Assembly: GCF_000699505.1 (NCBI RefSeq) | Contig: NZ_CP007490.1 | Coordinates: forward strand, 1,302,001-1,366,000 | Direction: 5' to 3' | DNA: 64,000 nucleotides | From: Rhodoluna lacicola | Lineage (GTDB): Bacteria > Actinomycetota > Actinomycetes > Actinomycetales > Microbacteriaceae | In this document: one piece after another, positions 1-64,000 of the stretch | Layout of the letters: each line of letters starts with the position of its first letter | Position numbering within the stretch: position 1 is the first letter of the stretch | Position numbers and translations under genes: made by a program | Notes under the pieces: model-generated | What the model saw: only the letters and a program-made list of their open reading frames with translations | Told to the model about the DNA's origin: nothing | Database searches by the model: none

Positions 1-1940
1 CCATTTGAGGTCTTTATCAATTTTTGAGCGGCAATGTCGGTGTTGACTCCCAGCTCTAAGCCCCACCAAGGAGGAGTGCCAGAATTACCCGCAATACCAC
101 TTGCGTAGCCTGAAGGAACTGTGAGGGAATTCCAGGTTGTGGTTCCTGAGCCACCACCGAAAAACACATGGCCACCGTTGGTTTCAATTGCGTAGGTGCT
201 TGCGTTTCCGTCTATCTTGATTGCACCGCCGTTGGAGTTATCAAAGTTCGCAAACACAACAAAATTGAGTGCCCCTGCGGTAGAAACAATTCGGGCTCCG
301 CTAATCAATTGGAAAGTGTTGTTGAGCTTGAGGGTAAGAGTCCTAGTTGAAGATGAATTCTCGCTGATTAGGGCTGATGAGTCCATCCGGATTCCGCCCA
401 CGGTATTGTCCGACACGCTAACTCCGGCAGCTTGAAGTGTAACGTTGCCAGCAGTCAATGCCGTGCTCAGATCTGTGGAATTGATGTTGCAGACACCGTT
501 TATGTTGGCTAAGAACACTCCGGCTACGAAGCCACCGCAAGAGCTGGTTGTAGCTGAGTTACTTATGTAAATCGTGTCTGGGAATTTTTGCGCCGTAAAC
601 GTTTGCGTCACATTGAGATATTCAGGGCTCGAGAAAGTCAGCGTGTATGAAGTTCCCAGAGTTAGCCCGGTTAGCTTTAGGTTGGTAAAGGTGGCGATAC
701 CAGACGAATCGGTGTTCACGGTTGTGGTTCCCGAGAGTGTTCCACCGCTCGATGCAACAGTCACAGCGATTCCAGAACTTGAAACGTTTGTTCCAGCTGC
801 ATTTACTAAACGAACGGCTGGCTGAGTCAGGAAGTTTTCGTTGTTTACCACTCCTGCAACAGAGGTAACATTTGCAAGATACGAAGGCGTGTAGTTGACG
901 TAAACAACACCGGCGGCACCAAAACCACCAGCGGTTCGTTGACCATAGCCATTGGAACCACCAGAGTCACAGGCAGAACCACCACCACCACCACCACCGG
1001 AATTGGGGAAACCATTCATTCCGTTTGAGTAGTAAGCTCCGCTAGTTCCAGTGCCGGCAATTGCAACGCTTGGTGAGTATGCTCCGTCGTTGGCGTTGAT
1101 GTTGTATGACGCTCCTCGACCACCGCTTGCTCTACCCTGCGTTCCACCACCGGCGGCACCCCAGTTTTGCGTACTGCTTGCACCCGCGACTGCAGAACCA
1201 CCACCACCACCACCACCAAGGTTGACGTTTGTCATTCCGGCAAAGGCCATCTCCATAGACGCGGCACCTACGCCACCGACGCGAACCGTTGCGTCACACG
1301 AACCTAATCCAGATCCTCCAGTGCCTCCGTTGAAACCAGTTCCACTAGGGCCTGATGTAGTTCCGCCCGCGCCTCCGGTTATTCCAGTCCAACCAACACC
1401 AGCACCACCGCCATTGCCAGTCCAAGTACTTGCGCCAATGGTGACAGCCGACTGTCCACCTGCACTTGCGGCACGTGGCGCGATGCCCTGAGCTCCCTGA
1501 GTGTGAATACCGCTGTTTCCACCAGCACCAACAGTGATTGTTGCGGATGAACCTGGAGTTAGCGTTGGATAAAACACTCTGGTTCCACCGCCGCCGCCAC
1601 CGGAACCGCCATCGGCACCACCACCACCACCACCACCGGTGACAGAAATTTCTGCAGTTGTAACACCGGCAGGCACTGTCCAAGTTGTTGTGCCAACATT
1701 CTTGAAAGCAAGCAGACAGTTGCCATTTGACAACTTGGTGATAGTGACAGAAGTGTTGTTGCCAACGTTTGCGTAGCATCCTGTCGCAGCTTCCGAAATT
1801 ACAGCAGCCCTACCGATACCTGAAAAGCCGATAGCGATCGCAGTTGCAAGAGCGATGATGGTGGCAAAGAATAACTTGCTCCTAGAACTGCGAGGTAGCC
1901 CAGCGAGAGCGAGCAGGCGGAGTTCGATACTCTGCAACAT
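1..1940 (-). CDS. Large glycine-rich secreted surface protein, C-terminus outside window
   Basis: The minus strand is open from an ATG at 1940 to the window edge (646 codons seen, no stop), so the gene is partial. A GAGGTG ribosome site lies about 5 nt upstream. The N-terminus has a positively charged stretch followed by a hydrophobic segment (about residues 23-45) ending in a plausible signal-peptidase site. Next comes a segment with TTTWTVPAGVTTAEISVTGG, typical of actinobacterial glycine-rich cell-surface domains, then about 250 residues of Gly/Ser/Ala/Asn-rich sequence with three Gly7 runs, then an Ig-like domain (around TVASSGGTLSGTTTVNTDSS) and a beta-rich C-terminal part. Likely an exported adhesin or envelope protein. 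Any wall anchor would lie outside the window. Function is unknown and the family assignment rests on composition and the WTVPAG motif. Confidence 0.85.
   Translation of the reverse strand, partial: MLQSIELRLLALAGLPRSSRSKLFFATIIALATAIAIGFSGIGRAAVISEAATGCYANVGNNTSVTITKLSNGNCLLAFKNVGTTTWTVPAGVTTAEISVTGGGGGGGADGGSGGGGGGTRVFYPTLTPGSSATITVGAGGNSGIHTQGAQGIAPRAASAGGQSAVTIGASTWTGNGGGAGVGWTGITGGAGGTTSGPSGTGFNGGTGGSGLGSCDATVRVGGVGAASMEMAFAGMTNVNLGGGGGGGSAVAGASSTQNWGAAGGGTQGRASGGRGASYNINANDGAYSPSVAIAGTGTSGAYYSNGMNGFPNSGGGGGGGSACDSGGSNGYGQRTAGGFGAAGVVYVNYTPSYLANVTSVAGVVNNENFLTQPAVRLVNAAGTNVSSSGIAVTVASSGGTLSGTTTVNTDSSGIATFTNLKLTGLTLGTSYTLTFSSPEYLNVTQTFTAQKFPDTIYISNSATTSSCGGFVAGVFLANINGVCNINSTDLSTALTAGNVTLQAAGVSVSDNTVGGIRMDSSALISENSSSTRTLTLKLNNTFQLISGARIVSTAGALNFVVFANFDNSNGGAIKIDGNASTYAIETNGGHVFFGGGSGTTTWNSLTVPSGYASGIAGNSGTPPWWGLELGVNTDIAAQKLIKTSN
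978..998. repeat. (ACC)7 trinucleotide tract coding Gly7
   Basis: Seven uninterrupted ACC units (GGT on the coding minus strand) encode seven glycines in the surface protein. It is the first of three tracts with exactly the same unit number. Confidence 0.85.
1197..1217. repeat. (ACC)7 trinucleotide tract coding Gly7
   Basis: Second uninterrupted run of seven ACC units (GGT in the coding strand) within the same surface protein gene. Confidence 0.85.
1617..1637. repeat. (ACC)7 trinucleotide tract coding Gly7
   Basis: Third uninterrupted run of seven ACC units, close to the N-terminal end of the glycine-rich part of the surface protein. Confidence 0.85.
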
Positions 1941-1970
1941 ACGCACCTCGCGGAATCAAAACTTCTAGGA

Positions 1971-2052
1971 ATACACCCATAAAGGTGTATCTATAGAGTA
2001 AAAAACCACTCGAATTACAAGCTTGTAATTATGGGGTATAACCGAACATAAA
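1971..2052 (-). promoter_or_regulatory. Upstream region of the glycine-rich surface protein with shared motif
   Basis: This region holds three structures. One is an inverted repeat ATACACC/GGTGTAT (1971-1977 with 1984-1990). The second is an 18-bp perfect palindrome AATTACAAGCTTGTAATT at 2013-2030. The third is ATGGGGTATAACCGAACAT with flanking AAA (2031-2052), nearly identical to a motif at 31900-31922 upstream of the sortase substrate gene. The motif sits about 90 bp before the start codon at 1940. That it is an operator or promoter element is inferred from its recurrence before two surface-protein genes. Confidence 0.5.
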
Positions 2053-2090
2053 TTGTCCCCCGTGTCGCACTTTTTGAAAGATTTTTGGGA

Positions 2091-2540
2091 CTATTTTTTG
2101 CGCCGCTTGGCCAATAACCAAGCGGAAATCGCTGCCGACAAAACAAGAAAAAACAGAATCGGTAGCCAGGTTGATGGCTGCTCGATTATGTCCCCCACTC
2201 CAGCTGGACGATCTGGTTTATTGGGTGATTTGGAATCAATGTCGGTTGTGTCAACCGGATCGGCATCTTCAAAGTTTTCTATGCCATCACCATCAATGTC
2301 CGGATCCTTGCCATTCACCAGACCATCGCCATCGATGTCTGGGTCCTTGTTGTTTTCAATGCCATCACCGTCCGTATCAACGATTTCGCTGGTCACTTGA
2401 AATACCTGTACAAACTTGGCCGAGTCAGCAACCGTGGCCGCTTGGGCGGGTGCAACGCTGAAAGCACCGGCCAAAAGCGAAAGCAGCAGGGCCAGAACAA
2501 TTACGATCGCGCCAAGGCGAATGACTTTATCTCGGCGCAA
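2091..2540 (-). CDS. Membrane-anchored protein with calcium-binding DxDGDG repeats
   Basis: 149 residues. It has an N-terminal signal peptide (hydrophobic about 8-30, ending APAQAA), then three tandem thrombospondin type 3-like repeats around residues 55-90 (DTDGDGIEN, DIDGDGLVN, DIDGDGIEN), each with the Asp spacing that binds calcium. A linker follows, then a single C-terminal transmembrane segment (about 123-143) and a KRRKK tail. Expected to sit on the outer face of the membrane. There is no LPxTG-type motif before the final helix, so sortase anchoring is unlikely. The ATG at 2540 directly abuts the TAA of the upstream antitoxin-like gene, so the two are translationally coupled. The function of the calcium module is unknown. 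Confidence 0.85.
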   Translation of the reverse strand: MRRDKVIRLGAIVIVLALLLSLLAGAFSVAPAQAATVADSAKFVQVFQVTSEIVDTDGDGIENNKDPDIDGDGLVNGKDPDIDGDGIENFEDADPVDTTDIDSKSPNKPDRPAGVGDIIEQPSTWLPILFFLVLSAAISAWLLAKRRKK

Positions 2541-2918
2541 TTAGAGCTTCCACTTGGCCATGATTTGGTCCAAAAGCTCTTGGGTGGACTGCCCAATGTG
2601 CTCTTTTTCCAGTGCGGGCAAATCTTGTACAATTTTCTCAGATTCGGTCATTTCGGCCTTTTTGCGAGAGCGCTTTGCCGGTTCCGGCTGCTTTGGAATG
2701 TGTGGCACTCCCTCGGCGACATCCAGCAGCTCGGTGAAGAGATCGTAAGGCAGGATAACTGCCTGTGGTTTGCGGTGACTGCCAAAGACAATTGGTCTGG
2801 CCTCGGTACCCAGGGTCTTGTATTCGGCGACTCTTGTGGTGAGTTCGGCTCGGGCAATCGAGGTTGCCTGAACCCCGTCTTCGGCAAGGATTAGGCGCAA
2901 CTGAGCGATGTTTAACAT
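2541..2918 (-). CDS. Phd/YefM-like antitoxin-type protein without a toxin partner
   Basis: 125 residues. Residues about 22-62 (ARAELTTRVAEY, then RPIVFGSHRKPQAVILPYDL) follow the pattern of Phd/YefM antitoxins, where a short DNA-binding fold is followed by 'hgkpvAVLvpyedy'. A basic, Lys/Arg/Pro-rich linker and a helical C-terminus follow, where a toxin-binding region would normally be. No RelE/Doc/PIN-like toxin is adjacent; the next gene in the operon encodes a calcium-repeat surface protein. It may therefore act as a plain regulator. The start is supported by a leaderless promoter, with TAGGCT ending 6 nt before the ATG. Family resemblance is moderate, from motif reading only. Confidence 0.6.
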   Translation of the reverse strand: MLNIAQLRLILAEDGVQATSIARAELTTRVAEYKTLGTEARPIVFGSHRKPQAVILPYDLFTELLDVAEGVPHIPKQPEPAKRSRKKAEMTESEKIVQDLPALEKEHIGQSTQELLDQIMAKWKL

Positions 2919-2924
2919 GCCCTT

Positions 2925-2954
2925 AGCCTATTATGTACAAATTGCTATTTGCAA
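2925..2954 (-). promoter_or_regulatory. Leaderless promoter of the antitoxin-like/calcium-repeat operon
   Basis: On the minus strand TTGCAA (2954-2949) and TAGGCT (2930-2925) are 18 bp apart, and the -10 box ends 6 nt before the ATG at 2918. This predicts a transcript beginning at or next to the start codon. It is one of the clearest examples of a pattern repeated through the window. Confidence 0.65.
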
Positions 2955-3016
2955 CGACACGCAGGCTTTTTCTGCGCACAATCTCTCAAAATTGCAGCAA
3001 TTCTGGAACGCGTCGG

Positions 3017-4108
3017 CTAGTCCTTCGCCGAAGGAGACGGGCTTGGGCTGGCAACCGGCGCTGCTGTGATCGCCAGCTTGCCCTCTGGGGCCACCGGCAT
3101 CAGCTCAACCCAGGTGTTTCCAGGTGCCAACAGCACCGGGGCACCGGCGGCATCAACTAGGGCAATCGGCGCTGTTGCCGAGGTTTTAGACCAGGTGGCC
3201 TCAACATACTTGCCGCCGGTAAATACCCAGGCCTTGCCGCTGTCTACCATCACGGTCTTGGGAATGTTGCCGTACTTTCGGTCGAGGTAGCTGCGATCGA
3301 TTCGAACCTGCAAAACAACAACGTTTGTGGTTGCCACCTGTGCACCGTCTAACTTGTCCATCAGCGGTTTGCCGTCCTGAGTGCGCAGCCACTTGCCACC
3401 GTCTGAGGATGGAGTCCAAAGCGCCGAAGCCTGCGGGAACTTGACCTCAAACTTGGTCACTGCGGCGCCTGAAGCGCCAGCCGAAGAAGTTTGTACATCT
3501 TTTGCAAATTTGAACTGTTCAGCCGGTGGGGCCAACTCCGGGTGGTCGGCAGCCAACTTTTGCACGTTCACAATTACGTTGTGCGGAGCAACTCTCTCTG
3601 AGCTGCGGCTAAACGTGCCCTTACCCTGCTCTGTGGTTTCAGAGGCCACAAAGACCGGTGCCTGGTTGATCATGTTCACGAAGACGGCCTGGCCGCCACT
3701 AAAACAAACGATTCCGCCAAACGGGCTCAAAATATCGGGGTCCATTGGGCGAATCGAGCGAACCGGGCCAATCGCATCCGGCTGAGTTGAGTGCCAAATT
3801 GCCACCAGACGGGTTAGCCCACCCTCAACCATCTCGTCAAAGACGATATCGGTGCTATTTAGGCCCGATTGAGGGCGCGGGGCCTCTGATCCGTTGTCAA
3901 TTTTGCAAGCCACTGATGGCTTCTTGAGCTGCAGGGCCGCCGGGGTGGTCTCTTCGTATTGCATGCCGGTGAGCGGGGCGGTCACGTAAACCGGTTCTGG
4001 CTCGGCCGGGACCAGCGGATTCACCACGGCCCCACCGGCACAGCCGCTCAGCGCAACTGCGCCAATTGATGAAATAAGTAGGGCTCTTGCAGCTGTTCCA
4101 AAGTTCAT
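3017..4108 (-). CDS. DUF3048 (YerB-like) lipoprotein
   Basis: 363 residues. The N-terminus is a lipoprotein signal with lipobox LSGC (Cys about residue 23), so the mature protein should be lipid-anchored outside the membrane. The body matches the DUF3048/YerB family: the VACKIDNGSEAPRPQSGLN segment near the start, the DIVFDEMVEGGLTRLVAIWHS block, IGPVRSIRPMD, and a second C-terminal lobe with VMVDSGKAWVFTGGKYVEATW. The Ala/Ser/Pro tail is low complexity. The molecular function of the family is unknown. The start is preceded by a leaderless-type -10 (TAAACT, then 6 nt). It lies in the same direction as the subtilase gene upstream. Confidence 0.88.
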   Translation of the reverse strand: MNFGTAARALLISSIGAVALSGCAGGAVVNPLVPAEPEPVYVTAPLTGMQYEETTPAALQLKKPSVACKIDNGSEAPRPQSGLNSTDIVFDEMVEGGLTRLVAIWHSTQPDAIGPVRSIRPMDPDILSPFGGIVCFSGGQAVFVNMINQAPVFVASETTEQGKGTFSRSSERVAPHNVIVNVQKLAADHPELAPPAEQFKFAKDVQTSSAGASGAAVTKFEVKFPQASALWTPSSDGGKWLRTQDGKPLMDKLDGAQVATTNVVVLQVRIDRSYLDRKYGNIPKTVMVDSGKAWVFTGGKYVEATWSKTSATAPIALVDAAGAPVLLAPGNTWVELMPVAPEGKLAITAAPVASPSPSPSAKD

Positions 4109-4132
4109 GCCACGAGTTTATGCCCGACGGCG

Positions 4133-5914
4133 CTACTTATTGGTAGGGACCACCGAATTGCTCAGCGGCGAATCCACACTGGACGAGGTGGCGTTGCTGG
4201 CCACCACGGTGAAGGCATAGGTCACGCCGGCTCGCAGCTTGAGCACCGCGGTGGTTGCGTTGGCCGCCACCCTAAGTGTGCCCACCACATTGCCGCCTGC
4301 CCAGACGCGCACGGTCTGCGAAACCAAGGGGTTCAAGCTGTTGTCAGCCTGCACCCAGGTCACGGTTGCGGCTCGCTTGCCGGCAACTGCAGACACCGAT
4401 ACCGGCGCCGCCGGCGCCTTGGCCACCGGAATTCCGATTCCGGCAGGGTTTGCGTACAGCAACGCATTTACCGTGCCGGCTGGAAGTGAACTGATTACGT
4501 CTTTGGTGGCGGCATCGGTAAGGGCCAAGGCCACAATATTTGGCTGTTGGAATCCGCCAGCCAAGAGCAATGCGGCTACGCCAGCTACGTGTGGGGATGC
4601 CATTGAGGTTCCGCTTAGCACCGCTGTTGCAGTGTCGCCGGTGAACCAGGCGGCGTTGATTGCCGATCCCGGTGCAGCCAGATCAACGCAGGATCCAAAG
4701 TTGCTGTAGCTGGCGAAAGTATCGGTGTTGGTGGTTGCAGCCACGGTAATCGCCCCAGAGACACGAGCTGGCGAACTTGTACAAGAATCTACTTTTGAGT
4801 TTCCAGCGGCGGCAACCACGGTAATTCCCCGGTTAATCAGCGAGTTAACGGCCGCATCAAGGGATGAGTTTGCCCCGCCACCAAGGCTCATGTTCACCAC
4901 GGCAGGGGTGCCATCAACGTGCTGGCCGGCAATCCAGTCCAGGCCGGCAATCACGCCAGAAATACTGCCGGAGCCATCGCAGCCAAGCACGCGAACGGGA
5001 ATCAAAGTGGCGGCCTTGGCCACGCCGTAGTTCGTACCCGCGGCAATTGAGGAAACGTGGGTTCCGTGGCCGTTACAGTCCTCAGTGCCGTTGGTGTCAG
5101 TGATTGACGAGTAGCCGGCGCTCACTCGACCGGTGAATTCTGCGTGGCTGGAGCGAATTCCGGTGTCAACCACGTAAATCTGCACCCCAGAGCCGTTGCT
5201 GCTGTAGCTGTAGGAGCTAGAAAGCGGCAGCGCGGTCTGGTCAATTCGGTCAATTCCCCAGGCAGCCGGGCTGATCTGGGTCTCGGTGGCGGTGACCTCG
5301 GCGTCCTCGGTGATTGAGGCCACGGTGCCGCGCTTGGCAAAGGCGGCGCGCTGTTTATCGGTCAATCCGGCCACCACGCCCTTGAAAACCTTGCTGAACT
5401 GCTTGCCTACGGTGGCCTTGGCCGAGCGAAGGGCTGAAATCTCGTTGCCAGGGTCAGCCGCCTCATTAAAGCGAATGATGTACTGAACCTTATTGCCGTT
5501 GTCCTTGAGTTCGGCCGCCTTGGCCAGGGCAGCGGCCTTCTTCTGGGCGCCGGTTAACTTGACCGGGTTGCCAAAGGTGGCTTTGCCCTCGGCGGTTACC
5601 GGCTTTCCGGTGGCATCGTTCTTGGCGTTGACAAAATCTTTGCTGATGTCTGAAGGCTTGCCGGTTTCGGCCGGTTTATTGGTGCCAACCGGGTCTCCAG
5701 AGGCAACTGGCTTGCCCGAGTCAACCGGCTTGCCGGTTACTTTATCGGTGTTGGAATCTGTGTTGATTACCAGCGGGGTGCCTGGCTTGCCGTTGCCCAG
5801 CATTCCGTTGCCCGGGTTTGTGTCTGGCTTGGCCGCATTGGCAAGGTTGGCGCCGGTCAACACCAGGGTTGCAACAGCACAGGAAGCAAGAAAAACACCG
5901 ATTTTTGTACGCAT
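4133..5914 (-). CDS. Secreted subtilisin-like serine protease (S8) with inhibitor I9 propeptide
   Basis: 593 residues. A signal peptide (about 1-28, ending NLANAA) is followed by a Gly/Lys/Pro-rich spacer containing repeated GKP/NKP turns (about 30-105). An I9-type propeptide comes next (about 145-205, VQYIIRFNE to TVASITEDAEV), then the S8 catalytic domain with Asp in VVDTGIRSSH, His in CNGHGTHVSSIAAG and Ser in SGTSMASPHVAGVAAL. All three catalytic residues are present. A fibronectin type III-like domain forms the last 90 residues. Expected to be exported and self-processed. It ends without an LAxTG anchor. The GKP-rich spacer between signal and propeptide is unusual for the family. Confidence 0.93.
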   Translation of the reverse strand: MRTKIGVFLASCAVATLVLTGANLANAAKPDTNPGNGMLGNGKPGTPLVINTDSNTDKVTGKPVDSGKPVASGDPVGTNKPAETGKPSDISKDFVNAKNDATGKPVTAEGKATFGNPVKLTGAQKKAAALAKAAELKDNGNKVQYIIRFNEAADPGNEISALRSAKATVGKQFSKVFKGVVAGLTDKQRAAFAKRGTVASITEDAEVTATETQISPAAWGIDRIDQTALPLSSSYSYSSNGSGVQIYVVDTGIRSSHAEFTGRVSAGYSSITDTNGTEDCNGHGTHVSSIAAGTNYGVAKAATLIPVRVLGCDGSGSISGVIAGLDWIAGQHVDGTPAVVNMSLGGGANSSLDAAVNSLINRGITVVAAAGNSKVDSCTSSPARVSGAITVAATTNTDTFASYSNFGSCVDLAAPGSAINAAWFTGDTATAVLSGTSMASPHVAGVAALLLAGGFQQPNIVALALTDAATKDVISSLPAGTVNALLYANPAGIGIPVAKAPAAPVSVSAVAGKRAATVTWVQADNSLNPLVSQTVRVWAGGNVVGTLRVAANATTAVLKLRAGVTYAFTVVASNATSSSVDSPLSNSVVPTNK

Positions 5915-5990
5915 ATTCGAATTCTACGCTCATGCAAAAGCGGTCAAAAGTAATTCACAGGCAACTTTCACCGGGGGCCAGCCACTTGCC

Positions 5991-5996
5991 TAGACT
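5991..5996 (+). promoter_or_regulatory. -10 box of galE, near-leaderless
   Basis: TAGACT lies 7 nt before the galE ATG at 6004 and no ribosome-binding sequence is visible between them, so the message probably begins at or within a base or two of the start codon. Confidence 0.55.
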
Positions 5997-6003
5997 TGAG
6001 CGC

Positions 6004-6963
6004 ATGAAGGTTCTAGTCACCGGCGGCGCCGGCTACATTGGCAGTCACGTTGTACGCATGTTGCAGGAGCGCGGTGACCAGGTGGTCGTGGTTGACGACA
6101 TGTCGGAGGGAGTTCGCGCCCGACTCGGCGACACCAAGTTGGTCCAGCTGGATCTGGCCGCCCCAGAGGCCTTTGAGATTTTGAAAAACCTTTTCAACAC
6201 CGATGCCATCGACGCAGTAGTCCACTTTGCCGCCCGCAAGAAGGTAGGCGAATCAGTTGAGAAGCCCGAGTGGTACTTTTCGCAGAACATTGGCGGCATG
6301 GCCAACCTAATGGGCGCGATGCGCGAGGCCGGCTTGAACAAACTGGTTTTCTCTTCATCGGCCGCCACCTACGGCATGCCAGATGTTCCAGCGGTAACTG
6401 AAGACACCGTTTGCAAGCCAATCAACCCATACGGCGAAACCAAGTTGGTTGGTGAGTGGATGGTTGATGCCGCTGCCGCTGCCTGGGGTCTTCGCGGTGT
6501 GAACCTGCGCTACTTCAACGTGGCTGGAGCCGGTTGGCCAGACCTTGCCGACACCGCAGTGGCAAACCTGGTGCCGATTGTTTTTGCAGCGATTCGTTCC
6601 GGAAATACTCCAAAGGTTTACGGCAACGAATACGCCACCGATGACGGCTCTTGCGTGCGCGACTACGTGCACGTGCACGATTTGGCCAGCGCTCACCTTG
6701 CGGCAATTGATTACTTAAATACCGATACCCGACCGCACACCACCTTCAACGTTGGCACTGGCAAGGGATCAAGTGTTTTTGAAGTGATCGAAGAAATCAA
6801 AAAAGTTTCTGGCATTGATTTCAAAGAAGAGGTTGTTGATCGACGCGCAGGTGATCCACCATACCTATGCGCTGATGTTTCTCGGATCAAAAATGTTTTG
6901 GGTTGGTCTGCAAAGCATGATCTGCACGACATCGTTGAGTCGGCATGGGCTGCTGCTCAGTAG
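6004..6963 (+). CDS. galE: UDP-glucose 4-epimerase
   Basis: 319 residues from the ATG at 6004. The frame is open further upstream, but only this start gives the standard N-terminus MKVLVTGGAGYIGSHVV with the Rossmann GxxGxxG motif. The catalytic SDR residues are visible: Ser in SSSAATYG and the YxxxK motif in NPYGETKLVGEW (about 143-147). The C-terminal substrate part has VRDYVHVHDLASAH and the NVGTGKGSSV block. It interconverts UDP-glucose and UDP-galactose for cell-surface polysaccharide, which fits the glycosyltransferases that follow. It is divergent from the subtilase and convergent with the nucleotidyltransferase 15 bp away. The length is slightly below the usual 330-340 residues. Confidence 0.92.
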   Translation: MKVLVTGGAGYIGSHVVRMLQERGDQVVVVDDMSEGVRARLGDTKLVQLDLAAPEAFEILKNLFNTDAIDAVVHFAARKKVGESVEKPEWYFSQNIGGMANLMGAMREAGLNKLVFSSSAATYGMPDVPAVTEDTVCKPINPYGETKLVGEWMVDAAAAAWGLRGVNLRYFNVAGAGWPDLADTAVANLVPIVFAAIRSGNTPKVYGNEYATDDGSCVRDYVHVHDLASAHLAAIDYLNTDTRPHTTFNVGTGKGSSVFEVIEEIKKVSGIDFKEEVVDRRAGDPPYLCADVSRIKNVLGWSAKHDLHDIVESAWAAAQ

Positions 6964-6978
6964 TCAAATATTTTTGCG

Positions 6979-7671
6979 CTAGATAACTTCGTTGGCGCGA
7001 GCCAAGTCTTCGGCGAAGTCAACTTCAACCGCGTAGAGATCACTGATGTCTACCGCCTTGAATTTGGCTTCGCGGTTGGCAATCGCCAACTCGAGTCCGC
7101 GTTCAAAATAATCCTGATCGGCAACCTCATCTAGGCGCTTGATTACCGCAGCCTTGTCAGTTGACGAAACAAAGTTGATGCCAACCGCCTCTCCGAGCCC
7201 GCCAACCACAGTCTTCGAAAGCTCCGCAACAAAACCATCTGCATCAAGCGTGTATTTGACTTCTTCATCGGCAACTGATGAGTGGTTCACCACCACGAAG
7301 GATTCATCGGTGTTGATCATTGGCGTCACCCGGCGCAAAACTTCTGGGTCAAAAACCACGTCACCGTTCATCCACAGCACTCCGCCGTCGCCAGAGGCAC
7401 GAAGCGCACGGAGCAAACTCTTTGAGGTGTTGGTCTGGTCGTAGGCCTCGTTGTAAACGTAGGTTGCCTCAGGGAAGCGCTCGATGATTGCCTCAAGTTT
7501 GAATCCCACCACGGTGGTCAGGCGGTAGTCAGCGCCAAAGGCGGTTTTTAGGTTGTCAACCTGCTGCTGCATGATTGAGCGACCATCTTTTAGCTCTGTC
7601 AGCGGCTTCGGCAACGGGCGGCTGAGGCGAGTGCCCATGCCCGCGGCAAGAATAACGACCTGAATTGACAT
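6979..7671 (-). CDS. Sugar/phosphocholine-type nucleotidyltransferase (NTP transferase, LicC-like)
   Basis: 230 residues. The N-terminus MSIQVVILAAGMGTRLSRPL with KPLTEL is the signature of nucleotidyltransferases that activate sugar or choline phosphates. LWMNGDVVFDPEV supplies the metal-binding Asp. Length and overall shape match the short LicC/MobA-like cytidylyltransferases rather than full-length GalU or RmlA. It probably makes an activated precursor for the surface polymer assembled by the CDP-glycerol transferase immediately upstream. It has its own leaderless promoter (TAGGCT at 7683-7678, then 6 nt) in the 34-bp gap after that gene. The exact substrate cannot be read from sequence. 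Confidence 0.75.
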   Translation of the reverse strand: MSIQVVILAAGMGTRLSRPLPKPLTELKDGRSIMQQQVDNLKTAFGADYRLTTVVGFKLEAIIERFPEATYVYNEAYDQTNTSKSLLRALRASGDGGVLWMNGDVVFDPEVLRRVTPMINTDESFVVVNHSSVADEEVKYTLDADGFVAELSKTVVGGLGEAVGINFVSSTDKAAVIKRLDEVADQDYFERGLELAIANREAKFKAVDISDLYAVEVDFAEDLARANEVI

Positions 7672-7705
7672 ACGCCCAGCCTAATCGCCCGCTTCGCGGC
7701 GGGCC

Positions 7706-8893
7706 CTACTTTGCGCCAAAGACAGCAGCAATTACGCGGGCGGTAGCCTTTCCGTCCTCTAGCGAATTGAACTTTTGCTGCCAGGCTTTGTAGGCCTTGC
7801 CGTACTGCTTGGCCACTTCATTGATGTTCTCTAGCGCAGCAATAACCTCGGCGGTGGTGTGGCAAATTGGTCCAGGTGCCTCGGCAACGAAATCAAAATA
7901 GAAACCACGATCTGCAACATACTTATCGATATCTGGGGTCAAGAAAATCATTGGCTTGCCCGTGATTGCAAAATCAAACATCACCGATGAATAATCCGTG
8001 ATCAAAACATCAGCGGCCAAATAAAGCTCTGTAATGTCTGGGTAATCGGTGACATCAATTGCGCCGTTCGCGGTTTTTGAATTGTGCGCGTCAAGAGTCA
8101 TGCTGTGGCCGCGATACATCAACTGAAAACCCTTAGGCATTTTGGTGGCCGCATCAATGTGGTTCACGGTTTGCAAAGTTCCAATTGCATTGCGATTGGT
8201 GTCGCGCCAGGTTGGTGCGTACAAAACCAGCTGAGTCTGCGCGCTCTTAACGCCAAGTTGCTTGCGTACCCGATTGCGAACTGCAACGCGCTCATCCGCA
8301 CTTGCACTGAGTCTGTCATTGCGCGGGTAACCAACCTCAAGAGTGTTGCCTGATCCGTTTTTAATCGGAAAACCAAAGGACGATGCAAAACACTTGGTTG
8401 CATAGGCACTTGGTGAAATTAGGTAATCCCAGGCGGCAGCCTCTTTGCGCATTGTGCTGAGGTACTGAGCAGAAACTTTTCCGGCTTCAATGTCTCGCAC
8501 CAAACGCTTTAGCGGAGTACCGTGCCAAGTCTGCAAATAAATCTGGCCAGAAACTTTTTTAAAATACCAAGGGAAGGCGGAATTGTTCACCAGGAATTTG
8601 GCAGTTGCTAAAACTTTTAGCCATTCGCGCGAACCGTACTTCAAACCGGTTGAACCCTGTGGCGCTTGAACCCCCGGCTTCACGGTCCAAAAGAACTCCA
8701 AGTCAGGTCGCGAAATTTTCAGTGCATTGAAAATATCCAGCGGGCTATCGCCAATTACTTTTCCGTCGAACGCCTCAAACAAAACCGCGTTACGAAGTTG
8801 CACACCATCTACAGGCCGATACAGAGCACTGCGAATCAAATCGTTCTTGCGGCGGCGAAGAGCACCGATGATTCGTGCCGGTGTGTAGGTCAC
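7706..8893 (-). CDS. CDP-glycerol glycerophosphotransferase family protein (TagB/TagF-like)
   Basis: 395 residues from a GTG at 8893. Family landmarks are clear: YLQTWHGTPLKRLVRDIE, GYPRNDRL, YAPTWRDTNRN, MYRGHSMT, and the C-terminal TDYSSVMFDFAITGKPMIFL, where conserved residues bind CDP-glycerol. Members polymerise or prime glycerol-phosphate (teichoic acid-like) chains on the cytoplasmic face of the membrane. The start codon overlaps the TGA of the GT2 gene upstream (GTGA, 4 bp), so it is co-translated with it. With the ABC-2 exporter in the same operon, this points to a teichoic acid-like or phosphopolyol wall polymer. Whether it primes or polymerises is not decided. Confidence 0.9.
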   Translation of the reverse strand: MTYTPARIIGALRRRKNDLIRSALYRPVDGVQLRNAVLFEAFDGKVIGDSPLDIFNALKISRPDLEFFWTVKPGVQAPQGSTGLKYGSREWLKVLATAKFLVNNSAFPWYFKKVSGQIYLQTWHGTPLKRLVRDIEAGKVSAQYLSTMRKEAAAWDYLISPSAYATKCFASSFGFPIKNGSGNTLEVGYPRNDRLSASADERVAVRNRVRKQLGVKSAQTQLVLYAPTWRDTNRNAIGTLQTVNHIDAATKMPKGFQLMYRGHSMTLDAHNSKTANGAIDVTDYPDITELYLAADVLITDYSSVMFDFAITGKPMIFLTPDIDKYVADRGFYFDFVAEAPGPICHTTAEVIAALENINEVAKQYGKAYKAWQQKFNSLEDGKATARVIAAVFGAK

Positions 8894-9897
8894 TTGGACA
8901 CTCGACTCTTATCGACGATTCCAAAGGCGCTAAAGAAGTAGCCGCGCCAAAAGCCAATGCCCCAAGAGAAGTGCATGGTTGGCAGTGCAATCAGTAGCGC
9001 GACCCGTGACTTGAGCGACAAGTTCTGGGCGGTGGATGCCAAAAAGGCAACGCCAAGCAGGTAAACCGCGGCTGGCAAAATGCCAAACCACTGCCCCGCG
9101 GCCAACCAGTAAAAGCCCATGGCAACCGCGCCAACCAGCACCGGTGGAATCCAGTAGCGCAAGCTGGCACCCGATGCATTTCTGCGAGTCAAATCACCGC
9201 GCCAAATTCCAGTTGAAAGGAATTGCTTTGACAGCTTGCTCCAGGTGCCGCGTGGCCAGTAGGTGACCTTGAGCTCTGGGCTAAACCAAACCAAACCGCC
9301 GGTCTTCTTGATGCGCTGAGCTAGATCCCAGTCCTCGCCGCGCACGATGGTCTCGTCGTAGCCACCCACTCGCTCCAGTGCGCTCTTCTGAAAAATACCC
9401 AGGTAGGCGCTCTCGGCCTCACCCTCGTCGCCGCCAACGTGAAACTTTGCGCCGCCAATGCCAAAGCGTGAGGTGTAGGCCCAGGCCACGGCTTTTTGAA
9501 ACGCGCTGGTGCCTTTTGCGTCCATGATTCCGCCGAGCAGGTCGGCCTTTTTATCCAGCAAGATTCTTACGCCGTTTTCTAAATACCCGGCCGCCGGTTC
9601 ACTGTGGGCATCAATTCGCACAATAATGGAGTGCTTGCTTTGACGCACGGCCTCGTTGAGTCCAACCGTGGTCAGGCCACGTGGGTTATCAATTAAACGA
9701 ATTCGCTTGTCTGCCTTGGCCAGCTCGGCGGCAATCTGATTGGTGTTGTCGCGAGATGGCCCCAGGGCCAACAAGACCTCAATGTCACCAGAATATTTCT
9801 GACTGAGCACACTGTTTACGGCGGCGGCCAAATGATTCTGCTCATTCAAAACAGGAATGATGACTGAAATCGCCGGAGCTTTTTTAGCAGCAGGCAT
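8890..9897 (-). CDS. Family 2 glycosyltransferase with C-terminal membrane helices
   Basis: 335 residues. The GT-A fold starts with SVIIPVLNEQNHLAAAVNSV. The metal-binding site reads RIDAHSEP, and the acceptor region contains VRGEDWDLAQRIKKTGG. Two hydrophobic segments near 260-300 anchor the enzyme to the membrane, as in ExoA-like succinoglycan glycosyltransferases. It probably adds a sugar to the lipid-linked surface polymer. The gene starts 2 nt after the stop of the ABC ATPase gene and its own stop overlaps the start of the CDP-glycerol transferase, so it is embedded in a tight operon (11544 to 7706). Confidence 0.87.
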   Translation of the reverse strand: MPAAKKAPAISVIIPVLNEQNHLAAAVNSVLSQKYSGDIEVLLALGPSRDNTNQIAAELAKADKRIRLIDNPRGLTTVGLNEAVRQSKHSIIVRIDAHSEPAAGYLENGVRILLDKKADLLGGIMDAKGTSAFQKAVAWAYTSRFGIGGAKFHVGGDEGEAESAYLGIFQKSALERVGGYDETIVRGEDWDLAQRIKKTGGLVWFSPELKVTYWPRGTWSKLSKQFLSTGIWRGDLTRRNASGASLRYWIPPVLVGAVAMGFYWLAAGQWFGILPAAVYLLGVAFLASTAQNLSLKSRVALLIALPTMHFSWGIGFWRGYFFSAFGIVDKSRVSK

Positions 9898-9899
9898 AG

Positions 9900-10685
9900 T
9901 TACTCGGAAATCTCGTCCATGTACTGGGTGTATGCGCCAACAACCTTCTTTGGGTCACCATCCATGCGAATCAAACCCTTTTCCAACCAGATAACTCGGT
10001 TGCAGGTTTCCAAGATCGACTCCATTGCGTGACTGACCAAAAAGACGGTGCCAGCGTTTTCACGCAACTGACGCATGCGTGCCTCTGAACGGTTCTGGAA
10101 TTGCTTGTCACCTACCGATAGCGCCTCGTCAACAATCAAGATGTCGTGATCGCGATGCGCTGCAATTGCAAACTTAAGTCTTGCTGCCATGCCCGATGAA
10201 TAGGTGCGCATCGGCAGATCAATGAATTCCTCTAGGCCGGCGAACTTAGCGATTTCGTCTACTGCGTTCTCCATGTCTTTGCGGCTCTCACCCATGGCCA
10301 TGCCGCCAAGCAGAATGTTGCGCTCACCAGAAATATTCGGCAGAAGTGCTCCACCAACGCCAAGCAGGGTTGGTCGAGCGATTGCGTAGACGCTACCGCC
10401 GTCAATTGGGGTGAGTCCAGAAATCGCGCGAAGCAGAGTTGATTTGCCAGAACCGTTGGAACCAATGATGCCGATTGATTCACCCTCGTAAACCGTGAAG
10501 CTAACACCCTTTACCGCGTGGACCTCGCGCAGGTTTGAAGTCTTCGAAAAGATTCCGTTCTTGCCTTGACCGCGGGTTACTCGCTTACCCGATGCGTAAA
10601 CCTTGTAGATGACGTGCACGTCATCTACGATTACCACCGGTTTGCGTTCAGCCTGCTTGGTGGTTGCCTTCTTAGTCGCGACCAT
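9900..10685 (-). CDS. Polysaccharide/teichoic acid ABC exporter ATP-binding protein (TagH/Wzt-like)
   Basis: 261 residues from the ATG at 10685. The frame is open upstream, but that part lies inside the permease gene. Walker A is GSNGSGKST, the signature is YSSGMAARLKFAIA and Walker B ILIVDEALSVGD. The DEALSVGD form and the VHAVKGVSF segment are typical of O-antigen/teichoic acid exporters. The first 15 residues are a Lys/Thr/Ala-rich extension. No C-terminal carbohydrate-binding domain is present, so export probably does not depend on recognising a terminal modification. It starts 4 nt after the permease stop. The two subunits form the flippase for the polymer made by the downstream genes. 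Confidence 0.9.
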   Translation of the reverse strand: MVATKKATTKQAERKPVVIVDDVHVIYKVYASGKRVTRGQGKNGIFSKTSNLREVHAVKGVSFTVYEGESIGIIGSNGSGKSTLLRAISGLTPIDGGSVYAIARPTLLGVGGALLPNISGERNILLGGMAMGESRKDMENAVDEIAKFAGLEEFIDLPMRTYSSGMAARLKFAIAAHRDHDILIVDEALSVGDKQFQNRSEARMRQLRENAGTVFLVSHAMESILETCNRVIWLEKGLIRMDGDPKKVVGAYTQYMDEISE

Positions 10686-10689
10686 GCTG

Positions 10690-11544
10690 TTAGTCCCGCC
10701 CGTATTCTTCTTCGGCTTTCCAGAAGAAAATGCTGCCGAATATAAAAGTAGCGAAGGCCCAAATAATGCAGGCAATCCAGATGTCAGTTTCCATGGTGTA
10801 GCCCTGCACCAAGGCTCCGCGAGCAATCTCGATGTAGTCATAAACCGGATTCAACTTTGCGATTGCCAAAGCCTGCGGGTAGTTGGCTAGCACCGCGTCA
10901 ACGCTGAAGAAAATTCCAGACGTGTAAAAGAAGATGCGAGTCACAAATGGCAACAGCTTGCTTAGGTCGCGAACCTGCGCGGTGAGGCGGGCGGCAATCA
11001 TCGCTAGACCGGCAGCAAACATGGTCATAAGAAACAGAATTGGAATTAGCGCCAACCAACTCCAGGTGATTTCACGCTGGATGATCAAGAGCGTGACCAA
11101 CAAAATGCCCAGCTGTGGCAGCAGGTTAACGAACTGCGTGATCACGGTAGAGATTGGCAACAGGGCACGAGGAAAACTCAAACTTCTAACCAACCCGGAG
11201 TTGCTGGTGATTGAAGAAGCTCCGCTGTAAAAACTGCCAGACAGGAAAGAGAACAAAAATACGCCGGTGAATAGAAACGGCAAGAAGTTATCTGGTCGGC
11301 TGTCGCCAAGAATTACACCAAAGATCAATCCGTAGGTGGCCGCCTGAATAGTTGGCAACAAAATGTTCCACCACTTGCCCAAACGGTTTCTGGCGTTGGC
11401 GGCTTCGTTAGAAAAAGTTGAGAGGGCAACTGCAAAGTCTTTGCGCTGCCAGGTTTCTGCGATGTAGTTGAAAAACGACGGACGCGCACCCATGCGCTTT
11501 AGTCCGTGCTCGGCAGCGTAGGCTGCTAGATTTTCCTGACTCAC
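10690..11544 (-). CDS. ABC-2 type polysaccharide exporter permease (TagG/Wzm-like)
   Basis: 284 residues from a GTG at 11544 with a leaderless-type -10 (TAAACT, then 6 nt). Six hydrophobic segments follow a cytoplasmic N-terminus, with the ABC-2 hallmark RDLSKLLPFVTRIFFYTSGIF-like region in the second half and a conserved cluster near LNPVYDYIEIARGALV. It forms the membrane channel for the ATPase at 9900-10685. First gene of the operon permease-ATPase-GT2-CDP-glycerol transferase. A terminator from the opposing PTS operon lies directly upstream, isolating this promoter. Confidence 0.88.
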   Translation of the reverse strand: MSQENLAAYAAEHGLKRMGARPSFFNYIAETWQRKDFAVALSTFSNEAANARNRLGKWWNILLPTIQAATYGLIFGVILGDSRPDNFLPFLFTGVFLFSFLSGSFYSGASSITSNSGLVRSLSFPRALLPISTVITQFVNLLPQLGILLVTLLIIQREITWSWLALIPILFLMTMFAAGLAMIAARLTAQVRDLSKLLPFVTRIFFYTSGIFFSVDAVLANYPQALAIAKLNPVYDYIEIARGALVQGYTMETDIWIACIIWAFATFIFGSIFFWKAEEEYGRD

Positions 11545-11573
11545 CCGTTCAGTTTATCGGTGTGGTTAAAGAA

Positions 11574-11601
11574 AAGGTCCCGGCATCGCTGCCGGGACCT
11601 T
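11574..11601 (-). terminator. Rho-independent terminator of the fru PTS operon
   Basis: An 11-bp perfect stem (AAGGTCCCGGC with GCCGGGACCTT, loop of 6) is followed on the minus strand by TTTTCTTT. It lies 17 bp after the stop of the IIC gene. Confidence 0.85.
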
Positions 11602-11618
11602 CGCTAACTAATACGTTA

Positions 11619-12758
11619 TTAGTTCTTTGAACCAATACCCTTTGCAACGATTACTGCTAGAGCGGTAACAACGGTACCGATAGCGATTGCAAGGATGTAG
11701 GTTAGTGGGCTGCTCACTAGTGGGAACACGAAGATACCACCGTGAGGAGCGCGAAGCTCGTTACCGAAGATAGCTACTAGAGCACCGGTAACACCTGAAC
11801 CAAGCATGATTGATGGAATCACGCGTGCTGGGTCAGCAGCTGCGAAAGGAATTGCACCTTCAGAGATGAATGATGCACCTAGAAGCCATGCAGCCTTACC
11901 GTTTTCGCGCTCTGAGTCAGAGAACTGGTTCTTACGTAGAACGGTTGCAAGTGCAAGACCTAGAGGAGGAGTCATACCGGTTGCCATAACAATCGCCATG
12001 ATTACGAACTCAGGTGCTGAAGCAACTGCACCAGCTGCTGCAAGACCGGTCACACCAAAGGTGTAAGCAACCTTGTTTACTGGGCCACCCATGTCGAATG
12101 CCATCATCAGACCGATAACGATACCTACAACTACAACACCTGCAGTTGATAGGCCAGCTAGCCATGAGGTTAGACCTGAAGCAAGAGCTGAGATTGGGGT
12201 CTTTAGAACTAGAACCATTGCGAAACCAGTTACTAGAGATGAAAGAAGTGGGTTAACCACAACTGGCATAACAGGCTTGATCCAGTTAGCTACAGGCCAA
12301 CGTGAAATCCACAGTGCTACGAAACCAGCGATGAAACCACCAAGGATTGCACCAAGGAATCCAGTACCGGTACCTAGTGGGTTACCGTCTAGACCAGTTG
12401 CAAGCGCACCTGCAACGAAACCTGGAGCAAGACCTGGACGGTCAGCGATTGCGTACGCAATGTAGCCAGCAAGTACTGGTACGAAGAATGCGAATGCTGC
12501 CTTACCTAGCCAGAAGATGATGAATGCCCAGTTACCAACGTTCAATAGGTTGAAACCGGTGATCTTGCCATCAGCGTCTACTGGAACTGACATCTTTGCT
12601 GCGTCATATGCGTGGATACCATCGGTACCCGCTGCTACTGCACCAAACAAGAAGCCAAGAGCGATAAGAATACCGCCGGCTGCTACGAATGGAATCATGT
12701 GTGAAACACCGGTCATCAGCCATTGGCGGATGCGTGTTCCTGTACTTACGTTGCTCAC
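11619..12758 (-). CDS. PTS fructose-family transporter subunit IIC
   Basis: 379 residues from a GTG at 12758, with a TAGGAGAC ribosome site 6 nt upstream. It is a polytopic protein (about 9-10 hydrophobic segments) beginning GVSHMIPFVAAGGILIALG, the hallmark of fructose/mannitol IIC domains. It includes DMGGPVNKVAYTFG and the loop EGAIPFAAADPARVIPS, which carry the conserved substrate-binding residues of the fructose family. It transports the sugar and hands it to the phosphorylated IIB. The three PTS domains are on separate polypeptides (IIA at 13235, IIB at 12799, IIC here), whereas many actinobacteria fuse them. No fructose-1-phosphate kinase gene is adjacent. Confidence 0.92.
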   Translation of the reverse strand: MSNVSTGTRIRQWLMTGVSHMIPFVAAGGILIALGFLFGAVAAGTDGIHAYDAAKMSVPVDADGKITGFNLLNVGNWAFIIFWLGKAAFAFFVPVLAGYIAYAIADRPGLAPGFVAGALATGLDGNPLGTGTGFLGAILGGFIAGFVALWISRWPVANWIKPVMPVVVNPLLSSLVTGFAMVLVLKTPISALASGLTSWLAGLSTAGVVVVGIVIGLMMAFDMGGPVNKVAYTFGVTGLAAAGAVASAPEFVIMAIVMATGMTPPLGLALATVLRKNQFSDSERENGKAAWLLGASFISEGAIPFAAADPARVIPSIMLGSGVTGALVAIFGNELRAPHGGIFVFPLVSSPLTYILAIAIGTVVTALAVIVAKGIGSKN

Positions 12759-12798
12759 TATTCGTCTCCTAATAGTTCTCTAATTGGATTTTTGTTTA

Positions 12799-13233
12799 CT
12801 ACTTTTTTCCGAAGAGGCCTCCGAGGAAGCCGCCCTTCTTCTCTGAAGCAGGCTTTGGGGCCTTCTCCGTTTTCTCTGCAGCCGGGGCCGCAGAAGAACC
12901 TTCGCCAACCTTCTTTGCGGTGCCGTTTTCAATCGACTCCAACAACTGGTTGATCAAAGCTTGTGCGCCGTGCATTGCTTTCGCAACTGGCACCTCAAGG
13001 TAAGGCTTGCCGTTGAAACGGTCACGGTCCTTCACCTGTAGATCCACGGCAAAAATTACAGCGTCAGCAGCGTCAATCTCTGCTTGCTTGAATGGGTTTG
13101 AACCAGCAGAACCCTGGGTCTCAACTTTTACGTCGTGACCCAACTTCTTACCAGCCTGCTCAAGTGCTTCGGCTGCCATGTAGGTGTGTGCAATTCCGGT
13201 GATGCATGAAGTTACGCAAACGATTTTTGCCAT
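12799..13233 (-). CDS. PTS fructose-family subunit IIB
   Basis: 144 residues from the ATG at 13233, which gives the canonical MAKIVCVTSCITGIAHTYMA. The second Cys, followed by ITGIAHT, is the phosphorylated cysteine. The IIB fold ends near residue 100. The remaining 40 residues are an Ala/Lys/Pro linker ending GGFLGGLFGKK, which looks like a relic of a fused IIB-IIC linker. It starts 1 nt after the IIA stop, so it is translationally coupled. It accepts phosphate from IIA and passes it to the incoming sugar. Confidence 0.9.
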   Translation of the reverse strand: MAKIVCVTSCITGIAHTYMAAEALEQAGKKLGHDVKVETQGSAGSNPFKQAEIDAADAVIFAVDLQVKDRDRFNGKPYLEVPVAKAMHGAQALINQLLESIENGTAKKVGEGSSAAPAAEKTEKAPKPASEKKGGFLGGLFGKK

Positions 13234-13234
13234 T

Positions 13235-13687
13235 TTATTTTTGTACCTCTCGAGTAACGGTCTCTGCAATTGATGCAGCACTCTTGTCCGCGCGCAATGC
13301 GTCACGGAATTCTTCGTGCATCACTTTACGTGCCAGCGCTGCAAGGATTTCTAGGTGCGCGCTCTCGCCAGAGGCTGGAGCGGCAATCAAAAAGATTAGG
13401 TGCGATGGGCCGTCGTCGGCACCAAAGTCGATTCCCTTTTCAGTTGTCGCTACGGCAACTGACGGAATGGTTACTAAGTCACTCTGAGCGTGTGGAATGG
13501 CAATGCCACCCTCAATTCCGGTTGGAAAGTGTTCTTCACGAGCGGCAACGGCAGCTAGATAGCCCTCGATCTCGGTGATGCGGCCTGCGGCCAATAGGCG
13601 CTCAGCCAAGAGGCGGGTGGCCTCTTCTTTGGTCGATGCCTCAATGTCGACAATTACGATGTCGGCGGTGGTTACTGCGTTTGACAA
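13235..13687 (-). CDS. PTS fructose-family subunit IIA
   Basis: 150 residues if translation begins at the TTG at 13687, chosen because AAGGAG (13697-13692) lies 4-5 nt before it. An ATG further upstream at 13726 would add 13 residues with no visible ribosome site. The phosphorylated His is in GGIAIPHAQSD. The pattern of an N-terminal acidic helix, EATRLLAERLLAAGRI, and FLIAAPASGESAHLEILAALA is characteristic of the PTS-IIA fructose/mannitol domain. First gene of the IIA-IIB-IIC operon, divergent from HPr. It receives phosphate from HPr at 14013. Confidence 0.88.
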   Translation of the reverse strand: MSNAVTTADIVIVDIEASTKEEATRLLAERLLAAGRITEIEGYLAAVAAREEHFPTGIEGGIAIPHAQSDLVTIPSVAVATTEKGIDFGADDGPSHLIFLIAAPASGESAHLEILAALARKVMHEEFRDALRADKSAASIAETVTREVQK

Positions 13688-13752
13688 ACTGCTCCTTTTT
13701 TGAAGCTCTGTTCGAGCTCGTGTCATTTACCGTACACAGGCTTTTCTCAGTC

Positions 13753-13772
13753 TTTTGGTAAATTTTGGTAAA
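13753..13772 (-). promoter_or_regulatory. Tandem 10-bp direct repeat upstream of the PTS operon
   Basis: TTTTGGTAAA occurs twice back to back, 65-85 bp upstream of the IIA start. Direct repeats of this kind are often bound by DeoR- or other HTH-type sugar regulators. The function is inferred. Confidence 0.4.
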
Positions 13773-13815
13773 AGATGCGAGAAAGTTACGTTTTTCCTTT
13801 GTAGATACCCTACAA

Positions 13816-13829
13816 AGTAATCGTTTACA
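13816..13829. promoter_or_regulatory. LacI/cre-type operator variant between PTS operon and HPr
   Basis: AGTAATCGTTTACA matches TGTAAGCGTTTACA (the complement of the operators at 25443 and 40240) at 12 of 14 positions. It lies in the divergent region between the IIA and HPr genes. Confidence 0.5.
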
Positions 13830-13857
13830 TTCCGCCCAGCCCAAAACCGGTTCCCAG

Positions 13858-13873
13858 ACACCGATATCGGTGT
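13858..13873. promoter_or_regulatory. 16-bp perfect palindrome in the PTS divergent region
   Basis: ACACCGATATCGGTGT is a perfect palindrome about 140 bp upstream of HPr. It also contains two inverted copies of ATCGGTGT, the core of the 9-mer that is over-represented throughout the window. The rest of the 325-bp gap (13688-14012) shows no coding potential. Confidence 0.45.
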
Positions 13874-14012
13874 TTTGGGTCAAATTGGGCAGCATTTTCC
13901 GACCCGGTAGCCATAAATTGCACCGTATATAGAAGTGGTGGCATTATTAGAAGGCTCCCGAGCGATGAGGCTCAGGTCCCCCATAAATCCCTAAATAAAT
14001 GGAGAACTCCTG

Positions 14013-14282
14013 ATGTCTGTATTTAGCCACGAAGTTGAGGTCCTAGACCCAATCGGCCTGCACGCTCGCCCAGCCAGCCAGATCACCAAGCTGGTCAAAG
14101 AATCTGAATTAAATGTTGAAATTGGCCGCCCAGGCGAAGAATTCGTCAAGGCCAAGTCAGCGCTGATGCTGATGAGCCTAAAAATCAAGACCGGCGAAAA
14201 GCTGACCTTGACTGTTGAGACCGATGACGAAGCCAAGGCTGCCGACATCGCCGCTCAGATCCAAGAGTTCTTGAAGGGCTAA
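14013..14282 (+). CDS. ptsH: Phosphocarrier protein HPr
   Basis: 89 residues. The phosphorylated His17 is in DPIGLHARPASQITKLV. The second conserved segment KSALMLMSLKIKTGE holds the Ser that in Firmicutes is the HPr-kinase site; actinobacteria generally lack that kinase. A GGAG ribosome site lies about 8 nt before the ATG. The enzyme I gene follows after 4 nt. HPr carries phosphate from enzyme I to the IIA protein encoded divergently. Confidence 0.95.
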   Translation: MSVFSHEVEVLDPIGLHARPASQITKLVKESELNVEIGRPGEEFVKAKSALMLMSLKIKTGEKLTLTVETDDEAKAADIAAQIQEFLKG

Positions 14283-14286
14283 TCAA

Positions 14287-15915
14287 TTGTCTCTAGCAGC
14301 AGGCGCCGTCCTTTCAGGTTTGGGCGTTGGCCTGAACTCAGCCGTTGGTGAAGTTTTTGTTGTAAAGCCACAGGCACCACTTCCAGAGTGGAGCAAATCT
14401 TCAAAGTCAGCAGCAGAAGAAACCGCTGATCTAAAAACCGCAATTGCAAACGTTTCCGCATCGCTTGCAGCACTTGGCGAACGTGCGGGCGGAACCAGTG
14501 CCGAAATTTTCGAAGCGCTTACCTTTCTTCTAGAAGACGAAGAGCTTCTTGAACTAGCAGAATCACACATCGAAGAAGGTTGGACTGCGGCGGCCGCTTA
14601 CGGAAAAGCCGTAGACACTTTTGCGGAACTACTTGGTGGCGACGCAGATTTTGATGAGCGCGTAAAAGATCTTCAAGATCTTTCAAAGCGTGTGCAGGCA
14701 GACATTGCCGGAATTGAAATGGCCCTTGCTCTTCCAGAGATTGGACGTTTGGTTTTGGTTGGTGAAGATTTTTCACCGGCAGACACCGCGCAATTTACTA
14801 AAGCTGTTGTTGGCGTGATCACTCTTAAGGGTGGGCCAACTTCACACACCGCAATCATTTGTCGTTCGCGTTCTATTCCGGCGGTTGTTTCTTGTGGTGC
14901 TGCAGCATCACTTAACAACGGCGACACAGTTTTGGTTGACCCGGTTGGCGACCGAGTGCTATTTGGTGGCGACGAATCGCTTGCAACAAAAGCAATCACC
15001 TACATCGCGATTAACGATGAGCCAATCATTCCGGTTCGTGCCAACATCGGCACACTTGCCGATGCAGAAAACGCAACTTCAAAAACTGAAGCCGTTGGTG
15101 TTGGTTTGTTCCGCACTGAGCTGTTGTACCTGAATTCAAAGGTCGTACCAACAGTTGATGAGCAAGCCACCGAGTACGCGAGCATTCTTGCCGCCGCACC
15201 GCAGGGACCTATCGTGGTACGCACAATTGACGCGGGTTCTGACAAGCCGGTTCCGTTCTTGCACATGCCACACGAAGACAACCCGGCTCTTGGCGTTCGC
15301 GGTTTCCGCTTGATTCAAGACCACCGCGACTTCATTGAGGACCAGCTAAAGTCCCTTGAGATTGCGCGGGTGAAGACCGGCCGCGAGGTCTGGGTAATGG
15401 CACCAATGATTGCCACCGTTCAAGAAGCAAAGCAGTTCGCCGATCTTGCTCGCTCACTTGGTGGCTACAAGGTTGGCATCATGGTTGAGACACCATCAAT
15501 CGCAGCACTGATTGATCAGCTGGCTGGGATTGTTGATTTTGTCTCGGTTGGTACCAACGACTTGTCGCAGTATCTTTTTGCAGCAGACCGAATGAACGCA
15601 AACCTTGGCGCACTTGCCAACCACTGGCAGCCAGGATTGATTCGCACACTCGCGCGAATTGCTGATGGCGCAGCCAAGGGCGGATTCAGCGTTGGTGTTT
15701 GTGGCGAGAGCGCATCAGACCCTGCGTTCGCAGTTGTGCTTGCCGGACTTGGCATCAACTCGGTTTCGGTTTCTGTTTCGCAAGTTGGTGCGGTGCGTGC
15801 ATCACTTTCGGCACTTGATATTGCAAAAGCAAAAGAAGTTGCAAACAAGGTTCTGGTTGCAACTTCACCTGAGGCAGCAAAGGCTGCGGCGCTTGATGCA
15901 CTCGCACAGCTCTAA
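14287..15915 (+). CDS. ptsI: PTS enzyme I (phosphoenolpyruvate-protein phosphotransferase)
   Basis: 542 residues from a TTG at 14287, with no strong separate ribosome site, so translation is probably coupled to HPr 4 nt upstream. The active-site His187 is in GGPTSHTAIICRSRSIPAVV. The PEP-binding half contains GVGLFRTELLYL, MVETPSIAALIDQLAG, FVSVGTNDLSQYLFAADR and GVCGESASDP. All key residues of the family are present. It takes phosphate from PEP and passes it to HPr. Length is at the short end of the family. Its last 20 nt overlap the lactate dehydrogenase gene. Confidence 0.93.
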   Translation: MSLAAGAVLSGLGVGLNSAVGEVFVVKPQAPLPEWSKSSKSAAEETADLKTAIANVSASLAALGERAGGTSAEIFEALTFLLEDEELLELAESHIEEGWTAAAAYGKAVDTFAELLGGDADFDERVKDLQDLSKRVQADIAGIEMALALPEIGRLVLVGEDFSPADTAQFTKAVVGVITLKGGPTSHTAIICRSRSIPAVVSCGAAASLNNGDTVLVDPVGDRVLFGGDESLATKAITYIAINDEPIIPVRANIGTLADAENATSKTEAVGVGLFRTELLYLNSKVVPTVDEQATEYASILAAAPQGPIVVRTIDAGSDKPVPFLHMPHEDNPALGVRGFRLIQDHRDFIEDQLKSLEIARVKTGREVWVMAPMIATVQEAKQFADLARSLGGYKVGIMVETPSIAALIDQLAGIVDFVSVGTNDLSQYLFAADRMNANLGALANHWQPGLIRTLARIADGAAKGGFSVGVCGESASDPAFAVVLAGLGINSVSVSVSQVGAVRASLSALDIAKAKEVANKVLVATSPEAAKAAALDALAQL

Positions 15916-16846
15916 AGTTTCTGTCATAGGTGCAGGCGCGGTTGGCGCTTCAATGGCCTACGCCATGTTGATTCGTGAATCAGCGCGCGAAGTTGTTCTG
16001 TATGACATAAACGAAAGCAAAGTTACCGCCGAGGTTTTAGATCTTGCACACGGCACGCAGTTCACCGGCTCATCATCAATTTCTGGCGGTGCAGATATTT
16101 CTGCAACCGCAAATTCTGATGTAGTTGTGATCACCGCGGGTGCAAAACAAAATCCTGGTCAGACTCGATTAGAACTTGCCGGCGTTAACTTTGAAATTCT
16201 AAAGTCGCTGCTGCCGGATTTGCTTAGGTATTCTCCGGATGCAATTTTTGTTTTGGTGACTAACCCCTGCGATGTGTTGGCAACAGCTGCGCAAAAATTA
16301 ACTGGTCTGCCAGCAAATCGAATTTTTAGCTCCGGTACCGTGCTGGATTCCTCCAGGCTGCGTTGGTTGCTTGCCGAAAAATTTGATGTCTCAACCGCAA
16401 ACATCCACGCCAACATAATTGGCGAGCATGGCGACTCTGAATTTGCCCTTTGGTCTCAAGCCACGGTGGGCAATACCCCGCTGCTGGAATGGAAGTTGGC
16501 CGACGGCGGCACGCTGACCCGCGAGGCCCTTGACGAAATTGCCTATTCGGTGAAAACCGCCGCCTACAAGGTGATTGAAGGCAAAGGCGCCACAAATTTT
16601 GCCATCGGTTTATCGGGCGCTCGAATTGTTGAGGCAATCCTGAACGATGAGCACGCGATTTTGCCGATTAGTTCAGTTTTGACTGACTATCACGGCATTT
16701 CAGGCATTGCGATGTCGGTGCCCACCCTGGTAACCCGGCAGGGAGCCAGCCGAACCATAGATATTGCAATGGAACCGCACGAGCAGGCACTTTTTGAAGC
16801 TTCGGCGAGCGCCATTCGCAGCTCACTCGAGTCGCTAGCCCTGTAA
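15896..16846 (+). CDS. ldh: L-lactate dehydrogenase
   Basis: 316 residues from the ATG at 15896, inside the end of the enzyme I gene. The frame is open further upstream but shadows that gene. The NAD-binding motif is VSVIGAGAVGASMAYAM. The substrate loop TAGAKQNPGQTRLEL has Gln and Arg as in lactate, not malate, dehydrogenases. The catalytic His is in IIGEHGDSEFALWS. It reduces pyruvate to lactate with NADH. Being third in an operon with HPr and enzyme I ties fermentation to PTS sugar uptake, which itself releases pyruvate from PEP. A 20-nt overlap implies translational coupling. Confidence 0.92.
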   Translation: MHSHSSKVSVIGAGAVGASMAYAMLIRESAREVVLYDINESKVTAEVLDLAHGTQFTGSSSISGGADISATANSDVVVITAGAKQNPGQTRLELAGVNFEILKSLLPDLLRYSPDAIFVLVTNPCDVLATAAQKLTGLPANRIFSSGTVLDSSRLRWLLAEKFDVSTANIHANIIGEHGDSEFALWSQATVGNTPLLEWKLADGGTLTREALDEIAYSVKTAAYKVIEGKGATNFAIGLSGARIVEAILNDEHAILPISSVLTDYHGISGIAMSVPTLVTRQGASRTIDIAMEPHEQALFEASASAIRSSLESLAL

Positions 16847-16922
16847 CGGCTACTTCCCTGTCAATAAAAGGGCGCTCGGGTAGGCTTGTCCCCTAGATAC
16901 ACGCTAATAAATAGGAGCCGTT

Positions 16923-19487
16923 TTGACCCCCAAAGAATTCACCGAGCGCGCCTGGAAATACGTACTGAAGCGCGGCAAGGTTCGTAGAGTCACCCTTCGC
17001 CTGAACAAACTAAGCGAAGACCTACTTCTTATGGGTCCAGACGACCTAAACGCCCAGTTGGTGCGCAAGCTTGAGCTTGGCACGAGCCTGGACGACATCT
17101 TGGTGGCCCACGTTCGTGAGGCCTATGCCAAGAAGCAGCGCATTAACACCCGCGCCCTATTGCAGCGGGTTTACGCTTCTGAGGGAACCCGGGTTGCCGG
17201 TGCCGTGGCCTTTGGTACTTTTCTATCGCTCGATGGTTTGCAGGCAGCTGCCTACGGTTACTTCAAAGAAGCCGGTGCTGATCTTTCAAAGAAGACCGCT
17301 ACCTACGAATACTTTGACGCCTACCTAACCGTTAGCCCAAAGAAAGCTATCGCCGAAGTTGATGCGATTCTTGCCGACGCTGATTCCTACAGCAACGCAT
17401 TCCGCCTGCAGGTTATCCGTGCAGCAATTAAGCACCAGCACACAGCAGACATTCGCAAGTGGGTAAGCGCGCTTGCAGCCGCCGAAAAGAAGAACAAGTC
17501 TCTCAATGAGGACCAGGCCTTTGAACTCAACTGGTGGGTAAAGATGCTTGCCGATGACGGCAGCCAGGCCAAGAACCTACCTAAGACCATCAACTTTGCA
17601 GTGATGGATTACAACATGCTTGATAACGCACGTTCATCTTCTAACCGCGGTGACTATGTGCAAACTCTTGCAGCGCTGTCAAACCTGCTGCGTTTTCAAA
17701 ACATTGAATTTGTTGGCGGTTCAAAGCTTGCCAACTACCTAAAAGGGCTGCAGCCACGCATTCACAAGAAGCGTCGCATCAACGGTCTGGCACCGGTCAA
17801 GGTTCAACCGGTTGAAATGCACCGCGACTTTTCATCGGGCCGCGTTTACCCAAAGAACACCTGGTTGATTTCAAACGGTTGGTTCATGCACCGTGCCTAC
17901 AAGGGAGCGGTTGACTTTCCGTACCCAGAGAACGTGAACCCAATCATGATCTCGTTCCACATTCAAGATGCCGGCGTTCTAAACAAAGAAGTTGCCGCAC
18001 ACCTAAAGAAACTAGGACCAATTGGTTGCCGCGACTGGACTACCGTTTACCGCTTGCGCGACTGGGGCGTACCAGCCTTCTTCAGTGGTTGTGTAACCAC
18101 AACCGTTGGTCAGGTGCTACCTAAGGCTCGCCTTGCTGGAAAGATTCCAAAACTTGCTGTTGTTGAGGCCGGCACCAAGTGGATGCAGCTTAAGTACCTA
18201 TTCATGTGGAAGTGGTGGTACATCCAGATTGGTGATTACGTTCGTGACTTCACCTTGGTTGAGGGTCTTGAGGATGCGCGCAAGATGCTGGCCAAGTATG
18301 CCTCTTACGGCAAGGTAATCACCAAGCGTCTGCACTGCTACCTACCGGCTCGTTCAATGGGCTTGCCAGTTGAGTTCGTTCCTTCAAAGCGCTCAGACGT
18401 GCGCTTCGAGGGTCTGCTTGATCTAGACAAGGAAGCATTCAACAAGATTCGCTCGGGACTAGAGCACAAGCTTGAGGTCATTCTTGGCCACATTCTTGAT
18501 GGCAAGAGCTACGAAGAAGTTATGAAGCTCTGGGCTGAGCTAGTGGCCCCTGACGTTGCCTACGCAGAGGAATACTGCACCAAGCTTGAGCCAATCGGTA
18601 AGTCAGCTATTGACCTGCCAGAGACCTACAAGAAGTTCAAGTCACACGTGGTTGAACTTGGCAAGAACAAGTTTGGTAAAGATGCAATCAACATTGCCTT
18701 TGCCTGTGACCAGAACCTGCAAGATGAACTTGCTGTTGTGATTGCATCGGTTGAGCGCAACACCAAGCGCCAGATCAACGCTCACATTCTGACCCGTGGT
18801 TTGAAAGACGATTACTTCAAGAAGATTCACAAGTTGTTCCCAAAGATCAACTTCTTCTTCCACGACTTCAGTGATATTTCATACGGCTCAAACGTGAACC
18901 TAATGAAGCACATCACCGTCTCAACCTTTGACCGTCTGTTCCTACCTCGCGTGCTGGACAAGCTAGACAAGGTGCTTTACCTAGACGTTGACATTTTGGT
19001 TCGAGGCGATGTTGGCAAGTTGTACGACACCAAACTTGGCGACAAGGTATTCGCTGGTAAGAAGTCAGAGCTAGATGGCTGGGCAAGCTTGATTGACGTG
19101 ATTACTCGCGTTAGTTTGTCACTGCCACCCAAGAAGGCTTGGGCGCTTCGCCGTCGTGCACACGCAACCGGCAAGTTGACCGCAGATACCTACAACGCGG
19201 GAATCTTGTTGATGAACCTAAAGAAGATGCGTGAAGAAAACTTCATCGAGAACAACCTGTACCTAGTTGAAGAGCTGCGCTTGAACGATCAGGACGTAAT
19301 GAACTTCTACTCGGCTGGTCGAGCGTTGAACCTTGACGGTGACTGGAACTACGTGCCAACCCAGGACTACTCAAAAGATCCAAAGATTGTGCACTGGGCC
19401 GGTCCGGCTAAGCCTTGGAAGCCAGCCTTTGCACTTTACAAAGATGAGTTCCAGGCCATCGCTAAAGAACTGAAGGCAACCAAATAA
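16923..19487 (+). CDS. Three-part surface polysaccharide protein: helical N-region, pyruvyltransferase-like middle, GT8 C-terminus
   Basis: 854 residues from a TTG at 16923 with AGGAG upstream. Residues about 1-215 are helical and unlike any family I recognise. Residues about 220-545 resemble polysaccharide pyruvyltransferases (WLISNGWFMH, PIGCRDWTTVYRLRDWGVPAFFSGC). Residues about 575-854 are a family 8 glycosyltransferase: INIAFACDQNLQDELAVVI, LDKVLYLDVDILVRGDVGKL with the DxD metal site, TYNAGILLMNLKKMREENF, LNDQDVMNF and KIVHWAGPAKPW. The fusion suggests one enzyme that transfers a hexose and decorates the same chain. The galU gene follows with a 1-nt overlap (TAATG), pointing to UDP-glucose as donor. 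The middle-domain assignment is the least certain part. Confidence 0.8.
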   Translation: MTPKEFTERAWKYVLKRGKVRRVTLRLNKLSEDLLLMGPDDLNAQLVRKLELGTSLDDILVAHVREAYAKKQRINTRALLQRVYASEGTRVAGAVAFGTFLSLDGLQAAAYGYFKEAGADLSKKTATYEYFDAYLTVSPKKAIAEVDAILADADSYSNAFRLQVIRAAIKHQHTADIRKWVSALAAAEKKNKSLNEDQAFELNWWVKMLADDGSQAKNLPKTINFAVMDYNMLDNARSSSNRGDYVQTLAALSNLLRFQNIEFVGGSKLANYLKGLQPRIHKKRRINGLAPVKVQPVEMHRDFSSGRVYPKNTWLISNGWFMHRAYKGAVDFPYPENVNPIMISFHIQDAGVLNKEVAAHLKKLGPIGCRDWTTVYRLRDWGVPAFFSGCVTTTVGQVLPKARLAGKIPKLAVVEAGTKWMQLKYLFMWKWWYIQIGDYVRDFTLVEGLEDARKMLAKYASYGKVITKRLHCYLPARSMGLPVEFVPSKRSDVRFEGLLDLDKEAFNKIRSGLEHKLEVILGHILDGKSYEEVMKLWAELVAPDVAYAEEYCTKLEPIGKSAIDLPETYKKFKSHVVELGKNKFGKDAINIAFACDQNLQDELAVVIASVERNTKRQINAHILTRGLKDDYFKKIHKLFPKINFFFHDFSDISYGSNVNLMKHITVSTFDRLFLPRVLDKLDKVLYLDVDILVRGDVGKLYDTKLGDKVFAGKKSELDGWASLIDVITRVSLSLPPKKAWALRRRAHATGKLTADTYNAGILLMNLKKMREENFIENNLYLVEELRLNDQDVMNFYSAGRALNLDGDWNYVPTQDYSKDPKIVHWAGPAKPWKPAFALYKDEFQAIAKELKATK

Positions 19488-20374
19488 TGTTCAAGGCTCC
19501 TACTAAAGCAGTTATCCCGGTTGCCGGTCTTGGCACCCGATTCTTGCCGGCAACTAAGGCAATGCCCAAAGAGATGCTGCCTTTAGTAGATAAGCCTGTG
19601 ATTCAGTACGTGGTTGAAGAAGCAGTGCGCTACGGACTCAACGACATTTTGTTTGTCACCGGCCGCGACAAGTACGCGCTAGAAAATCACTTTGACACCG
19701 CCGAGGCACTTGAAACTCGTCTTGAGGAAAAGGGTGACGAAAAAAAGCTAGCGCTAGTGCAGAAGCCAACCAACTTGGCCAACATTCACTACGTTCGTCA
19801 GGGTGGCGCCCAAGGTCTGGGCCACGCGGTTCACTGCGCAAAAACATTCACCGGCAACGAGCCGTTTGCTGTATTACTCGGCGACGACGTAATTGAGGAA
19901 ACCTCACACCTACTTGAGCGGATGATTGAAGTCTTCGTTGAGACACAGTCATCGGTGGTGGCTTTGATTGAAGTACCCAACAGTGAGATTCACAAGTACG
20001 GCAGCGTAAAGCCCGCTGGTCAAAACGGTGATGTGATCACAGTTTCAGACTTTGTTGAAAAGCCAGCGCCAGAGGTTGCACCTTCTAACTACGCGGTGAT
20101 TGGTCGCTACATTTTGCGCCCGGAGATCCTAGACATTATTGAGACCCTTGAGCCTGGCGCAGGTGGCGAGATTCAACTCACTGACGCTCTGGCAATCGCA
20201 GCTCGCGAGCCACAAAAGTACGGTGGCGTAGTTGGTGTTGTGTTTAGCGGTGAGCGCTACGACGCCGGCGACAAGCTTGAGTACCTAAAGGCAACTATTC
20301 AGCTAGCCCTGAAGCGCAAGGAACTGGGCACCGATCTGCTCAACTGGATGAAGACCTTCATCCAAGATAAATAA
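19487..20374 (+). CDS. galU: UTP-glucose-1-phosphate uridylyltransferase
   Basis: 295 residues. The N-terminal KAVIPVAGLGTRFLPATKAMPKEMLPLVDKP is the GalU signature (nucleotide loop plus PKEML). VEEAVRYGLNDILFVTGR, FAVLLGDDVIEE and FVEKPAPEVAPSNYAVIGRY follow in the expected order. It makes UDP-glucose from UTP and glucose-1-phosphate, feeding GalE (6004) and the glycosyltransferases here. The ATG shares its A with the preceding stop codon, so it is translationally coupled to the GT8 fusion gene. Confidence 0.96.
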   Translation: MFKAPTKAVIPVAGLGTRFLPATKAMPKEMLPLVDKPVIQYVVEEAVRYGLNDILFVTGRDKYALENHFDTAEALETRLEEKGDEKKLALVQKPTNLANIHYVRQGGAQGLGHAVHCAKTFTGNEPFAVLLGDDVIEETSHLLERMIEVFVETQSSVVALIEVPNSEIHKYGSVKPAGQNGDVITVSDFVEKPAPEVAPSNYAVIGRYILRPEILDIIETLEPGAGGEIQLTDALAIAAREPQKYGGVVGVVFSGERYDAGDKLEYLKATIQLALKRKELGTDLLNWMKTFIQDK

Positions 20375-20422
20375 ACGCGGCAATTAACACCGATGCCCGT
20401 TCCCAGGCTCGTGAATCAGTTA

Positions 20423-21448
20423 TTACTTAAGTAGTCCGTCGAATAGCGCCCGGGCGCCAGGGATGTGCTTGTAAAGCGGAATATCGTGATTCCAAACGCG
20501 ATCCTTGAACACTTCCATGTTGCGCTGGTTGGTTTTACCCATCACCATGCCAGCTTTGATCAGCCCCTGCATTTGGCGCAGCGCGGTAATTCGGTCGGCA
20601 AGTTTTTGGCTGTCATTAGTTTGCTGAGTAATTGACTTGGCGCCCTCGGTGCGCACCCGCCATAAGTAGACAGTCTCTGAAAGCACTGAGAATTTTGCGG
20701 CCCGAATATAGGCCTTGGTCATAAGTGCCATATCTTCAAAGTACAAACCCTCGGGGAAACTGAATTTATTTTGGCTGTAAAACTTGAAGTCAAAGAGCCG
20801 GTTCCAAGCGGTGACATCCAAAATTGCGTGTGGGTGTTCCAGCAACGTCGTCGATGCCAAGCTTCCAGTTGAGTTAGCAGCAAATCCCCTGCGGTCGAAT
20901 ACCGGACGGGTATCGCGACGCTTCAGACGGGTGACACCCTTCATGCGGGTGGTGTCACCAACAACAAAGTCAGCTCCGGTTTCAATGATTCGGCTCACCA
21001 GGTGCTTCAGTGCATCTGGAGCAAGGGCATCATCGCTGTCCAGGAACATTAGGTAATCGGTGTTTTCGATTGCGCGAACGCCTGCATTTCGCGCGGCACT
21101 GAGTCCGGCATTTTCTTGCTCAACAATGTGCAGGTTTAGTTTTTCTTGAAACTTACGAGCAACCGCTAGCGAGTTATCGGTGGAGCCGTCATTCACCAAA
21201 ATCACATCTAAGTTTGGATAGTTCTGCGCGCAAACACTCTGCAGGCAAAGTGCAAGGTAGCGCTCAACGTTGTAGACCGGAATTACGATGGTTACCTTTG
21301 GCGTCACCGGCAGATCACTGAAAACCATCTTTGCGGCCGCGCGCTTTGAAACTTTGCGGGCAAACTTTGCCATCAACCAGGCGTCAGAAATCTTGGTCGC
21401 TACCGGAAGCGACAAAAAGTCATATCCCGCTTTCAAGATTGCGTTCAC
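20423..21448 (-). CDS. Family 2 glycosyltransferase
   Basis: 341 residues. A 45-residue N-terminal lead precedes the GT-A core: VTIVIPVYNVERYLALCLQSV, ILVNDGSTDNSLAVA, ENAGLSAARNAGV and the DxD-type metal site in YLMFLDSDDAL. The closest type is the short-chain capsular/teichoic acid GT2 group. It overlaps the start of its own gene with the stop of the DMT transporter gene upstream (4 bp). It is convergent with galU, 48 bp away. Acceptor and donor are not predictable. Confidence 0.85.
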   Translation of the reverse strand: MNAILKAGYDFLSLPVATKISDAWLMAKFARKVSKRAAAKMVFSDLPVTPKVTIVIPVYNVERYLALCLQSVCAQNYPNLDVILVNDGSTDNSLAVARKFQEKLNLHIVEQENAGLSAARNAGVRAIENTDYLMFLDSDDALAPDALKHLVSRIIETGADFVVGDTTRMKGVTRLKRRDTRPVFDRRGFAANSTGSLASTTLLEHPHAILDVTAWNRLFDFKFYSQNKFSFPEGLYFEDMALMTKAYIRAAKFSVLSETVYLWRVRTEGAKSITQQTNDSQKLADRITALRQMQGLIKAGMVMGKTNQRNMEVFKDRVWNHDIPLYKHIPGARALFDGLLK

Positions 21449-22323
21449 TTATATGAATGCTTTCTGGTGGCCAGCACCGATCCAACAACAACTAGCGGCA
21501 TACCAATCAAAATACCAGTGGTGATTGGCTCACCCAACAGAACAATGCCAAGGAACACCGCAACCGCCATATTCATGTAGGTAACCAGGCTGGCGCGCGC
21601 AACATCGATTTCATTTAGAAGTCTGAAGAAAGCTACGAAGGCCAGCGAGGTACAGAATATTCCAAGGCCAAGCAACGAGCCCCAAGCTTCAACCGGTGGA
21701 TTTGCAGCCAACTCCTTTGGCAGGCTGCCCAACGCAGGAATCGCGTAAACAATTGCCACCATCACCATTGCTAAACCGTTAATCGCAACGCCAGAGACAT
21801 CGGGCATTTTTATGCGAGCAATTACCGGAGCAACCGAGTACCCGATGGCAGCCAAAATAACCATGCCCACGTGCGGCAGCGAAATGCTGCCATTGAAGGC
21901 GTCAATTCCCACCAGCAAAAGCACGCCGGTGAACCCGATGACCAAACCGGCCAAGGTGTTGCGGTGGGCAAGGGACTTATCGCCAAGGTAGAAGTAGCCA
22001 ATAATCAGGCCAAAGAATGGCACGGTGGCAACAAGAAGTCCGGCAAGACCTGAATTGATGACTCGCTCTGACTCGGTGATTAGGAACCAGGGTCCAATCA
22101 TTTCAAGTGCCGCGTAGGCAAGCACCCAGGGCCAGGCCCTAAGTGCCGGCAGCAGGGTCTTTCTGTGGATAGCTATTGGAATCAGCACCAGCGCACCAAC
22201 CACAACGCGACTAAAGACGATTGTCCAGGTTGAGAAATCCTCAACCGCAACCCGAATAAATAGGTAAGGCATACCCCAGGCAACACCAACAACGAGGAAA
22301 AGGAATAGCGCCTTACGTGACAT
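21445..22323 (-). CDS. EamA/DMT-family transporter
   Basis: 292 residues, ten hydrophobic segments arranged as two EamA repeats (first ending near residue 135, second near 280). The start motif GVAWGMPYLFIRVAVE and the end of repeat two LGEPITTGILIGMPLVVVG are typical. Substrate unknown; family members export amino acids, nucleobases or other metabolites. The start has both a GGAGGG ribosome site and a TAGGCT -10 box ending 6 nt before the ATG, so the transcript may be leaderless or have a minimal leader. It is co-transcribed with the GT2 downstream. Confidence 0.88.
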   Translation of the reverse strand: MSRKALFLFLVVGVAWGMPYLFIRVAVEDFSTWTIVFSRVVVGALVLIPIAIHRKTLLPALRAWPWVLAYAALEMIGPWFLITESERVINSGLAGLLVATVPFFGLIIGYFYLGDKSLAHRNTLAGLVIGFTGVLLLVGIDAFNGSISLPHVGMVILAAIGYSVAPVIARIKMPDVSGVAINGLAMVMVAIVYAIPALGSLPKELAANPPVEAWGSLLGLGIFCTSLAFVAFFRLLNEIDVARASLVTYMNMAVAVFLGIVLLGEPITTGILIGMPLVVVGSVLATRKHSYK

Positions 22324-22364
22324 CCCTCCAGCCTAACTCACGCTTTACTGGCTAGATTTAGGGC

Positions 22365-23021
22365 ATGAGTTCACCCGTTACCACACTTAGAACCTCGGCA
22401 ATTATTCGTTTTGCCACTGCTTTCGCCATGCTGGGAAGCGTGATTTGGCAAATTTCTTCACGTGTTGCCAACAACGTGTTTAGACCGTGGGAATACTTCT
22501 CTTACTTCACGATTCAAACCAGCTTGATCGCAATCGTCACGCTTAGCGTTGCCGGTTGGTTTGCCTGGAATGGTCGCACAGAAACCCGAGTGTTGAATAT
22601 TGTGCGTTTGTGCACAGTGACCTTCACGGTTGTGGTGACTTTGGTTTACAACCTGTTGCTTCGCGGTTTGCCAGATGCCGCCGCCGATGGCGACTATGTT
22701 TGGCCAGTATTGCCAAATGAAATTCTGCACGTTTGGGCAGCAATTTTTATGTTGATTGATTGGATACTTTCAAGTCGCCGCATCAACTTGCGCGTGCGCG
22801 CAATTTTTTGGGTGCTGGTATTCCCGCTGGTCTGGTTGGTCTACTCAATTATTCGCGGACTAATTGTTGACTGGTGGCCGTACTGGTTCATCAATCCAAA
22901 TGAGCCAGCTGGAATTCCAGGAATGCTCAGCTACATTGTTGGAATTATGTTGTTCCTTTTGACGGTCGCAATTGGTTTAGTTGGATTGCAACGCATCACA
23001 GTGCGGGCATTTAGAAACTAA
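22365..23021 (+). CDS. Pr6Pr-family integral membrane protein
   Basis: 218 residues with six predicted membrane segments. The pattern (N-terminal RFATAFAMLGSVIWQ, then PWEYFSYFTIQTSLIA, LYNLLLRGL, NEILHVWAAIFMLIDWI, and the WPYWFINP motif near 180) matches the actinobacterial Pr6Pr family of six-helix proteins. Function unknown. A leaderless promoter is visible: TAGATT at 22353-22358 ends 6 nt before the ATG. It is divergent from the DMT transporter; the two starts are only 41 bp apart with back-to-back -10 boxes. Confidence 0.8.
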   Translation: MSSPVTTLRTSAIIRFATAFAMLGSVIWQISSRVANNVFRPWEYFSYFTIQTSLIAIVTLSVAGWFAWNGRTETRVLNIVRLCTVTFTVVVTLVYNLLLRGLPDAAADGDYVWPVLPNEILHVWAAIFMLIDWILSSRRINLRVRAIFWVLVFPLVWLVYSIIRGLIVDWWPYWFINPNEPAGIPGMLSYIVGIMLFLLTVAIGLVGLQRITVRAFRN

Positions 23022-23036
23022 GAACTACAAGAACCC

Positions 23037-24098
23037 TTAGCTAAAGACCGGCTGCTTTGACATTAGCTCCTGAACCATTGGAATAACTTTTGTTCCATAA
23101 AGTTCAATTGAGTGCATCAACTTGCTGTGACTCATTGGGCCGTTGGCATATTTCAAATCAAATCGGTGAGCGCCAACTGATTCCAGCGCGTAAGCAATTT
23201 TCTTTGCAACAGTCTCTGCCGAGCCAACGTAAAGCGAACCGTACTGCACCTCGTGCAGGTAGTTTCCTTTTTGCACCGGTGGCCAACCGCGTTCGCGACC
23301 AATTCGGCCAAACGCAGCTTCGTATGCCGGCCACATTTCTTCGATAGCTTGTTCATCGGTGTCAGCAATGTGACCCGGTGAGTGAATGGAGATCGGACGG
23401 TGCGGTTTGTGCAGTTGATCAAGGGCGTCGTAGTAAAGCTTGGCGTAAGGAGCAAAGCGCGCTGGGTCACCACCGATAATCGCGAGCGCAAGATTTGCAT
23501 CAAGTCGCGCTGCACGAATAACTGACTCGGGGCTACCGCCAACACCAACACGAAGCGGAATCTGACCGCGCTCCGTTTTTGGATAGACCTGTTGGTTGCG
23601 CAAAGTTGGGGTGTGCTTGCCGGTCCAGGTAATCGGACCTTCTTTGAGTAGCTCCACCAGCATCTCTAGTTTTTCTTCGAATAGATCTGCGTAGTCGCTC
23701 AGCTCGTAACCAAACAGCGGGAATGACTCGGTGAATGAGCCGCGGCCAGCGGTAATTTCTGCGCGGCCGTTGCTTAGCGCGTCTACGGTGGCGAACTGCT
23801 GATACACACGAATCGGGTCTTCGCTTGAAAGCACGACCACTCCGGAACCCAGGGTGATGTTTTTGGTGACCGTGGCCAAACCGGCCAGCACTGTGATTGG
23901 GGCGGATACCGCGTAGTCATCGCGGTGGTGCTCGCCAATATTGAAGCCGTTGATGCCGATTTCGTCGGCTAACTTGCCCTGCTCAATGATGTTGCGGATT
24001 GACTGGGCAGCGCTCTCGGGCACTCCGTTGTCGTCGTGGGTCACGTCGCCAAATGTGTCTAGGCCAAATTTGATGGTTTTCAGATCGATTGCGTTCAC
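23037..24098 (-). CDS. LLM class flavin-dependent oxidoreductase (luciferase-like)
   Basis: 353 residues from a GTG at 24098. It has the luciferase-like TIM-barrel pattern: KFGLDTFGDVTHDD, INGFNIGEHHRDDYAVSAP, ITLGSGVVVLSSEDPIRVYQQFATVDALS, RAEITAGRGSF and the C-terminal LRVGVGGSPESVIRAA. Uses FMNH2 or F420 and oxidises an unknown substrate. The GEHHRDDYAVSAP motif places it in the common 'alkane monooxygenase-like' LLM branch whose substrates are mostly undetermined. It stands alone, in convergent orientation with the Pr6Pr gene. Confidence 0.9.
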   Translation of the reverse strand: MNAIDLKTIKFGLDTFGDVTHDDNGVPESAAQSIRNIIEQGKLADEIGINGFNIGEHHRDDYAVSAPITVLAGLATVTKNITLGSGVVVLSSEDPIRVYQQFATVDALSNGRAEITAGRGSFTESFPLFGYELSDYADLFEEKLEMLVELLKEGPITWTGKHTPTLRNQQVYPKTERGQIPLRVGVGGSPESVIRAARLDANLALAIIGGDPARFAPYAKLYYDALDQLHKPHRPISIHSPGHIADTDEQAIEEMWPAYEAAFGRIGRERGWPPVQKGNYLHEVQYGSLYVGSAETVAKKIAYALESVGAHRFDLKYANGPMSHSKLMHSIELYGTKVIPMVQELMSKQPVFS

Positions 24099-24208
24099 GA
24101 GTTAAGTAAACCCCATCTAGACAGTTTTATTCCAGTGTTTTCTGAAATTAGTTTGCTGATTTTTTTGGAGCCCACGCCCCAAGAACCAGGCAATCGGCAA
24201 TACCCAGG

Positions 24209-25396
24209 CTATTCGGCCGCGGCCAGCTGCCCGCAAGCCCCGTCAATTTCTTTACCGCGGGTATCGCGCAGGGTGGTTGGTACTCCAGCCTTTTCTAGGC
24301 GGCGAACAAACTCGTTCTGAACGGCTGGCTCAGACGCCGTCCAGATAGACCCCGGGGTTGGGTTCAGCGGAATGGGGTTCACGTGCACCCAGCCCTTGCC
24401 CCGGGCGTTCAGCTTCTCGGCCAGCAGATCAGCACGCCAACCGTGATCGTTCATGTCTTTGATCAGGGCGTACTCAATTGAAACGCGGCGGCCGGTCTTG
24501 TCAAAGTATTCGCGGGCCGCATCCAGGGCCTCATCGACCTTCCACTTTGAGTTGATCGGAATCAGTTCGTCACGAAGTTCGTCATCGGGCGCGTGCAGTG
24601 AAAGAGCAAAGGTGACCGGCACGTTTTCATCGGCCAGTTTTTGAATCGCCGGCACTAGGCCAACGGTTGAAACGGTAATTCCGCGAGCGCTCATGCCAAG
24701 CCCCTCAGGCTGCGGGGCAACCATGGTTCGCACTGCCTTCATGACTCGGTCATAGTTGGCCAGCGGCTCACCCATTCCCATGAAGACGATGTTGGTTACG
24801 CGCTCTGGGGCGTCTTTCATCTTGGCCTTTGAGCCGCCAAGTTCGCCCTTGGCAATCACGGCGTTGGCGCGCACGATCTGGTCAACGATCTCGCCGGCTG
24901 ACATGTTTCGGGTTAATCCCGCTTGTCCGGTAGCGCAAAACGGGCAGTTCATGCCGCAGCCAGCTTGGCTTGAAATGCATAGGGTGATTCTTCCGGTGTA
25001 ACGCATCAACACCGATTCCACCAGCGCGCCATCGAATAGGCGCCAGAGGAACTTTATGGTGTCGCCGTTATCGGTTTGCAGCCTTTTGACCTCTGTCAAC
25101 AGCGGCGGTAGAAGTGAACCAACCAATTCGGCGCGACCGGCAGCCGGCAGGTCAGTCATTTCGCTGGGGTCAGAGGTGTAGTGGGTGAAGTAGTGGGCCG
25201 CGATCTGCTTGGCGCGGAATGCCTGCACGCCGGCTTCTTTGAGGCGCTCGGCGCGCTCTTCGGCGGTTAGGTCAACTAGGTGAATTGGGGGCTTGCCGCG
25301 CTTTGGTTCGGCGAACATCAGCAGAGGCTTGCCGTCTGGGCCAAGTTTTTGCTTCCAGCCCTCTGTTTTAGGGCGAACTTGGATTAAATCAGACAT
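24209..25396 (-). CDS. rlmN: 23S rRNA (adenine2503-C2)-methyltransferase
   Basis: 395 residues. The radical-SAM cluster motif is [11 protein letters not shown] (CxxxCxxC) after [68 protein letters not shown] and [19 protein letters not shown] follow in the family order, and the C-terminal Cys in GACGQL is the methyl-carrying residue. It methylates A2503 of 23S rRNA and A37 of some tRNAs. Leaderless-type start: TAGACT at 25408-25403 ends 6 nt before the ATG. The 110-bp gap downstream of the stop shows nothing else. Confidence 0.96.
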
Positions 25397-25442
25397 GTAT
25401 CAAGTCTAGGGAAAGCCACATATATAACAATTGGCTAAAGAC

Positions 25443-25456
25443 TGTAAACGCTTACA
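25443..25456. promoter_or_regulatory. LacI/CcpA-type operator before sucrose phosphorylase
   Basis: TGTAAACGCTTACA is a near-perfect inverted repeat centred on CG, as in LacI-family operators. It lies about 80 bp upstream of the sucrose phosphorylase start and is identical to the 14-mer at 40240. Confidence 0.7.
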
Positions 25457-25535
25457 TTTTTCGGGTTAGCCTAGGTAAATCGATGAGTTTTGCGCCTGAT
25501 TTGTGGCGCCCCGGCTATTAACAAAGAGGTTCAAA

Positions 25536-27002
25536 ATGTCAGGTACCAGCATCCTGGTCTACGCCGAGCGCGTGGGCGGCAACCTGGGGGAAATAGAAAA
25601 GCTGCTGGCTGGTCCCCTGGCCGATTTTGATGGCATTCACGTGCTGCCGTTCTTTCACCCATATGACGGTGACGACGCCGGCTTTGACCCGATAGACCAC
25701 ACCATCGTCGACCCGCGCCTTGGCGACTGGTCAGACTTCAAGCGCATCTCGCAGACCCACGAGCTAACCGCTGATCTAATCGTGAACCACGCCTCTTATC
25801 TGTCACCTGAATTCAAAGACTGGCAAGAAAAGGGTGAGCAGTCAGAGTACGACGGCATGTTCCTAACCTTTGACGTGGTGTTCCCTAATGGTGGCACAGA
25901 GGAGGGCATCACTTCTTTCTATCGTCCGCGTCCGGGCATGCCATTTACCGCTTACGAGGTTGGCGGCAAGCGCCGTTTGGTTTGGACCACCTTCATGCCA
26001 TCGCAGGTTGACATCGATATCAAGCACGATGCCGGCAAGGCCTACCTGGTTCGCATTCTTGAAGCGCTGAAGTCTGGTGGCGTAAAGGTTGTTCGTCTTG
26101 ATGCAGTTGGTTATGCGGTTAAAACTCCGGGCACTGACTCATTCATGACCAAAGAGACTTTGGATTTCGTAAAAGAAATCTCAGAGTTGATTCACTCTTA
26201 CGATATGCGAGTTTTGGTTGAGGTTCACGCGCACTACACCCAGCAGCTAGAGATCGCTCCGTTGGTTGATCTAATTTACGACTTCCAAACCGCGCCACTA
26301 CTTTTGCACTCGCTATTTACCGGAACTGTTGATCGCCTTGGTGACTGGTTCAAGATTCGCCCAAACAACTGCTTGAACGTGCTTGACACTCACGACGGTT
26401 ACGGCGTCATTGATGGCGGTCCAATTGGTGAGCGCCCAGGTTTGATTACCCAAGATGAAATGGCAAACATTTTCAAGGTGGCCGAAAAAAACACCGATGG
26501 TCACTCAGCAATAGCATCGGTGATCCCACAGTGGTTCACACTGCCACACCAGATCAATGCCACTCTGCCAAACATTGTTAAGAACGACACCGGCTATGTA
26601 ATTATGCGTGCTGTGCAATTCTTCTTGCCGGGTGAGCCACAGGTTTACTACGTTGGTTTGTTCAACGGCATGGATGACCGCGATCTATTCGCTCGTTCAG
26701 GCCAGGGTCGCGACACCAACCGTCACAACTACACCCCTGCAGAAATTCAAGAGGCACTTCAGCAGCCGGTCACTCAGGCAATCATTGCGTTGGCACGCGT
26801 GCGCAAGCACGGCGCTTTCAACGGTGAATTCAGCTGGGGCATCATCGATGATCAGACCATGCGTCTTGAGTGGAAGAACGGCAACGATGTGTTGTCACTA
26901 GAGTTCAAGACCACAGTTGATGCACCAAGCTTTGTGATTGAGGCAACCACTGATGGCGGCGTGCGCCGCTTCAGCAGTGTTGAAGAACTAGCTAAGTACT
27001 AG
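25536..27002 (+). CDS. Sucrose phosphorylase (GH13 subfamily 18)
   Basis: 488 residues from the ATG at 25536 (AAAGAGG upstream). The frame extends 11 codons further, but that start lacks a ribosome site. Counting from this start, the catalytic residues fall at Asp189 (VVRLDAVGYAVK), Glu229 (VLVEVHAHY) and Asp287 (LDTHDGYG), each exactly three less than in the Bifidobacterium enzyme (192/232/290). The family landmarks HVLPFFHPYDGDDAGFDPIDH and QVYYVGLFNG are present. It splits sucrose or a related glucoside with phosphate into glucose-1-phosphate and fructose, entering glycolysis without ATP cost. The product supplies GalU directly. A LacI-type operator lies upstream. Confidence 0.93.
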   Translation: MSGTSILVYAERVGGNLGEIEKLLAGPLADFDGIHVLPFFHPYDGDDAGFDPIDHTIVDPRLGDWSDFKRISQTHELTADLIVNHASYLSPEFKDWQEKGEQSEYDGMFLTFDVVFPNGGTEEGITSFYRPRPGMPFTAYEVGGKRRLVWTTFMPSQVDIDIKHDAGKAYLVRILEALKSGGVKVVRLDAVGYAVKTPGTDSFMTKETLDFVKEISELIHSYDMRVLVEVHAHYTQQLEIAPLVDLIYDFQTAPLLLHSLFTGTVDRLGDWFKIRPNNCLNVLDTHDGYGVIDGGPIGERPGLITQDEMANIFKVAEKNTDGHSAIASVIPQWFTLPHQINATLPNIVKNDTGYVIMRAVQFFLPGEPQVYYVGLFNGMDDRDLFARSGQGRDTNRHNYTPAEIQEALQQPVTQAIIALARVRKHGAFNGEFSWGIIDDQTMRLEWKNGNDVLSLEFKTTVDAPSFVIEATTDGGVRRFSSVEELAKY

Positions 27003-27154
27003 GAACTTAGGGAAAAATCCCCGCCCGGCCAGCATCCCAAGGTGGGTAGCGGCAACGAGAGCTGAGCCAAACACAATCACGCTGGTTGGAATTACTGCCA
27101 AAATGCCCCCGATGCCTTTATGGGATTTAGCCTAGGCGATTTACTGGTTTGGAA

Positions 27155-28633
27155 CTAGATTTCACCTTTATCAAGACCGGCCAATACATGCTGGGCACGC
27201 ACCCTGAGCTCTGGCAAATCAGTCAAGCGCTTCAGTCCATTTACCTGCTGGCTCATTCGGTGATTCCTTACGAAGGTCTCTTTATGACGATCAAGAAAAT
27301 CCCAGTACAAAGTGGTGAACGGGCAGGCATCCTCACCAACGCGCTTCTTTGGGTCATACTCGCAACCCTTGCAGTGCTGAGTCATGCGATTCAAATAAGC
27401 ACCACCGGATGCGTAAGGCTTAGTCATCAGCTGGCCACCATCAGCGTGCACAGCCATACCAATAACGTTTGGCACCATTACCCAGTCAGAGGCATCAATA
27501 AATTGCTCGCGCATCCAGTTCAAAAATTCTTGCGGATTGGTTCCGGTGGTCAGCGCCAGGTTACTCAACACCATCAGTCGTGGAATGTGATGCGTCCAAG
27601 ATCTTGCTTCAACATCTTGCACCACAGATTTCACGCAATTCATTTTGGTTTTTGATGAATCGGTAAATAGCGGTAGCAGTTTGCGATTTGCATTCAGTGC
27701 ATTGCGGTTTCGGTAGTCCTCACCCAAGAACCAATACATGCCATTGATGTATTCACGCCAACCAATAATCTGACGCACAAAAGCTTCAACAGATTCAATT
27801 GGCGCTTTCTTCTTTTTATAAGCACCGATAACCGCAGCCACCACCTCATCAGCATGTAGCAAGCCGTTATTTAAATAAGGGCTTAGCAGTGAGTGGTGTA
27901 GCGCCCAGTTGTCAGCAGCAATGGCATCTTCATAAGGGCCAAAAGCGTGCAGGTGATGCTGAATAAAATTTTCAAGCTGCTGCAGAGCACCGGCGCGGGT
28001 TGTAGCCCAGGTGGTAGTTGGAGTGAAATCTAATTCTTTAGAAACTTGCAAATCAATTTCATCGCGAGCGTGCTCTAGATACGGCGGCCAAGAATAATTC
28101 TTTGGTGGCGGCAACCGATTATCGGCGTCGTAATTCCAACGGTCACCTTCAGGTTTTCCATTGGTCACCAAAATATCTAGACGAGTGCGTTGCGCGCGAT
28201 AGAAGTTCTCCATCACAAATGTCTTTTGCTTTTCTGCCCAAAGCTTGAATAGCTCGCGACTGGTTAGGAAAAAATCATTCTCAACAAACTCCACTCCAAA
28301 ATCTTTTAGCTGCGCATACTGCTTGAAAGAAGATGGTTCGGCAGAGCTAATTGGTAACTTGCCAAATTCTTGCTTCGCGGCTTTAAGTCCGTCAACCGTT
28401 GTAGCCGATTTGATGTAGCGCACGGTGAAACCGGCTTCAGTAAGTTGTGTGGCAAAGTGCCTGGCAGAAGAAATCAAAAAGAACAGTCGCTCTTTGTGCC
28501 AAGGTCTACCGGTGGTCATGCGAGCGCTTTCAACCAAAACGATTGCATCGGTGTTGGGGTTGGCGTTTTTTAGCACGCCGCGGGTTTGGTTCAGGTGGTC
28601 ATGGGCCACATAAAGAATTCGCTCAAAAGCCAT
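27155..28633 (-). CDS. Cryptochrome/photolyase-related protein, FeS-BCP (PhrB-type) group
   Basis: 492 residues. The N-terminal half (RILYVAHDHLNQTRGVL, IVLVESARMTTGRPWHKERL) is the deoxyribodipyrimidine photolyase-related domain. The C-terminal half binds FAD (FVRQIIGWREYINGMYW, and the HHIPRLMVLSNLALTTG and WVMVPNVIGMAVHADGG segments). Four Cys that bind a 4Fe-4S cluster are visible: one in MNCVKSVV and three in HCKGCEYDPKKRVGEDACPF. This is the bacterial (6-4) photolyase/cryptochrome group that also binds a lumazine cofactor. It likely repairs UV-induced (6-4) photoproducts. The gene follows the DUF2256 gene by 12 bp in one operon. Confidence 0.92.
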   Translation of the reverse strand: MAFERILYVAHDHLNQTRGVLKNANPNTDAIVLVESARMTTGRPWHKERLFFLISSARHFATQLTEAGFTVRYIKSATTVDGLKAAKQEFGKLPISSAEPSSFKQYAQLKDFGVEFVENDFFLTSRELFKLWAEKQKTFVMENFYRAQRTRLDILVTNGKPEGDRWNYDADNRLPPPKNYSWPPYLEHARDEIDLQVSKELDFTPTTTWATTRAGALQQLENFIQHHLHAFGPYEDAIAADNWALHHSLLSPYLNNGLLHADEVVAAVIGAYKKKKAPIESVEAFVRQIIGWREYINGMYWFLGEDYRNRNALNANRKLLPLFTDSSKTKMNCVKSVVQDVEARSWTHHIPRLMVLSNLALTTGTNPQEFLNWMREQFIDASDWVMVPNVIGMAVHADGGQLMTKPYASGGAYLNRMTQHCKGCEYDPKKRVGEDACPFTTLYWDFLDRHKETFVRNHRMSQQVNGLKRLTDLPELRVRAQHVLAGLDKGEI

Positions 28634-28645
28634 GCGCTAAACCGA

Positions 28646-28783
28646 CTAACCCTTGCACTTCTTGGAACAGTATTTGACGTTGGCCCAATCCTTGGCCCAT
28701 TTTTTGCGCCACTCAAACGGCAGGCCGCAGCGCTCACAGATCTTGGGTTCAAACCCGTTCTTTGTCTTGGCTACCGGTGGCAT
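28646..28783 (-). CDS. DUF2256 zinc-ribbon mini-protein
   Basis: 45 residues. It matches DUF2256: [20 protein letters not shown], then [10 protein letters not shown], with two CxxC/CxxxC pairs (ICERC and YCSKKC) able to bind one zinc. The W-R-K-K-W core is the family signature. Function unknown. It is the first gene of an operon with the FeS photolyase. A leaderless -10 (TAGGGT at 28795-28790) ends 6 nt before the ATG. Confidence 0.88.
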
Positions 28784-28821
28784 GCTTCAACCCTAAGTCA
28801 GTGGCGGGGTAGCCTAAACAG
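28784..28821. promoter_or_regulatory. 38-bp bidirectional leaderless promoter
   Basis: Only 38 bp separate the divergent DUF2256 (minus) and sortase (plus) start codons. TAGGGT (28795-28790, minus) and TAGCCT (28810-28815, plus) each end 6 nt before the respective start. Each -35 region must lie over the opposite promoter, so the two cannot be occupied at once. Confidence 0.6.
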
Positions 28822-29463
28822 GTGAATTTCTTCGAAAAGCGCCCGCCAAGCAGGCTACTGGCCCAAGGTTTGCTGGCCTTGGGGGTCTTGCTAGTGGCGA
28901 CCTCTGCCTACAACCTAACTATTGGGGATCAGGCATCGGAGCAGGCCCAGCAGGCCAGGGCAGAAGCGGTTCCGCTGGAGGTTTCACCCAGTTCCACAGC
29001 CAATTCAAGCCCGCTCAAAGAGGGTGAGGTCTTTGCCAAGCTTTCGGCTCCTCGCCTAGGGCAGGACTACCTGCGCGAGATTGCCGAGGGCACGAGCCTT
29101 GACCGAGTTTTGAACACCGTAGGTCTTGGTCACTACGTGAACACTCAAATGCCCGGCGAGGTTGGTAATTTTGCGATTGCCGGTCACCGCGCTGGCAACG
29201 GTGGGCCAATGCGAAACATAGATAAATTCACCGATGGCGACTTGGTTTATGTGGAAACCGCAGATAAAAAGTTCACCTACAAATACTTGGAAACCAAGAT
29301 TGTTGCGCCAAGTGATATCGGTGTAATCAATCCGGTGCCCAAAGGCTTAACCAAAAAGTCAGAGCCAGGCAAATACCTGACTCTGACTAGTTGCACACCT
29401 ATTTATGTGAATAGCGAACGAATTATCGTTTGGTTCGAGCAAGTCGCAGAGCAACCCCGCTGA
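28822..29463 (+). CDS. Class E sortase
   Basis: 213 residues from a GTG at 28822. An N-terminal membrane anchor (about 12-35) is followed by an Ala/Ser/Glu-rich stalk and the sortase domain. Catalytic residues: His in NFAIAGHRAGNGG (about 113), Cys in YLTLTSCTPIY (about 192) and Arg in NSERIIVW (about 202). The TLTSCTP form and the actinobacterial context indicate class E, which joins LAxTG-type proteins to peptidoglycan. The substrate is encoded next door: the convergent gene at 29423-31834 ends in LAYTG. The two coding regions overlap tail to tail by 41 bp, so their messages can pair. Confidence 0.9.
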   Translation: MNFFEKRPPSRLLAQGLLALGVLLVATSAYNLTIGDQASEQAQQARAEAVPLEVSPSSTANSSPLKEGEVFAKLSAPRLGQDYLREIAEGTSLDRVLNTVGLGHYVNTQMPGEVGNFAIAGHRAGNGGPMRNIDKFTDGDLVYVETADKKFTYKYLETKIVAPSDIGVINPVPKGLTKKSEPGKYLTLTSCTPIYVNSERIIVWFEQVAEQPR

Positions 29464-31834
29464 GCATGAGCAGCACACCAAAGAACAACATCGCTAGGTC
29501 GTTGGTTCCGGTGTAAGCAAGCTCACCTGAAGAAACTACTGCTGGCTTTGTAGAAATCACCGGAGGCTTTTTGCCGGCGGCAACCGCGTTTCTAGCTTGC
29601 AAGACCTGGGCCTTAAGCGATGGTGGAATCTCAGCAAGCGGAAGCGCATTTGGATTCTCACTAAGAATTTCAGCAATCTTTTCTAGGGTTATCTCTTCAT
29701 CATCGCCCACAAGTCCAACCCAGGTAAATGCGTGTGACGCAACTGGCACAGTGGTGGTGATAGAACCATCTGAACTCTCGTGGCTGTCGTAAGTCACGTA
29801 CAGTTCATCTGGAACGGTTGTGGTAACCATCCAGTCACCGGCTCCCAAACTTGGGAACAGGTAGAAACCATTTTCGTCGGTTAGTACTTCGGCAACGGCA
29901 GCGGCCTTCACCGGAAGATTTGCACGACGAACGGTTGCATTAACCAAAATGTTTGCCGGGGTAACCGGTGCTGGAATGCTAGAAACCTGAACCACGTATA
30001 GCTTGATGTTTTTCATGAATGGTTCATTGGTGTCTTTCAAACCATCCTTGTTGATGTCCAACCAAACAATTCCTGAAAGTGACTGGTCTGGAATTTTTAC
30101 AGCTGCAGGTGCCACTGGCTCTTTAGGCTCAGTCTTCTCTGTCTTTGGATCGGTTCCGGTGTAGGTAAGTTCATCGATGTCTTTTGGATCTTCATCGGTG
30201 TTCTTCATCTTCTCTAGTTCGGCAATGATTTCCTTTTTAGGTTTGCCTTCTTCGCGAAGCTCGTTGTATAGAGTCTGCAATGACTTCTCGGCACAGCCCT
30301 CAACGGTTCCGTCGTAAATCTTCTTGCCCAGTGGAGTCATGTTTAGCGCCGCCCAGCGGTTCTTGCCGGTTGGGTCAGCAGGGATGATGTCACCCCAGTC
30401 CTTCTTGTTATTTGGGTAATCCACGGCCGAATTGAAGACGTGGTTTCCGTCGTAGATTTCATCGTGACCGTAGTGACCAGCATTCTTATAGATAGAAGAT
30501 GCTGCCACAGTAATACGAACGTAAGGGTTGGTCACTGAATTGGTGCGGTGACAGATAGTGACTTTATCGTTGTCCGCTTCAGCAACATTTTTATCTGTAC
30601 CGGTGTACTTGATTTCTTTTACATCGGTCTTCTTGACGGTTGGCTCGGCCTCAGCTTGCTCGGCCTCAATCTCACCAATTTCTTGCTTGATCTTCTTTTC
30701 TGGAACTCCTGCTTCACGAAGTGCGTTGTAGTACTTCACCGCATCAAATGCAGGGCAGCCAGCAACTTTGCCGTTGTAGATATCGGCGCCGAGTGCGGTC
30801 CAGTTGAGTGGCTTCCAACGGTTCAACCCCGATGGATCCGCAGGGATGATGTCACCCCAGTCTTTGTCCTTAGCGCGCTTATAAATTCCAGCTTTGAAAA
30901 CGTGCTCGCCGGCAAAAATTTCATCGTGCCCCTGGTGACCACTCTTTTTATTTACTGAGTTGTAGTCAACGGTGATACGCACGTAAGGATTTGTTTCTGA
31001 GTGTGTGCGGTGACAAATAGTTACCTTGCGACTTGGTTCTGGTGCTGCGGCTCCGCCACTGCCGCCGCCTTGCTGCTGTTGCTGAACGGCGGCATCAATT
31101 GTGATTTTGATAGTTGCAGTAGCTGTTTCGGTTGTATATGTGGCGGTGACTGTATATGTGGTTTCCACCATTGTTCCAACATAGGTACCAGAAACCACAC
31201 CAGTTGAAGAGTTAAGGGTCAAACCTGTTGGTAGTGCTGGGCTAACTGTAAAAGTTGGAGCTCCAGTAAATCGAGTCACGGTGTATGAAGCGGTGTCTGT
31301 GATTGCAACATTGTCTGTTCCAGAAACAATTTGCACGTCTGGTGAAAGAACGGGGCCGCTTGAAGATGTGATGGTAATGCTGAATGAAAATGCGTAATCA
31401 GTTGACCCGCATCTCGCCAAAATAATGTAATTAGTTGTTGAAAGTGTGGTTGCGGGTGCTGTTCCACCCAACGTGATAGTTCCAGCATTAATTGCAAAAT
31501 TCAAACCAGCGGCGCCACTGACGGCGTTTGTGGTTGCAGTCGCAAGAGAGAGCAACTCGTAGCCAGAGCTAGATTTTGGTACAACCTTATTAAGAGACAC
31601 GTTTGTTGGAGTCGCACAAGTCGCAGTGGTCAACAAATTCGCCGCGTTAGTTTCGGCGTTGATGTTTGAAATTGGTGTTTTTTCAGTTGTGCAGTTGTTC
31701 GGCTGAAAACCTGACTGGATGCAGCCATTAGTTACCGCCTGCGCTGGGGCCGAGATTCCGACTACCCCACCAAAGATCAGTGAAAATACAGCGGCTACCG
31801 AAATCAGTAGCTTTGATGTTTTGGCCTTGTGCAT
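29423..31834 (-). CDS. Sortase-anchored multidomain surface protein (LAYTG)
   Basis: 803 residues. Order: signal peptide (1-33, ending APAQA); two beta-rich domains, the second a putative-Ig domain with SPALPTGLTLNSSTGVVSGT (about 190-245); a Gln/Gly linker; repeat 1 (about 270-355) beginning KVTICHRTHSETNPYVRITV; KYTGTD (about 407); repeat 2 (about 425-512) beginning KVTICHRTNSVTNPYVRITV; TYTGTD (about 556); an SdrB/Cna-like domain (SGIVWLDINKDGLKDTNEPF); a stalk; and the sorting signal LAYTGTND, hydrophobic helix and RLARTKR tail. The two repeats share ICHRT, GHDEI, HVF, DWGDIIPADP and NRW; His and Cys conservation suggests metal binding. Anchored by the adjacent class E sortase. The internal YTGTD motifs are unusual. 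Confidence 0.9.
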   Translation of the reverse strand: MHKAKTSKLLISVAAVFSLIFGGVVGISAPAQAVTNGCIQSGFQPNNCTTEKTPISNINAETNAANLLTTATCATPTNVSLNKVVPKSSSGYELLSLATATTNAVSGAAGLNFAINAGTITLGGTAPATTLSTTNYIILARCGSTDYAFSFSITITSSSGPVLSPDVQIVSGTDNVAITDTASYTVTRFTGAPTFTVSPALPTGLTLNSSTGVVSGTYVGTMVETTYTVTATYTTETATATIKITIDAAVQQQQQGGGSGGAAAPEPSRKVTICHRTHSETNPYVRITVDYNSVNKKSGHQGHDEIFAGEHVFKAGIYKRAKDKDWGDIIPADPSGLNRWKPLNWTALGADIYNGKVAGCPAFDAVKYYNALREAGVPEKKIKQEIGEIEAEQAEAEPTVKKTDVKEIKYTGTDKNVAEADNDKVTICHRTNSVTNPYVRITVAASSIYKNAGHYGHDEIYDGNHVFNSAVDYPNNKKDWGDIIPADPTGKNRWAALNMTPLGKKIYDGTVEGCAEKSLQTLYNELREEGKPKKEIIAELEKMKNTDEDPKDIDELTYTGTDPKTEKTEPKEPVAPAAVKIPDQSLSGIVWLDINKDGLKDTNEPFMKNIKLYVVQVSSIPAPVTPANILVNATVRRANLPVKAAAVAEVLTDENGFYLFPSLGAGDWMVTTTVPDELYVTYDSHESSDGSITTTVPVASHAFTWVGLVGDDEEITLEKIAEILSENPNALPLAEIPPSLKAQVLQARNAVAAGKKPPVISTKPAVVSSGELAYTGTNDLAMLFFGVLLMLSGVALRLARTKR

Positions 31835-31899
31835 GCGAACTTCTCCCTATAAATGGTTCACCAAATTAAACTACGGTCTAAATTTGCGTAATTCCGAAT

Positions 31900-31922
31900 A
31901 TGGGGTCTACCCGAACATTAAA
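31900..31922 (-). promoter_or_regulatory. Motif shared with the glycine-rich surface protein promoter
   Basis: ATGGGGTCTACCCGAACATT plus AAA differs from the element at 2031-2052 at only a few positions, and both lie 65-112 bp upstream of minus-strand surface-protein starts. A shorter inverted form, TTACCCCATA, occurs at 32001-32010. Role inferred. Confidence 0.5.
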
Positions 31923-32022
31923 AATGTTGGTGTTTGTTAATGTACGGACCTAAATTTGCCCAAATTTGGCCACACCAAGGTTGAATTTGCTTTGTCGGCG
32001 TTACCCCATACACTCTTAACAT

Positions 32023-32038
32023 TCGAACAAGTGTTCGA
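32023..32038. promoter_or_regulatory. LexA operator (SOS box)
   Basis: TCGAACAAGTGTTCGA matches the actinobacterial SOS box TCGAAC-N4-GTTCGA in all fixed positions, extended by one base on each side to an 18-bp inverted repeat. It lies 40 bp before the DUF6504 start. Confidence 0.92.
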
Positions 32039-32077
32039 ACTCAAAATCTGTGTAAAACGTCCAAAACGAGGGTAATC

Positions 32078-32365
32078 ATGGAGAAAACCATTGCCGTATC
32101 GGTGAACCAGGCTGGTGAACCGGTCAAATTCAGCTGGCAGGGCGCTACCTACGCCGTGCTTTCCAAGCCGGTTCGCTGGTTCGCCCGCAAGCAGTGGTGG
32201 TCTGAGGCCAACCACGTACAAAGAGGTATCGGCCCCGGGGTGCTTGAGGTTGAGATGTGGCGGGTCAAAGCCGCCAACGAATCTCAAGAGACCGGCATGT
32301 TCGAGATCATGCACCGCAACGATTCAAAGCACGCCTGGCACCTGGTGCGCATCTACCACTCATGA
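32078..32365 (+). CDS. DUF6504-family protein of the SOS mutagenesis operon
   Basis: 95 residues with a GAGGG ribosome site. It is a small beta-rich protein (VSVNQAGEPVKFSWQGATYA, KPVRWFARKQWW, LEVEMWRVKA, HAWHLVRIYHS) typical of the family placed next to translesion polymerase genes in actinobacteria. Function unknown; a role as an accessory factor for the polymerase is inferred from position only. Its stop overlaps the dnaE2 start (ATGA), and a perfect LexA box precedes it, so both are induced by DNA damage. Confidence 0.75.
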   Translation: MEKTIAVSVNQAGEPVKFSWQGATYAVLSKPVRWFARKQWWSEANHVQRGIGPGVLEVEMWRVKAANESQETGMFEIMHRNDSKHAWHLVRIYHS

Positions 32366-35300
32366 GCTCGTTCACTCACCTGCACGTGGCCTCGGCATTC
32401 AGCGGGCACTACGGCGTGACCCGGCCAGAGGCAATGGTTGAGGCCAGCGTTGCCCAGGGTTTCAGCGCACTGGCCATCACCGATCGCGACGGACTTTATG
32501 GCGCGGTCAAACATATCGGTGCTTGTTTGCAACTTGGCATCACACCGATAGTTGGCGTTGACCTGACCGTATTAGATGATGATGGTTCTAGCTTGGGGCG
32601 CTGCGTAATTTTGGCGCACGGCAACAACAAGGGGGCGGGGTGGTCCACGCTTTGCAAAATTGTTTCTACCGCGCACAACAAACGACTTGCCACTCGCTCT
32701 TCAAAAAAAGAAGTTGGTATTGGTCGTCGCACACTTGCCGAGCTACTTGCCAATGGCAACTGCACGCTGCTGATTGGCCCAGACAGTGACGTTGGTCACG
32801 CGGTGGTTGCCGGTAATCGCGATCGTGCCGAGGCGCTGCTAGAAAATTGGCAGGGCTTGTTTCAATACCCCGGCACCTTTGCAATTGAAATTGTTAGTCA
32901 CCTAACCGAACCGGGCACATCTTTTTCAAGTGTGCAAGCTCGTCGCATGGTTGAGCTGGCCGATGCGCACAAAATTCCAGCGGTGCTGACCAATGCTGTG
33001 CGTTATTTAGAACCCGATGACGCCCTTACCGCCGACGTTCTTGATGCGGCAAGAAATCTTGAAGCACTTGGTCTTTTTGAGTCGCAACCAAATGCGCAAG
33101 CGTGGTTAAAACCGCAAGCAAAGATGCTGGCGCTAGCAATTGAAATCACTGAAGACCGCGCACGTGCGATTGAACTGTTTGATGTCACCGCAAAACTTGC
33201 CGAACGCTGCCGACTTGATCCTGTGAATGATTGCGGTTGGGGTAAACCAAAGACTCCAGAGCAATCTGCTCTTGGGATTGATGGCAATCCATTTGAGGTG
33301 CTCTGGCAAAAAGCACACGCCGGCATTGAGCGCTACTACCCAAATGCAAAAGGTAAATTGCTGCAACAGGTGCAACACCGATTAGGTCAAGAACTAATCA
33401 CCATCAACAAACTTGGTTTTGCAACATATTTTTTAACCGTTGCCGATGTGGCGCAAATGATTCGCGATATGAAGATACGCAGTCAAGCGCGTGGTTCCGG
33501 TGCCGGTTCGCTGGTGAATTATTTGCTTGGCATCAGCGGGGTTGATCCAATTGAGCACGATTTATTGTTCGAGCGCTTTCTAAGCACAGAGCGCTCCAGC
33601 TTGCCCGATATCGACATCGATGTTGAATCAGCCAGACGGCACGATATCTATCGGGCGATTTTCAAACGCTACGGCAGTCAGCGGGTCACCCTGCTTTCGA
33701 TGCAGAGCACCTATCGGGGTCGCGGGGCAATGCGGGATTCAGGCCTGGCGCTTGGGCTAGATGACAACCAGATCGATGACATCGCCAAGAACATGTGGCG
33801 CTTCAGTGCCCGCAGTTTTCGCGGGGCGCTGAGCAGCAAGCCAGAGCTGGCCGAGTTTGCCGCCGCCGTAGAAGAAGATCGGCGCATGAACCTGCTGGTT
33901 GATATCACGGAGCGGCTTGACCGGCTACCCCGATACATCTCGATGCATCCGTGCGGGGTGATTCTTGGTGATTCCAGTTTGTTGAACCTGACTCCGGTGG
34001 AGCCATCGGGGGCTGGTTTGCCAATGAGTCAGTTTGATAAAGATGACATGGACCCAATGGGCTTCTTGAAACTAGATGTGCTTGGCGTGCGCATGCAAAG
34101 CACCATGGCCTATGCCGTTCGCGAGATTGAGCGCGTGCACGGCAAGGCGCTTGATCTTGATGCTGTGCCGCGCGACGATGCCGCAACCTTCAAAGCTATT
34201 CGCACCACAAACACACTTGGTATTTTTCAGATTGAAAGCCCGGGTCAACGCGAACTTACCGGCAAGCACCAACCAACTCAATTCAATGACCTAACCATTC
34301 AGATTTCACTGTTTCGCCCGGGCCCAATGAAGGGAAACATGATTGCTCCATATCTTGATGGTCGTCACGGTTTTGCCAAACCGGATTACATGCACAAAGA
34401 TTTAGAACCAATTCTTCGCGAGACTTTTGGAATCGTAGTTTTTCACGAGCAGGTTCTGCGAATTCTAAACACAATGACCGGTTGCGGTTTAGCCAAGGCC
34501 GATGAAATGCGTCGCTCGCTAGAGAACCCAAGAAAAAATCACCTGGTGCAAAAGTTTTTTCGCAAAGAAGCGGCCGCCAGAAAATATCCGCAAGATGTGA
34601 TTGACCGGGTTTGGTCGATTCTTGAGGGCTTCAGCAGTTTTGGTTTTTGCAAAGCGCACGGTGCCGCTTTTGCGGTGCCAACATATCAAAGTGCGTGGCT
34701 CAAGACCCACTACCCCACCGAATTTATGGCTGGCCTGTTCACCCACGACCCTGGAATGTATCCGCGCCGATTGCTACTTAGTGAAGCTCGCCGGCTTGGC
34801 GTAAAACTTTTACCAATTGATGTAAACAAATCCACCGATGAATACAGAGTTGAAATAAGCCATGTTGAAAGAAACGGTGTAGAAAAATCTGCAGACAGCA
34901 TCGGTGTTCGCATGTCACTCACCGAGGTGCAGGGAATTAGCGAGGCCGAGATCGCGCGCATCATTGAAGAGCAGCCGTTTGTTGATGTTGCCGATTTTTA
35001 TATGCGGGCTAAACCAGCCAGGCGAACCATGGAACGGCTGGCGCTGATTGGTGCGCTAGATGGGGTTGCCGGAATCAGTGCCGGTGAAGTTTTTACCCGC
35101 GGCGATGTGCTGGCCCGAGTTCGACAACTAAACGCGTTGAAGAAGCGGCCAACCCCGCGCGAAGATCAGCCCATGTTGGATTTCGCCTCGCTTGATTACG
35201 CGGGCGTTGAACAACTGCCAACCGGCAATGCCGAAATGAGCGTGACAGAGCAGGTTGCTCACGAGCTTGAGATTTTGCACCTTGATGTCACTCAGCACGT

Positions 35301-35730
35301 GCTGGATCAATACCGGCCAATGCTCGATGAGATGGGGGTGGTCACCAGCAACGAACTGGTTGGCATGCGCAATAAATCAGAGGTGCTGGTGGCCGGAGTT
35401 CGCGTTGCTACCCAAACCCCACCCATGCGGTCGGGTAAACGCGTGGTATTCATCACCCTTGATGACGGCCAGGGCTGTGCCGATGCCACCTTCTTTGATG
35501 AGGCTCAGGCCCGCTGCGCGCACATTTTGTTCAACACCAAGCTGGTGATTATCGGTGGCAAAACTCGCAGAACCGGGGTAAATGGGGTCTCCATCATGGC
35601 CGAGAATGCCTGGGATCTAAAGGAACTCTGGGATCAGTGGCTACTGAAGAAACAGCACGGGCACCATCGACAGAACCAGCAAGATGGCCGAGGCAATGTT
35701 GAAAATGCGGCGACGAACCGGGTTGCTTAG
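32362..35730 (+). CDS. dnaE2: Error-prone DNA polymerase III alpha subunit
   Basis: 1122 residues from the ATG at 32362, overlapping the preceding TGA. The N-terminal PHP domain opens with FTHLHVASAFSGHYGV and ALAITDRDGLYGAV. The palm contains SQARGSGAGSLVNYLLGI and the catalytic Asp pair in SLPDIDIDVESARRHDIY. Further blocks are MHPCGVIL, DMDPMGFLKLDVLGVR, LGIFQIESPGQRELTG, VVFHEQVLRI and FSSFGFCKAHGAAFA. A short OB domain (VLVAGVRVATQTPPMRSGKR) lies near the end. This layout and the SOS box identify the DnaE2/ImuC translesion type. The usual partner ImuB is not encoded here. The last 90 bp overlap the LysE gene tail to tail; residues after about 1092 look unconserved. Confidence 0.92.
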   Translation: MSSFTHLHVASAFSGHYGVTRPEAMVEASVAQGFSALAITDRDGLYGAVKHIGACLQLGITPIVGVDLTVLDDDGSSLGRCVILAHGNNKGAGWSTLCKIVSTAHNKRLATRSSKKEVGIGRRTLAELLANGNCTLLIGPDSDVGHAVVAGNRDRAEALLENWQGLFQYPGTFAIEIVSHLTEPGTSFSSVQARRMVELADAHKIPAVLTNAVRYLEPDDALTADVLDAARNLEALGLFESQPNAQAWLKPQAKMLALAIEITEDRARAIELFDVTAKLAERCRLDPVNDCGWGKPKTPEQSALGIDGNPFEVLWQKAHAGIERYYPNAKGKLLQQVQHRLGQELITINKLGFATYFLTVADVAQMIRDMKIRSQARGSGAGSLVNYLLGISGVDPIEHDLLFERFLSTERSSLPDIDIDVESARRHDIYRAIFKRYGSQRVTLLSMQSTYRGRGAMRDSGLALGLDDNQIDDIAKNMWRFSARSFRGALSSKPELAEFAAAVEEDRRMNLLVDITERLDRLPRYISMHPCGVILGDSSLLNLTPVEPSGAGLPMSQFDKDDMDPMGFLKLDVLGVRMQSTMAYAVREIERVHGKALDLDAVPRDDAATFKAIRTTNTLGIFQIESPGQRELTGKHQPTQFNDLTIQISLFRPGPMKGNMIAPYLDGRHGFAKPDYMHKDLEPILRETFGIVVFHEQVLRILNTMTGCGLAKADEMRRSLENPRKNHLVQKFFRKEAAARKYPQDVIDRVWSILEGFSSFGFCKAHGAAFAVPTYQSAWLKTHYPTEFMAGLFTHDPGMYPRRLLLSEARRLGVKLLPIDVNKSTDEYRVEISHVERNGVEKSADSIGVRMSLTEVQGISEAEIARIIEEQPFVDVADFYMRAKPARRTMERLALIGALDGVAGISAGEVFTRGDVLARVRQLNALKKRPTPREDQPMLDFASLDYAGVEQLPTGNAEMSVTEQVAHELEILHLDVTQHVLDQYRPMLDEMGVVTSNELVGMRNKSEVLVAGVRVATQTPPMRSGKRVVFITLDDGQGCADATFFDEAQARCAHILFNTKLVIIGGKTRRTGVNGVSIMAENAWDLKELWDQWLLKKQHGHHRQNQQDGRGNVENAATNRVA

Positions 35731-36237
35731 CCAATCCTTCAAAACCTGCCCAGCCACTGCCCAAAGCAGCGCGCCCGGATAGGTAAAAATCAAAAAGACA
35801 AAGCAAATAAATGCGGTGACGCCAAGGCCGGAACCAACCGGCACCATCGTTGCCATAAATGACCCGATAACCACCCAGGCCTTAGGGTTCACGAACTGAA
35901 AAGTGGTCGCCTTCCAAAAGCCAATGTACTGAGCCTCACCGGTATCGGATTTGCTGGTGCTTTTGACGATTAGAAATGCAAGCCAGACGATGTAGGCAAA
36001 ACCCACCCACTTGAGTACCTGGTAGACCAGGGGCAAGGTGGTGAAAATTACGCCAAGGCCGGCGGCAAGGGCAGCCATCATGCCGATTAGCCCGGCCATG
36101 ATTCCGTTTAGATAGGGCACTGATTTTTTGAGCCCAAAGTTGGCCCCTGAGGAAAGTAAAAAGGTGTTGTTTGGGCCTGGGGAGACTGCGGTCACAAAGC
36201 TGAAAACAGCCACCGATACCAACAAGCTCCAGGTCAT
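35641..36237 (-). CDS. LysE/RhtB-family amino acid exporter
   Basis: 198 residues with six hydrophobic segments. The LysE family start SLLVSVAVFSFVTAVSPGPNNTFLLSSGANFG with the SPGPN motif is clear, followed by GFAYIVWLAFLI and FQFVNPKAWV. Exports an amino acid or derivative outward; which one cannot be told. TAAACT ends 6 nt before the ATG, a leaderless pattern. Its 3' end overlaps dnaE2 by 90 bp on the opposite strand. It could be a cis-antisense influence on dnaE2 mRNA. Confidence 0.9.
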   Translation of the reverse strand: MTWSLLVSVAVFSFVTAVSPGPNNTFLLSSGANFGLKKSVPYLNGIMAGLIGMMAALAAGLGVIFTTLPLVYQVLKWVGFAYIVWLAFLIVKSTSKSDTGEAQYIGFWKATTFQFVNPKAWVVIGSFMATMVPVGSGLGVTAFICFVFLIFTYPGALLWAVAGQVLKDWLSNPVRRRIFNIASAILLVLSMVPVLFLQ

Positions 36238-36255
36238 ACTGCGAGTTTAGGTGAA

Positions 36256-36909
36256 CTACGGCTGCAGCCGCTGAACCTGCCACTGGCCCAAGCTGCCATC
36301 GGCCAATGTTGAACGTGAGAACTCGATTCGGTCGTGCATGCGATTTGATCGGCCCTTCCAAAACTCAATTCGGGTCGGCACAATTCGGTACCCACCCCAG
36401 TAATCGGGGCGCGGTACATCGGTGTTTTCAAATTTGGCAAGTGCCTGTTCAAACTGGGTATCCAAGGCAGAGCGGGTGTCAATTGGTTTGGACTGGTGGC
36501 TTGACCAAGCGGCCACCTGCGAATCGTGCGGACGCGAGGCGTGATACTCATCGGATTCGGCTGGGTCAACCTTTTCGGCAGTTCCTTGAATTAAGACCTG
36601 TCTATACATTGAGTACCAGCCAAAGGTGGCACTGACGTTGTTGTTGACGGCAACTGCCTCGCCCTTGCGCGAGAGGTAATTGGTAGCAAAAAAGAAGCCG
36701 CGCTCGTCAACACCTTTAAGTAACACGGTGCGGGTTCGCGGGTGTGAGTGTTCATCAACTGTTCCCAGCACGAATGCATTTGGCTCATATATCTGAGCCG
36801 CTTCTGCCTCACGCAACCAAATCTTGAATTGCTCAATTGGGTCACTGAGTAGGTGAGTTTCATCCAGCGACTCTTGGCCGTAATCCTCGTGCCGATTTAG
36901 TGATTCCAT
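36256..36909 (-). CDS. pdxH: Pyridoxamine 5'-phosphate oxidase
   Basis: 217 residues. The order of motifs fits PdxH: DPIEQFKIWLREAEAA, PNAFVLGTVDEHSHPRTRTVLLKGVDERGFFF with the FMN-binding RTRTVLLK, RQVLIQGTAEKV, ARPHDSQVAAWSSHQS, the C-terminal dimer region with VPTRIEFWKGRSNRMHDRIEF and a final basic/Trp segment. It oxidises pyridoxine or pyridoxamine phosphate to PLP using FMN. Leaderless start: TAGGCT (36921-36916) followed by 6 nt. It is followed at short distance by the LysE gene but each has its own -10 box. Confidence 0.95.
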   Translation of the reverse strand: MESLNRHEDYGQESLDETHLLSDPIEQFKIWLREAEAAQIYEPNAFVLGTVDEHSHPRTRTVLLKGVDERGFFFATNYLSRKGEAVAVNNNVSATFGWYSMYRQVLIQGTAEKVDPAESDEYHASRPHDSQVAAWSSHQSKPIDTRSALDTQFEQALAKFENTDVPRPDYWGGYRIVPTRIEFWKGRSNRMHDRIEFSRSTLADGSLGQWQVQRLQP

Positions 36910-36936
36910 AGCTTCAGCCTACTTAGCGATTAAAAG

Positions 36937-36968
36937 AAAAACCGGCCCTTCAAGAAAGGCCGGTTTTT
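36937..36968 (-). terminator. Rho-independent terminator of the CUT1 sugar ABC operon
   Basis: AAAAACCGGCC pairs with GGCCGGTTTTT over 11 bp with a short loop. On the minus strand the stem is followed by a U-rich run (TTTTTCTTTT). It lies 12 bp after the last permease gene. Confidence 0.85.
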
Positions 36969-36980
36969 CATAACCAAAAA

Positions 36981-37823
36981 TTACTTCACGGCACCAGATG
37001 AAATGCCTGAGATGAACTGCCTCTGCAGAATCAGGTAGAAAACGATGATTGGAACAACTGCAAGTAGCAGACCCGCCATGGCCTGACCATACTCAGTCAT
37101 GTACTGACCGTAGAACAGGTAGGTAGAAAGCGGCAAGGTCTGGGTCTCTGGAGTCAACACCAACCTTGGAAGCAAGAAGTCGTTCCAAATCCAAAGCGAA
37201 TTAATGATGGCAACTGTGGCGGTGACCGGCTTCAACATTGGAAAAATGATTCTCCAAAAAATTGTGAAGTCATTCGCTCCGTCAAGTGCCGCAGCTTCGT
37301 CTAATTCCATTGGAATGTTTGAGATAAAGCCGTGGTACAAGAATGTTGAAAGTGCAACACCAAAGCCCTGGTAGAAGAAGATCAACGCAGCCTGGTTATT
37401 CAATGAAACGAACGGCGCGAAGATTGACATGAATGGAATCATCAGCGCCTGGAACGGCACGATCATTGAGGCAACCAAGATCAAGAAAGTGCTCTTGGTG
37501 AACTTGTTCTTTGTGCGCTGTAGGTAGTAGGCCAACATTGACGAGATCAAAATCAATGCTCCAACGCTTAGCACGGTGATGATTACCGAGTTGGTTAGCG
37601 ACATGAAGAAGTTCATCTTCTCAAGTGCCTGAGTGAAGTTATCCCAGGTGAATTCAACTGGGAAAGCCAGTGGGTTTGAGATGATTTCAGGAATCGGCTT
37701 AAATGCGTTCACGAATACCAAGAAGAATGGCATCACAAAGGCAATTGAAAGTACCAAACCAACTGTGAAAATAATTGACTTGGCTACCGAAGCACGCCTG
37801 TTCATAGATACATTCTTACTCAT
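36981..37823 (-). CDS. CUT1 sugar ABC transporter permease (MalG type)
   Basis: 280 residues, six hydrophobic segments. The EAA loop that docks with the ATPase is ELDEAAALDGANDFTIFWRIIFPML (about 180-204), and the N-terminus and the FVNAFKPIPEIISNPLAFP segment are typical of the MalG group. It works with the MalF-type permease just upstream (4-bp overlap) and the binding protein at 38806. No ATPase gene lies in the operon, so a shared MsiK-like ATPase elsewhere is expected. Substrate unknown; the same operator as the sucrose phosphorylase gene suggests sucrose or a related glucoside. Confidence 0.93.
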   Translation of the reverse strand: MSKNVSMNRRASVAKSIIFTVGLVLSIAFVMPFFLVFVNAFKPIPEIISNPLAFPVEFTWDNFTQALEKMNFFMSLTNSVIITVLSVGALILISSMLAYYLQRTKNKFTKSTFLILVASMIVPFQALMIPFMSIFAPFVSLNNQAALIFFYQGFGVALSTFLYHGFISNIPMELDEAAALDGANDFTIFWRIIFPMLKPVTATVAIINSLWIWNDFLLPRLVLTPETQTLPLSTYLFYGQYMTEYGQAMAGLLLAVVPIIVFYLILQRQFISGISSGAVK

Positions 37824-38689
37824 CGCTGAACCTCCAGGCGCTTACTGATTGTCACTTGAACTAGCGCCGCGATAGCGACCATCAAGAACATGATTACGGC
37901 TTTTGACTGGCCGGTACCAAAGTTTGCGAATGCAAAAGCATCTTGGAAAATGTGCATCGAGATCAACTCAGTAGTGCGGTAAGGGCCACCACCGGTAAGG
38001 GCAAGGTTTACGTCGTAAGCCATGAAGCCGTTTCGCAGTGTCAAGAATAGTGAAATGGTGAAAGCCGATGCCATCAACGGGATTTTCACCGCTAATAGAG
38101 TTCTAAGAGCTGAGGCTCCGTCAATGCGAGCTGCTTCAAGAACATCTTGCTCGATGCTAATCAAACCGGTGATGTAGATAATCATCATGTAACCCGACTG
38201 CTGCCACACGGTCACAATGACCAAAGCCCAGAAGGCAGTATCTGTTTCGTTTAGCCAGGAGGACTCAAGGGCGGTCCAACCGAATCTGGTTGCCAGCGAA
38301 GTCAATGCGCTGTTGAAGAGGAACTGCCAAATCACACCCAGGACAACTCCACCAATTAGGTTTGGCACGAAGAAGAAAGTTCTGAAAATGTTAGAGCTAC
38401 GAAGTTTAGAAGTCACAAGTAGAGCTAGGCCAAAGGCCACAACGTTTACCGCGATAAGAGACACAACCACGAATAGTGCTGTGAAAGAAAGAGTCGCCCA
38501 AAAAGTTTCATCTTGGAATGACTTTACGTAGTTGTCTATACCAACGAAGTTGGCAAACTCAAAGCCATCCCAGTCGGTGAAGGTAAGGAATAGACCTTGC
38601 GCAAAAGGATAGACAAGCACAAAGGTGAAGATCGAGAGCGGAAGTGCTCCGAAGATTATGAATTTCTTCAAATTTTTAGTAAAGGGCAT
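37820..38689 (-). CDS. CUT1 sugar ABC transporter permease (MalF type)
   Basis: 289 residues, six hydrophobic segments. The EAA loop reads QDVLEAARIDGASALRTLLAVKIPLM (about 178-203). FVLVYPFAQGLFLTFTDWDG near the N-terminus and the NGFMAYDVNLALTGGGPYRTTELI segment near the end are standard for the MalF group. It pairs with the MalG-type permease by a 4-bp overlap. A strong stem-loop separates it from the binding-protein gene and probably sets the protein ratio. Confidence 0.93.
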   Translation of the reverse strand: MPFTKNLKKFIIFGALPLSIFTFVLVYPFAQGLFLTFTDWDGFEFANFVGIDNYVKSFQDETFWATLSFTALFVVVSLIAVNVVAFGLALLVTSKLRSSNIFRTFFFVPNLIGGVVLGVIWQFLFNSALTSLATRFGWTALESSWLNETDTAFWALVIVTVWQQSGYMMIIYITGLISIEQDVLEAARIDGASALRTLLAVKIPLMASAFTISLFLTLRNGFMAYDVNLALTGGGPYRTTELISMHIFQDAFAFANFGTGQSKAVIMFLMVAIAALVQVTISKRLEVQR

Positions 38690-38737
38690 TTGCCTCTCCC
38701 CTTTGTTTGCTTTTGCGAGTTTTGCTTTTAAGTTTAT

Positions 38738-38773
38738 AAATTCCTGGGGTGGGTTGCCCCACCCCAGGAATTT
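38738..38773. promoter_or_regulatory. 16-bp intercistronic stem-loop between binding protein and permease genes
   Basis: AAATTCCTGGGGTGGG pairs perfectly with its complement across a 4-nt loop. No long U tract follows on the minus strand, so it is more likely an mRNA-stabilising or attenuating hairpin than a full terminator. Confidence 0.75.
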
Positions 38774-38805
38774 GATTCTAGTTGACTAGAAAGTTGAGGT
38801 AAGAA

Positions 38806-40137
38806 TTACTTCTTAACTCCGCGCCAGGTCTTTACAGCGCCCTTCCAAGCCTTCTCTAGTTCAGCGGCGTACTGCTCACCGTCAATCTTGTCGGTGATCA
38901 ACTTCTGACCTGAGGCACCGTATAGGTCCTGACCGCCACCAGGGTAGTAAGTGTTCATCCACTCGATTGACTTGTTTGCCTTCACGTAGGTCGCAATTTC
39001 ACGAGCCATGAATGAGGTTGCCTTCAACTTGGTGCCCTTGTAAACAGGGATGAAGTTCATGCCGCCATCCTTAGGGGCGCCAGCTACGAACTTCTCACCA
39101 GCTGGTGATAGGTACAACCAAGTCAAGAAGTCAACAGCACCAGCGCGCTGTTCCTTGGTTGACTGCTGGTTGTCGATCATGAAGTATCCAGGAACACCAA
39201 CTGAGATTGAGGTGTTTCCGTATGCCTTCGCGTTGGTGCTGATTGGCAATGGCATGATTCCGAAGTCTCCACCGTTAGAAGCCTTGATCAAGTCTTCTTC
39301 TGCCCAGTTACCCATGAACCAGAAACCAGCCTTACCAGCTGCAAGGTCTGCAATTGCTGCAGCGTACTCGGTGTCAGCAAGGTTTGGCTTTGCCTGGTTG
39401 TACTTCTTCATTAGTTCGAAGGTTGCTAGCCAGTTGTTGAATACTGGGTCACCAGTTAGCTTCTTGGTTCCGTTGGCCATAGCGTCTAGAACCTTTAGAC
39501 GACCTTCGTGAGTTGAAGATGCGTTAGCGAAGTAAAGGTTGGTTACGTGTGCACCAAGTGACCACCAGATAGCTGAGAAGCGGATCGCTCCAGTACCTGA
39601 TGCTTCAACCTTCTTAAAAGCTTCTTCTAGCTGAGTGCGGGTGGTGATTTTCTTAGGGTCAACGCCAGCCTTGTCTAGAACCTTCTTGTTGTATAGAAGA
39701 CCGAAAGCCTCAACAGTTGATGGAACACCAACCTGCTTGCCACCGATGTTGGCTGCAGTTAGTAGGTCCTTCGGTGCAGCAGCTGCAAGCTTGGTGCCCT
39801 TCCAGTCCATAACACGCTTTGCCATGTCTGGTAGGAACTGTAGGTCGTACATGATGGTCGGAGCCTTCTTGGCAGCGTACATCGGGGTTACGTTCTGTAG
39901 GAAAGTCAGCTTGCGGTCGCCCGGGATTGACTTAACTGTGTAGCACTTCTGACTCTTGTTGTATGCAGCAACTGCATTTAGGAACTGGTCCTGGATTTCA
40001 GGCTTGATTGTTCCAAGCATTGTTACGGTTGCCTTCTTAGGGCAAGCAGGTGCAGCGTTAGCTGCAGGTGCTGAAATTACAGAAACCGCTAGTGCAGAAG
40101 CAAGAGCGATAGCTGCAAATTTTGTAGCTTTCTTCAT
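38806..40137 (-). CDS. CUT1 sugar ABC transporter substrate-binding protein
   Basis: 443 residues from the ATG at 40137. A second ATG at 40155 has a better GGAGG and would add six residues. Signal peptide MKKATKFAAIALASALAVSV ends near PAANAA. There is no lipobox at the expected place. The mature protein fits family 1 extracellular solute-binding proteins: VGVPSTVEAFGLLYNKKVLDKAGVDP, FWFMGNWAEEDLI, ISVGVPGYFMIDNQQSTKEQ and AVDFLTWLYLSPAGEKFV. It captures an oligosaccharide for the two permeases downstream. A LacI-type operator lies about 100 bp upstream. How it is retained at the cell surface without a lipid anchor is unclear. Confidence 0.92.
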   Translation of the reverse strand: MKKATKFAAIALASALAVSVISAPAANAAPACPKKATVTMLGTIKPEIQDQFLNAVAAYNKSQKCYTVKSIPGDRKLTFLQNVTPMYAAKKAPTIMYDLQFLPDMAKRVMDWKGTKLAAAAPKDLLTAANIGGKQVGVPSTVEAFGLLYNKKVLDKAGVDPKKITTRTQLEEAFKKVEASGTGAIRFSAIWWSLGAHVTNLYFANASSTHEGRLKVLDAMANGTKKLTGDPVFNNWLATFELMKKYNQAKPNLADTEYAAAIADLAAGKAGFWFMGNWAEEDLIKASNGGDFGIMPLPISTNAKAYGNTSISVGVPGYFMIDNQQSTKEQRAGAVDFLTWLYLSPAGEKFVAGAPKDGGMNFIPVYKGTKLKATSFMAREIATYVKANKSIEWMNTYYPGGGQDLYGASGQKLITDKIDGEQYAAELEKAWKGAVKTWRGVKK

Positions 40138-40239
40138 ACGAATTTCCCTTTCCATGGAAACCTCCATCGACGTCGAAAAGAGGTTTGCTATAAAACTAAA
40201 CCCTCTAGTCCGGACAAAAAACCATTTTTGATAACGATT

Positions 40240-40253
40240 TGTAAACGCTTACA
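40240..40253. promoter_or_regulatory. LacI/CcpA-type operator before the CUT1 ABC operon
   Basis: TGTAAACGCTTACA is identical to the 14-mer at 25443 and lies about 100 bp upstream of the binding-protein start. No other feature is apparent in 40138-40344. Confidence 0.7.
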
Positions 40254-40344
40254 TTCTTGGGGGAATTCGACTAAATTGCCCCGGATGCCAGCCAATTCTT
40301 TGGCTAAATGCCATAGTTAAGCCGTAGATAGGGGTTAGTTAGCG

Positions 40345-40728
40345 ATGAATGAAAAACCAATCCAAGAACGGCGCATCAGAGCGGTCCTAAGGGCCGGATC
40401 TATAGTTTTTGGCCTGAGCGCCCTGGTGCTAATCGGGTTTCCGGCCTTTTTCAATCAGCTATTGGGTCTACCGGCCTCGGCAGCGCTGGATTGGGCCATG
40501 CGCATGATCGGCATCACACTGGTGGCGTTGGCCGGCAACATGTTATCGGTGTCTATAAAAGGGTCAGCCGAATCCGTGCTGTTTTCAGGCAGAGTAATGC
40601 TGATTAGCGCCGCAGCCTTGGGTGTTTTGACCCTGTTGATACCCGCGCCGCTTGGCTGGTTTACCTATTTATATGCAGCGGTGGGTTTTGGCTTTTCCGC
40701 CGCCTACGCCTGGGCGCTGCGAAAGTAG
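40345..40728 (+). CDS. Small four-helix membrane protein, function unknown
   Basis: 127 residues with four predicted membrane segments (about 18-36, 52-70, 79-97, 101-120) after a charged N-terminus and ending in a basic ALRK. I do not recognise the family. No catalytic or binding motif is visible. It stands alone between the sugar ABC operon (divergent) and the tRNA-Pro gene, just outside the island border. Confidence 0.6.
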   Translation: MNEKPIQERRIRAVLRAGSIVFGLSALVLIGFPAFFNQLLGLPASAALDWAMRMIGITLVALAGNMLSVSIKGSAESVLFSGRVMLISAAALGVLTLLIPAPLGWFTYLYAAVGFGFSAAYAWALRK

Positions 40729-40750
40729 CTTGGCCCACCCATTAGGTTCG

Positions 40751-40827
40751 TGGTCGGACTGACAGGATTTGAACCTGCGACCCCTTGTCCCCCAGACAAG
40801 TGCGCTACCAAGCTGCGCTACAGCCCG
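40751..40827 (-). tRNA. tRNA-Pro (GGG), CCA encoded
   Basis: A complete cloverleaf on the minus strand: acceptor CGGGCTG/CAGTCCG, anticodon stem CTTGT/ACAAG with loop CTGGGGG, T-loop TTCAAAT, discriminator A and an encoded CCA. The anticodon GGG reads CCC and CCU. Part of it (its 5' half) is repeated at 48220-48251. Confidence 0.93.
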
Positions 40828-40933
40828 TAATTACTTACCTGAAAAGGATAAGAGAAAACCCGGTTCTCGTGAGAAGAAACCGGGCTTTCGTGCGCTTGGA
40901 GGGACTCGAACCCCCAACCTTCTGATCCGTAGT
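40796..40933. repeat. Left 138-bp direct repeat bordering the island
   Basis: It runs from the tRNA-Pro anticodon stem to the tRNA-Arg anticodon loop and is repeated at 48220-48357 with the same length. The first 32 bp and last ~50 bp are identical. The spacer between them differs at about 15 positions, with paired changes preserving the terminator hairpin. Confidence 0.88.
40891..40933 (-). pseudogene. 3'-half tRNA-Arg remnant
   Basis: Identical to the 3' half of tRNA-Arg(ACG) at 48315-48387, from the discriminator base to the anticodon loop, where identity stops abruptly. The 5' half is replaced by unrelated island sequence. It is preceded by a terminator-like hairpin at 40857-40884. Confidence 0.85.
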
Positions 40934-41015
40934 TATGTTGCAATACCTCTATGTGAAGCCTGAGTGGCAATTTACCCCAGTATTTTATTAGTCAAGCCAC
41001 CTTTTGCAGATATGC

Positions 41016-41040
41016 CCGTTTCCGTCCGTTTCCGTCCGTT
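41016..41040. repeat. Short tandem CCGTTTCCGT repeat at the island's left border
   Basis: About 2.4 copies of a 10-bp unit, followed at once by a partly inverted copy (AACGG...AAACGG, to 41057). The surrounding 40934-41040 shows no recognisable gene. Confidence 0.6.
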
Positions 41041-41041
41041 G

Positions 41042-41270
41042 AACGGAATCTAAACGGAATGACCTTCAAAAACACCTGGCTGCAAGTAGCACCCTCACCG
41101 ATTTCTTTGCGGCGGCAAAGATTCACGAAAAAGCACCGCTTATTGCCGGAATGATTTGTGGCTTGCGAATTGAACAAATTGAAGACCCGCTGATGCAGAA
41201 GATTCGCTACCTAGACAAACTTATTGATGAGCTGGCCAAGGGCAGGCCGATGGAAAAAATCCTTCGCTAG
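41042..41270 (+). pseudogene. 3' stump of a DUF2200-family gene
   Basis: The reading frame ends with APLIAGMICGLRIEQIEDPL and then a MQKIRYLDKLIDELAKGRPM-EKILR tail, the conserved C-terminus of DUF2200 proteins. About 75 codons remain of an expected ~115. The N-terminal 40-45 residues and start codon are missing, and a TGA stop lies just upstream in frame. It ends 1 nt before the convergent peptidase E stump. Confidence 0.7.
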
Positions 41271-41271
41271 A

Positions 41272-41532
41272 TTAAAACTTTTTCCAGTTTCCTTCGGAGA
41301 TTACTTCAACCTGGTCAGCAACCACTTTGATAGCGGTGTCTTCGTCAATTGCATAAGAGTCGTTGCCTAGCTTCTTTGCCCATTCAACTGCCGCGGCCAT
41401 TGTGTTCTCGGTAAGCATTGGGTGATCTAGGTGCGGAAAGATAGAAAAATCAACTAGACCAAGAGTTGTATCCGTTCCGTCTGGTTGTTTCCAATCAATA
41501 AACTCCTCGCCGATTCTTGGCGTCATGATCAT
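41272..41532 (-). pseudogene. 3' stump of a peptidase E (S51)-like gene
   Basis: 86 codons from a fortuitous ATG. TPRIGEEFIDWKQPDG, LGLVDFSIFPHLDHPMLTEN and YAIDEDTAIKVV are the C-terminal part of S51 peptidase E-like proteins (normally ~200-240 residues). In frame upstream, NSGGSM (to about 41547) may be the remains of the nucleophile Ser region. The N-terminal two thirds are absent, so it should be inactive. Confidence 0.72.
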
Positions 41533-41551
41533 GCTGCCCCCGGAATTCGTT

Positions 41552-41686
41552 TTAGTCTGTTAGTTCAACAAATCTAACGTTACCCAGACCAGCTTTTGCA
41601 TAACGCGCGGTCATAACCTCAATGGACTCTGGGTTCTGGTCAACCATGACAAAGTTCCTGCCCAGCTTGTCCTGCCGCTGCTCCAG
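41552..41686 (-). pseudogene. 3' stump of an N6-adenine/N4-cytosine DNA methylase gene
   Basis: 45 codons ending at the TAA at 41554-41552. RQDKLGRNFVMVDQNPESIE followed by VMTARYAKAG is the typical C-terminal segment of restriction-type DNA methyltransferases (GR-x-F-V-x-V-D-x-N-P). Nothing of the catalytic NPPY region is left. It is joined at about 41671-41686 to the ureohydrolase stump on the other strand. Confidence 0.6.
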
Positions 41687-41862
41687 GAGGAATCTCCGCA
41701 GATGAACTTAGGCAGTTTGCTTTTCAAATAGGAAAAGCAACACAAGTTAAATCTGTCGACATCACCGAGATAGATGCATTGGCAGACAGTGCTGATGGAA
41801 GAACTGTTCGCCTAGGTGCGCTAACTATTTTGGAACTAGCTAGCGGATTCTTGTCTCGTTAA
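41671..41862 (+). pseudogene. 3' stump of a ureohydrolase (arginase/HutG-like) gene
   Basis: The frame reads PGGISADELRQFAFQIGKA then VKSVDITEIDALADSADGRT, the C-terminal part of the arginase/agmatinase/formiminoglutamase superfamily (PGG..., VDxxExNP..DGRTxxLA). About 63 of ~300 codons remain. The metal-binding Asp/His motifs are lost. The stop overlaps the 3' end of the convergent fadB-like gene by 4 bp, so that gene border appears original. Confidence 0.68.
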
Positions 41863-43976
41863 ACGCCCTTGATCATCGGGTTGTGAAAAGTTGCTCCAAA
41901 GACTTTCTTGGAGGCACCAATTCGATCTAGGTAAGGTGTGATTCCACCTAAGTGGAATGGCCAACCAGCACCCATGATCATGCACAAGTCAATATCCTCA
42001 GCGCTGGAAACAACCTTCTCATCAAGCATTAGCTTGATTTCAGTCGTCAGTCCAACAATTAGGTCATCGAATACTTGATCCTTAGATCTAGTCCTCGTGC
42101 GACCAGAAACAATCTTGATTGCCTCTGGGTCGTAGCCAGTCTTGTTACCCTTGGAATCCTTGGTTCTGATTCGACCAAGCTTTGCAAGCTGGTGCAGAGA
42201 ATCGGTCTTATAGAAGCGCTCCGGTGCAAATCCATACATTGAATCCAGCACGTGAGCACCAACTTGCAACCCAACGAGCTCCAGAAGATCGAATGGGTTC
42301 ATTGGCAGACCAAGAGGAGCGATTGCGTCGGCCACTTCTTCGAATGGAATGCCTTCGTCAACGGCCTTCATGGCTTCTCCCAGAAGGTAACCAAGCAACC
42401 TGTTCACTACGAATCCGGTGCTGTCAGAAGTAATGACCGCTGTCTTCTTTAGATCATTTGCAACCCGCATCGCGGTGGCAACAGAAACATCGTTGCTCTT
42501 AGCAGCTTTGACCACCTCGAGAAGCGGCATAACCGCTACCGGGTTGAAGAAGTGGAAACCGACCAGGCGCTCAGGGTGTTTGAGCACCTTTCCGATTTCA
42601 TCAACAGACAAAGAAGAGGTGTTAGTAGCCAAGATTGCATCTGGTCTTACTACTGCCTCCACGCGGGTAAACACATCGTGCTTGACCTTGAGTTCCTCGA
42701 ATACTGCTTCGATAACCCAGTCACAATCAGCGAAGTCATTCATGTCCAGAGTTCCGCTTAGGTTTGCGCTGTAGCGGTTGCGGTCGTCAACTGACAGGCG
42801 GCCTTTTTCAACCAGCTTGTCTAGCTCTGCACGGCAGTAAGCAAGACCCTTGTCGACGCGTTCCTGAGAAACGTCAGTGATTACCACTGGAACTTGAAGT
42901 CTTCTTAGGAACAAAAGAGCGAATTGGCTAGCCATTAGACCGGCACCAACAACACCAACTTTTTGCACCTTGATTGCAAGCTTTGGATCCGGAGCACCCT
43001 GTGGGTTCTTTGCGTGCTTTTGAACAAGGTTGAAAGCGTAGATACTGGCACGGAACTGGTCAGATGCAATCAGTTTTTCTAGTTCTTCGTCCTCGCGCTT
43101 GAAGCCTTTTTCTTTAGAGCTGAATCTAGCCTCGCCTAGAAGATCTAGAGCTGCGTAGGGAGCAAGTGGCACAGAGCCAATGTTCTGTTTCACCATTTTT
43201 CTAGCGATGGAAACGGCAGGTCCCCAGATAACCAAGCGCTCAAATAGGCCTGGCTTGTTTGGGCGGGATACTTTTTTACCGCCAAGGACTTTGTCCGCCC
43301 AAACAACAGAGTCTTCGATGAATCTTTGTGGGTCAAACATGACATCTGCAATTCCAAGCTTGAGAGCATCTTTCGGGCTCAGCATGCGGTTTTGCTTCAG
43401 TGGGTTCTCGATTACAACCTTCAGTGCGTTCCTGATTCCAATCAAGTTTGGAAGCAGGTACGCCCCGCCCCAGCCTGGAAGTAGTCCAAGGAAAACTTCT
43501 GGAAGAGCGATTGCAGGAGCTGCAGAGTTTACGGTTCGGTAGTTAGCGTTCAGAGCAATCTCTAATCCACCACCAAGAGCAAGGCCGTTGATAAACACAA
43601 ATGTTGGAACTGGGAAATTTCCAAGCTTGCCTAGGGCGAAGTGCCCAAGCTCAACAACCAGTCTTCCAGCGCGGGTAGATGGAATCGAACCTACTTTAGA
43701 AAGGTCTGCACCCGCGGCTAGAAAGTATGGCTTACCTGTTACAGCAAGACCATGAATCTCGCCTTTCTTAGCGCGTTGCTCTTGAACCTCTAGAGTCTCC
43801 GCGAATTCTTTCAGAGTAAGTGGGCCAAGTGTTGATGGTCTGGTGTGATCTTTGTGGTTATCAAGCGTGATGAGCGCAAGAACTTTTCCGGAAGGAAGTT
43901 TTACATCCTGAACATACGAATGAGTAATTACCTCATCGGTGTTTGACCACAGCTCAGAGAAGTGATCAAGTTTCAT
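41859..43976 (-). CDS. FadB/FadJ-like 3-hydroxyacyl-CoA dehydrogenase/enoyl-CoA hydratase
   Basis: 705 residues from the ATG at 43976, which shares a base with the preceding stop (TAATG). Longer open frame upstream is shadow. The N-terminal crotonase domain (about 60-220) has FLAAGADLSKVGS, FINGLALGGGLEIALNANYR and LPEVFLGLLPGWGGAYLLP. The central NAD domain (about 340-520) starts VQKVGVVGAGLMASQFALLF and contains ATNTSSLSVDEIG and GFHFFNPVAVMPLLEVV with the catalytic His. The C-terminal dehydrogenase domain follows (STGFVVNRLLGYLLGEA, PFDLLELVGLQVG). It performs hydration and oxidation steps of beta-oxidation. Last gene of the island's three-gene coupled block. Confidence 0.93.
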   Translation of the reverse strand: MKLDHFSELWSNTDEVITHSYVQDVKLPSGKVLALITLDNHKDHTRPSTLGPLTLKEFAETLEVQEQRAKKGEIHGLAVTGKPYFLAAGADLSKVGSIPSTRAGRLVVELGHFALGKLGNFPVPTFVFINGLALGGGLEIALNANYRTVNSAAPAIALPEVFLGLLPGWGGAYLLPNLIGIRNALKVVIENPLKQNRMLSPKDALKLGIADVMFDPQRFIEDSVVWADKVLGGKKVSRPNKPGLFERLVIWGPAVSIARKMVKQNIGSVPLAPYAALDLLGEARFSSKEKGFKREDEELEKLIASDQFRASIYAFNLVQKHAKNPQGAPDPKLAIKVQKVGVVGAGLMASQFALLFLRRLQVPVVITDVSQERVDKGLAYCRAELDKLVEKGRLSVDDRNRYSANLSGTLDMNDFADCDWVIEAVFEELKVKHDVFTRVEAVVRPDAILATNTSSLSVDEIGKVLKHPERLVGFHFFNPVAVMPLLEVVKAAKSNDVSVATAMRVANDLKKTAVITSDSTGFVVNRLLGYLLGEAMKAVDEGIPFEEVADAIAPLGLPMNPFDLLELVGLQVGAHVLDSMYGFAPERFYKTDSLHQLAKLGRIRTKDSKGNKTGYDPEAIKIVSGRTRTRSKDQVFDDLIVGLTTEIKLMLDEKVVSSAEDIDLCMIMGAGWPFHLGGITPYLDRIGASKKVFGATFHNPMIKGV

Positions 43977-45166
43977 TAGTTTTTCTTTCCGTCGTAATTC
44001 TCGTTTTCCCAGATAACGGTTCCACCCATACCAAGACCGATACACATTGTTGTGATTCCGTAGCGAACATCTGGTCTCATCTCAAACTGACGAGACAGTT
44101 GGTTCATTAGTCGAACACCACTGGAAGCAAGTGGGTGACCAAATGCAATTGCTCCACCCCAAGCGTTCACTCTTGCGTCGTCATCTGCAATCTTGAAGTG
44201 CTCCAAGAATGAAAGAACCTGAACTGCAAATGCTTCGTTGATTTCAAATAGTCCGATGTCGGAAATTGAAAGACCGGCTTTTTTCAAAGCTTTTTCGGTT
44301 GCCGGAATGGGACCGATTCCCATGATCTCTGGCTCAACACCTGCAAATGCAAATGTCACCATCTTCATGCGTGGCTTCAGTCCATACTGCTTTACTGCTT
44401 GGTCGCCAGCTAGCAAAGAAATAGTTGCGCCATCAGTTAGTGGAGAAGCGTTACCTGCGGTTACTTTTCCGTTCGCACGGAAAGGTGTCTTTAGGTCTTT
44501 CATGCCTTCAACAGTTGAATCTGGTCGCAATAGTTCGTCTTTGTCTACAACCCTTAGTCCCTCAGGTGTGGTGGCAGAAACAGAAACCAAGTCCTGCTGG
44601 ATGTAATTCTTTTCGTAAGCAGCGGCCGCGCGCTTCTGACTCTGCACCGCGAAGGCATCCGCGCGCTCTTTGGTTAGCACTGGATAGCGGTCGTGAATCT
44701 TCTCTGCAGTGTTACCCATGTTTAGGGCGTCTGGGTTCACTAGCTTTTCAGCGATGAAGCGTGGGTTTGGATCAGCGTCACCGCCCATGGGGTGTCTACC
44801 CATGTGCTCGACTCCTCCTGCAAGGACTAGATCGTATGCTCCGATACCAATAGCCGAACCGATCATGGTTACTGCAGTCATGGCTCCAGCACACATACGG
44901 TCAATAGCAAAGCCTGGAACTGAGTTTGGAAGCCCAGCCAAGATAGCTGAGGTGCGGCCGATGGTTAGACCCTGGTCACCAGTTTGGGTGGTAGCGGCAA
45001 TAGCGACATCGTCGATTGCGTCTTTAGGGACCGACTGGTTTCTATCGAGCAAACCAATCATGGCTTTAACAACTAGGTCATCTGCGCGAGTGTTCCAATA
45101 GACACCCTTTTCTCCGGCTTTACCGAATGGTGTGCGGACTCCATCAACGAAGTAGGTGTTTTGCAT
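43976..45166 (-). CDS. Acetyl-CoA C-acyltransferase (FadA-type thiolase)
   Basis: 396 residues. N-terminal TYFVDGVRTPFGKAGEKGVY. The nucleophile Cys is in FAIDRMCAGAMTAVTMIG (about 90), the second active-site pair His in NAWGGAIAFGHPLASSGVRL (about 345) and Cys in YGITTMCIGLGMGGTVIWE (about 376). All are intact. It cleaves 3-ketoacyl-CoA to acetyl-CoA and shortened acyl-CoA, completing beta-oxidation. TAATG overlaps on both sides couple it to the acyl-CoA dehydrogenase upstream and the FadB-like gene downstream. Confidence 0.95.
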   Translation of the reverse strand: MQNTYFVDGVRTPFGKAGEKGVYWNTRADDLVVKAMIGLLDRNQSVPKDAIDDVAIAATTQTGDQGLTIGRTSAILAGLPNSVPGFAIDRMCAGAMTAVTMIGSAIGIGAYDLVLAGGVEHMGRHPMGGDADPNPRFIAEKLVNPDALNMGNTAEKIHDRYPVLTKERADAFAVQSQKRAAAAYEKNYIQQDLVSVSATTPEGLRVVDKDELLRPDSTVEGMKDLKTPFRANGKVTAGNASPLTDGATISLLAGDQAVKQYGLKPRMKMVTFAFAGVEPEIMGIGPIPATEKALKKAGLSISDIGLFEINEAFAVQVLSFLEHFKIADDDARVNAWGGAIAFGHPLASSGVRLMNQLSRQFEMRPDVRYGITTMCIGLGMGGTVIWENENYDGKKN

Positions 45167-47136
45167 TATTTGCTCGCTTCTTTCTTTAGTGATTCGCGTC
45201 TTCTAGATTCTGCTCCAAAGGCCAGGTCGCTTCTGATTAGACCTTCTGTTAGACCAAATGCATCAACAAGGTCCGAAGCGTGAGGCTTTAGCCTTCCAAG
45301 CAATCTGCCGTCGATGTAGTCGGTGATTGCCTCGGCACGGTGTGAGGTTAGTCTTCCGTTGATCATGTACCAAGAAAGATTCTCTTCCAACAAAGTGAAA
45401 CCAAATAGGTCCCTTAGCCAAGTCAAAACCTTCTTAGTCTGAGGGTCTTGAATCTTGTTAAGAGCAGAGGTGAACGCCTCCCACTGGATTAGTTCTCCGT
45501 GTGCTTTGGCGGCAATGATCAGATCATTCTGGTGGCGATTGAATAATCTTTCAGCTTCTGCAGGATCTTTCTTTCCAGAGTGACGAAGCTCGTTAGCAAG
45601 CTTTGCAATCATGGTGTGAACACGGTCGGTAAGAAGCTGGTGCTGGTGCTCCTCGTCGCGAACAAAACCAATCGATCTTGCAGTTGAACCAAAGTCAGTG
45701 AACTTCTGTGCGATTCCGCGAAGTCCTCCTCGGTTGATTGCAACCTCTCCTACTTGCTCAACAACATACTGAGCGAGTGTTCCAAAGTTAGGTGAAGCAA
45801 ATGCTTTTGAGTAGTCGCTAAGTAGTCTCTTTGCAACAAGCTGTAGAAGCACGTTGTTGTCACCCTCGAAGGTTGCATAAACATCTAGGTCTGCTCGCAA
45901 ACCAACCATGCGGTGCTGGGCCATAAAGCCTTGACCACCGGTAGCCTCACGGCAAACCTGAATGATGTCTAGTGCGTTCCAAGTTGATAGTGCCTTGGAA
46001 GCTGCTGCAACGGTTTCTAGATCTTGTCTAGTAGAGTCTGTGTCGTTACGACCGCTAAATACTTCATCGAACTGTTCTAGTAGCTCTAGGTGTGCGAATG
46101 CTTGCGCGTAGGTTCTTGCAAGAGCTGGAAGCAATCTTCTCTGGTGACGTCCGTAGTCCATCAGAACATGTTCTGTTCCATCGTGAGTTGGGAACTGAGT
46201 TCTCTCGTGCGCATAACGAATTGCAATTGTTAGTGCAACCTTCTGAGCGTTTGTCACACCACCGGTGATAGATACTCTTCCCTGAACCAAAGTTCCAAGC
46301 ATGGTGAAGAATCTTCTTCCCTTGGATTCGATTGGAGATGAGTATGTTCCATCTTCTGCAACATTGCCGTAGCGGTTCAGTAACCACTTTCTTGGAATTC
46401 GAACATCAGTGAAGTGAAGTCTTCCGTTGTCAACACCGTTTAGACCTCCCTTTACTCCGTCGTCATCGCCGCCAACACCTGGCAAGAAATTTCCGCTGTT
46501 GTCGCGAATTGGAACATAGAAAGCGTGAACACCGTGGTTTTCTCCTTTGGAGATTAGCTGCGCAAAAACAACTGCTGCCTTGGCGTGAATTGCAGCGTTA
46601 CCGATGTAATCCTTCCAAGCGTGACGAGATGGAGTGTGAATTACAAATTCTTTTGTTGTCTCGTCATAGATAGCGGTAGTTCCGATGTTTGCAACATCGG
46701 AACCATGACCGGTCTCGGTCATTGCAAAAGAACCTGGGGTTTCCAAAGTAACTACTGAAGGAAGTAGCTCTGCGTGATGTGACTCTGTACCTAAGTACAG
46801 AATTGCAGCACCAAAGAGTCCCCACTGAACTCCATATTTAATCTGCAGTGAAGGGTCAGCAAGAATCAGTTCTTCAAATACTGTTAGTGATCCACCTGGA
46901 TCAGCGTTTCCACCTGCGATAGCAGGGAAGCCGTAGGCGGTGGAGCCGTTCTCCGCCAAGATCTTTAGCTGGCCAAAGACTCGTTCACGATGTTCGTGGT
47001 GAGTAAGGCCTGGGATTTGCCACATTTCGGGCTGTTCGCAAATTTTCCGGGTGTGAAGACGAATGTCTTTCCACTTTCCCAGCAACATGTCCCCAACAAG
47101 GGTGGTGTCTACCTTTGGCAATATTTCGCTTTGCAT
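45166..47136 (-). CDS. Acyl-CoA dehydrogenase/oxidase family protein (long, ACOX-like)
   Basis: 656 residues with AAGGAG 7 nt before the ATG. Longer than ordinary acyl-CoA dehydrogenases (~380-400) and close to acyl-CoA oxidases. SFAMTETGHGSDVANIGTTA, FTDVRIPRKWLLNRYG, VSITGGVTNAQKVALTIAIRYAHERTQF, CREATGGQGFMAQHRM and DVYATFEGDNNVLLQLVAKRLL are visible. The EGDN segment carries the catalytic Glu region of the oxidase type. It probably oxidises acyl-CoA to trans-2-enoyl-CoA in the first beta-oxidation step; whether O2 or an ETF-like acceptor is used is open. An inverted repeat upstream suggests TetR-type control. Confidence 0.88.
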   Translation of the reverse strand: MQSEILPKVDTTLVGDMLLGKWKDIRLHTRKICEQPEMWQIPGLTHHEHRERVFGQLKILAENGSTAYGFPAIAGGNADPGGSLTVFEELILADPSLQIKYGVQWGLFGAAILYLGTESHHAELLPSVVTLETPGSFAMTETGHGSDVANIGTTAIYDETTKEFVIHTPSRHAWKDYIGNAAIHAKAAVVFAQLISKGENHGVHAFYVPIRDNSGNFLPGVGGDDDGVKGGLNGVDNGRLHFTDVRIPRKWLLNRYGNVAEDGTYSSPIESKGRRFFTMLGTLVQGRVSITGGVTNAQKVALTIAIRYAHERTQFPTHDGTEHVLMDYGRHQRRLLPALARTYAQAFAHLELLEQFDEVFSGRNDTDSTRQDLETVAAASKALSTWNALDIIQVCREATGGQGFMAQHRMVGLRADLDVYATFEGDNNVLLQLVAKRLLSDYSKAFASPNFGTLAQYVVEQVGEVAINRGGLRGIAQKFTDFGSTARSIGFVRDEEHQHQLLTDRVHTMIAKLANELRHSGKKDPAEAERLFNRHQNDLIIAAKAHGELIQWEAFTSALNKIQDPQTKKVLTWLRDLFGFTLLEENLSWYMINGRLTSHRAEAITDYIDGRLLGRLKPHASDLVDAFGLTEGLIRSDLAFGAESRRRESLKKEASK

Positions 47137-47247
47137 TGCACACTCCTTCGTGTTGGTTTGATTGTAAGCACGCAGGAATTCATTGAAATTGCGGGTCTAA
47201 TAAGTCTGTAATTAGCTACAACCTCAGTAAATCCAAGGTTTGCTTCT

Positions 47248-47264
47248 TTGTATGAAACATACAA
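47248..47264. promoter_or_regulatory. Palindromic operator candidate of the beta-oxidation operon
   Basis: TTGTATG-AAA-CATACAA is a perfect 7+3+7 inverted repeat in the 152-bp gap between the acyl-CoA dehydrogenase and enoyl-CoA hydratase genes, about 112 bp before the former's start. Size and form suit a TetR-type fatty-acid regulator. No regulator gene is in the island. Confidence 0.55.
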
Positions 47265-47288
47265 AAAACTGGGTGTTTTTTTGGAAGC

Positions 47289-48074
47289 CTAATTTCCTTC
47301 AAAAGTGACTGGCGACTTAGAAAGATAAGCCTCCATCGCACGCCTGGCGTCGTTCGATGCCGCCAGTCTGGCTAAGCGCTTGCCTATAAAGCCATCTTCG
47401 GCTTTCTCATCCAATAGGGCAGCTCTCGCGGAAGCGAGGGTTGCCTGCACTGCAAGAGGAGCCTGGGCGGCAATCTTTTCGGCTAGTTCGAGGGCGCGAT
47501 CTTTCTCGGTTCCAACAGGAACAACCTCATTCACAATTCCAAGGCGTAACGCAGTTGCCGCGTCAAAAGATTCTCCAGTAAGTAGGTATCTCATCGCGTT
47601 GGACCAACCAGCAGATCTTGGCATTCTCTTGGTTGCGCCACCGAAGGGCAAAATTCCTCTGGAAACTTCTAATTGAGCAAACTTTGCGTTCTCGGCCGCA
47701 ATTACAACTTCGCTATTTAGTGCAAGCTCTACACCGAGTGTGAAACAGGTTCCCTGAATTGCAATAACTACAGGTTTTGATACCGGCGTTGATTGAATCC
47801 CCCATGGGTCCAGTCCGCCTTCAGGCACCATTGCTAATCCATCGGCATTTAGTCGTGGTGCAACATCTGCAAGATCTAATCCAGCGGTGAAGTGATCACC
47901 GTGGGCAAAAACCAGTCCCACTCGAAGTTCTGGATCGGAATCCAACTTGCCGTAAGCAAGAGCAAGCTCTTGCAACATCTCCATGTCAGCCGCGTTAAGT
48001 TTTTCTGGGCGATTCAAACCAATTAGAAGTACGTGACCTTTTTGTTCGATAGTCACTTTTGATGTTGCGTTCAT
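47289..48074 (-). CDS. Enoyl-CoA hydratase/isomerase family protein (crotonase)
   Basis: 261 residues. The crotonase fold reads VLLIGLNRPEKLNAADMEML, LVFAHGDHFTAGLDLADVAP (oxyanion loop), VIAIQGTCFTLGVELALNSEV, and SRGILPFGGATKRMPRSAGW. The usual acidic residue at the second catalytic position is replaced within FGGATKRM, so the reaction (hydratase, isomerase or other) is uncertain. First gene after the truncated glutathione peroxidase stump; 152 bp separate it from the dehydrogenase gene. Confidence 0.9.
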   Translation of the reverse strand: MNATSKVTIEQKGHVLLIGLNRPEKLNAADMEMLQELALAYGKLDSDPELRVGLVFAHGDHFTAGLDLADVAPRLNADGLAMVPEGGLDPWGIQSTPVSKPVVIAIQGTCFTLGVELALNSEVVIAAENAKFAQLEVSRGILPFGGATKRMPRSAGWSNAMRYLLTGESFDAATALRLGIVNEVVPVGTEKDRALELAEKIAAQAPLAVQATLASARAALLDEKAEDGFIGKRLARLAASNDARRAMEAYLSKSPVTFEGN

Positions 48075-48098
48075 TTATTTACCTGTTTTTTATTCGAA

Positions 48099-48221
48099 TT
48101 AGTTGGGTAGGTTGGCTTCGATTAGCGAAACGATTTCTGTTGCATCTGGCTTGACTGTTGGTCTAAAGCGGTGCACCTGACCGTTTGGAAGAACTAGGAA
48201 CTTCTCAAAGTTCCAAGAAAC
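48099..48221 (-). pseudogene. 3' stump of a glutathione peroxidase gene
   Basis: The frame reads SWNFEKFLVLPNGQVHRFRP then TVKPDATEIVSLIEANLPN and stop, the conserved C-terminus of glutathione peroxidases (WNFxKFLV...G.....F.P). About 40 of ~160 codons remain. The 5' end is cut precisely where the tRNA-Pro fragment of the right repeat begins (48220). The catalytic Cys and Gln are lost. Confidence 0.82.
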
Positions 48222-48357
48222 AAGTGCGCTACCAAGCTGCGCTACAGCCCGCTATTAGATACCAAAAAGGATAAGAGAAAATCCCGGTCCTCGTGAGAAG
48301 GAACCGGGATTTCGTGCGCTTGGAGGGACTCGAACCCCCAACCTTCTGATCCGTAGT
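48220..48357. repeat. Right 138-bp direct repeat bordering the island
   Basis: Counterpart of 40796-40933. Its start (48220-48251) is the 5' half of tRNA-Pro, from the anticodon stem to the 5' end, a pseudogene. Its end lies inside the complete tRNA-Arg. The spacer carries the terminator at 48281-48310. Confidence 0.88.
48281..48310 (-). terminator. Terminator of tRNA-Arg
   Basis: ATCCCGGT pairs with ACCGGGAT across an inner CC/GG pair and short loop; the minus strand continues with TTTTCTCTT. The left-repeat copy has different bases but the same pairing (compensatory change). Confidence 0.8.
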
Positions 48358-48387
48358 CAGATGCTCTATCCGTTGAGCTACAAACGC
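48315..48387 (-). tRNA. tRNA-Arg (ACG)
   Basis: Complete cloverleaf on the minus strand: acceptor GCGTTTG/CAAGCGC, anticodon loop CTACGGA with anticodon ACG (first base presumably modified to inosine), T-loop TTCGAGT, discriminator A. CCA is not encoded. The 3' half is also present as a remnant at 40891-40933. Confidence 0.93.
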
Positions 48388-48552
48388 GAGGAGGGTTAGA
48401 TGAGAGCTAGCTCTCAATCTCACCCGACGAGCGTTTGTCGATTTCGTTAGAAATCGCACAATCGCCGCGTTCTGGGTTGGTACCTTGTCACCTTTTTACA
48501 GGCAACTTCCCTATCTTATCCGCTTTGCTAGCTGCGGTCTAGGGGTTGTTCG

Positions 48553-48646
48553 TGGCGGAGACGAGAGGATTTGAACCTCCGAAGGGCTTTAACACCCTTA
48601 CCTCATTAGCAGTGAGGCGCACTCGACCGGGCTATGCGACGTCTCC
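48553..48646 (-). tRNA. tRNA-Ser (GCT), CCA encoded
   Basis: Minus strand, 94 nt including CCA, with the long variable arm of serine tRNAs (TAAGGGTGTTAAAGCCCTT). Acceptor GGAGACG/CGTCTCC, anticodon loop CTGCTAA with anticodon GCT, T-loop TTCAAAT. The 165-bp gap to tRNA-Arg holds only a short GAGAGCTAGCTCTC palindrome; the 164-bp gap 48647-48810 shows nothing. Confidence 0.93.
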
Positions 48647-48810
48647 ACGAACCTTACCAGTTTAGCCGAATCAAGGCCTCAATTGAAACCGGACGGTGAA
48701 GGATCATCAAGCCATAAGAAGGCGCAATCAGGCATCGTGCCAACTACTGATGATGCCTCGCGAAACACTTATTGAATATTCACAATCTTGAGGCTATTAA
48801 TGTTGTTCAA

Positions 48811-49920
48811 CTAAACTGCCTTATTCGAGGGCTTTGCCAGGCGGCTTTTCAAGTACTTTTTGAACGCCTTCAGGGCCAGCCAGACAAGGCTAGGTTCCCT
48901 GCGTTTTTGTCCGCCCTTTGAAGGCCTGCGGCGCGATACGTACCAGATCAAGCATGCAATCAAGGCTGTAAAAAAGAACGGTTCCTTCCACTGAACAACG
49001 AATACCGATGACTCCACAGTGACAGGGTCAAACTTTGTGCCACCGAGTTCCGAGTGCAGGGTTGTCTTAATTTTGACAGGCCCAAAATCGGGTAGCACGT
49101 TGACTGTTTCTCGAGATCCCTCAATGTTGGATTGGGTTATGACAGATCTGGTGGCGCTTCGCCCACCCAACAAAATGCTTTTGGATGTCCGCTTGGTTGC
49201 CAAAACCTTTTCGTTGGCGCTAATTTCCCAGCTCGCGAATGCAAAAACAGGGAGTTCCCCTTTGTTTCTGTATCTGACTTTTGCCTCAATTGGCCCCGAA
49301 TTAATCAGCCCGGGCAGATCTGGGAGAAATGAGTCTATGATGCTTGTTCGATTTGTTGACGTGAAGTTGATTCGCGAAAGCTCTGCACCAGTTATTTTTC
49401 CGTTTTTTATGCTCCCTGCAAACCCATAAGGCGTCACATTCACCTGCGAGGCAATAGCGCCAGTGGAAGCGGCACTTGCAATTCCCGATTGTCTGGTACC
49501 GCCCAAAGGGTTCATGGATACCTTAATTCCGCCGTAGTAAATCTGCTCTATCTTTTTAAGCTTGGGCTTGAGAGTGATTAAAAATTCTGAACCAGATTTT
49601 GATGGTCGATATAGATTTTGGAATGGAGTGACCGAGAAAATTTTTGCCAGCGAATGTGGTGTTGAGTTTTCTGGAAGTCTCGCCTTATTCCCAGACTCAT
49701 CAAACACGTAATCCACAAACTGCACATCTATTTCAGCAGCGACTGGGCCAGTAATAATAACAACCAAATTGAGTGTGGGCTCAAGGATTCCAGGCTGGCC
49801 GATTATGAACTCTTCCGGCGGGTTACTGACCTTTAAGGTGTTAGAGGCCGCATACGACGGAATCGCGGTAACTCCAAAAGACAGAGTTACCGCGACTACA
49901 TAAGCGAGTAATTTTTTCAA
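48811..49920 (-). CDS. Exported membrane-anchored protein of unknown function (DUF916-like layout)
   Basis: 369 residues. Signal peptide (1-24, ending PSYAA), about 270 residues of beta-rich extracellular sequence, one transmembrane helix (about 310-328, FFFTALIACLIWYV) and a strongly basic cytoplasmic tail of ~40 residues (RRRPSKGGQKRREP). The layout and segments such as ISVTP- and GGIKVSM-type strands recall DUF916/WxL-interacting surface proteins of Gram-positives, but I cannot confirm the family. It follows the secreted-protein gene at 49925 by only 4 nt in one operon, and the kinase/regulator pair is divergent. Confidence 0.7.
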   Translation of the reverse strand: MKKLLAYVVAVTLSFGVTAIPSYAASNTLKVSNPPEEFIIGQPGILEPTLNLVVIITGPVAAEIDVQFVDYVFDESGNKARLPENSTPHSLAKIFSVTPFQNLYRPSKSGSEFLITLKPKLKKIEQIYYGGIKVSMNPLGGTRQSGIASAASTGAIASQVNVTPYGFAGSIKNGKITGAELSRINFTSTNRTSIIDSFLPDLPGLINSGPIEAKVRYRNKGELPVFAFASWEISANEKVLATKRTSKSILLGGRSATRSVITQSNIEGSRETVNVLPDFGPVKIKTTLHSELGGTKFDPVTVESSVFVVQWKEPFFFTALIACLIWYVSRRRPSKGGQKRREPSLVWLALKAFKKYLKSRLAKPSNKAV

Positions 49921-49924
49921 ATTC

Positions 49925-50815
49925 TTAAGGACAGAATCCTATGAAACACTGCCAAGGTCCGTCGTTGAAACTTCCGGTGTCCAAGGTGAATCCGTGCTTA
50001 ACCCGATACTTGCCAACTGGGACGTCACCGAATATGGTTATCGACGCCTTGGTGGTGGCTTCTCCACCGGACCCCCAAATTACCGGCATGTTTTGATTTG
50101 TATACTCTGTTCCCCACGCCTGTACGTTCCAATCATCTTGAGGCCTCACCTCCCAGTGAACGTCATCGTAAAGTTTTACATCGTTTCTATTCACTCCGAA
50201 AAGAGAGTAGTCAACAAAGAGATTGGCGGATGCTCTTAGGGTTGAAGCACCCAAAATTCCATCTGCGTCAGTCATCTCAACCGGACTCCAGTAATCACCA
50301 TCATCGGTAAAAAAGCGTTCGACCGGTTGGCGCTCGGTCCAAACGTAACCCTGCCGATCAGATACCTCACAGTTGTCGGCGTCAAAACTAACTTGAAAGT
50401 CTTGAGATACGAAGTTTGTGCGGGTATTTTCACGCAAGAGATCCAACGGATACCGACTCAGGTCTCTTGGGTCTCGAACAACGCCTGCGGAGGGATCTTG
50501 ATTCTGATCACTTACGGCAGGGGTTTCTGAGTTGTTGTCATCGTCGTACCCGTCACCTTCCCACGCAGTTTTGAGGATCTTGCGCTCTTTTCTAACGGAT
50601 ATGTTGGTAAGAGGGATACTTAGGGATCCAAAGCCCGTGCAACTATCGGGGCCGCCGTCATCGGGGTTATCTCCTAGATCCACAGACACTGTAACGATTT
50701 CATCTGGTCCAGAAGAGTCCTCCCAGGCATTAGCTGAGATAGGCGACAAAACGCCAACGACGGTGACAGCCGTGATGATTGCTATCGACTTCCAATTCCA
50801 CAAATTTTTACTCAT
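49925..50815 (-). CDS. Secreted Asp-rich protein of unknown function
   Basis: 296 residues with a signal peptide (about 1-30, ending ISANAW). The mature part is rich in Asp/Asn/Trp (DLGDNPDDGGPDS, DGYDDDNNSETP), has few basic residues, and ends with two Cys (WQCFIGFCP). I recognise no family. No transmembrane anchor, so it is probably released or bound to its operon partner at 48811, whose start is 4 nt downstream. It is divergent from the response regulator (128 bp), consistent with control by that two-component system. Confidence 0.65.
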   Translation of the reverse strand: MSKNLWNWKSIAIITAVTVVGVLSPISANAWEDSSGPDEIVTVSVDLGDNPDDGGPDSCTGFGSLSIPLTNISVRKERKILKTAWEGDGYDDDNNSETPAVSDQNQDPSAGVVRDPRDLSRYPLDLLRENTRTNFVSQDFQVSFDADNCEVSDRQGYVWTERQPVERFFTDDGDYWSPVEMTDADGILGASTLRASANLFVDYSLFGVNRNDVKLYDDVHWEVRPQDDWNVQAWGTEYTNQNMPVIWGSGGEATTKASITIFGDVPVGKYRVKHGFTLDTGSFNDGPWQCFIGFCP

Positions 50816-50864
50816 ATTAAAAGGCTAGAACTGGCAGTTCACACCGAAAAGGCTTCACGGGTAA

Positions 50865-50884
50865 TTGAGGGGATAACCCCTCAA
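50865..50884. promoter_or_regulatory. 8-bp inverted repeat between surface operon and response regulator
   Basis: TTGAGGGG-ATAA-CCCCTCAA lies midway in the 128-bp divergent region. It may be an operator for the LuxR-type regulator or a leader hairpin. The GGGGATAACC core loosely recalls the GGGGTATAACC motif at 2034. Confidence 0.45.
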
Positions 50885-50943
50885 GATAATCTCAATCGTT
50901 ATTTTCATGTAGGGAAAGCCCATCACTGCCTGATACTTAAGTC

Positions 50944-51594
50944 ATGCAGATGCGCGTTGCCTTAGTTGAAGATGACGACTTCACGCGCCTAACTGTTGCA
51001 TCTTCGCTGCGGGCTCAAGGCATTCAAGTAGTTATTGATACAGGCTCGGCCAGCGAGGCTCTACTGGAATTTGATAAAGCAACGCCGCACGTGGCGCTAC
51101 TAGATCTTCATCTTGGTAAAGGACCAACGGGAATAGACGTCGCAACTGCCTTTAGAAGTAAATCCCCGAACATTGGCATTGTGTTCTTGAGTAGTTTTGA
51201 GGATCCAAGGCTATTGAATCCAAGTTTGCCTCCACTGCCCTTCAGATCTATTTATCTGCACAAGAACAAAATAAGTGACATCTGGAACATTCTTGAGGCC
51301 CTACGAGCATCTATCGATAAGTCTGAGAGAGTCCCATCTATGGCGCGGGCAAGTTCGTCACCAATTGCCACCTTGACTGACGTGCAACTTGAGACTTTGA
51401 GACTTATGGCTCAGGGCCTTTCAAATGCCGAAATTGCCAAGCGCAGAAGCGTTACAGAAAAGTCCGTGGAGCTAGCCATCTCTAGGCTTGCCAAAACACT
51501 TGGCGTTGAAAAGGATTCGACAATAAATCAGAGGGTGCACATGGCAAACGTATATTTCCGTGCACTGGGACAAATGAAGAATGTCTCCGACTAA
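50944..51594 (+). CDS. Two-component response regulator, LuxR/NarL family
   Basis: 216 residues. The receiver domain (about 1-120) has the acidic pocket VEDDDF, the phospho-acceptor Asp in VALLDLHLGKGPTG and FLSSFED. The C-terminal HTH (about 140-200) is LTDVQLETLRLMAQGLSNAE and IAKRRSVTEKSVELAISRLA. A GATACT box ends 6 nt before the ATG, a possible leaderless start. The kinase gene overlaps it by 14 bp, so they form a pair. Likely targets are the divergent surface-protein genes. Confidence 0.9.
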   Translation: MQMRVALVEDDDFTRLTVASSLRAQGIQVVIDTGSASEALLEFDKATPHVALLDLHLGKGPTGIDVATAFRSKSPNIGIVFLSSFEDPRLLNPSLPPLPFRSIYLHKNKISDIWNILEALRASIDKSERVPSMARASSSPIATLTDVQLETLRLMAQGLSNAEIAKRRSVTEKSVELAISRLAKTLGVEKDSTINQRVHMANVYFRALGQMKNVSD

Positions 51595-53308
51595 AGAAGA
51601 GTCGTTTCTTGCTGCCGCAGGCGGGAAGTTTTTTCTAGACACCCGCTACCTTTTGCTGACTACTCCCTTAGTTATCACCACCTCCTTACTAACCACAAGT
51701 GCAGGATACTTCTCGCAAACAGAGCCCCCACTAAACACTCTTGGTCTTTTATCTGCTATTTTTCTCGCCAACATTTTCGCTCTATCTATTTGTGCTATCT
51801 GGGTTCTAGTTTTTTCTAAAACAATTTTTAGAAATCGAGCCAGGAATCCTGTTCCTTTATTTTGGGTGATTATATTTAGCGCAAGTGTTGGAGCACTAAA
51901 AGGCGCCATGACTGGTTTGGGTTGCTGGTTGCTTCAGATTGAATCCGACCTAGGATCCACCATCGTTGATCGAGTAGGTCAAACATCGCTGCTGGGGACC
52001 TGGTTAATCCCAGCCATATCATTGGTAGCGCACCGATTATCCGTCTTACAAGCCCAACGAGACTCCCTGGTGGCTGAACGTGTTTCTAACACCTTGATTG
52101 AATCTGGCATCGCGCAAACGCGTGATAATCAGGCCTCGCTTCGAGCCTTTGCGGACATGGCTAAATATGAACTCTCATCTATTGGCAGATCAACTAACGG
52201 TGAGGATTCTGCGAATCAGTACGCAAGTGCAATTCGAAGACTGGTGGCTGAGCAGTTGAGGCCGCTGAGTCACAGAATCTGGGAACAAGAAAACAAAAGA
52301 ATTTCAAGTTTTTCTCTTTCTGAGATTGCAAGGCAAGCCATTTTTAGTTTCACCCAAGCGCGAACTGTTGTCGCCGTGGTTTATGCCATCACAGCCTTTC
52401 CTTCAATAATCAAATCAGTAGGGATAAGTGAAGGTATTCTTCGCAGCATACTCGCCGGAGCGGTTATACAGGTTGGTTTCTGGCTCATGTCTGAGTTTAG
52501 GCCTAAAAAATATTGGGTTGCCACCTGTTGGTTTTTACTCGCCAATCTTGCGGTGTCATTCTTAACTTTTGTAACCGGAGAGATTGTCTTTGGCTACGTA
52601 TCTGCGTTTGATGAATTTCAAACGGTTTTGGCAGTTTGGCTGTGGCTGACACAATTGACATTTATAAGTGCCTTCCTCTTTGGGGTTCGTAAAGGTAGCT
52701 CAGAAATAAAACAGGAATTTGCCGATTTGTATGGGTCAGAAACTATTGATCGCGCTGTTCGTCTTAGTCAGGCAAGAATTCAAAACCGTGACTTTGCTAA
52801 CTATCTTCACGGGCAGGTACAAAACAAGCTACTTGCTGTTGCCCTTGGGCTTGAAAAAGGTGAGGCGACTAAAGAGGAACTTGAACAAGCACTAGCACTA
52901 GTCGAAAATATTTTGAAAACGTTAGATTCAGGTTTTCAAACCCTGAATTCTGGCGATTTAGAATCTGAACTAGCAAAATTAAGTAATCAGTGGCTTGGTT
53001 TCGTGAGAATTACATGGAATCTTGATAGCCATCTCAAGAATCTCGAAACAAGAAAACGAATACTGTTAATTCAACTAATTGACGAAGCTACCTCGAACGC
53101 GATTAGGCACGGTCTCGCTAAAAACGTTTTTGTGCTTGCAAAGGTTTTGTCCGATCAAAAAATAAATCTTGAAGTGATTGATGATGGCATCGGCCCACGC
53201 GCCGGTAAGGCCGGCTTGGGCTCAACCTTTTTTAACAGCGTCTCTAAAGGAAATTGGGACCTCGTCCAAGAATCAACCGGGGGAACTAAACTCACCTTGC
53301 AGTTCTAA
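51581..53308 (+). CDS. Two-component sensor histidine kinase with eight membrane helices
   Basis: 575 residues. Two blocks of four hydrophobic segments (about 20-165 and 265-370) are separated by a helical cytoplasmic stretch. A dimerisation segment with FANYLHGQVQNKLLAVALGL supplies the candidate phospho-His; HGQ differs from the more usual HDE/HDL. The HATPase part has LIDEATSNAIRHGLAKNVFV (N box) and EVIDDGIGPRAGKAGLGSTF (G boxes). No known extracellular sensor domain is present, so the two four-helix blocks are the likely sensor. It is AT-richer than neighbours by eye. It ends in a 17-bp tail overlap with the convergent gene. Confidence 0.85.
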   Translation: MSPTKEESFLAAAGGKFFLDTRYLLLTTPLVITTSLLTTSAGYFSQTEPPLNTLGLLSAIFLANIFALSICAIWVLVFSKTIFRNRARNPVPLFWVIIFSASVGALKGAMTGLGCWLLQIESDLGSTIVDRVGQTSLLGTWLIPAISLVAHRLSVLQAQRDSLVAERVSNTLIESGIAQTRDNQASLRAFADMAKYELSSIGRSTNGEDSANQYASAIRRLVAEQLRPLSHRIWEQENKRISSFSLSEIARQAIFSFTQARTVVAVVYAITAFPSIIKSVGISEGILRSILAGAVIQVGFWLMSEFRPKKYWVATCWFLLANLAVSFLTFVTGEIVFGYVSAFDEFQTVLAVWLWLTQLTFISAFLFGVRKGSSEIKQEFADLYGSETIDRAVRLSQARIQNRDFANYLHGQVQNKLLAVALGLEKGEATKEELEQALALVENILKTLDSGFQTLNSGDLESELAKLSNQWLGFVRITWNLDSHLKNLETRKRILLIQLIDEATSNAIRHGLAKNVFVLAKVLSDQKINLEVIDDGIGPRAGKAGLGSTFFNSVSKGNWDLVQESTGGTKLTLQF

Positions 53309-53882
53309 AGGCCCTTCTAACCGGATACTCCAAATAGTCAGCGGCAAATTCTAAATTCGGCGAGCGCCAAGCAAAATCGCGAGCCACCTTAGCCAGAGCT
53401 GCCCAAAAGAAAACATTCAATAAATCCACACCGATGTGAGTCATGCTGTCACCAGGTAGTGCCTTACCGATCATTCGGCGCAGCAGGGTTGGAACATCGC
53501 TTAGGCCAAATCGGTGTAGGGCTGCACGCACCTCAAACTCAAGTTCGCGCGCTCGTCGCGGGTTCCAGAGCGGGTTTCCGCCGGAGCCATCGCCCATCCG
53601 GCCGTATTCATCGGTGGGTAAATGAAGCAGAATGTGGGCAACCATTGCGTGGCGGTAATGGGCGCCGTCTAACTGGTCGAAAATCTCGGCAAAGTTCTCA
53701 ATTTCGTAGCCGCACTTGCGCAGGTCAAGGACATCGGGGTAATAGGGGAACTTATAAAAGGGGATGTGCTTGATTTCTGGCTGGCCCTTGCGAATGCGCA
53801 CCTTGGTGCTGGAATCGGCCTCGGCAACGCCCCAGTTTAGGGTTGCCTCATCGGGCTCGCCTGCCTGCCAGTCATTGCTCAT
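53292..53882 (-). CDS. Conserved cytoplasmic protein of unknown function
   Basis: 196 residues, no signal peptide or membrane helix. It has a short N-terminal acidic part, then VLDLRKCGYEIENFAEIFDQ, HYRHAMVAHILLHLPTDEYG and a helical C-terminal half. I recognise no family. It stands alone in the gap between the two-component system (convergent, 17-bp overlap) and the serine hydrolase (same direction, 19 bp upstream). Confidence 0.6.
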   Translation of the reverse strand: MSNDWQAGEPDEATLNWGVAEADSSTKVRIRKGQPEIKHIPFYKFPYYPDVLDLRKCGYEIENFAEIFDQLDGAHYRHAMVAHILLHLPTDEYGRMGDGSGGNPLWNPRRARELEFEVRAALHRFGLSDVPTLLRRMIGKALPGDSMTHIGVDLLNVFFWAALAKVARDFAWRSPNLEFAADYLEYPVRRAFRTAR

Positions 53883-53901
53883 GCAGTCAATTTTGCCTGA
53901 A

Positions 53902-55047
53902 TCAATTCAGAATTTCCTTGAGTTTCCGAATCAGCACCTGCTGGCGCCATTGATCGTCTGCGCCGCTTAATAAGAAGTTGGATGTGTAGGCAAAACCAAC
54001 CCGGTGCTCAAAGTCGCCAAAGGCATTCTGGCCACCAAGGCCATCGTGGCCAAATGAAGCGGGACCCAGAAGATCCTTCAGACCGGGCACGTCAACCATG
54101 AAGCCATTGCCCCAGGCAGGGAACAAGGTGCCATTTGAAGGCTCAAACTTCAGCGGACCCGTTGCCTGCGGTACCACTGCTGCGCGCAATGTTTCATCTT
54201 CTAGAAGTCGCACGCCGTTCATCTCTGTTACGGCTGCGGAGTAAATCTTGGCTAATCCAAATGCGTTGGATACTCCTCCGGCTCCGGGTAACTCTGCAGA
54301 GACTAACTGCGGGTTATTGAATCCGGTCTCGTAACTTTCTACCAAGTGGTTCAGCGCACCACCAAAGGTCATGGCCTTGGCTTGCCAATACAAATCAGTG
54401 TTTGGTTCGGCAACCACAGCTTGGCGATTTCCGTCAGAGATAAGTGGAGCTAAATTTGCAAATTTATCTTTTGGCAAGCCAATCCATGCATCCACACCAA
54501 GTGGTTCTGCAATTAATTCAGCAAAATATTTTCCGGCTGTTTTGCCAGTGATATTGTGAACTAGTTTTCCGATTAGGGTTCCAAAAGTTAGCGCGTGATA
54601 ACCATGCGCGGTGCCAGGCTCCCAAAGCGGTTCCTGTGCGGCCAACTCTTCTTCAAGAGTGTGGCCATCGGTGATTTCATCCATGGTTAGGTCGCGTCGC
54701 GTGGCTGATAACCCGGCCTTGTGCTGCAACAACCACTTGACCGGAATGTTTTGTTTTCCAGCCTGAGCAAATTCTGGCCAGTAGTAACTGACCTTTTGTT
54801 CAAGATCAAGCTTGCCTTCTTGCACCAGTCGGTGAGCAAGAATTGAAGTCAAACCCTTGGTGCAAGAAAAAACAACCGATGTTGTGTCTTGAGTCCAAGG
54901 CTTTCCGGCTTCGGCGTCACCCTGCCAAATATTGACCACCGGTTCTCCGTCTTTAAAGATTGCCAGCGATGAGCCGCCTAATGGATAACGTTCTGCTTGC
55001 GCAAAAAACAAGTCAGCAATTTCTTGGTACTTGGATTCAATGATCAT
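53902..55047 (-). CDS. Serine hydrolase, beta-lactamase class C/EstB-like
   Basis: 381 residues. The Ser-x-x-Lys motif is SCTKGLTSILAH (about 82-85), the second catalytic Tyr motif is in HGYHALTFGTLIG, and the C-terminal part has PASFGHDGLGGQNAFGD and RVGFAYTSNFL, with HDGLGG in the place of the KTG triad. That makes it an esterase/peptidase of the beta-lactamase superfamily rather than a true beta-lactamase. No signal peptide is apparent, so it likely acts in the cytoplasm on small esters or amides. Substrate unknown. Confidence 0.9.
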   Translation of the reverse strand: MIIESKYQEIADLFFAQAERYPLGGSSLAIFKDGEPVVNIWQGDAEAGKPWTQDTTSVVFSCTKGLTSILAHRLVQEGKLDLEQKVSYYWPEFAQAGKQNIPVKWLLQHKAGLSATRRDLTMDEITDGHTLEEELAAQEPLWEPGTAHGYHALTFGTLIGKLVHNITGKTAGKYFAELIAEPLGVDAWIGLPKDKFANLAPLISDGNRQAVVAEPNTDLYWQAKAMTFGGALNHLVESYETGFNNPQLVSAELPGAGGVSNAFGLAKIYSAAVTEMNGVRLLEDETLRAAVVPQATGPLKFEPSNGTLFPAWGNGFMVDVPGLKDLLGPASFGHDGLGGQNAFGDFEHRVGFAYTSNFLLSGADDQWRQQVLIRKLKEILN

Positions 55048-55073
55048 GTGTCTATCTTGGCATCAGTTAAATA

Positions 55074-55105
55074 CAAAGTGCCCGGTGATTAGACCGGGCA
55101 CTTTG
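55074..55105 (-). terminator. Stem-loop terminator of the CUT2 sugar operon
   Basis: CAAAGTGCCCGGT pairs with ACCGGGCACTTTG over 13 bp with a 6-nt loop, 24 bp after the ATPase stop. The U tract after it is short (TATTTAA). Confidence 0.7.
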
Positions 55106-55129
55106 CAACCATGGAAGGGTTGAATGGAG

Positions 55130-55945
55130 TTAGTGAATTTGATTGATGGTTCCGGTTAGTGTGTTCAGCTCTGCCTCAAGTTCAGCCATAGCCTCACCAC
55201 CAGCCATTAGGTCGGTGATTTGATCGCGGGTGCGTTCACCCTTTGCAAAATCGTCAGCCTTCTGGCCGCGAATTAGAACCGCAAAGTGATCACCAACGGT
55301 TAGCGCGTGTGAGACGTTGTGAGTCACAAGAATCACCGCAATTCCTTTTAGTTTTGCCTGCATGATGATGCGCAGCACGTGGGTGGCTTCCTTAACTCCA
55401 AGGGCGGCAGTTGGCTCATCAAGAATCAAAACCTTGGCACCAAAGTGCACTGCGCGAGCAATTGCAGATGCCTGGCGCTCACCACCGGAAAGACTTCCAA
55501 TCAGGCGCTCACCATCGGTGATACGGGTAATGCCCAGCTGCTGCATCTCGCGCACCGCGGTCTCGTTGGCGTACTTGCGGTCAAAGCGCTTGAACGGACC
55601 CCACCCTTTGGTTGGCTCAACACCAACAAAGAATGAGCGGCCAATGCTCATCAGTGGGAAGGTTCCGCCAAACTGGTGCACAGTAGCAATTCCGCGCTCG
55701 TTGGCATCTTTAGGTGACTTGAACTTGGTCTCAACTCCATCCCACTCAACAGTGCCCGAGGTTGGTTCGTGGAAGCCAGACAGCACCTTGATCAAAGTTG
55801 ACTTGCCGGCACCGTTGTCACCAAGCAGGCAAAGCACCTGGCCAGGGTATACATCCAGTGACACGTCATTTAGCGCTTGGTATCCCGCGAATACCTTTGA
55901 AACATTCTTTAGGCGCAGGATTGGCTTCTTAGTTGACTTAGTCAT
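55130..55945 (-). CDS. CUT2 sugar ABC transporter ATP-binding protein (single-domain)
   Basis: 271 residues from the ATG at 55945, which lies inside the end of the permease gene (8-bp overlap, GGAG upstream). A start 7 codons earlier would add an Arg run encoded by overlap. Walker A LLGDNGAGKSTLIKVL, signature GSLSGGERQASAIARA, Walker B KVLILDEPTAALG. Only one nucleotide-binding domain is present, as in FrcA, whereas many CUT2 ATPases (RbsA, XylG) have two. It energises the permease at 55938 and is the last gene of the operon. Confidence 0.93.
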   Translation of the reverse strand: MTKSTKKPILRLKNVSKVFAGYQALNDVSLDVYPGQVLCLLGDNGAGKSTLIKVLSGFHEPTSGTVEWDGVETKFKSPKDANERGIATVHQFGGTFPLMSIGRSFFVGVEPTKGWGPFKRFDRKYANETAVREMQQLGITRITDGERLIGSLSGGERQASAIARAVHFGAKVLILDEPTAALGVKEATHVLRIIMQAKLKGIAVILVTHNVSHALTVGDHFAVLIRGQKADDFAKGERTRDQITDLMAGGEAMAELEAELNTLTGTINQIH

Positions 55946-56978
55946 TCTTCTTCTCCTTCTTGCCACCCGATAGGGCCAAGCGACGGAATGTGTTGTTGGT
56001 TAGAACCGCTGCAAGAAGCAGAAGTCCCAAAATTAGAGCAGCCCAGTCGGCATCCCAACCGGTGTAGTAAATACCCTGGTTAACAATTCCAAAGGTGATG
56101 GTTCCAAGGATTACACCAAGTGTCGAACCGTAACCTCCGGTTAGCAATACGCCACCAACCACAACAGCGATGATTGAGTTGAAAACAAATGATTGTCCGG
56201 CAGCAACCTGAGCTCCGTTGTAGATACAGGTTTGAATCACACCAACTAAGGCAGCACCAAAACCGCTTCCCATGAATAGTGCGATGCGAACCTTGTTGAC
56301 CGGAATACCTGTGGCGCGAGCGGAAACCATGTCGCCGCCGATTGCGTAAATCCAGTTTCCGTAGATGCTCTTGTAGAGCACCCATGAAACGATGATCGCA
56401 ATTATTGCCCACCAAACCACTGCAGTTTCAAATAGGCCAAAGATTAGATTTCCAAAGATGATTTGGAAGAATGGGTCCGCGGTCATGGTTACCGATGTTG
56501 AACCAACGATTAGACGAGTGGCACCAAGAGTGGCACCCATGACAATAAACATTGAGGCAAGAGTCACCACGAATGACGGAAGATTTGTTTTTGTGACCAG
56601 GTAGCCATTCAGCCAACCCACCAGCACACCAAAAAGAAGTGCGGCGATCACACCAACCCAGGTTGGTAGGCCAAAGAAGCCAGAAAGAATTGCCATGGTC
56701 ATTGAGCTAGCTGCAAGAGTTGAACCAACAGATAGGTCCAAGTCGCCAGCGATCATTACGAGTGCTACCGGCAGAGCAATGATGCCTACCTCGGAGGCAA
56801 CGTTGAGCCAACTGGCCCAACCACCTGGATCGGTAAATCCACTGCCACCCGCAACAGAGAAAAAGATAAAGACGGCAACGGCACCAATCAATGCGCCGAA
56901 CTCTGGCCGGCGAGCGATGGCTGTGATGTCGAAGCCTGGCTTACTAGCAACTTTGCTAGCGGTGGCTTTAGCACTCAT
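55938..56978 (-). CDS. CUT2 sugar ABC transporter permease
   Basis: 346 residues with about 9-10 membrane segments. GWASWLNVASEVGIIALPVALVMIAGDLDLSVGS is the hallmark of the RbsC/FrcC group. GVLVGWLNGYLVTKTNLPSFVVTLASMFI and RATGIPVNKVRIALF follow. A Lys-rich C-terminus (GGKKEKKND) overlaps the ATPase start. It imports a monosaccharide or polyol delivered by the binding protein at 57068. Confidence 0.94.
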   Translation of the reverse strand: MSAKATASKVASKPGFDITAIARRPEFGALIGAVAVFIFFSVAGGSGFTDPGGWASWLNVASEVGIIALPVALVMIAGDLDLSVGSTLAASSMTMAILSGFFGLPTWVGVIAALLFGVLVGWLNGYLVTKTNLPSFVVTLASMFIVMGATLGATRLIVGSTSVTMTADPFFQIIFGNLIFGLFETAVVWWAIIAIIVSWVLYKSIYGNWIYAIGGDMVSARATGIPVNKVRIALFMGSGFGAALVGVIQTCIYNGAQVAAGQSFVFNSIIAVVVGGVLLTGGYGSTLGVILGTITFGIVNQGIYYTGWDADWAALILGLLLLAAVLTNNTFRRLALSGGKKEKKND

Positions 56979-57067
56979 AATTTGTTTCCTAAATTTTTAG
57001 ATCGAAGTTTTTTGTTGATACAGGCTGGGCCATACATTAAGCATGGCCCAGCCCAATCAATTATTTT

Positions 57068-58051
57068 TTAGCGAACGCCAGCCTTAACACCTGCTGAAAC
57101 CTTAGCCACGTTTGACTTGTCCACGATTGCAGGACCAGTCAAAACTGGGTTAGATGCAGGCAAGATGCCGTACTGAGCGTGCTGCCAAGCCATTGAGGTA
57201 GCTAGGTAGCCCTGTAGCCATGGCTGCTGGTCAATTGCGAATGCCTGAGTACCGGCTGCGATGCGAGCTAGAACGTTCTCTGACAAGTCGAAGGTGCCAA
57301 GCTTTGCCTTTGAACCAGAAGCCTTGATTGCAGCAGCTGAGCTGTCTGCATCCTGAACACCGATGGTTACAACAGCGTCAATGGTCTTGTCCTTGGTAAG
57401 AGCTGCCTTCACAGCGTTTGAAACTGCAGTTGGGTTACCGAAGTTTGAAGAAGGTAGAGGAAGCTGCTTAGCCTTAGCCTTGCCCTTCGCACCGTCTGCT
57501 ACACCCTTGCAACGTGCTTCCTGGTTTGCTGAACCTGGAACTGTGTTTACACAAAGAATGTTCTTTGCACCCTTAGATGCAAAGTACTTTCCACCAGCAA
57601 CACCAGCTAGGTAGTCATCTGAACCAACGTATGCAAGTGCACCGGTGTTCTTTGCTTCCTTAACGCCACCTGCGTTGTAGTGAACAACAGAGATGCCCTT
57701 CTTTACTGCACGCTTGATTGCAGCGTTCTCAGCAGCAGGTACCCAGTCAGCTACAACGATTGCGGTTGCACCCGCAGCGATTGCGTTGTCAACTAGCTTT
57801 CCAGCGTCTGGTCCTAGGTTGTCGTAGTTCTGTGGGCCAAGCCAGGTAACGGTGCCTCCGGCATCCTTAACTGCCTCAGCTGCTGACTCTGCGCCGCGCT
57901 TAACTACTGACCAGAATGGGTCAGATGGCATACCGCCAATGACGTAGACCTTCTCACCGGCTGCGGTTGCTGCAGATGCGTTAATGCCAGTCAGCGCCAA
58001 TGCTGATGCTGCAACTGCTGCAGCAATTTTTACTGAACGTGAAATCTTCAT
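57068..58051 (-). CDS. CUT2 sugar-binding protein (ribose/inositol type)
   Basis: 327 residues from the ATG at 58051 (AAGGAAG 6 nt upstream). A 6-codon longer open start at 58069 is less likely. Signal peptide MKISRSVKIAAAVAASALAL ends near ASAATA with no lipobox Cys, unusual for a Gram-positive binding protein. The mature part fits periplasmic-binding-protein type 4: VYVIGGMPSDPFWSVVKRGA, LVDNAIAAGATAIVVADWVP, VVHYNAGGVKEAKN, and the DAVVTIGVQDADSSAA hinge region. It binds a monosaccharide or cyclitol. Confidence 0.92.
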   Translation of the reverse strand: MKISRSVKIAAAVAASALALTGINASAATAAGEKVYVIGGMPSDPFWSVVKRGAESAAEAVKDAGGTVTWLGPQNYDNLGPDAGKLVDNAIAAGATAIVVADWVPAAENAAIKRAVKKGISVVHYNAGGVKEAKNTGALAYVGSDDYLAGVAGGKYFASKGAKNILCVNTVPGSANQEARCKGVADGAKGKAKAKQLPLPSSNFGNPTAVSNAVKAALTKDKTIDAVVTIGVQDADSSAAAIKASGSKAKLGTFDLSENVLARIAAGTQAFAIDQQPWLQGYLATSMAWQHAQYGILPASNPVLTGPAIVDKSNVAKVSAGVKAGVR

Positions 58052-58168
58052 CTCACACTTCCTTTCCATTTTTGTTTGTTTTTATCCATCGAAGGGAACT
58101 TCTCAAGATTCTCGGTTCAGATTTTTCTTTTCAGATGCGCATCTGTCCGAAGTTTTTTTATTTAGTTT

Positions 58169-59167
58169 TTACAGATTTCCAATTTTCGCCGCCTTGAACA
58201 AGGTCTCACACGCAAGTGCAAGACCTTCCTCACGACCAAGCGAAGTATCTTCGTGCTCGATGTTGACCCACATGTTTGGATCCACATCGTGACAAGCCTT
58301 TAGAAATTCTGCCCAGTACTCTGCAGGGTGGCCCTTGCCTACCGCTACGAAATCCCAGGTGGAATTTTTTGGCCATTCGTTAGCCCACTCGTCGCCGCCC
58401 AGGTTGGTACGTGGCTCATCTTCGCGCAACTTGCGGAAGCTGTTGTCCAATACACCGTTGATTGCAACGTAAGGGTTTACACGAATATCTTTTGCTGCCG
58501 CGTGGAAAACCAACGGGCCCAAATCTTTAACTACAGCAACTGGATCCATCTGCTGCCAGAACAGGTGCGATGCGTCGAGCTCTACACCCACGTGGGTTGC
58601 GCCGGTGCGCTCAATAAGTTCCCGCATGGTTGCCGGATTGAAGACCACGTTCTGCGGGTGCAACTCAAGCGCAACTTTCACATCGTTGTCGCGCGCTAAC
58701 TGGTCAACTTCTTTCCAGTACTTTGCAGCAATTTCAAACTGGTAGTCAATGACATCAAGAGCCGCTGAGTTCCAGGCATTTACTACCCAGTTGACCTGCT
58801 TTGCGCCTGGCTCACCGCCAGGTAGACCAGACATGGTGACCACGCGGTTCTGACCTAGGCGGTTTGCCAAACGGATTGAACGCTTAACATCGTTGCCGTG
58901 CTTGTCACCGATAACTGGGTTAGGGTGCAGAGGATTTCCGTTGCAGTTAAGACCTGCGATTTCAACGCCGGTCCCCTCGAAGATTGCAAGGAAATCATCG
59001 CGAGCTGCATCGCTTTCCAAAATCTGATCGATGTTTGGAATGTGCTTTGCCGGCAAGAATCCACCAGTGTTCAATTCGATACCAGTAAGACCAAGACCGG
59101 CGATGGTCTTAAGTGCTTCTGGAAGTGAGCGATCGTGCAGGATCGCGTTGTATACGCCAAGTCTCAT
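58169..59167 (-). CDS. Sugar phosphate isomerase/epimerase family (xylose-isomerase-like TIM barrel)
   Basis: 332 residues. RLGVYNAILHDRSLPEALKT, GLTGIELNTGGFLPA, VALELHPQNVVFN, VGVELDASHLFWQQM and FVAVGKGHPAEYWAEFL place it in the AP-endonuclease-family-2 barrel (IolE/IolH/EboC-like). Metal-ligand residues Glu, Asp, His and Glu (E/D/H/E in the third to eighth strands) appear present. It isomerises or epimerises a sugar or ketoacid derived from the imported substrate. The ATG shares a base with the preceding dehydrogenase stop (TAATG). Confidence 0.88.
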   Translation of the reverse strand: MRLGVYNAILHDRSLPEALKTIAGLGLTGIELNTGGFLPAKHIPNIDQILESDAARDDFLAIFEGTGVEIAGLNCNGNPLHPNPVIGDKHGNDVKRSIRLANRLGQNRVVTMSGLPGGEPGAKQVNWVVNAWNSAALDVIDYQFEIAAKYWKEVDQLARDNDVKVALELHPQNVVFNPATMRELIERTGATHVGVELDASHLFWQQMDPVAVVKDLGPLVFHAAAKDIRVNPYVAINGVLDNSFRKLREDEPRTNLGGDEWANEWPKNSTWDFVAVGKGHPAEYWAEFLKACHDVDPNMWVNIEHEDTSLGREEGLALACETLFKAAKIGNL

Positions 59168-60378
59168 TATTTGACCTTCTTTAGGTAGGTAGGGTTTGCC
59201 GCTGGAACAGTTGCACTTGCACCGCTCTTCAGACCTGATTGAATAACTGCTTCGATGATTTCCATGTTGTGAAGACCATCTTCAAAGTTTGCACAGTACG
59301 GAAGCTCTGCAGTTTCTGCAAGACCAGCAACTTCTTGTAGGAACGCGCGGTTCTGGAAGAAGAACTGATCGTTCTGACCAACACCAACACCAGGTGCATC
59401 AACTGGCAGACCACCAGCAATGTATGGGTGTGATGGTCCAACCTGCACGGTACGGAAACCGCGCTGGCCATAAGGATCATCATTTAGTAGCAGTTCAAAT
59501 TCACCGTTGCGTGCCTGGGTGAAACGTGCTGAACCCTTTTCGCAGTAAACCTCAAATTCCAAAGAGGTTGGGTGACCAGCGGCAACACGAGAAACCTGAA
59601 TTGCACCAGCGGTGCCACCAAAGTCGGCAATGAAACCTGCGTAGTCATCATTCTCAACGGAATCCATCTTGTCTGAAACAGTTGCGCCAGAGTGACCCTG
59701 CACCGCACCCGAAGGAATCGGACGCTCAGTAATTGAAGTCACAAAGCGTGCGCCTGAAACAGATTTGAAAGTCTGACCGGTGATGAACTCTGCAACGTAA
59801 GAAATGTGCGAACCAACGTCGGCAAGTGCGCCGGTTCCCATGCCGCCCTTGTAGCGCCAGCTAATTGGCGACATTGGATCGCATGAGTAGTCGGCCCAGT
59901 AGTTTCCGGTGAAGTGAAGCACCTTGCCAAGTTGACCTGAAGAAATGATTTTTTGAATTGCTGCAATCGCCGGATTGCGCAAGAAGGTTAGACCAATACG
60001 AGCAACGGTCTTTGAGTTGTTAGCTGCCGCCACCATTGAGCGGGCGTCTTCAAGAGTGTCAGACAGTGGCTTCTCGCAAAGCACGTGCTTGCCGGCAGCC
60101 AAAAGGCCTTCAACGATTTCACGGTGCAGGCTGTTTGCCACCACAACGCTCACGGCGTGAATGTTTGGGTCATCGGCAATTGCGCGCCAGTCTGAGTCGT
60201 GGCGTTCGAATCCAAAGCGCTTTGCCGCGGCCAGTCCAAATTGGGCGTTTACGTCACCAATTGAAATCAGCTTCACCTCTGGAAGGTCTGAACCGTAAAG
60301 AGAGGTTGCCGCACGGTAAGCCGCCGCGTGACCGCGACCTGCCATTCCTGCGCCGATAACTGCTACACCGATGGACAT
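59167..60378 (-). CDS. Gfo/Idh/MocA-family NAD(P)-dependent oxidoreductase
   Basis: 403 residues. Rossmann start GVAVIGAGMAGRGHAAAYRA, the catalytic-site EKP motif in GKHVLCEKPLSDTLEDA, and the C-terminal part WRYKGGMGTGALADVGSHISY with the conserved His. Family members oxidise sugars or cyclitols such as myo-inositol at C1-C2 positions. As first gene of the operon (dehydrogenase, isomerase, binding protein, permease, ATPase) it probably catalyses the first catabolic step. Two LacI operators lie just upstream. Confidence 0.92.
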   Translation of the reverse strand: MSIGVAVIGAGMAGRGHAAAYRAATSLYGSDLPEVKLISIGDVNAQFGLAAAKRFGFERHDSDWRAIADDPNIHAVSVVVANSLHREIVEGLLAAGKHVLCEKPLSDTLEDARSMVAAANNSKTVARIGLTFLRNPAIAAIQKIISSGQLGKVLHFTGNYWADYSCDPMSPISWRYKGGMGTGALADVGSHISYVAEFITGQTFKSVSGARFVTSITERPIPSGAVQGHSGATVSDKMDSVENDDYAGFIADFGGTAGAIQVSRVAAGHPTSLEFEVYCEKGSARFTQARNGEFELLLNDDPYGQRGFRTVQVGPSHPYIAGGLPVDAPGVGVGQNDQFFFQNRAFLQEVAGLAETAELPYCANFEDGLHNMEIIEAVIQSGLKSGASATVPAANPTYLKKVK

Positions 60379-60412
60379 CTACTACTCTCCTTTGAGGCTG
60401 TTGCTTTGGTAA

Positions 60413-60440
60413 TTGGAGCGCTCCCAGTTGGAGCGCTCCA
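60413..60440. promoter_or_regulatory. Two tandem LacI-family operators (GGAGCGCTCC)
   Basis: TTGGAGCGCTCCCA (60413-60426) and TTGGAGCGCTCCA (60428-60440) share a perfect GGAGCGCTCC core with centres 15 bp apart. The form is very like the CebR operator TGGGAGCGCTCCCA. They lie between the dehydrogenase gene (minus) and the LacI regulator (plus) and probably repress both. Confidence 0.8.
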
Positions 60441-60546
60441 CATCAAAGTAGCAACAAGGTTGAACAAAAAGTCCCTGCTTTATCGGATTGTTATCATGTC
60501 TTTACATTTGATTTGTTGGACAAAATTGGACTAATTTGGACTAACC

Positions 60547-61569
60547 ATGACTGACACCAACAACCCAATCAAGCCGCCAACGATTTACGACGTGGCCAAA
60601 GCGGCCGGCGTATCTAAATCACTGGTGTCTTTGGTGTTGCGCGGCGAAGCCCACGTGAGTGAGGCTCGTCGTGAGGCAGTCCAAAAAGCGATCGACGAAC
60701 TTGGATATCGTCCAAGTAGATTTGCTCAGCAATTGGCGAGCTCGGCTTCAAGATCTATCGGTGTTCTAATTACCGACTACAAGAACCTTTCCTACATTGG
60801 TTTTCTAAAAGGCCTTCGTGAAATTTTTGATGACGCTGGCTACCAGGTAATCATCAGCGACATGCACCGCAGCCAAAATTTTGAAGATGACCCAATCGAC
60901 GCATTTGCTTCAATGAAAGTTGATGGACTGGTGATTGCAACAGAGGTGGGTGGACTTAGAACACACAAGCTTGATATCCCAACCGTGATGATCGGGCAGC
61001 GAGAAACAATTTTGCCAAACTCCGACATGGTCTTCAACGATGACTATGAAGGCACACGGTTGGTAATCGAACACCTAATTGGTTTTGGTCACAAAAAAAT
61101 TGCACACCTAACCGGTGTGGGTGGAATTGCTACAAACCGACGTAAAGCTTTTTCAAAAATTATGAAAGACGCAATTCTTGATGACATGGTTTTTGGCAAT
61201 GGTCAACCAACCACAGAAATTGGTGGCTACATGGGCACGATGGAATTGTTGAAGTCCGGAAAAAAGTTCACAGCTATTTACGCAGCGAATGACTACATGG
61301 CTGCAGGAGCATGGTCTGCTCTTCGCGAAAATGGGTTAAGCGTTCCAGAAGATGTTTCACTGGTTGGTTATGACAACGCACCGGTAGCTTCTGATTTTCT
61401 TTTAAAGTTAACGACGGTTGACGAGCAGGGTATTCCGGTTGGTAGACAGACCGCTTCACTCTTGCTTGAAAGAATTGGTAGCAAGGGTAGCTATAAGCCA
61501 AAGAGTATTTTGATTAAGCCAACTTTGGTTCCGCGCACAAGTGTGGCAAAACCAAAATCTGGCAAATAA
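60547..61569 (+). CDS. LacI-family transcriptional regulator
   Basis: 340 residues. The N-terminal HTH TIYDVAKAAGVSKSLVSLVL with the hinge helix YRPSRFAQQLASSAS is standard. The effector domain includes GVLITDYKNLSYIGFLKGLR, IAHLTGVGGIATNRRKAF, AIYAANDYMAAGAWSALRENG and SLVGYDNAPVAS. Likely binds the imported sugar or an intermediate and represses the divergent catabolic operon through the two GGAGCGCTCC sites. Its own start is 106 bp from these sites, allowing autoregulation. It converges with glpX, 5 bp apart. Confidence 0.92.
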   Translation: MTDTNNPIKPPTIYDVAKAAGVSKSLVSLVLRGEAHVSEARREAVQKAIDELGYRPSRFAQQLASSASRSIGVLITDYKNLSYIGFLKGLREIFDDAGYQVIISDMHRSQNFEDDPIDAFASMKVDGLVIATEVGGLRTHKLDIPTVMIGQRETILPNSDMVFNDDYEGTRLVIEHLIGFGHKKIAHLTGVGGIATNRRKAFSKIMKDAILDDMVFGNGQPTTEIGGYMGTMELLKSGKKFTAIYAANDYMAAGAWSALRENGLSVPEDVSLVGYDNAPVASDFLLKLTTVDEQGIPVGRQTASLLLERIGSKGSYKPKSILIKPTLVPRTSVAKPKSGK

Positions 61570-61574
61570 CTTTT

Positions 61575-62537
61575 TTAGATCCAGCGTGAGGCTAAGTAAT
61601 CAGCCTTGACGCGACGAATGGTGCCAGAGCGCGCGCGCAAAATAATTGAATCTGTGCGCAGATAGTCGCCGCGCTTTTGAACTCCATCAAGGAGCAAACC
61701 ATCGGTGACACCTGTGGCAACAAAGTAAGTGTTGTCGCTGGCAACTAAATCGTTGATTTCAAAAATTTTCTCAAGGTCGTGACCTGCGGTTATTGCCTTT
61801 TTCATTTCCTCAGGTGACTGCGGAGAAATGCGACCCTGCATGTAGCCATCGAGTGCCTGCGTGGCACAAGCTGAAATTGCGCCCTCTGGTGCGCCGCCGA
61901 TGCCAAGCAACATGTCAATGTTTCCGCCACCGGTTACAGCGTGAATTCCTGCGGCAACATCACCGTCTAGAAACAATCGCGTTCTTGCACCGGCACGGCG
62001 TACAGCTTCCATAAGTGGAACGTGGCGCGGGCGGTCAATCATCGCAACGGTGATTTCGCTAATGTCTTTCTTCAAGGCTTTGGCTAGTTCGCGCACGTTG
62101 TCTTCTGGAGACTGGTCCAGGCTCACAGCGCCCTTGCCCTCGCGGCGGGTAATTAGCTTGTCCATGTAGAAGACGTCTTTGGGGTTGTACATGGTGCCTT
62201 TGTCACTAACGGCAATCACGGAAATTGCGTGGGCTCGACCAGAAGCAGTCACGCTGGTTCCATCAACCGGGTCCACCGCAATGTCACACTCAGGACCGTT
62301 GCCGTTTCCAACAACCTCACCATTAGCAAGCATTGGAGCTTCGTCTTTTTCGCCCTCACCGATTACAACAGTGCCACTGAAATCAACGGTGTTTAGAAAA
62401 TCTCGCATTGCTTCAACGGCTGCGCCGTCAGCTGCATTTTTGTCACCGCGACCAATCCAGGCGCTGGCTTTGATTGCAGCTGCTTCAGTCGCTCGCACAA
62501 GTTCTACGCCTAGGTTGCGATCTGGCTTGCTGCTCAT
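61575..62537 (-). CDS. glpX: Class II fructose-1,6-bisphosphatase
   Basis: 320 residues from the ATG at 62537, supported by CGGAG 6 nt upstream. An earlier ATG at 62603 would add an unconserved lead. GlpX motifs: AIKASAWIGRGDKNAADGAA, VVIGEGEKDEAPMLANGE, CDIAVDPVDGTSVTASGRAH with the metal-binding DPVDGT, and GGGNIDMLLGIGGAPEGAIS. It hydrolyses fructose-1,6-bisphosphate for gluconeogenesis, the main bacterial route in actinobacteria. Divergent from the DMT transporter by 58 bp. Confidence 0.95.
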   Translation of the reverse strand: MSSKPDRNLGVELVRATEAAAIKASAWIGRGDKNAADGAAVEAMRDFLNTVDFSGTVVIGEGEKDEAPMLANGEVVGNGNGPECDIAVDPVDGTSVTASGRAHAISVIAVSDKGTMYNPKDVFYMDKLITRREGKGAVSLDQSPEDNVRELAKALKKDISEITVAMIDRPRHVPLMEAVRRAGARTRLFLDGDVAAGIHAVTGGGNIDMLLGIGGAPEGAISACATQALDGYMQGRISPQSPEEMKKAITAGHDLEKIFEINDLVASDNTYFVATGVTDGLLLDGVQKRGDYLRTDSIILRARSGTIRRVKADYLASRWI

Positions 62538-62595
62538 GAATGACTCCGTCGTCTTTGGTTCTCTTTTGCTGTCTTTGTTAATACATACTAGTCCT

Positions 62596-63489
62596 ATGTC
62601 CAAACTCCAAGGCTATGTCTATGGCGCTATTGCGGTACTTGGCTTTGGAACAACCTTCATTGGTCTTGCACTGGGGCTCACCGAATTTTCTCCGACCATC
62701 ATGGCGATTGGCAGAATTATTCCGGCCGGAATCGGAGCAATAATTGCACTCAAACTTGGCCGGCAATCTTTGCTTCCGCCTCGAGACTTATGGTCGAGAA
62801 TTTGGCTTGTATCTGGTGGTTTAGTTTTTGGCTATCCAATTCTCTCGACCATCGCGATGCGAACCGTTCCTGCATCTGATGCCGGAGTTTTGATTGCACT
62901 TTCACCTGTGGCCGGAGTTATAACCGCAATCCTGATTTTTAGAAACAAAACCCCCTCGGCGAAATTTTGGATTGGTGCACTTGGTGGAACTTTCTTTGGA
63001 ATGCTGTTTTCTGTTTCTAGATCAAACGGTTTAGGCGGCGGTGAGTTTTGGGGCTACGTGATTATGGCGATTGCGGTTGTCATTGGTGCCGTGGGTAATT
63101 CATCGGCCGGAGCACTAACCGCAAAATACAAGGCGTTTTACGTAATTAGTTGGGCGATTGTTATCTCAATTCCAATCATGCTGCCGCTCACCATAATCGA
63201 ATTTATTGTGAATCCAATTACGGTTATGCCAAGTGCTGATGCTTGGTTTGGCTTTTTGTTTGTAAGTTTGTACTCCATATTTTTAGGTCACTACTTCTGG
63301 GCAAATGCGCTAAACACAATTGGAATTGCTAAGGCCTCGCAACTACAACTTGCCCAGCCAATCGTCACCATGATTCTGGCAATTTTTATTTTGCGAGAAA
63401 CCGTTTCAGCATTCACCTGGTTTACTGCCATTGCAATTCTTATTTGCGTTGGTTGGACTCAGCGAATCAATCTGTCGCGCGCAAAGTAG
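62596..63489 (+). CDS. EamA/DMT-family transporter
   Basis: 297 residues from the ATG at 62596. The frame is open much further upstream but that part lies over glpX. Ten hydrophobic segments, two EamA repeats: first YVYGAIAVLGFGTTFIGLAL to about 135, second about 150-290 ending ILRETVSAFTWFTAIAIL. CATACT ends 6 nt before the ATG, a possible leaderless start. Substrate unknown. The second DMT transporter in the window; they share little beyond the family pattern. Confidence 0.88.
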   Translation: MSKLQGYVYGAIAVLGFGTTFIGLALGLTEFSPTIMAIGRIIPAGIGAIIALKLGRQSLLPPRDLWSRIWLVSGGLVFGYPILSTIAMRTVPASDAGVLIALSPVAGVITAILIFRNKTPSAKFWIGALGGTFFGMLFSVSRSNGLGGGEFWGYVIMAIAVVIGAVGNSSAGALTAKYKAFYVISWAIVISIPIMLPLTIIEFIVNPITVMPSADAWFGFLFVSLYSIFLGHYFWANALNTIGIAKASQLQLAQPIVTMILAIFILRETVSAFTWFTAIAILICVGWTQRINLSRAK

Positions 63490-63519
63490 GCAATTCTTTC
63501 TTTGTAGTAATGTGGCGGC

Positions 63520-64000
63520 ATGCCTAAATACCGCTTGGCTGCATCAGCCGAAATGATGTTTCTTGATTTACCTTTTGTTGAACGAGTAGAAAAGATTCAC
63601 TCCCGAGGATTTGAAGTCGAGATTTGGAATTGGGCTAATAAAGATCTGCCTGCTCTTGCAGCAACTGGGGCTAGGTTCAATTCCATGACCGGTTACCTAG
63701 AGGGTGACCTTCTAGAGGATGACGGCATCGAAAAGCTTTTGGCAACCGCCGAGCTATCAATTGAGGCTTCAAAGATAATTGACTGCCCAAATCTGAATCT
63801 GCACGGTACCGGGCTTGATGACCAAGGCCAGGCAATTCGTAAGCGCTATGGCACTACCCGGGCAGAGTGGCAAACCGCCAGGGATACCCTGGCTCGAATT
63901 GCTGAATTGGGTGAAAAGCACGACAAAATTTTTATCTTGGAGAACCTGAATTTACTGGTTGATCACCCTGGCACCCCTTTCGGTTTAGCCTCTGAAGTGA
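63520..64000 (+). CDS. TIM-barrel isomerase (hydroxypyruvate isomerase-like), C-terminus outside window
   Basis: 160 codons seen, open to the window edge. The N-terminus MPKYRLAASAEMMFLDLPFV then VEKIHSRGFEVEIWNWANKD is typical of hydroxypyruvate isomerase/sugar isomerase barrels, where the ExWxW segment carries part of the active site. A mid-part IIDCPNLNLHGTGL and FILENLNLLVDHPGTP near the edge match the family, with the metal-binding Glu in LEN. It would interconvert hydroxypyruvate and tartronate semialdehyde or a similar pair. No ribosome site is obvious. Confidence 0.8.
   Translation, partial: MPKYRLAASAEMMFLDLPFVERVEKIHSRGFEVEIWNWANKDLPALAATGARFNSMTGYLEGDLLEDDGIEKLLATAELSIEASKIIDCPNLNLHGTGLDDQGQAIRKRYGTTRAEWQTARDTLARIAELGEKHDKIFILENLNLLVDHPGTPFGLASEV

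Follow-up and report, generated by a model that had tools for sequence, protein, structure and literature searches.

A putative dedicated two-component switch for adjacent surface-protein genes in Rhodoluna lacicola

The closest described systems each resemble the locus discussed here in part. The DesK/DesR system (HisKA_3 and NarL/FixJ families) has a membrane-embedded sensor with small loops, a DesK-like DHp/ATPase core and a LuxR-type regulator. In DesK the active histidine is followed by an acidic residue, and the target is a desaturase. The proteobacterial dedicated sortase two-component system (TIGR03787) likewise devotes a regulator pair to surface proteins encoded next to it, and has an OmpR-type output. 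The WxLIP/WxL clusters of Firmicutes, as described in the excerpted text of PMC10599100 and in PDB entry 9i1y, combine a single anchored protein, some 350 aa long and having β domains and a C-terminal transmembrane helix, with one or two secreted proteins; the commonest ratio given in that excerpt is two secreted to one anchored (98/179 clusters). Literature on Rhodoluna surface regulation, freshwater sortase/kinase islands, divergent surface two-component systems, dedicated sortase systems and tRNA-side islands was searched, and none of the matches listed describes such a switch in its title or the start of its abstract.

The window is a stretch of 64,000 nucleotides from R. lacicola MWH-Ta8. 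A sequence-only reading had described within it an exported pair divergent from a regulator/kinase pair across 128 bp, beside a tRNA-Ser gene, and all of these were found, the four genes at the positions it gave:

48314-48387, strand not given: tRNA-Arg(acg), near tRNA-Ser(gct)
48553-48646, minus strand: tRNA-Ser(gct), flanking the block at 165 bp
48811-49920, minus strand: anchored exported protein, WxLIP-like, 369 aa, TTG start
49925-50815, minus strand: secreted acidic partner protein, 296 aa, first gene of the exported pair
50865-50884, no strand: main predicted operator, a conserved 20-bp dyad, TTGAGGGGATAACCCCTCAA
50907-50926, no strand: further dyad copy, weaker, ATGTAGGGAAAGCCCATCAC, 13/17 defined positions, 42 bp from the main dyad
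50932-50937, plus strand: putative −10 box, GATACT, upstream of the regulator ATG at a spacing of exactly 6 nt
50944-51594, plus strand: LuxR/NarL-type response regulator, 216 aa
51581-53308, plus strand: eight-helix (4+4) sensor kinase, 575 aa

The TTG start of 48811 lies 4 bp past the stop of the preceding gene, and the regulator and kinase reading frames overlap by 14 bp. We consider, with a probability of roughly 0.7, that the block works as a two-component switch which is dedicated to the adjacent surface genes and amplifies itself. The kinase would sense the state of the membrane via its transmembrane bundle, since it has almost no external domain, and would phosphorylate the regulator on D54. 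Once phosphorylated, the regulator would bind the dyad, TTGANGGGNTARCCCNTCAA, in the promoter region shared by the two gene pairs, and activate the exported pair on one side and its own leaderless operon on the other. This would yield the secreted acidic protein and the membrane-anchored WxLIP-like protein, the latter probably retaining the former at the wall. Other, unrelated surface proteins would come under this regulator/kinase/dyad backbone in related Microbacteriaceae of fresh water.

A simple hydropathy rule gives each exported protein a signal-type helix at its N terminus, in agreement with the earlier claim that 49925 is secreted; this protein is acidic, with a pI of 4.2. The anchored protein (pI 10.0) is modelled with a signal peptide, two predicted β domains and a C-terminal transmembrane helix at residues 314-330, followed by a basic tail, which is the single-helix anchor originally proposed. 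The exported proteins had also been placed outside known families. This holds for profiles, because neither protein matches Pfam or NCBIfam at E ≤ 1, but not entirely for fold, where among known kinds the model of 48811 most resembles WxLIP. Its best Foldseek match among 350,542 PDB chains is WxLIP of E. faecium (9i1y, E = 1.7e-6), although with a TM-score of 0.25, a model pLDDT of only 51.7 and no profile match. WxLIP proteins are defined here by two Ig-like domains, a C-terminal transmembrane helix and a length of 320-380 aa, of which the length and helix of 48811 fit, at the same pLDDT. VIA-align returned mostly generic domains at residues 176-312 and named no family, and WxLIP was absent among the best 50 matches listed. 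In contrast to the WxLIP/WxL clusters, the block is actinobacterial, has its own divergent two-component system, has no match to DUF916 or DUF3324 in 48811 (0 Pfam families at E ≤ 1), and has no dual WxL motif: there is no W-x-L motif in 49925, and one in one of its two partners in G292, a genome from a different genus. The secreted and anchored proteins would act as a pair, and G292, with two secreted proteins and one anchored, has the ratio commonest among WxL clusters in the excerpt of PMC10599100.

AlphaFold2 predicts eight membrane helices for the kinase (pLDDT 83, pTM 0.70), as had been proposed. They are modelled as two sets of four with a cytoplasmic helical hairpin between the halves, an arrangement that differs from DesK, and are followed by a DesK-like core. 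The model is almost without an ectodomain: the outer loops, including that between TM7 and TM8, are of 17 residues at most and on average neutral to acidic, while two short inner loops are basic. DesK is the best PDB match by Foldseek (2.4e-6), whereas a profile of the kinase family finds the DosT ATP-binding domain first (3.1e-8), with DesK at 5e-7. In Pfam, HATPase_c scores 23.3 bits, below the curated cut-off of 26.4, and HisKA_3 gives no match at E ≤ 1. Each of the 32 aligned rows extending as far as the active histidine, H410, contains it, and in all 32 the next residue is G, S or N, again unlike DesK. Given the eight helices, the DesK-like core and the near absence of an ectodomain, the kinase is more likely to sense the membrane than the exported pair.

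The regulator contains a receiver domain (PF00072, 37.4 bits, cut-off 30.2) and a LuxR-type helix-turn-helix (PF00196, 30.6 bits, cut-off 23.5), both above curated cut-offs, which places it in the NarL/FixJ family. Its phosphorylation pocket (D10, D11, D54 and K107) is invariant in 8/8 aligned sequences. It has a LuxR-type output, in contrast to the TIGR03787 system, and scores 29.1 bits against that model, far under the equivalog cut-off of 335.7. A defence system was considered and rejected: PADLOC gave three weak matches in the block, to the regulator only, the best at 16 bits.

The palindrome in the gap, also noted in the earlier reading, has the form TTGAGGGG-ATAA-CCCCTCAA, and its centre is 69 bp upstream of the regulator start and 59 bp upstream of that of the exported pair. 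Of 2000 Markov-resampled sequences of 128 bp, 29 contained perfect 8-bp arms at most 6 bp apart, so by itself the palindrome is only mildly unusual, and the weight is therefore carried by its conservation, which was checked: similar dyads are found in the regulator/exported gaps of homologous Microbacteriaceae loci. A core, GGGNTARCCC, was fixed on 8 loci and was then found in 6 of 13 held-out loci having an exported neighbour (0.026 expected) and in 0/9 without one; the held-out loci include some near relatives of one another, and the other 7 of the 13 lack this narrow core. The wider pattern GGGNWARCCC, found in 12/16 loci (0.09 expected) and missing in G015, G030, G258 and G204, was loosened after the Aurantimicrobium loci had been seen, and the argument consequently rests on the held-out test. 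No dyad was found in the G258 gap by the patterns used; the best dyad of G215a (12/17) is 112 bp from the start, and G204 has a near-match, yet its upstream neighbour is not exported.

Genome scans indicate how specific the site is. In R. lacicola the dyad is the best match to the consensus in the genome, with 0 mismatches against 3 for the runner-up. A single outstanding site, located at this gap, was found in 4/7 regulator-bearing genomes scanned (G000 and G292 with 0 mismatches, G059 and G013 with 1, the runner-up having 3 in each). In the other three, the gap dyad is not the best site: in G068 and G030 it ties with other sites at 3 mismatches, whereas the gap dyad of G015 is off at 4/17 defined positions, compared to 2 for a site elsewhere in that genome. 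Of the genomes lacking the regulator, G016, G062, G060 and G101 have no dyad at ≤2 mismatches, and G080 has one at 2. The sequence comparisons therefore establish the gene anatomy and a conserved dyad, near-unique in several genomes, that accompanies an exported neighbour and is not found without it; binding of the regulator to the dyad, and activation by it, are what we infer from them.

In 10 of the 14 loci listed, NATACT is found upstream of the regulator ATG at a spacing of exactly 6 nt, so the regulator transcript is probably leaderless. If so, the dyad occupies a position typical of activators, since its centre is 51-81 bp upstream of the regulator start in 13/14 loci (one dyad picked by hand per locus, some loci having two).

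The same divergent block is present in G292, where regulator, kinase and anchored protein are 48%, 25% and 30% identical to those of R. lacicola and two secreted proteins are related to 49925 (E = 2e-8 and 0.002). The full block thus recurs in one other genus, which, with the conserved palindrome, favours treating the four genes as one unit. The regulator tree pairs R. lacicola with G292 (83/94), but the kinase tree and the joined tree do not resolve them together, so that co-descent of the four genes as a unit is unproven. That unity had been said to fail if the halves occurred independently. The regulator/kinase half does usually stand beside a different exported protein, whereas the exported half alone was found only in G018, on a single truncated contig (anchored 68%, secreted 72% over part of its length, no regulator), and as a degenerate trace of the anchored protein in G171 (3.5e-10, two internal stops). 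Wide sharing of the exported pair was rejected: it occurs in 2/59 relatives, 3/299 family genomes including G171, 1/22 genomes of the genus of G292 and 1/396 in the order. G068 has an exported pair laid out in the same way (secreted 245 aa, anchored 365 aa).

The kinase adjoins the regulator in 31/32 loci, the exception being G298b, where the contig leaves 802 bases. Neighbouring cargo varies by locus (collagen-like, RCC1, BspA/DUF285, β-helix and WxLIP-like proteins), and several exported neighbours carry sortase-like tails. The genes beside the two-component pair thus encode surface proteins, in contrast to the desaturase of DesK/DesR. Microbacteriaceae genomes under 2 Mb keep the regulator in several genera, mostly beside surface proteins. 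G443 has at least 4 copies; copy counts are lower bounds, as at most 7 candidates were scored per genome.

The tRNA flank raises the question of origin. A tRNA is no more than 300 bp away in 4/7 Rhodoluna/G292 core loci (those of R. lacicola, G013, G015 and G292, and not G030, G059 or G068), in 1/12 other loci scanned (G149), and for 13/488 gene ends as background. G060 shares the four flanking genes to the left of the tRNAs and not the region beyond; no tRNA was found in the 19.5 kb examined there, and no right-flank match. The block had been called AT-richer, and its GC content is indeed 44-49% over 49-53 kb, but the difference is modest, as the 8-kb flanks have 47-50% (left) and 49-52% (right). 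When large ORFs of the window (≥250 aa, possibly including block members) were used to train a codon scorer, 48811 and 51581 remained uncalled, so that codon usage of the block looks atypical. A mobile or phage origin was rejected, with no PHROG match at E ≤ 0.01 for 48811, 49925, 51581 or 53292, and for the anchored protein no match in plasmids and 40 pattern matches in viral contigs, none confirmed.

The original proposal was that the exported pair presents or senses a surface state which the kinase reads, signalling through its membrane helices. Linkage of the four genes in two genera is compatible with this, as are the transmembrane helix and basic tail of the anchored protein, which could touch the kinase, and the TM7-TM8 outer loop. 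However, the kinase has nearly no ectodomain, and the exported proteins found next to its relatives are unrelated to this pair, several of them having sortase-like tails. The exported pair therefore seems to be an output and not the sensor, and we consider the proposal unlikely. It is similarly unlikely that the regulator represses itself and the exported pair until kinase signalling relieves it. The weaker dyad stops 5 bp short of the putative −10 box and therefore covers the likely −35 of the regulator promoter, as a repressor site might, but the chosen dyads lie at the activator-like distance described above.

The genes could also be chance neighbours, a generic LuxR-type pair that has a wider regulon elsewhere and happens to lie next to genes for secreted proteins, in a variable region beside a tRNA. 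Several loci are beside tRNA genes, the cargo varies, and 9/30 regulators have no exported upstream neighbour. We nevertheless regard coincidence as very unlikely, because the first upstream gene is exported for 21/30 regulators with upstream sequence and for 15/16 of the best-scoring (a cut-off set after contexts were seen), compared to 31/230 called genes (13.5%) as background, and because of the held-out dyad test and the single outstanding sites in 4/7 genomes. Among paralogous regulators the figure is 1/11, 2 more having been dropped for short flanks. Automatic signal-peptide calls were overruled by hand in G204 (an edge artefact) and G298b, whose upstream product we take to be adenylosuccinate synthase.

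If the block is a dedicated switch, its predicted operator offers a direct way to learn when the cells alter their surface, a timing that may be tied to grazing and phage attack. The circuit is open to testing, because natural transformation with gene replacement works in R. lacicola and Aurantimicrobium photophilum, according to the excerpted text of PMC11577799. More tentatively, and at somewhat short of even odds, such loci may be portable surface-display cassettes of streamlined freshwater actinobacteria, in which regulator, kinase and dyad stay constant while cargo is exchanged between lineages, in some of them at tRNA-side sites. If this is true, cells with minimal genomes would vary their surface in plug-in fashion, with a single membrane-sensing system in control, and phage or grazers are examples of what such variation might counter.

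The block lies in the closed genome (1,430,433 bases) of Rhodoluna lacicola MWH-Ta8, described in PMC4156110 as a streamlined freshwater member of the Microbacteriaceae. It consists of the following features, in window coordinates:

48811-49920, minus strand, anchored exported protein
49925-50815, minus strand, secreted protein
50865-50884, palindrome (dyad) in the gap, predicted operator
50944-51594, plus strand, regulator
51581-53308, plus strand, kinase

A listing of ORFs, tRNAs and palindromes found the four reading frames, the 128-bp gap between the divergent pairs, the palindrome and the adjacent tRNA-Ser, all as stated in the sequence-only reading. The AT-richness noted there was borne out by GC content by position, though it is slight, and codon scoring shows that codon use in the block is atypical. 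A 196-aa ORF (53292-53882) is convergent with the kinase 3' end, overlapping it by 17 bp; its sole Pfam match, to a phage metallopeptidase family, is sub-threshold (E 0.036).

The regulator/kinase pair is more widespread than the exported pair. The latter is rare, being found in R. lacicola and one other genome (G018, whose contig stops within the secreted gene) among 59 relatives, and in G292, from another genus. The block as a whole recurs only in G292, which has two secreted proteins and a single anchored one. A model built on eight regulators matched at E <= 1e-50 in at least 19 of 398 family genomes and at least 7 of 85 genera, with 1-4 matches per genome among the seven or fewer candidates scored in each; regulator-bearing genomes include Rhodoluna sp. 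Ww405, Rhodoluna sp. Ww157 and Aurantimicrobium minutum MWH-Bo1. The 29 matches, with those of three further relatives (G013, G030 and G068), gave a set of 32 regulators. A kinase ORF adjoins 31 of these, and the contig of the remaining one leaves 802 bases there.

Other copies of the eight-helix kinase family are encoded elsewhere in the R. lacicola genome (L039:8945-13170 and L040:7151-9543). Among them are two kinases in tandem, accompanied by a single regulator and next to an eight-TM protein that resembles an NRAMP transporter at its start. The regulators of these copies belong to a different subfamily from the block regulator. A distant regulator/kinase/exported locus occurs in another genus (L165 of G336, regulator 7877-8515), with tRNA-Ser(gct) at 2328 and tRNA-Arg(acg) at 4952 nearby, the tRNA pair also present at the R. 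lacicola locus.

The observation made in the sequence-only reading is sound and goes beyond chance. The first upstream gene, counted whether divergent from or in the same direction as the regulator, encodes an exported protein in 15 of the 16 best-scoring regulators, the exception being G204. These 16 are the 13 at >=248 bits in the family scan plus G013, G030 and G068, a cut-off set after the contexts had been seen. The count is 21/30 for all regulators having upstream sequence, compared with a background of 31/230 called genes and with 1/11 paralogous regulators; two automatic calls were overruled. Profile scans show that the cargo, that is the adjoining exported protein, is diverse.

Cargo types by locus (G-handles are genomes of relatives, suffixes are loci in them)
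Collagen-like: G030 (below NCBIfam cut-offs), G443b_2
RCC1 repeat: G059
Ephrin-receptor-like Cys repeat: G013, G015
fn3: A. minutum
DUF285: G258, G443b_1, G443c
BspA-type LRR: G267
Beta-helix: G215b
BNR: G443a

At the C-terminus, several Aurantimicrobium and G149 cargo proteins have an LxxTG-like motif followed by a helix and basic residues, and TIGR01167 was above cut-off in 2 of 10 cargo proteins scanned. Four-TM look-alikes occur near regulator loci in different genera (L100:14451-14930 and L044:8133-8792). The L044 protein bears a collagen-like tail; in L100 the collagen-like sequence is a gene of its own, ahead of that for the four-TM protein. The two may represent a single membrane anchor with collagen, joined in one case and separate in the other.

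The dyad consensus TTGANGGGNTARCCCNTCAA was found in the gap of the first eight loci; it is clear in all but two of them, G015 and A. minutum, where it is weak. Twelve whole genomes were scanned for it with up to 3 mismatches. The gap site matches exactly in R. lacicola and G292 and with 1 mismatch in G059 and G013, and all other sites in these four genomes have 3. The G068 and G030 gap sites have 3 mismatches, no better than other sites there; that of G015 was absent from the matches at <=3, and a site elsewhere in that genome has 2. In four regulator-less genomes no dyad was found at <=2 mismatches, and a fifth, G080, has one at 2. Totals in seven regulator-bearing genomes, taken together, were not above the reversed-pattern control, which gives no hint of a large regulon. 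G080 has 14 matches at <=3 mismatches on both strands (for example C13:6186-6205), and the reversed control has 1; a different regulator may recognise a similar sequence in that genome.

The core GGGNTARCCC was fixed on the first eight loci. Among later loci, it occurs in 6 of the 13 that have an exported neighbour (0.026 expected) and in none of the nine that lack one (0.031 expected). The dyad centre is 51-81 bp upstream of the regulator start in 13 of the 14 loci listed. In 10 of these 14, NATACT precedes the ATG of the regulator by exactly 6 nt, which suggests that the mRNA is leaderless. Another dyad, weaker than the first and 42 bp away from it, lies in the R. lacicola gap.

Of 7 Rhodoluna/G292 core loci, 4 (R. 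lacicola, G013, G015 and G292) have a tRNA gene no more than 300 bp from the block; it is Ser(gct), Arg(acg) or Arg(tct). One of 12 further loci scanned (G149) has a tRNA gene at such a distance, and among control gene ends the count is 13/488. This is a hint that the Rhodoluna/G292 group may have seen repeated insertion beside tRNA genes. In G060, compared as a possible empty site, genes of the left flank were found but no match to the right flank.

The AlphaFold2 model of the kinase, made from 33 aligned relatives (pLDDT 83, pTM 0.70), is read as eight membrane helices arranged 4+4 around a cytoplasmic helical hairpin, followed by DHp and ATPase domains. An RPLSH-like motif in the hairpin is kept across the block kinase and 32 relatives (alignment A11). 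The outer loops have at most 17 residues and are neutral to acidic on average, and both short inner loops are basic. In fold, the catalytic part comes closest to DesK; in the sequence-profile comparison the DosT ATP-binding domain ranks first, with DesK not far below it. The residue after the active-site His is G, S or N, never acidic, in all 32 rows reaching the His.

The model of the anchored protein is poor (pLDDT 51.7), and with it the best Foldseek match among 350,542 PDB chains was E. faecium WxLIP (1.7e-6, 306 alignment columns). According to PMC10599100, WxLIPs have a pair of Ig-like domains with a single helix at the C-terminus, those in the reference set are 337-365 aa long with one short exception, and the commonest WxL cluster has one WxLIP and two secreted WxL proteins. 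The predicted layout agrees with this, but neither WxLIP Pfam profiles nor the WxL motif were matched in the exported pair. Hence the protein may work like a WxLIP, going by the model, and is not classifiable as one. In R. lacicola it is basic (pI 10.0) and its secreted partner acidic (4.2), which would favour their binding; in G292 the anchored and partner proteins are both acidic.

The sequence-only reading proposed a circuit in which the kinase reads a surface state presented or sensed by the exported pair. This is better reversed: the exported proteins are better read as the dedicated output of the predicted circuit, and on its modelled architecture the kinase would most likely sense the membrane. 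What is new is a single backbone of regulator, kinase and predicted operator, which recurs with exchanged surface cargo.
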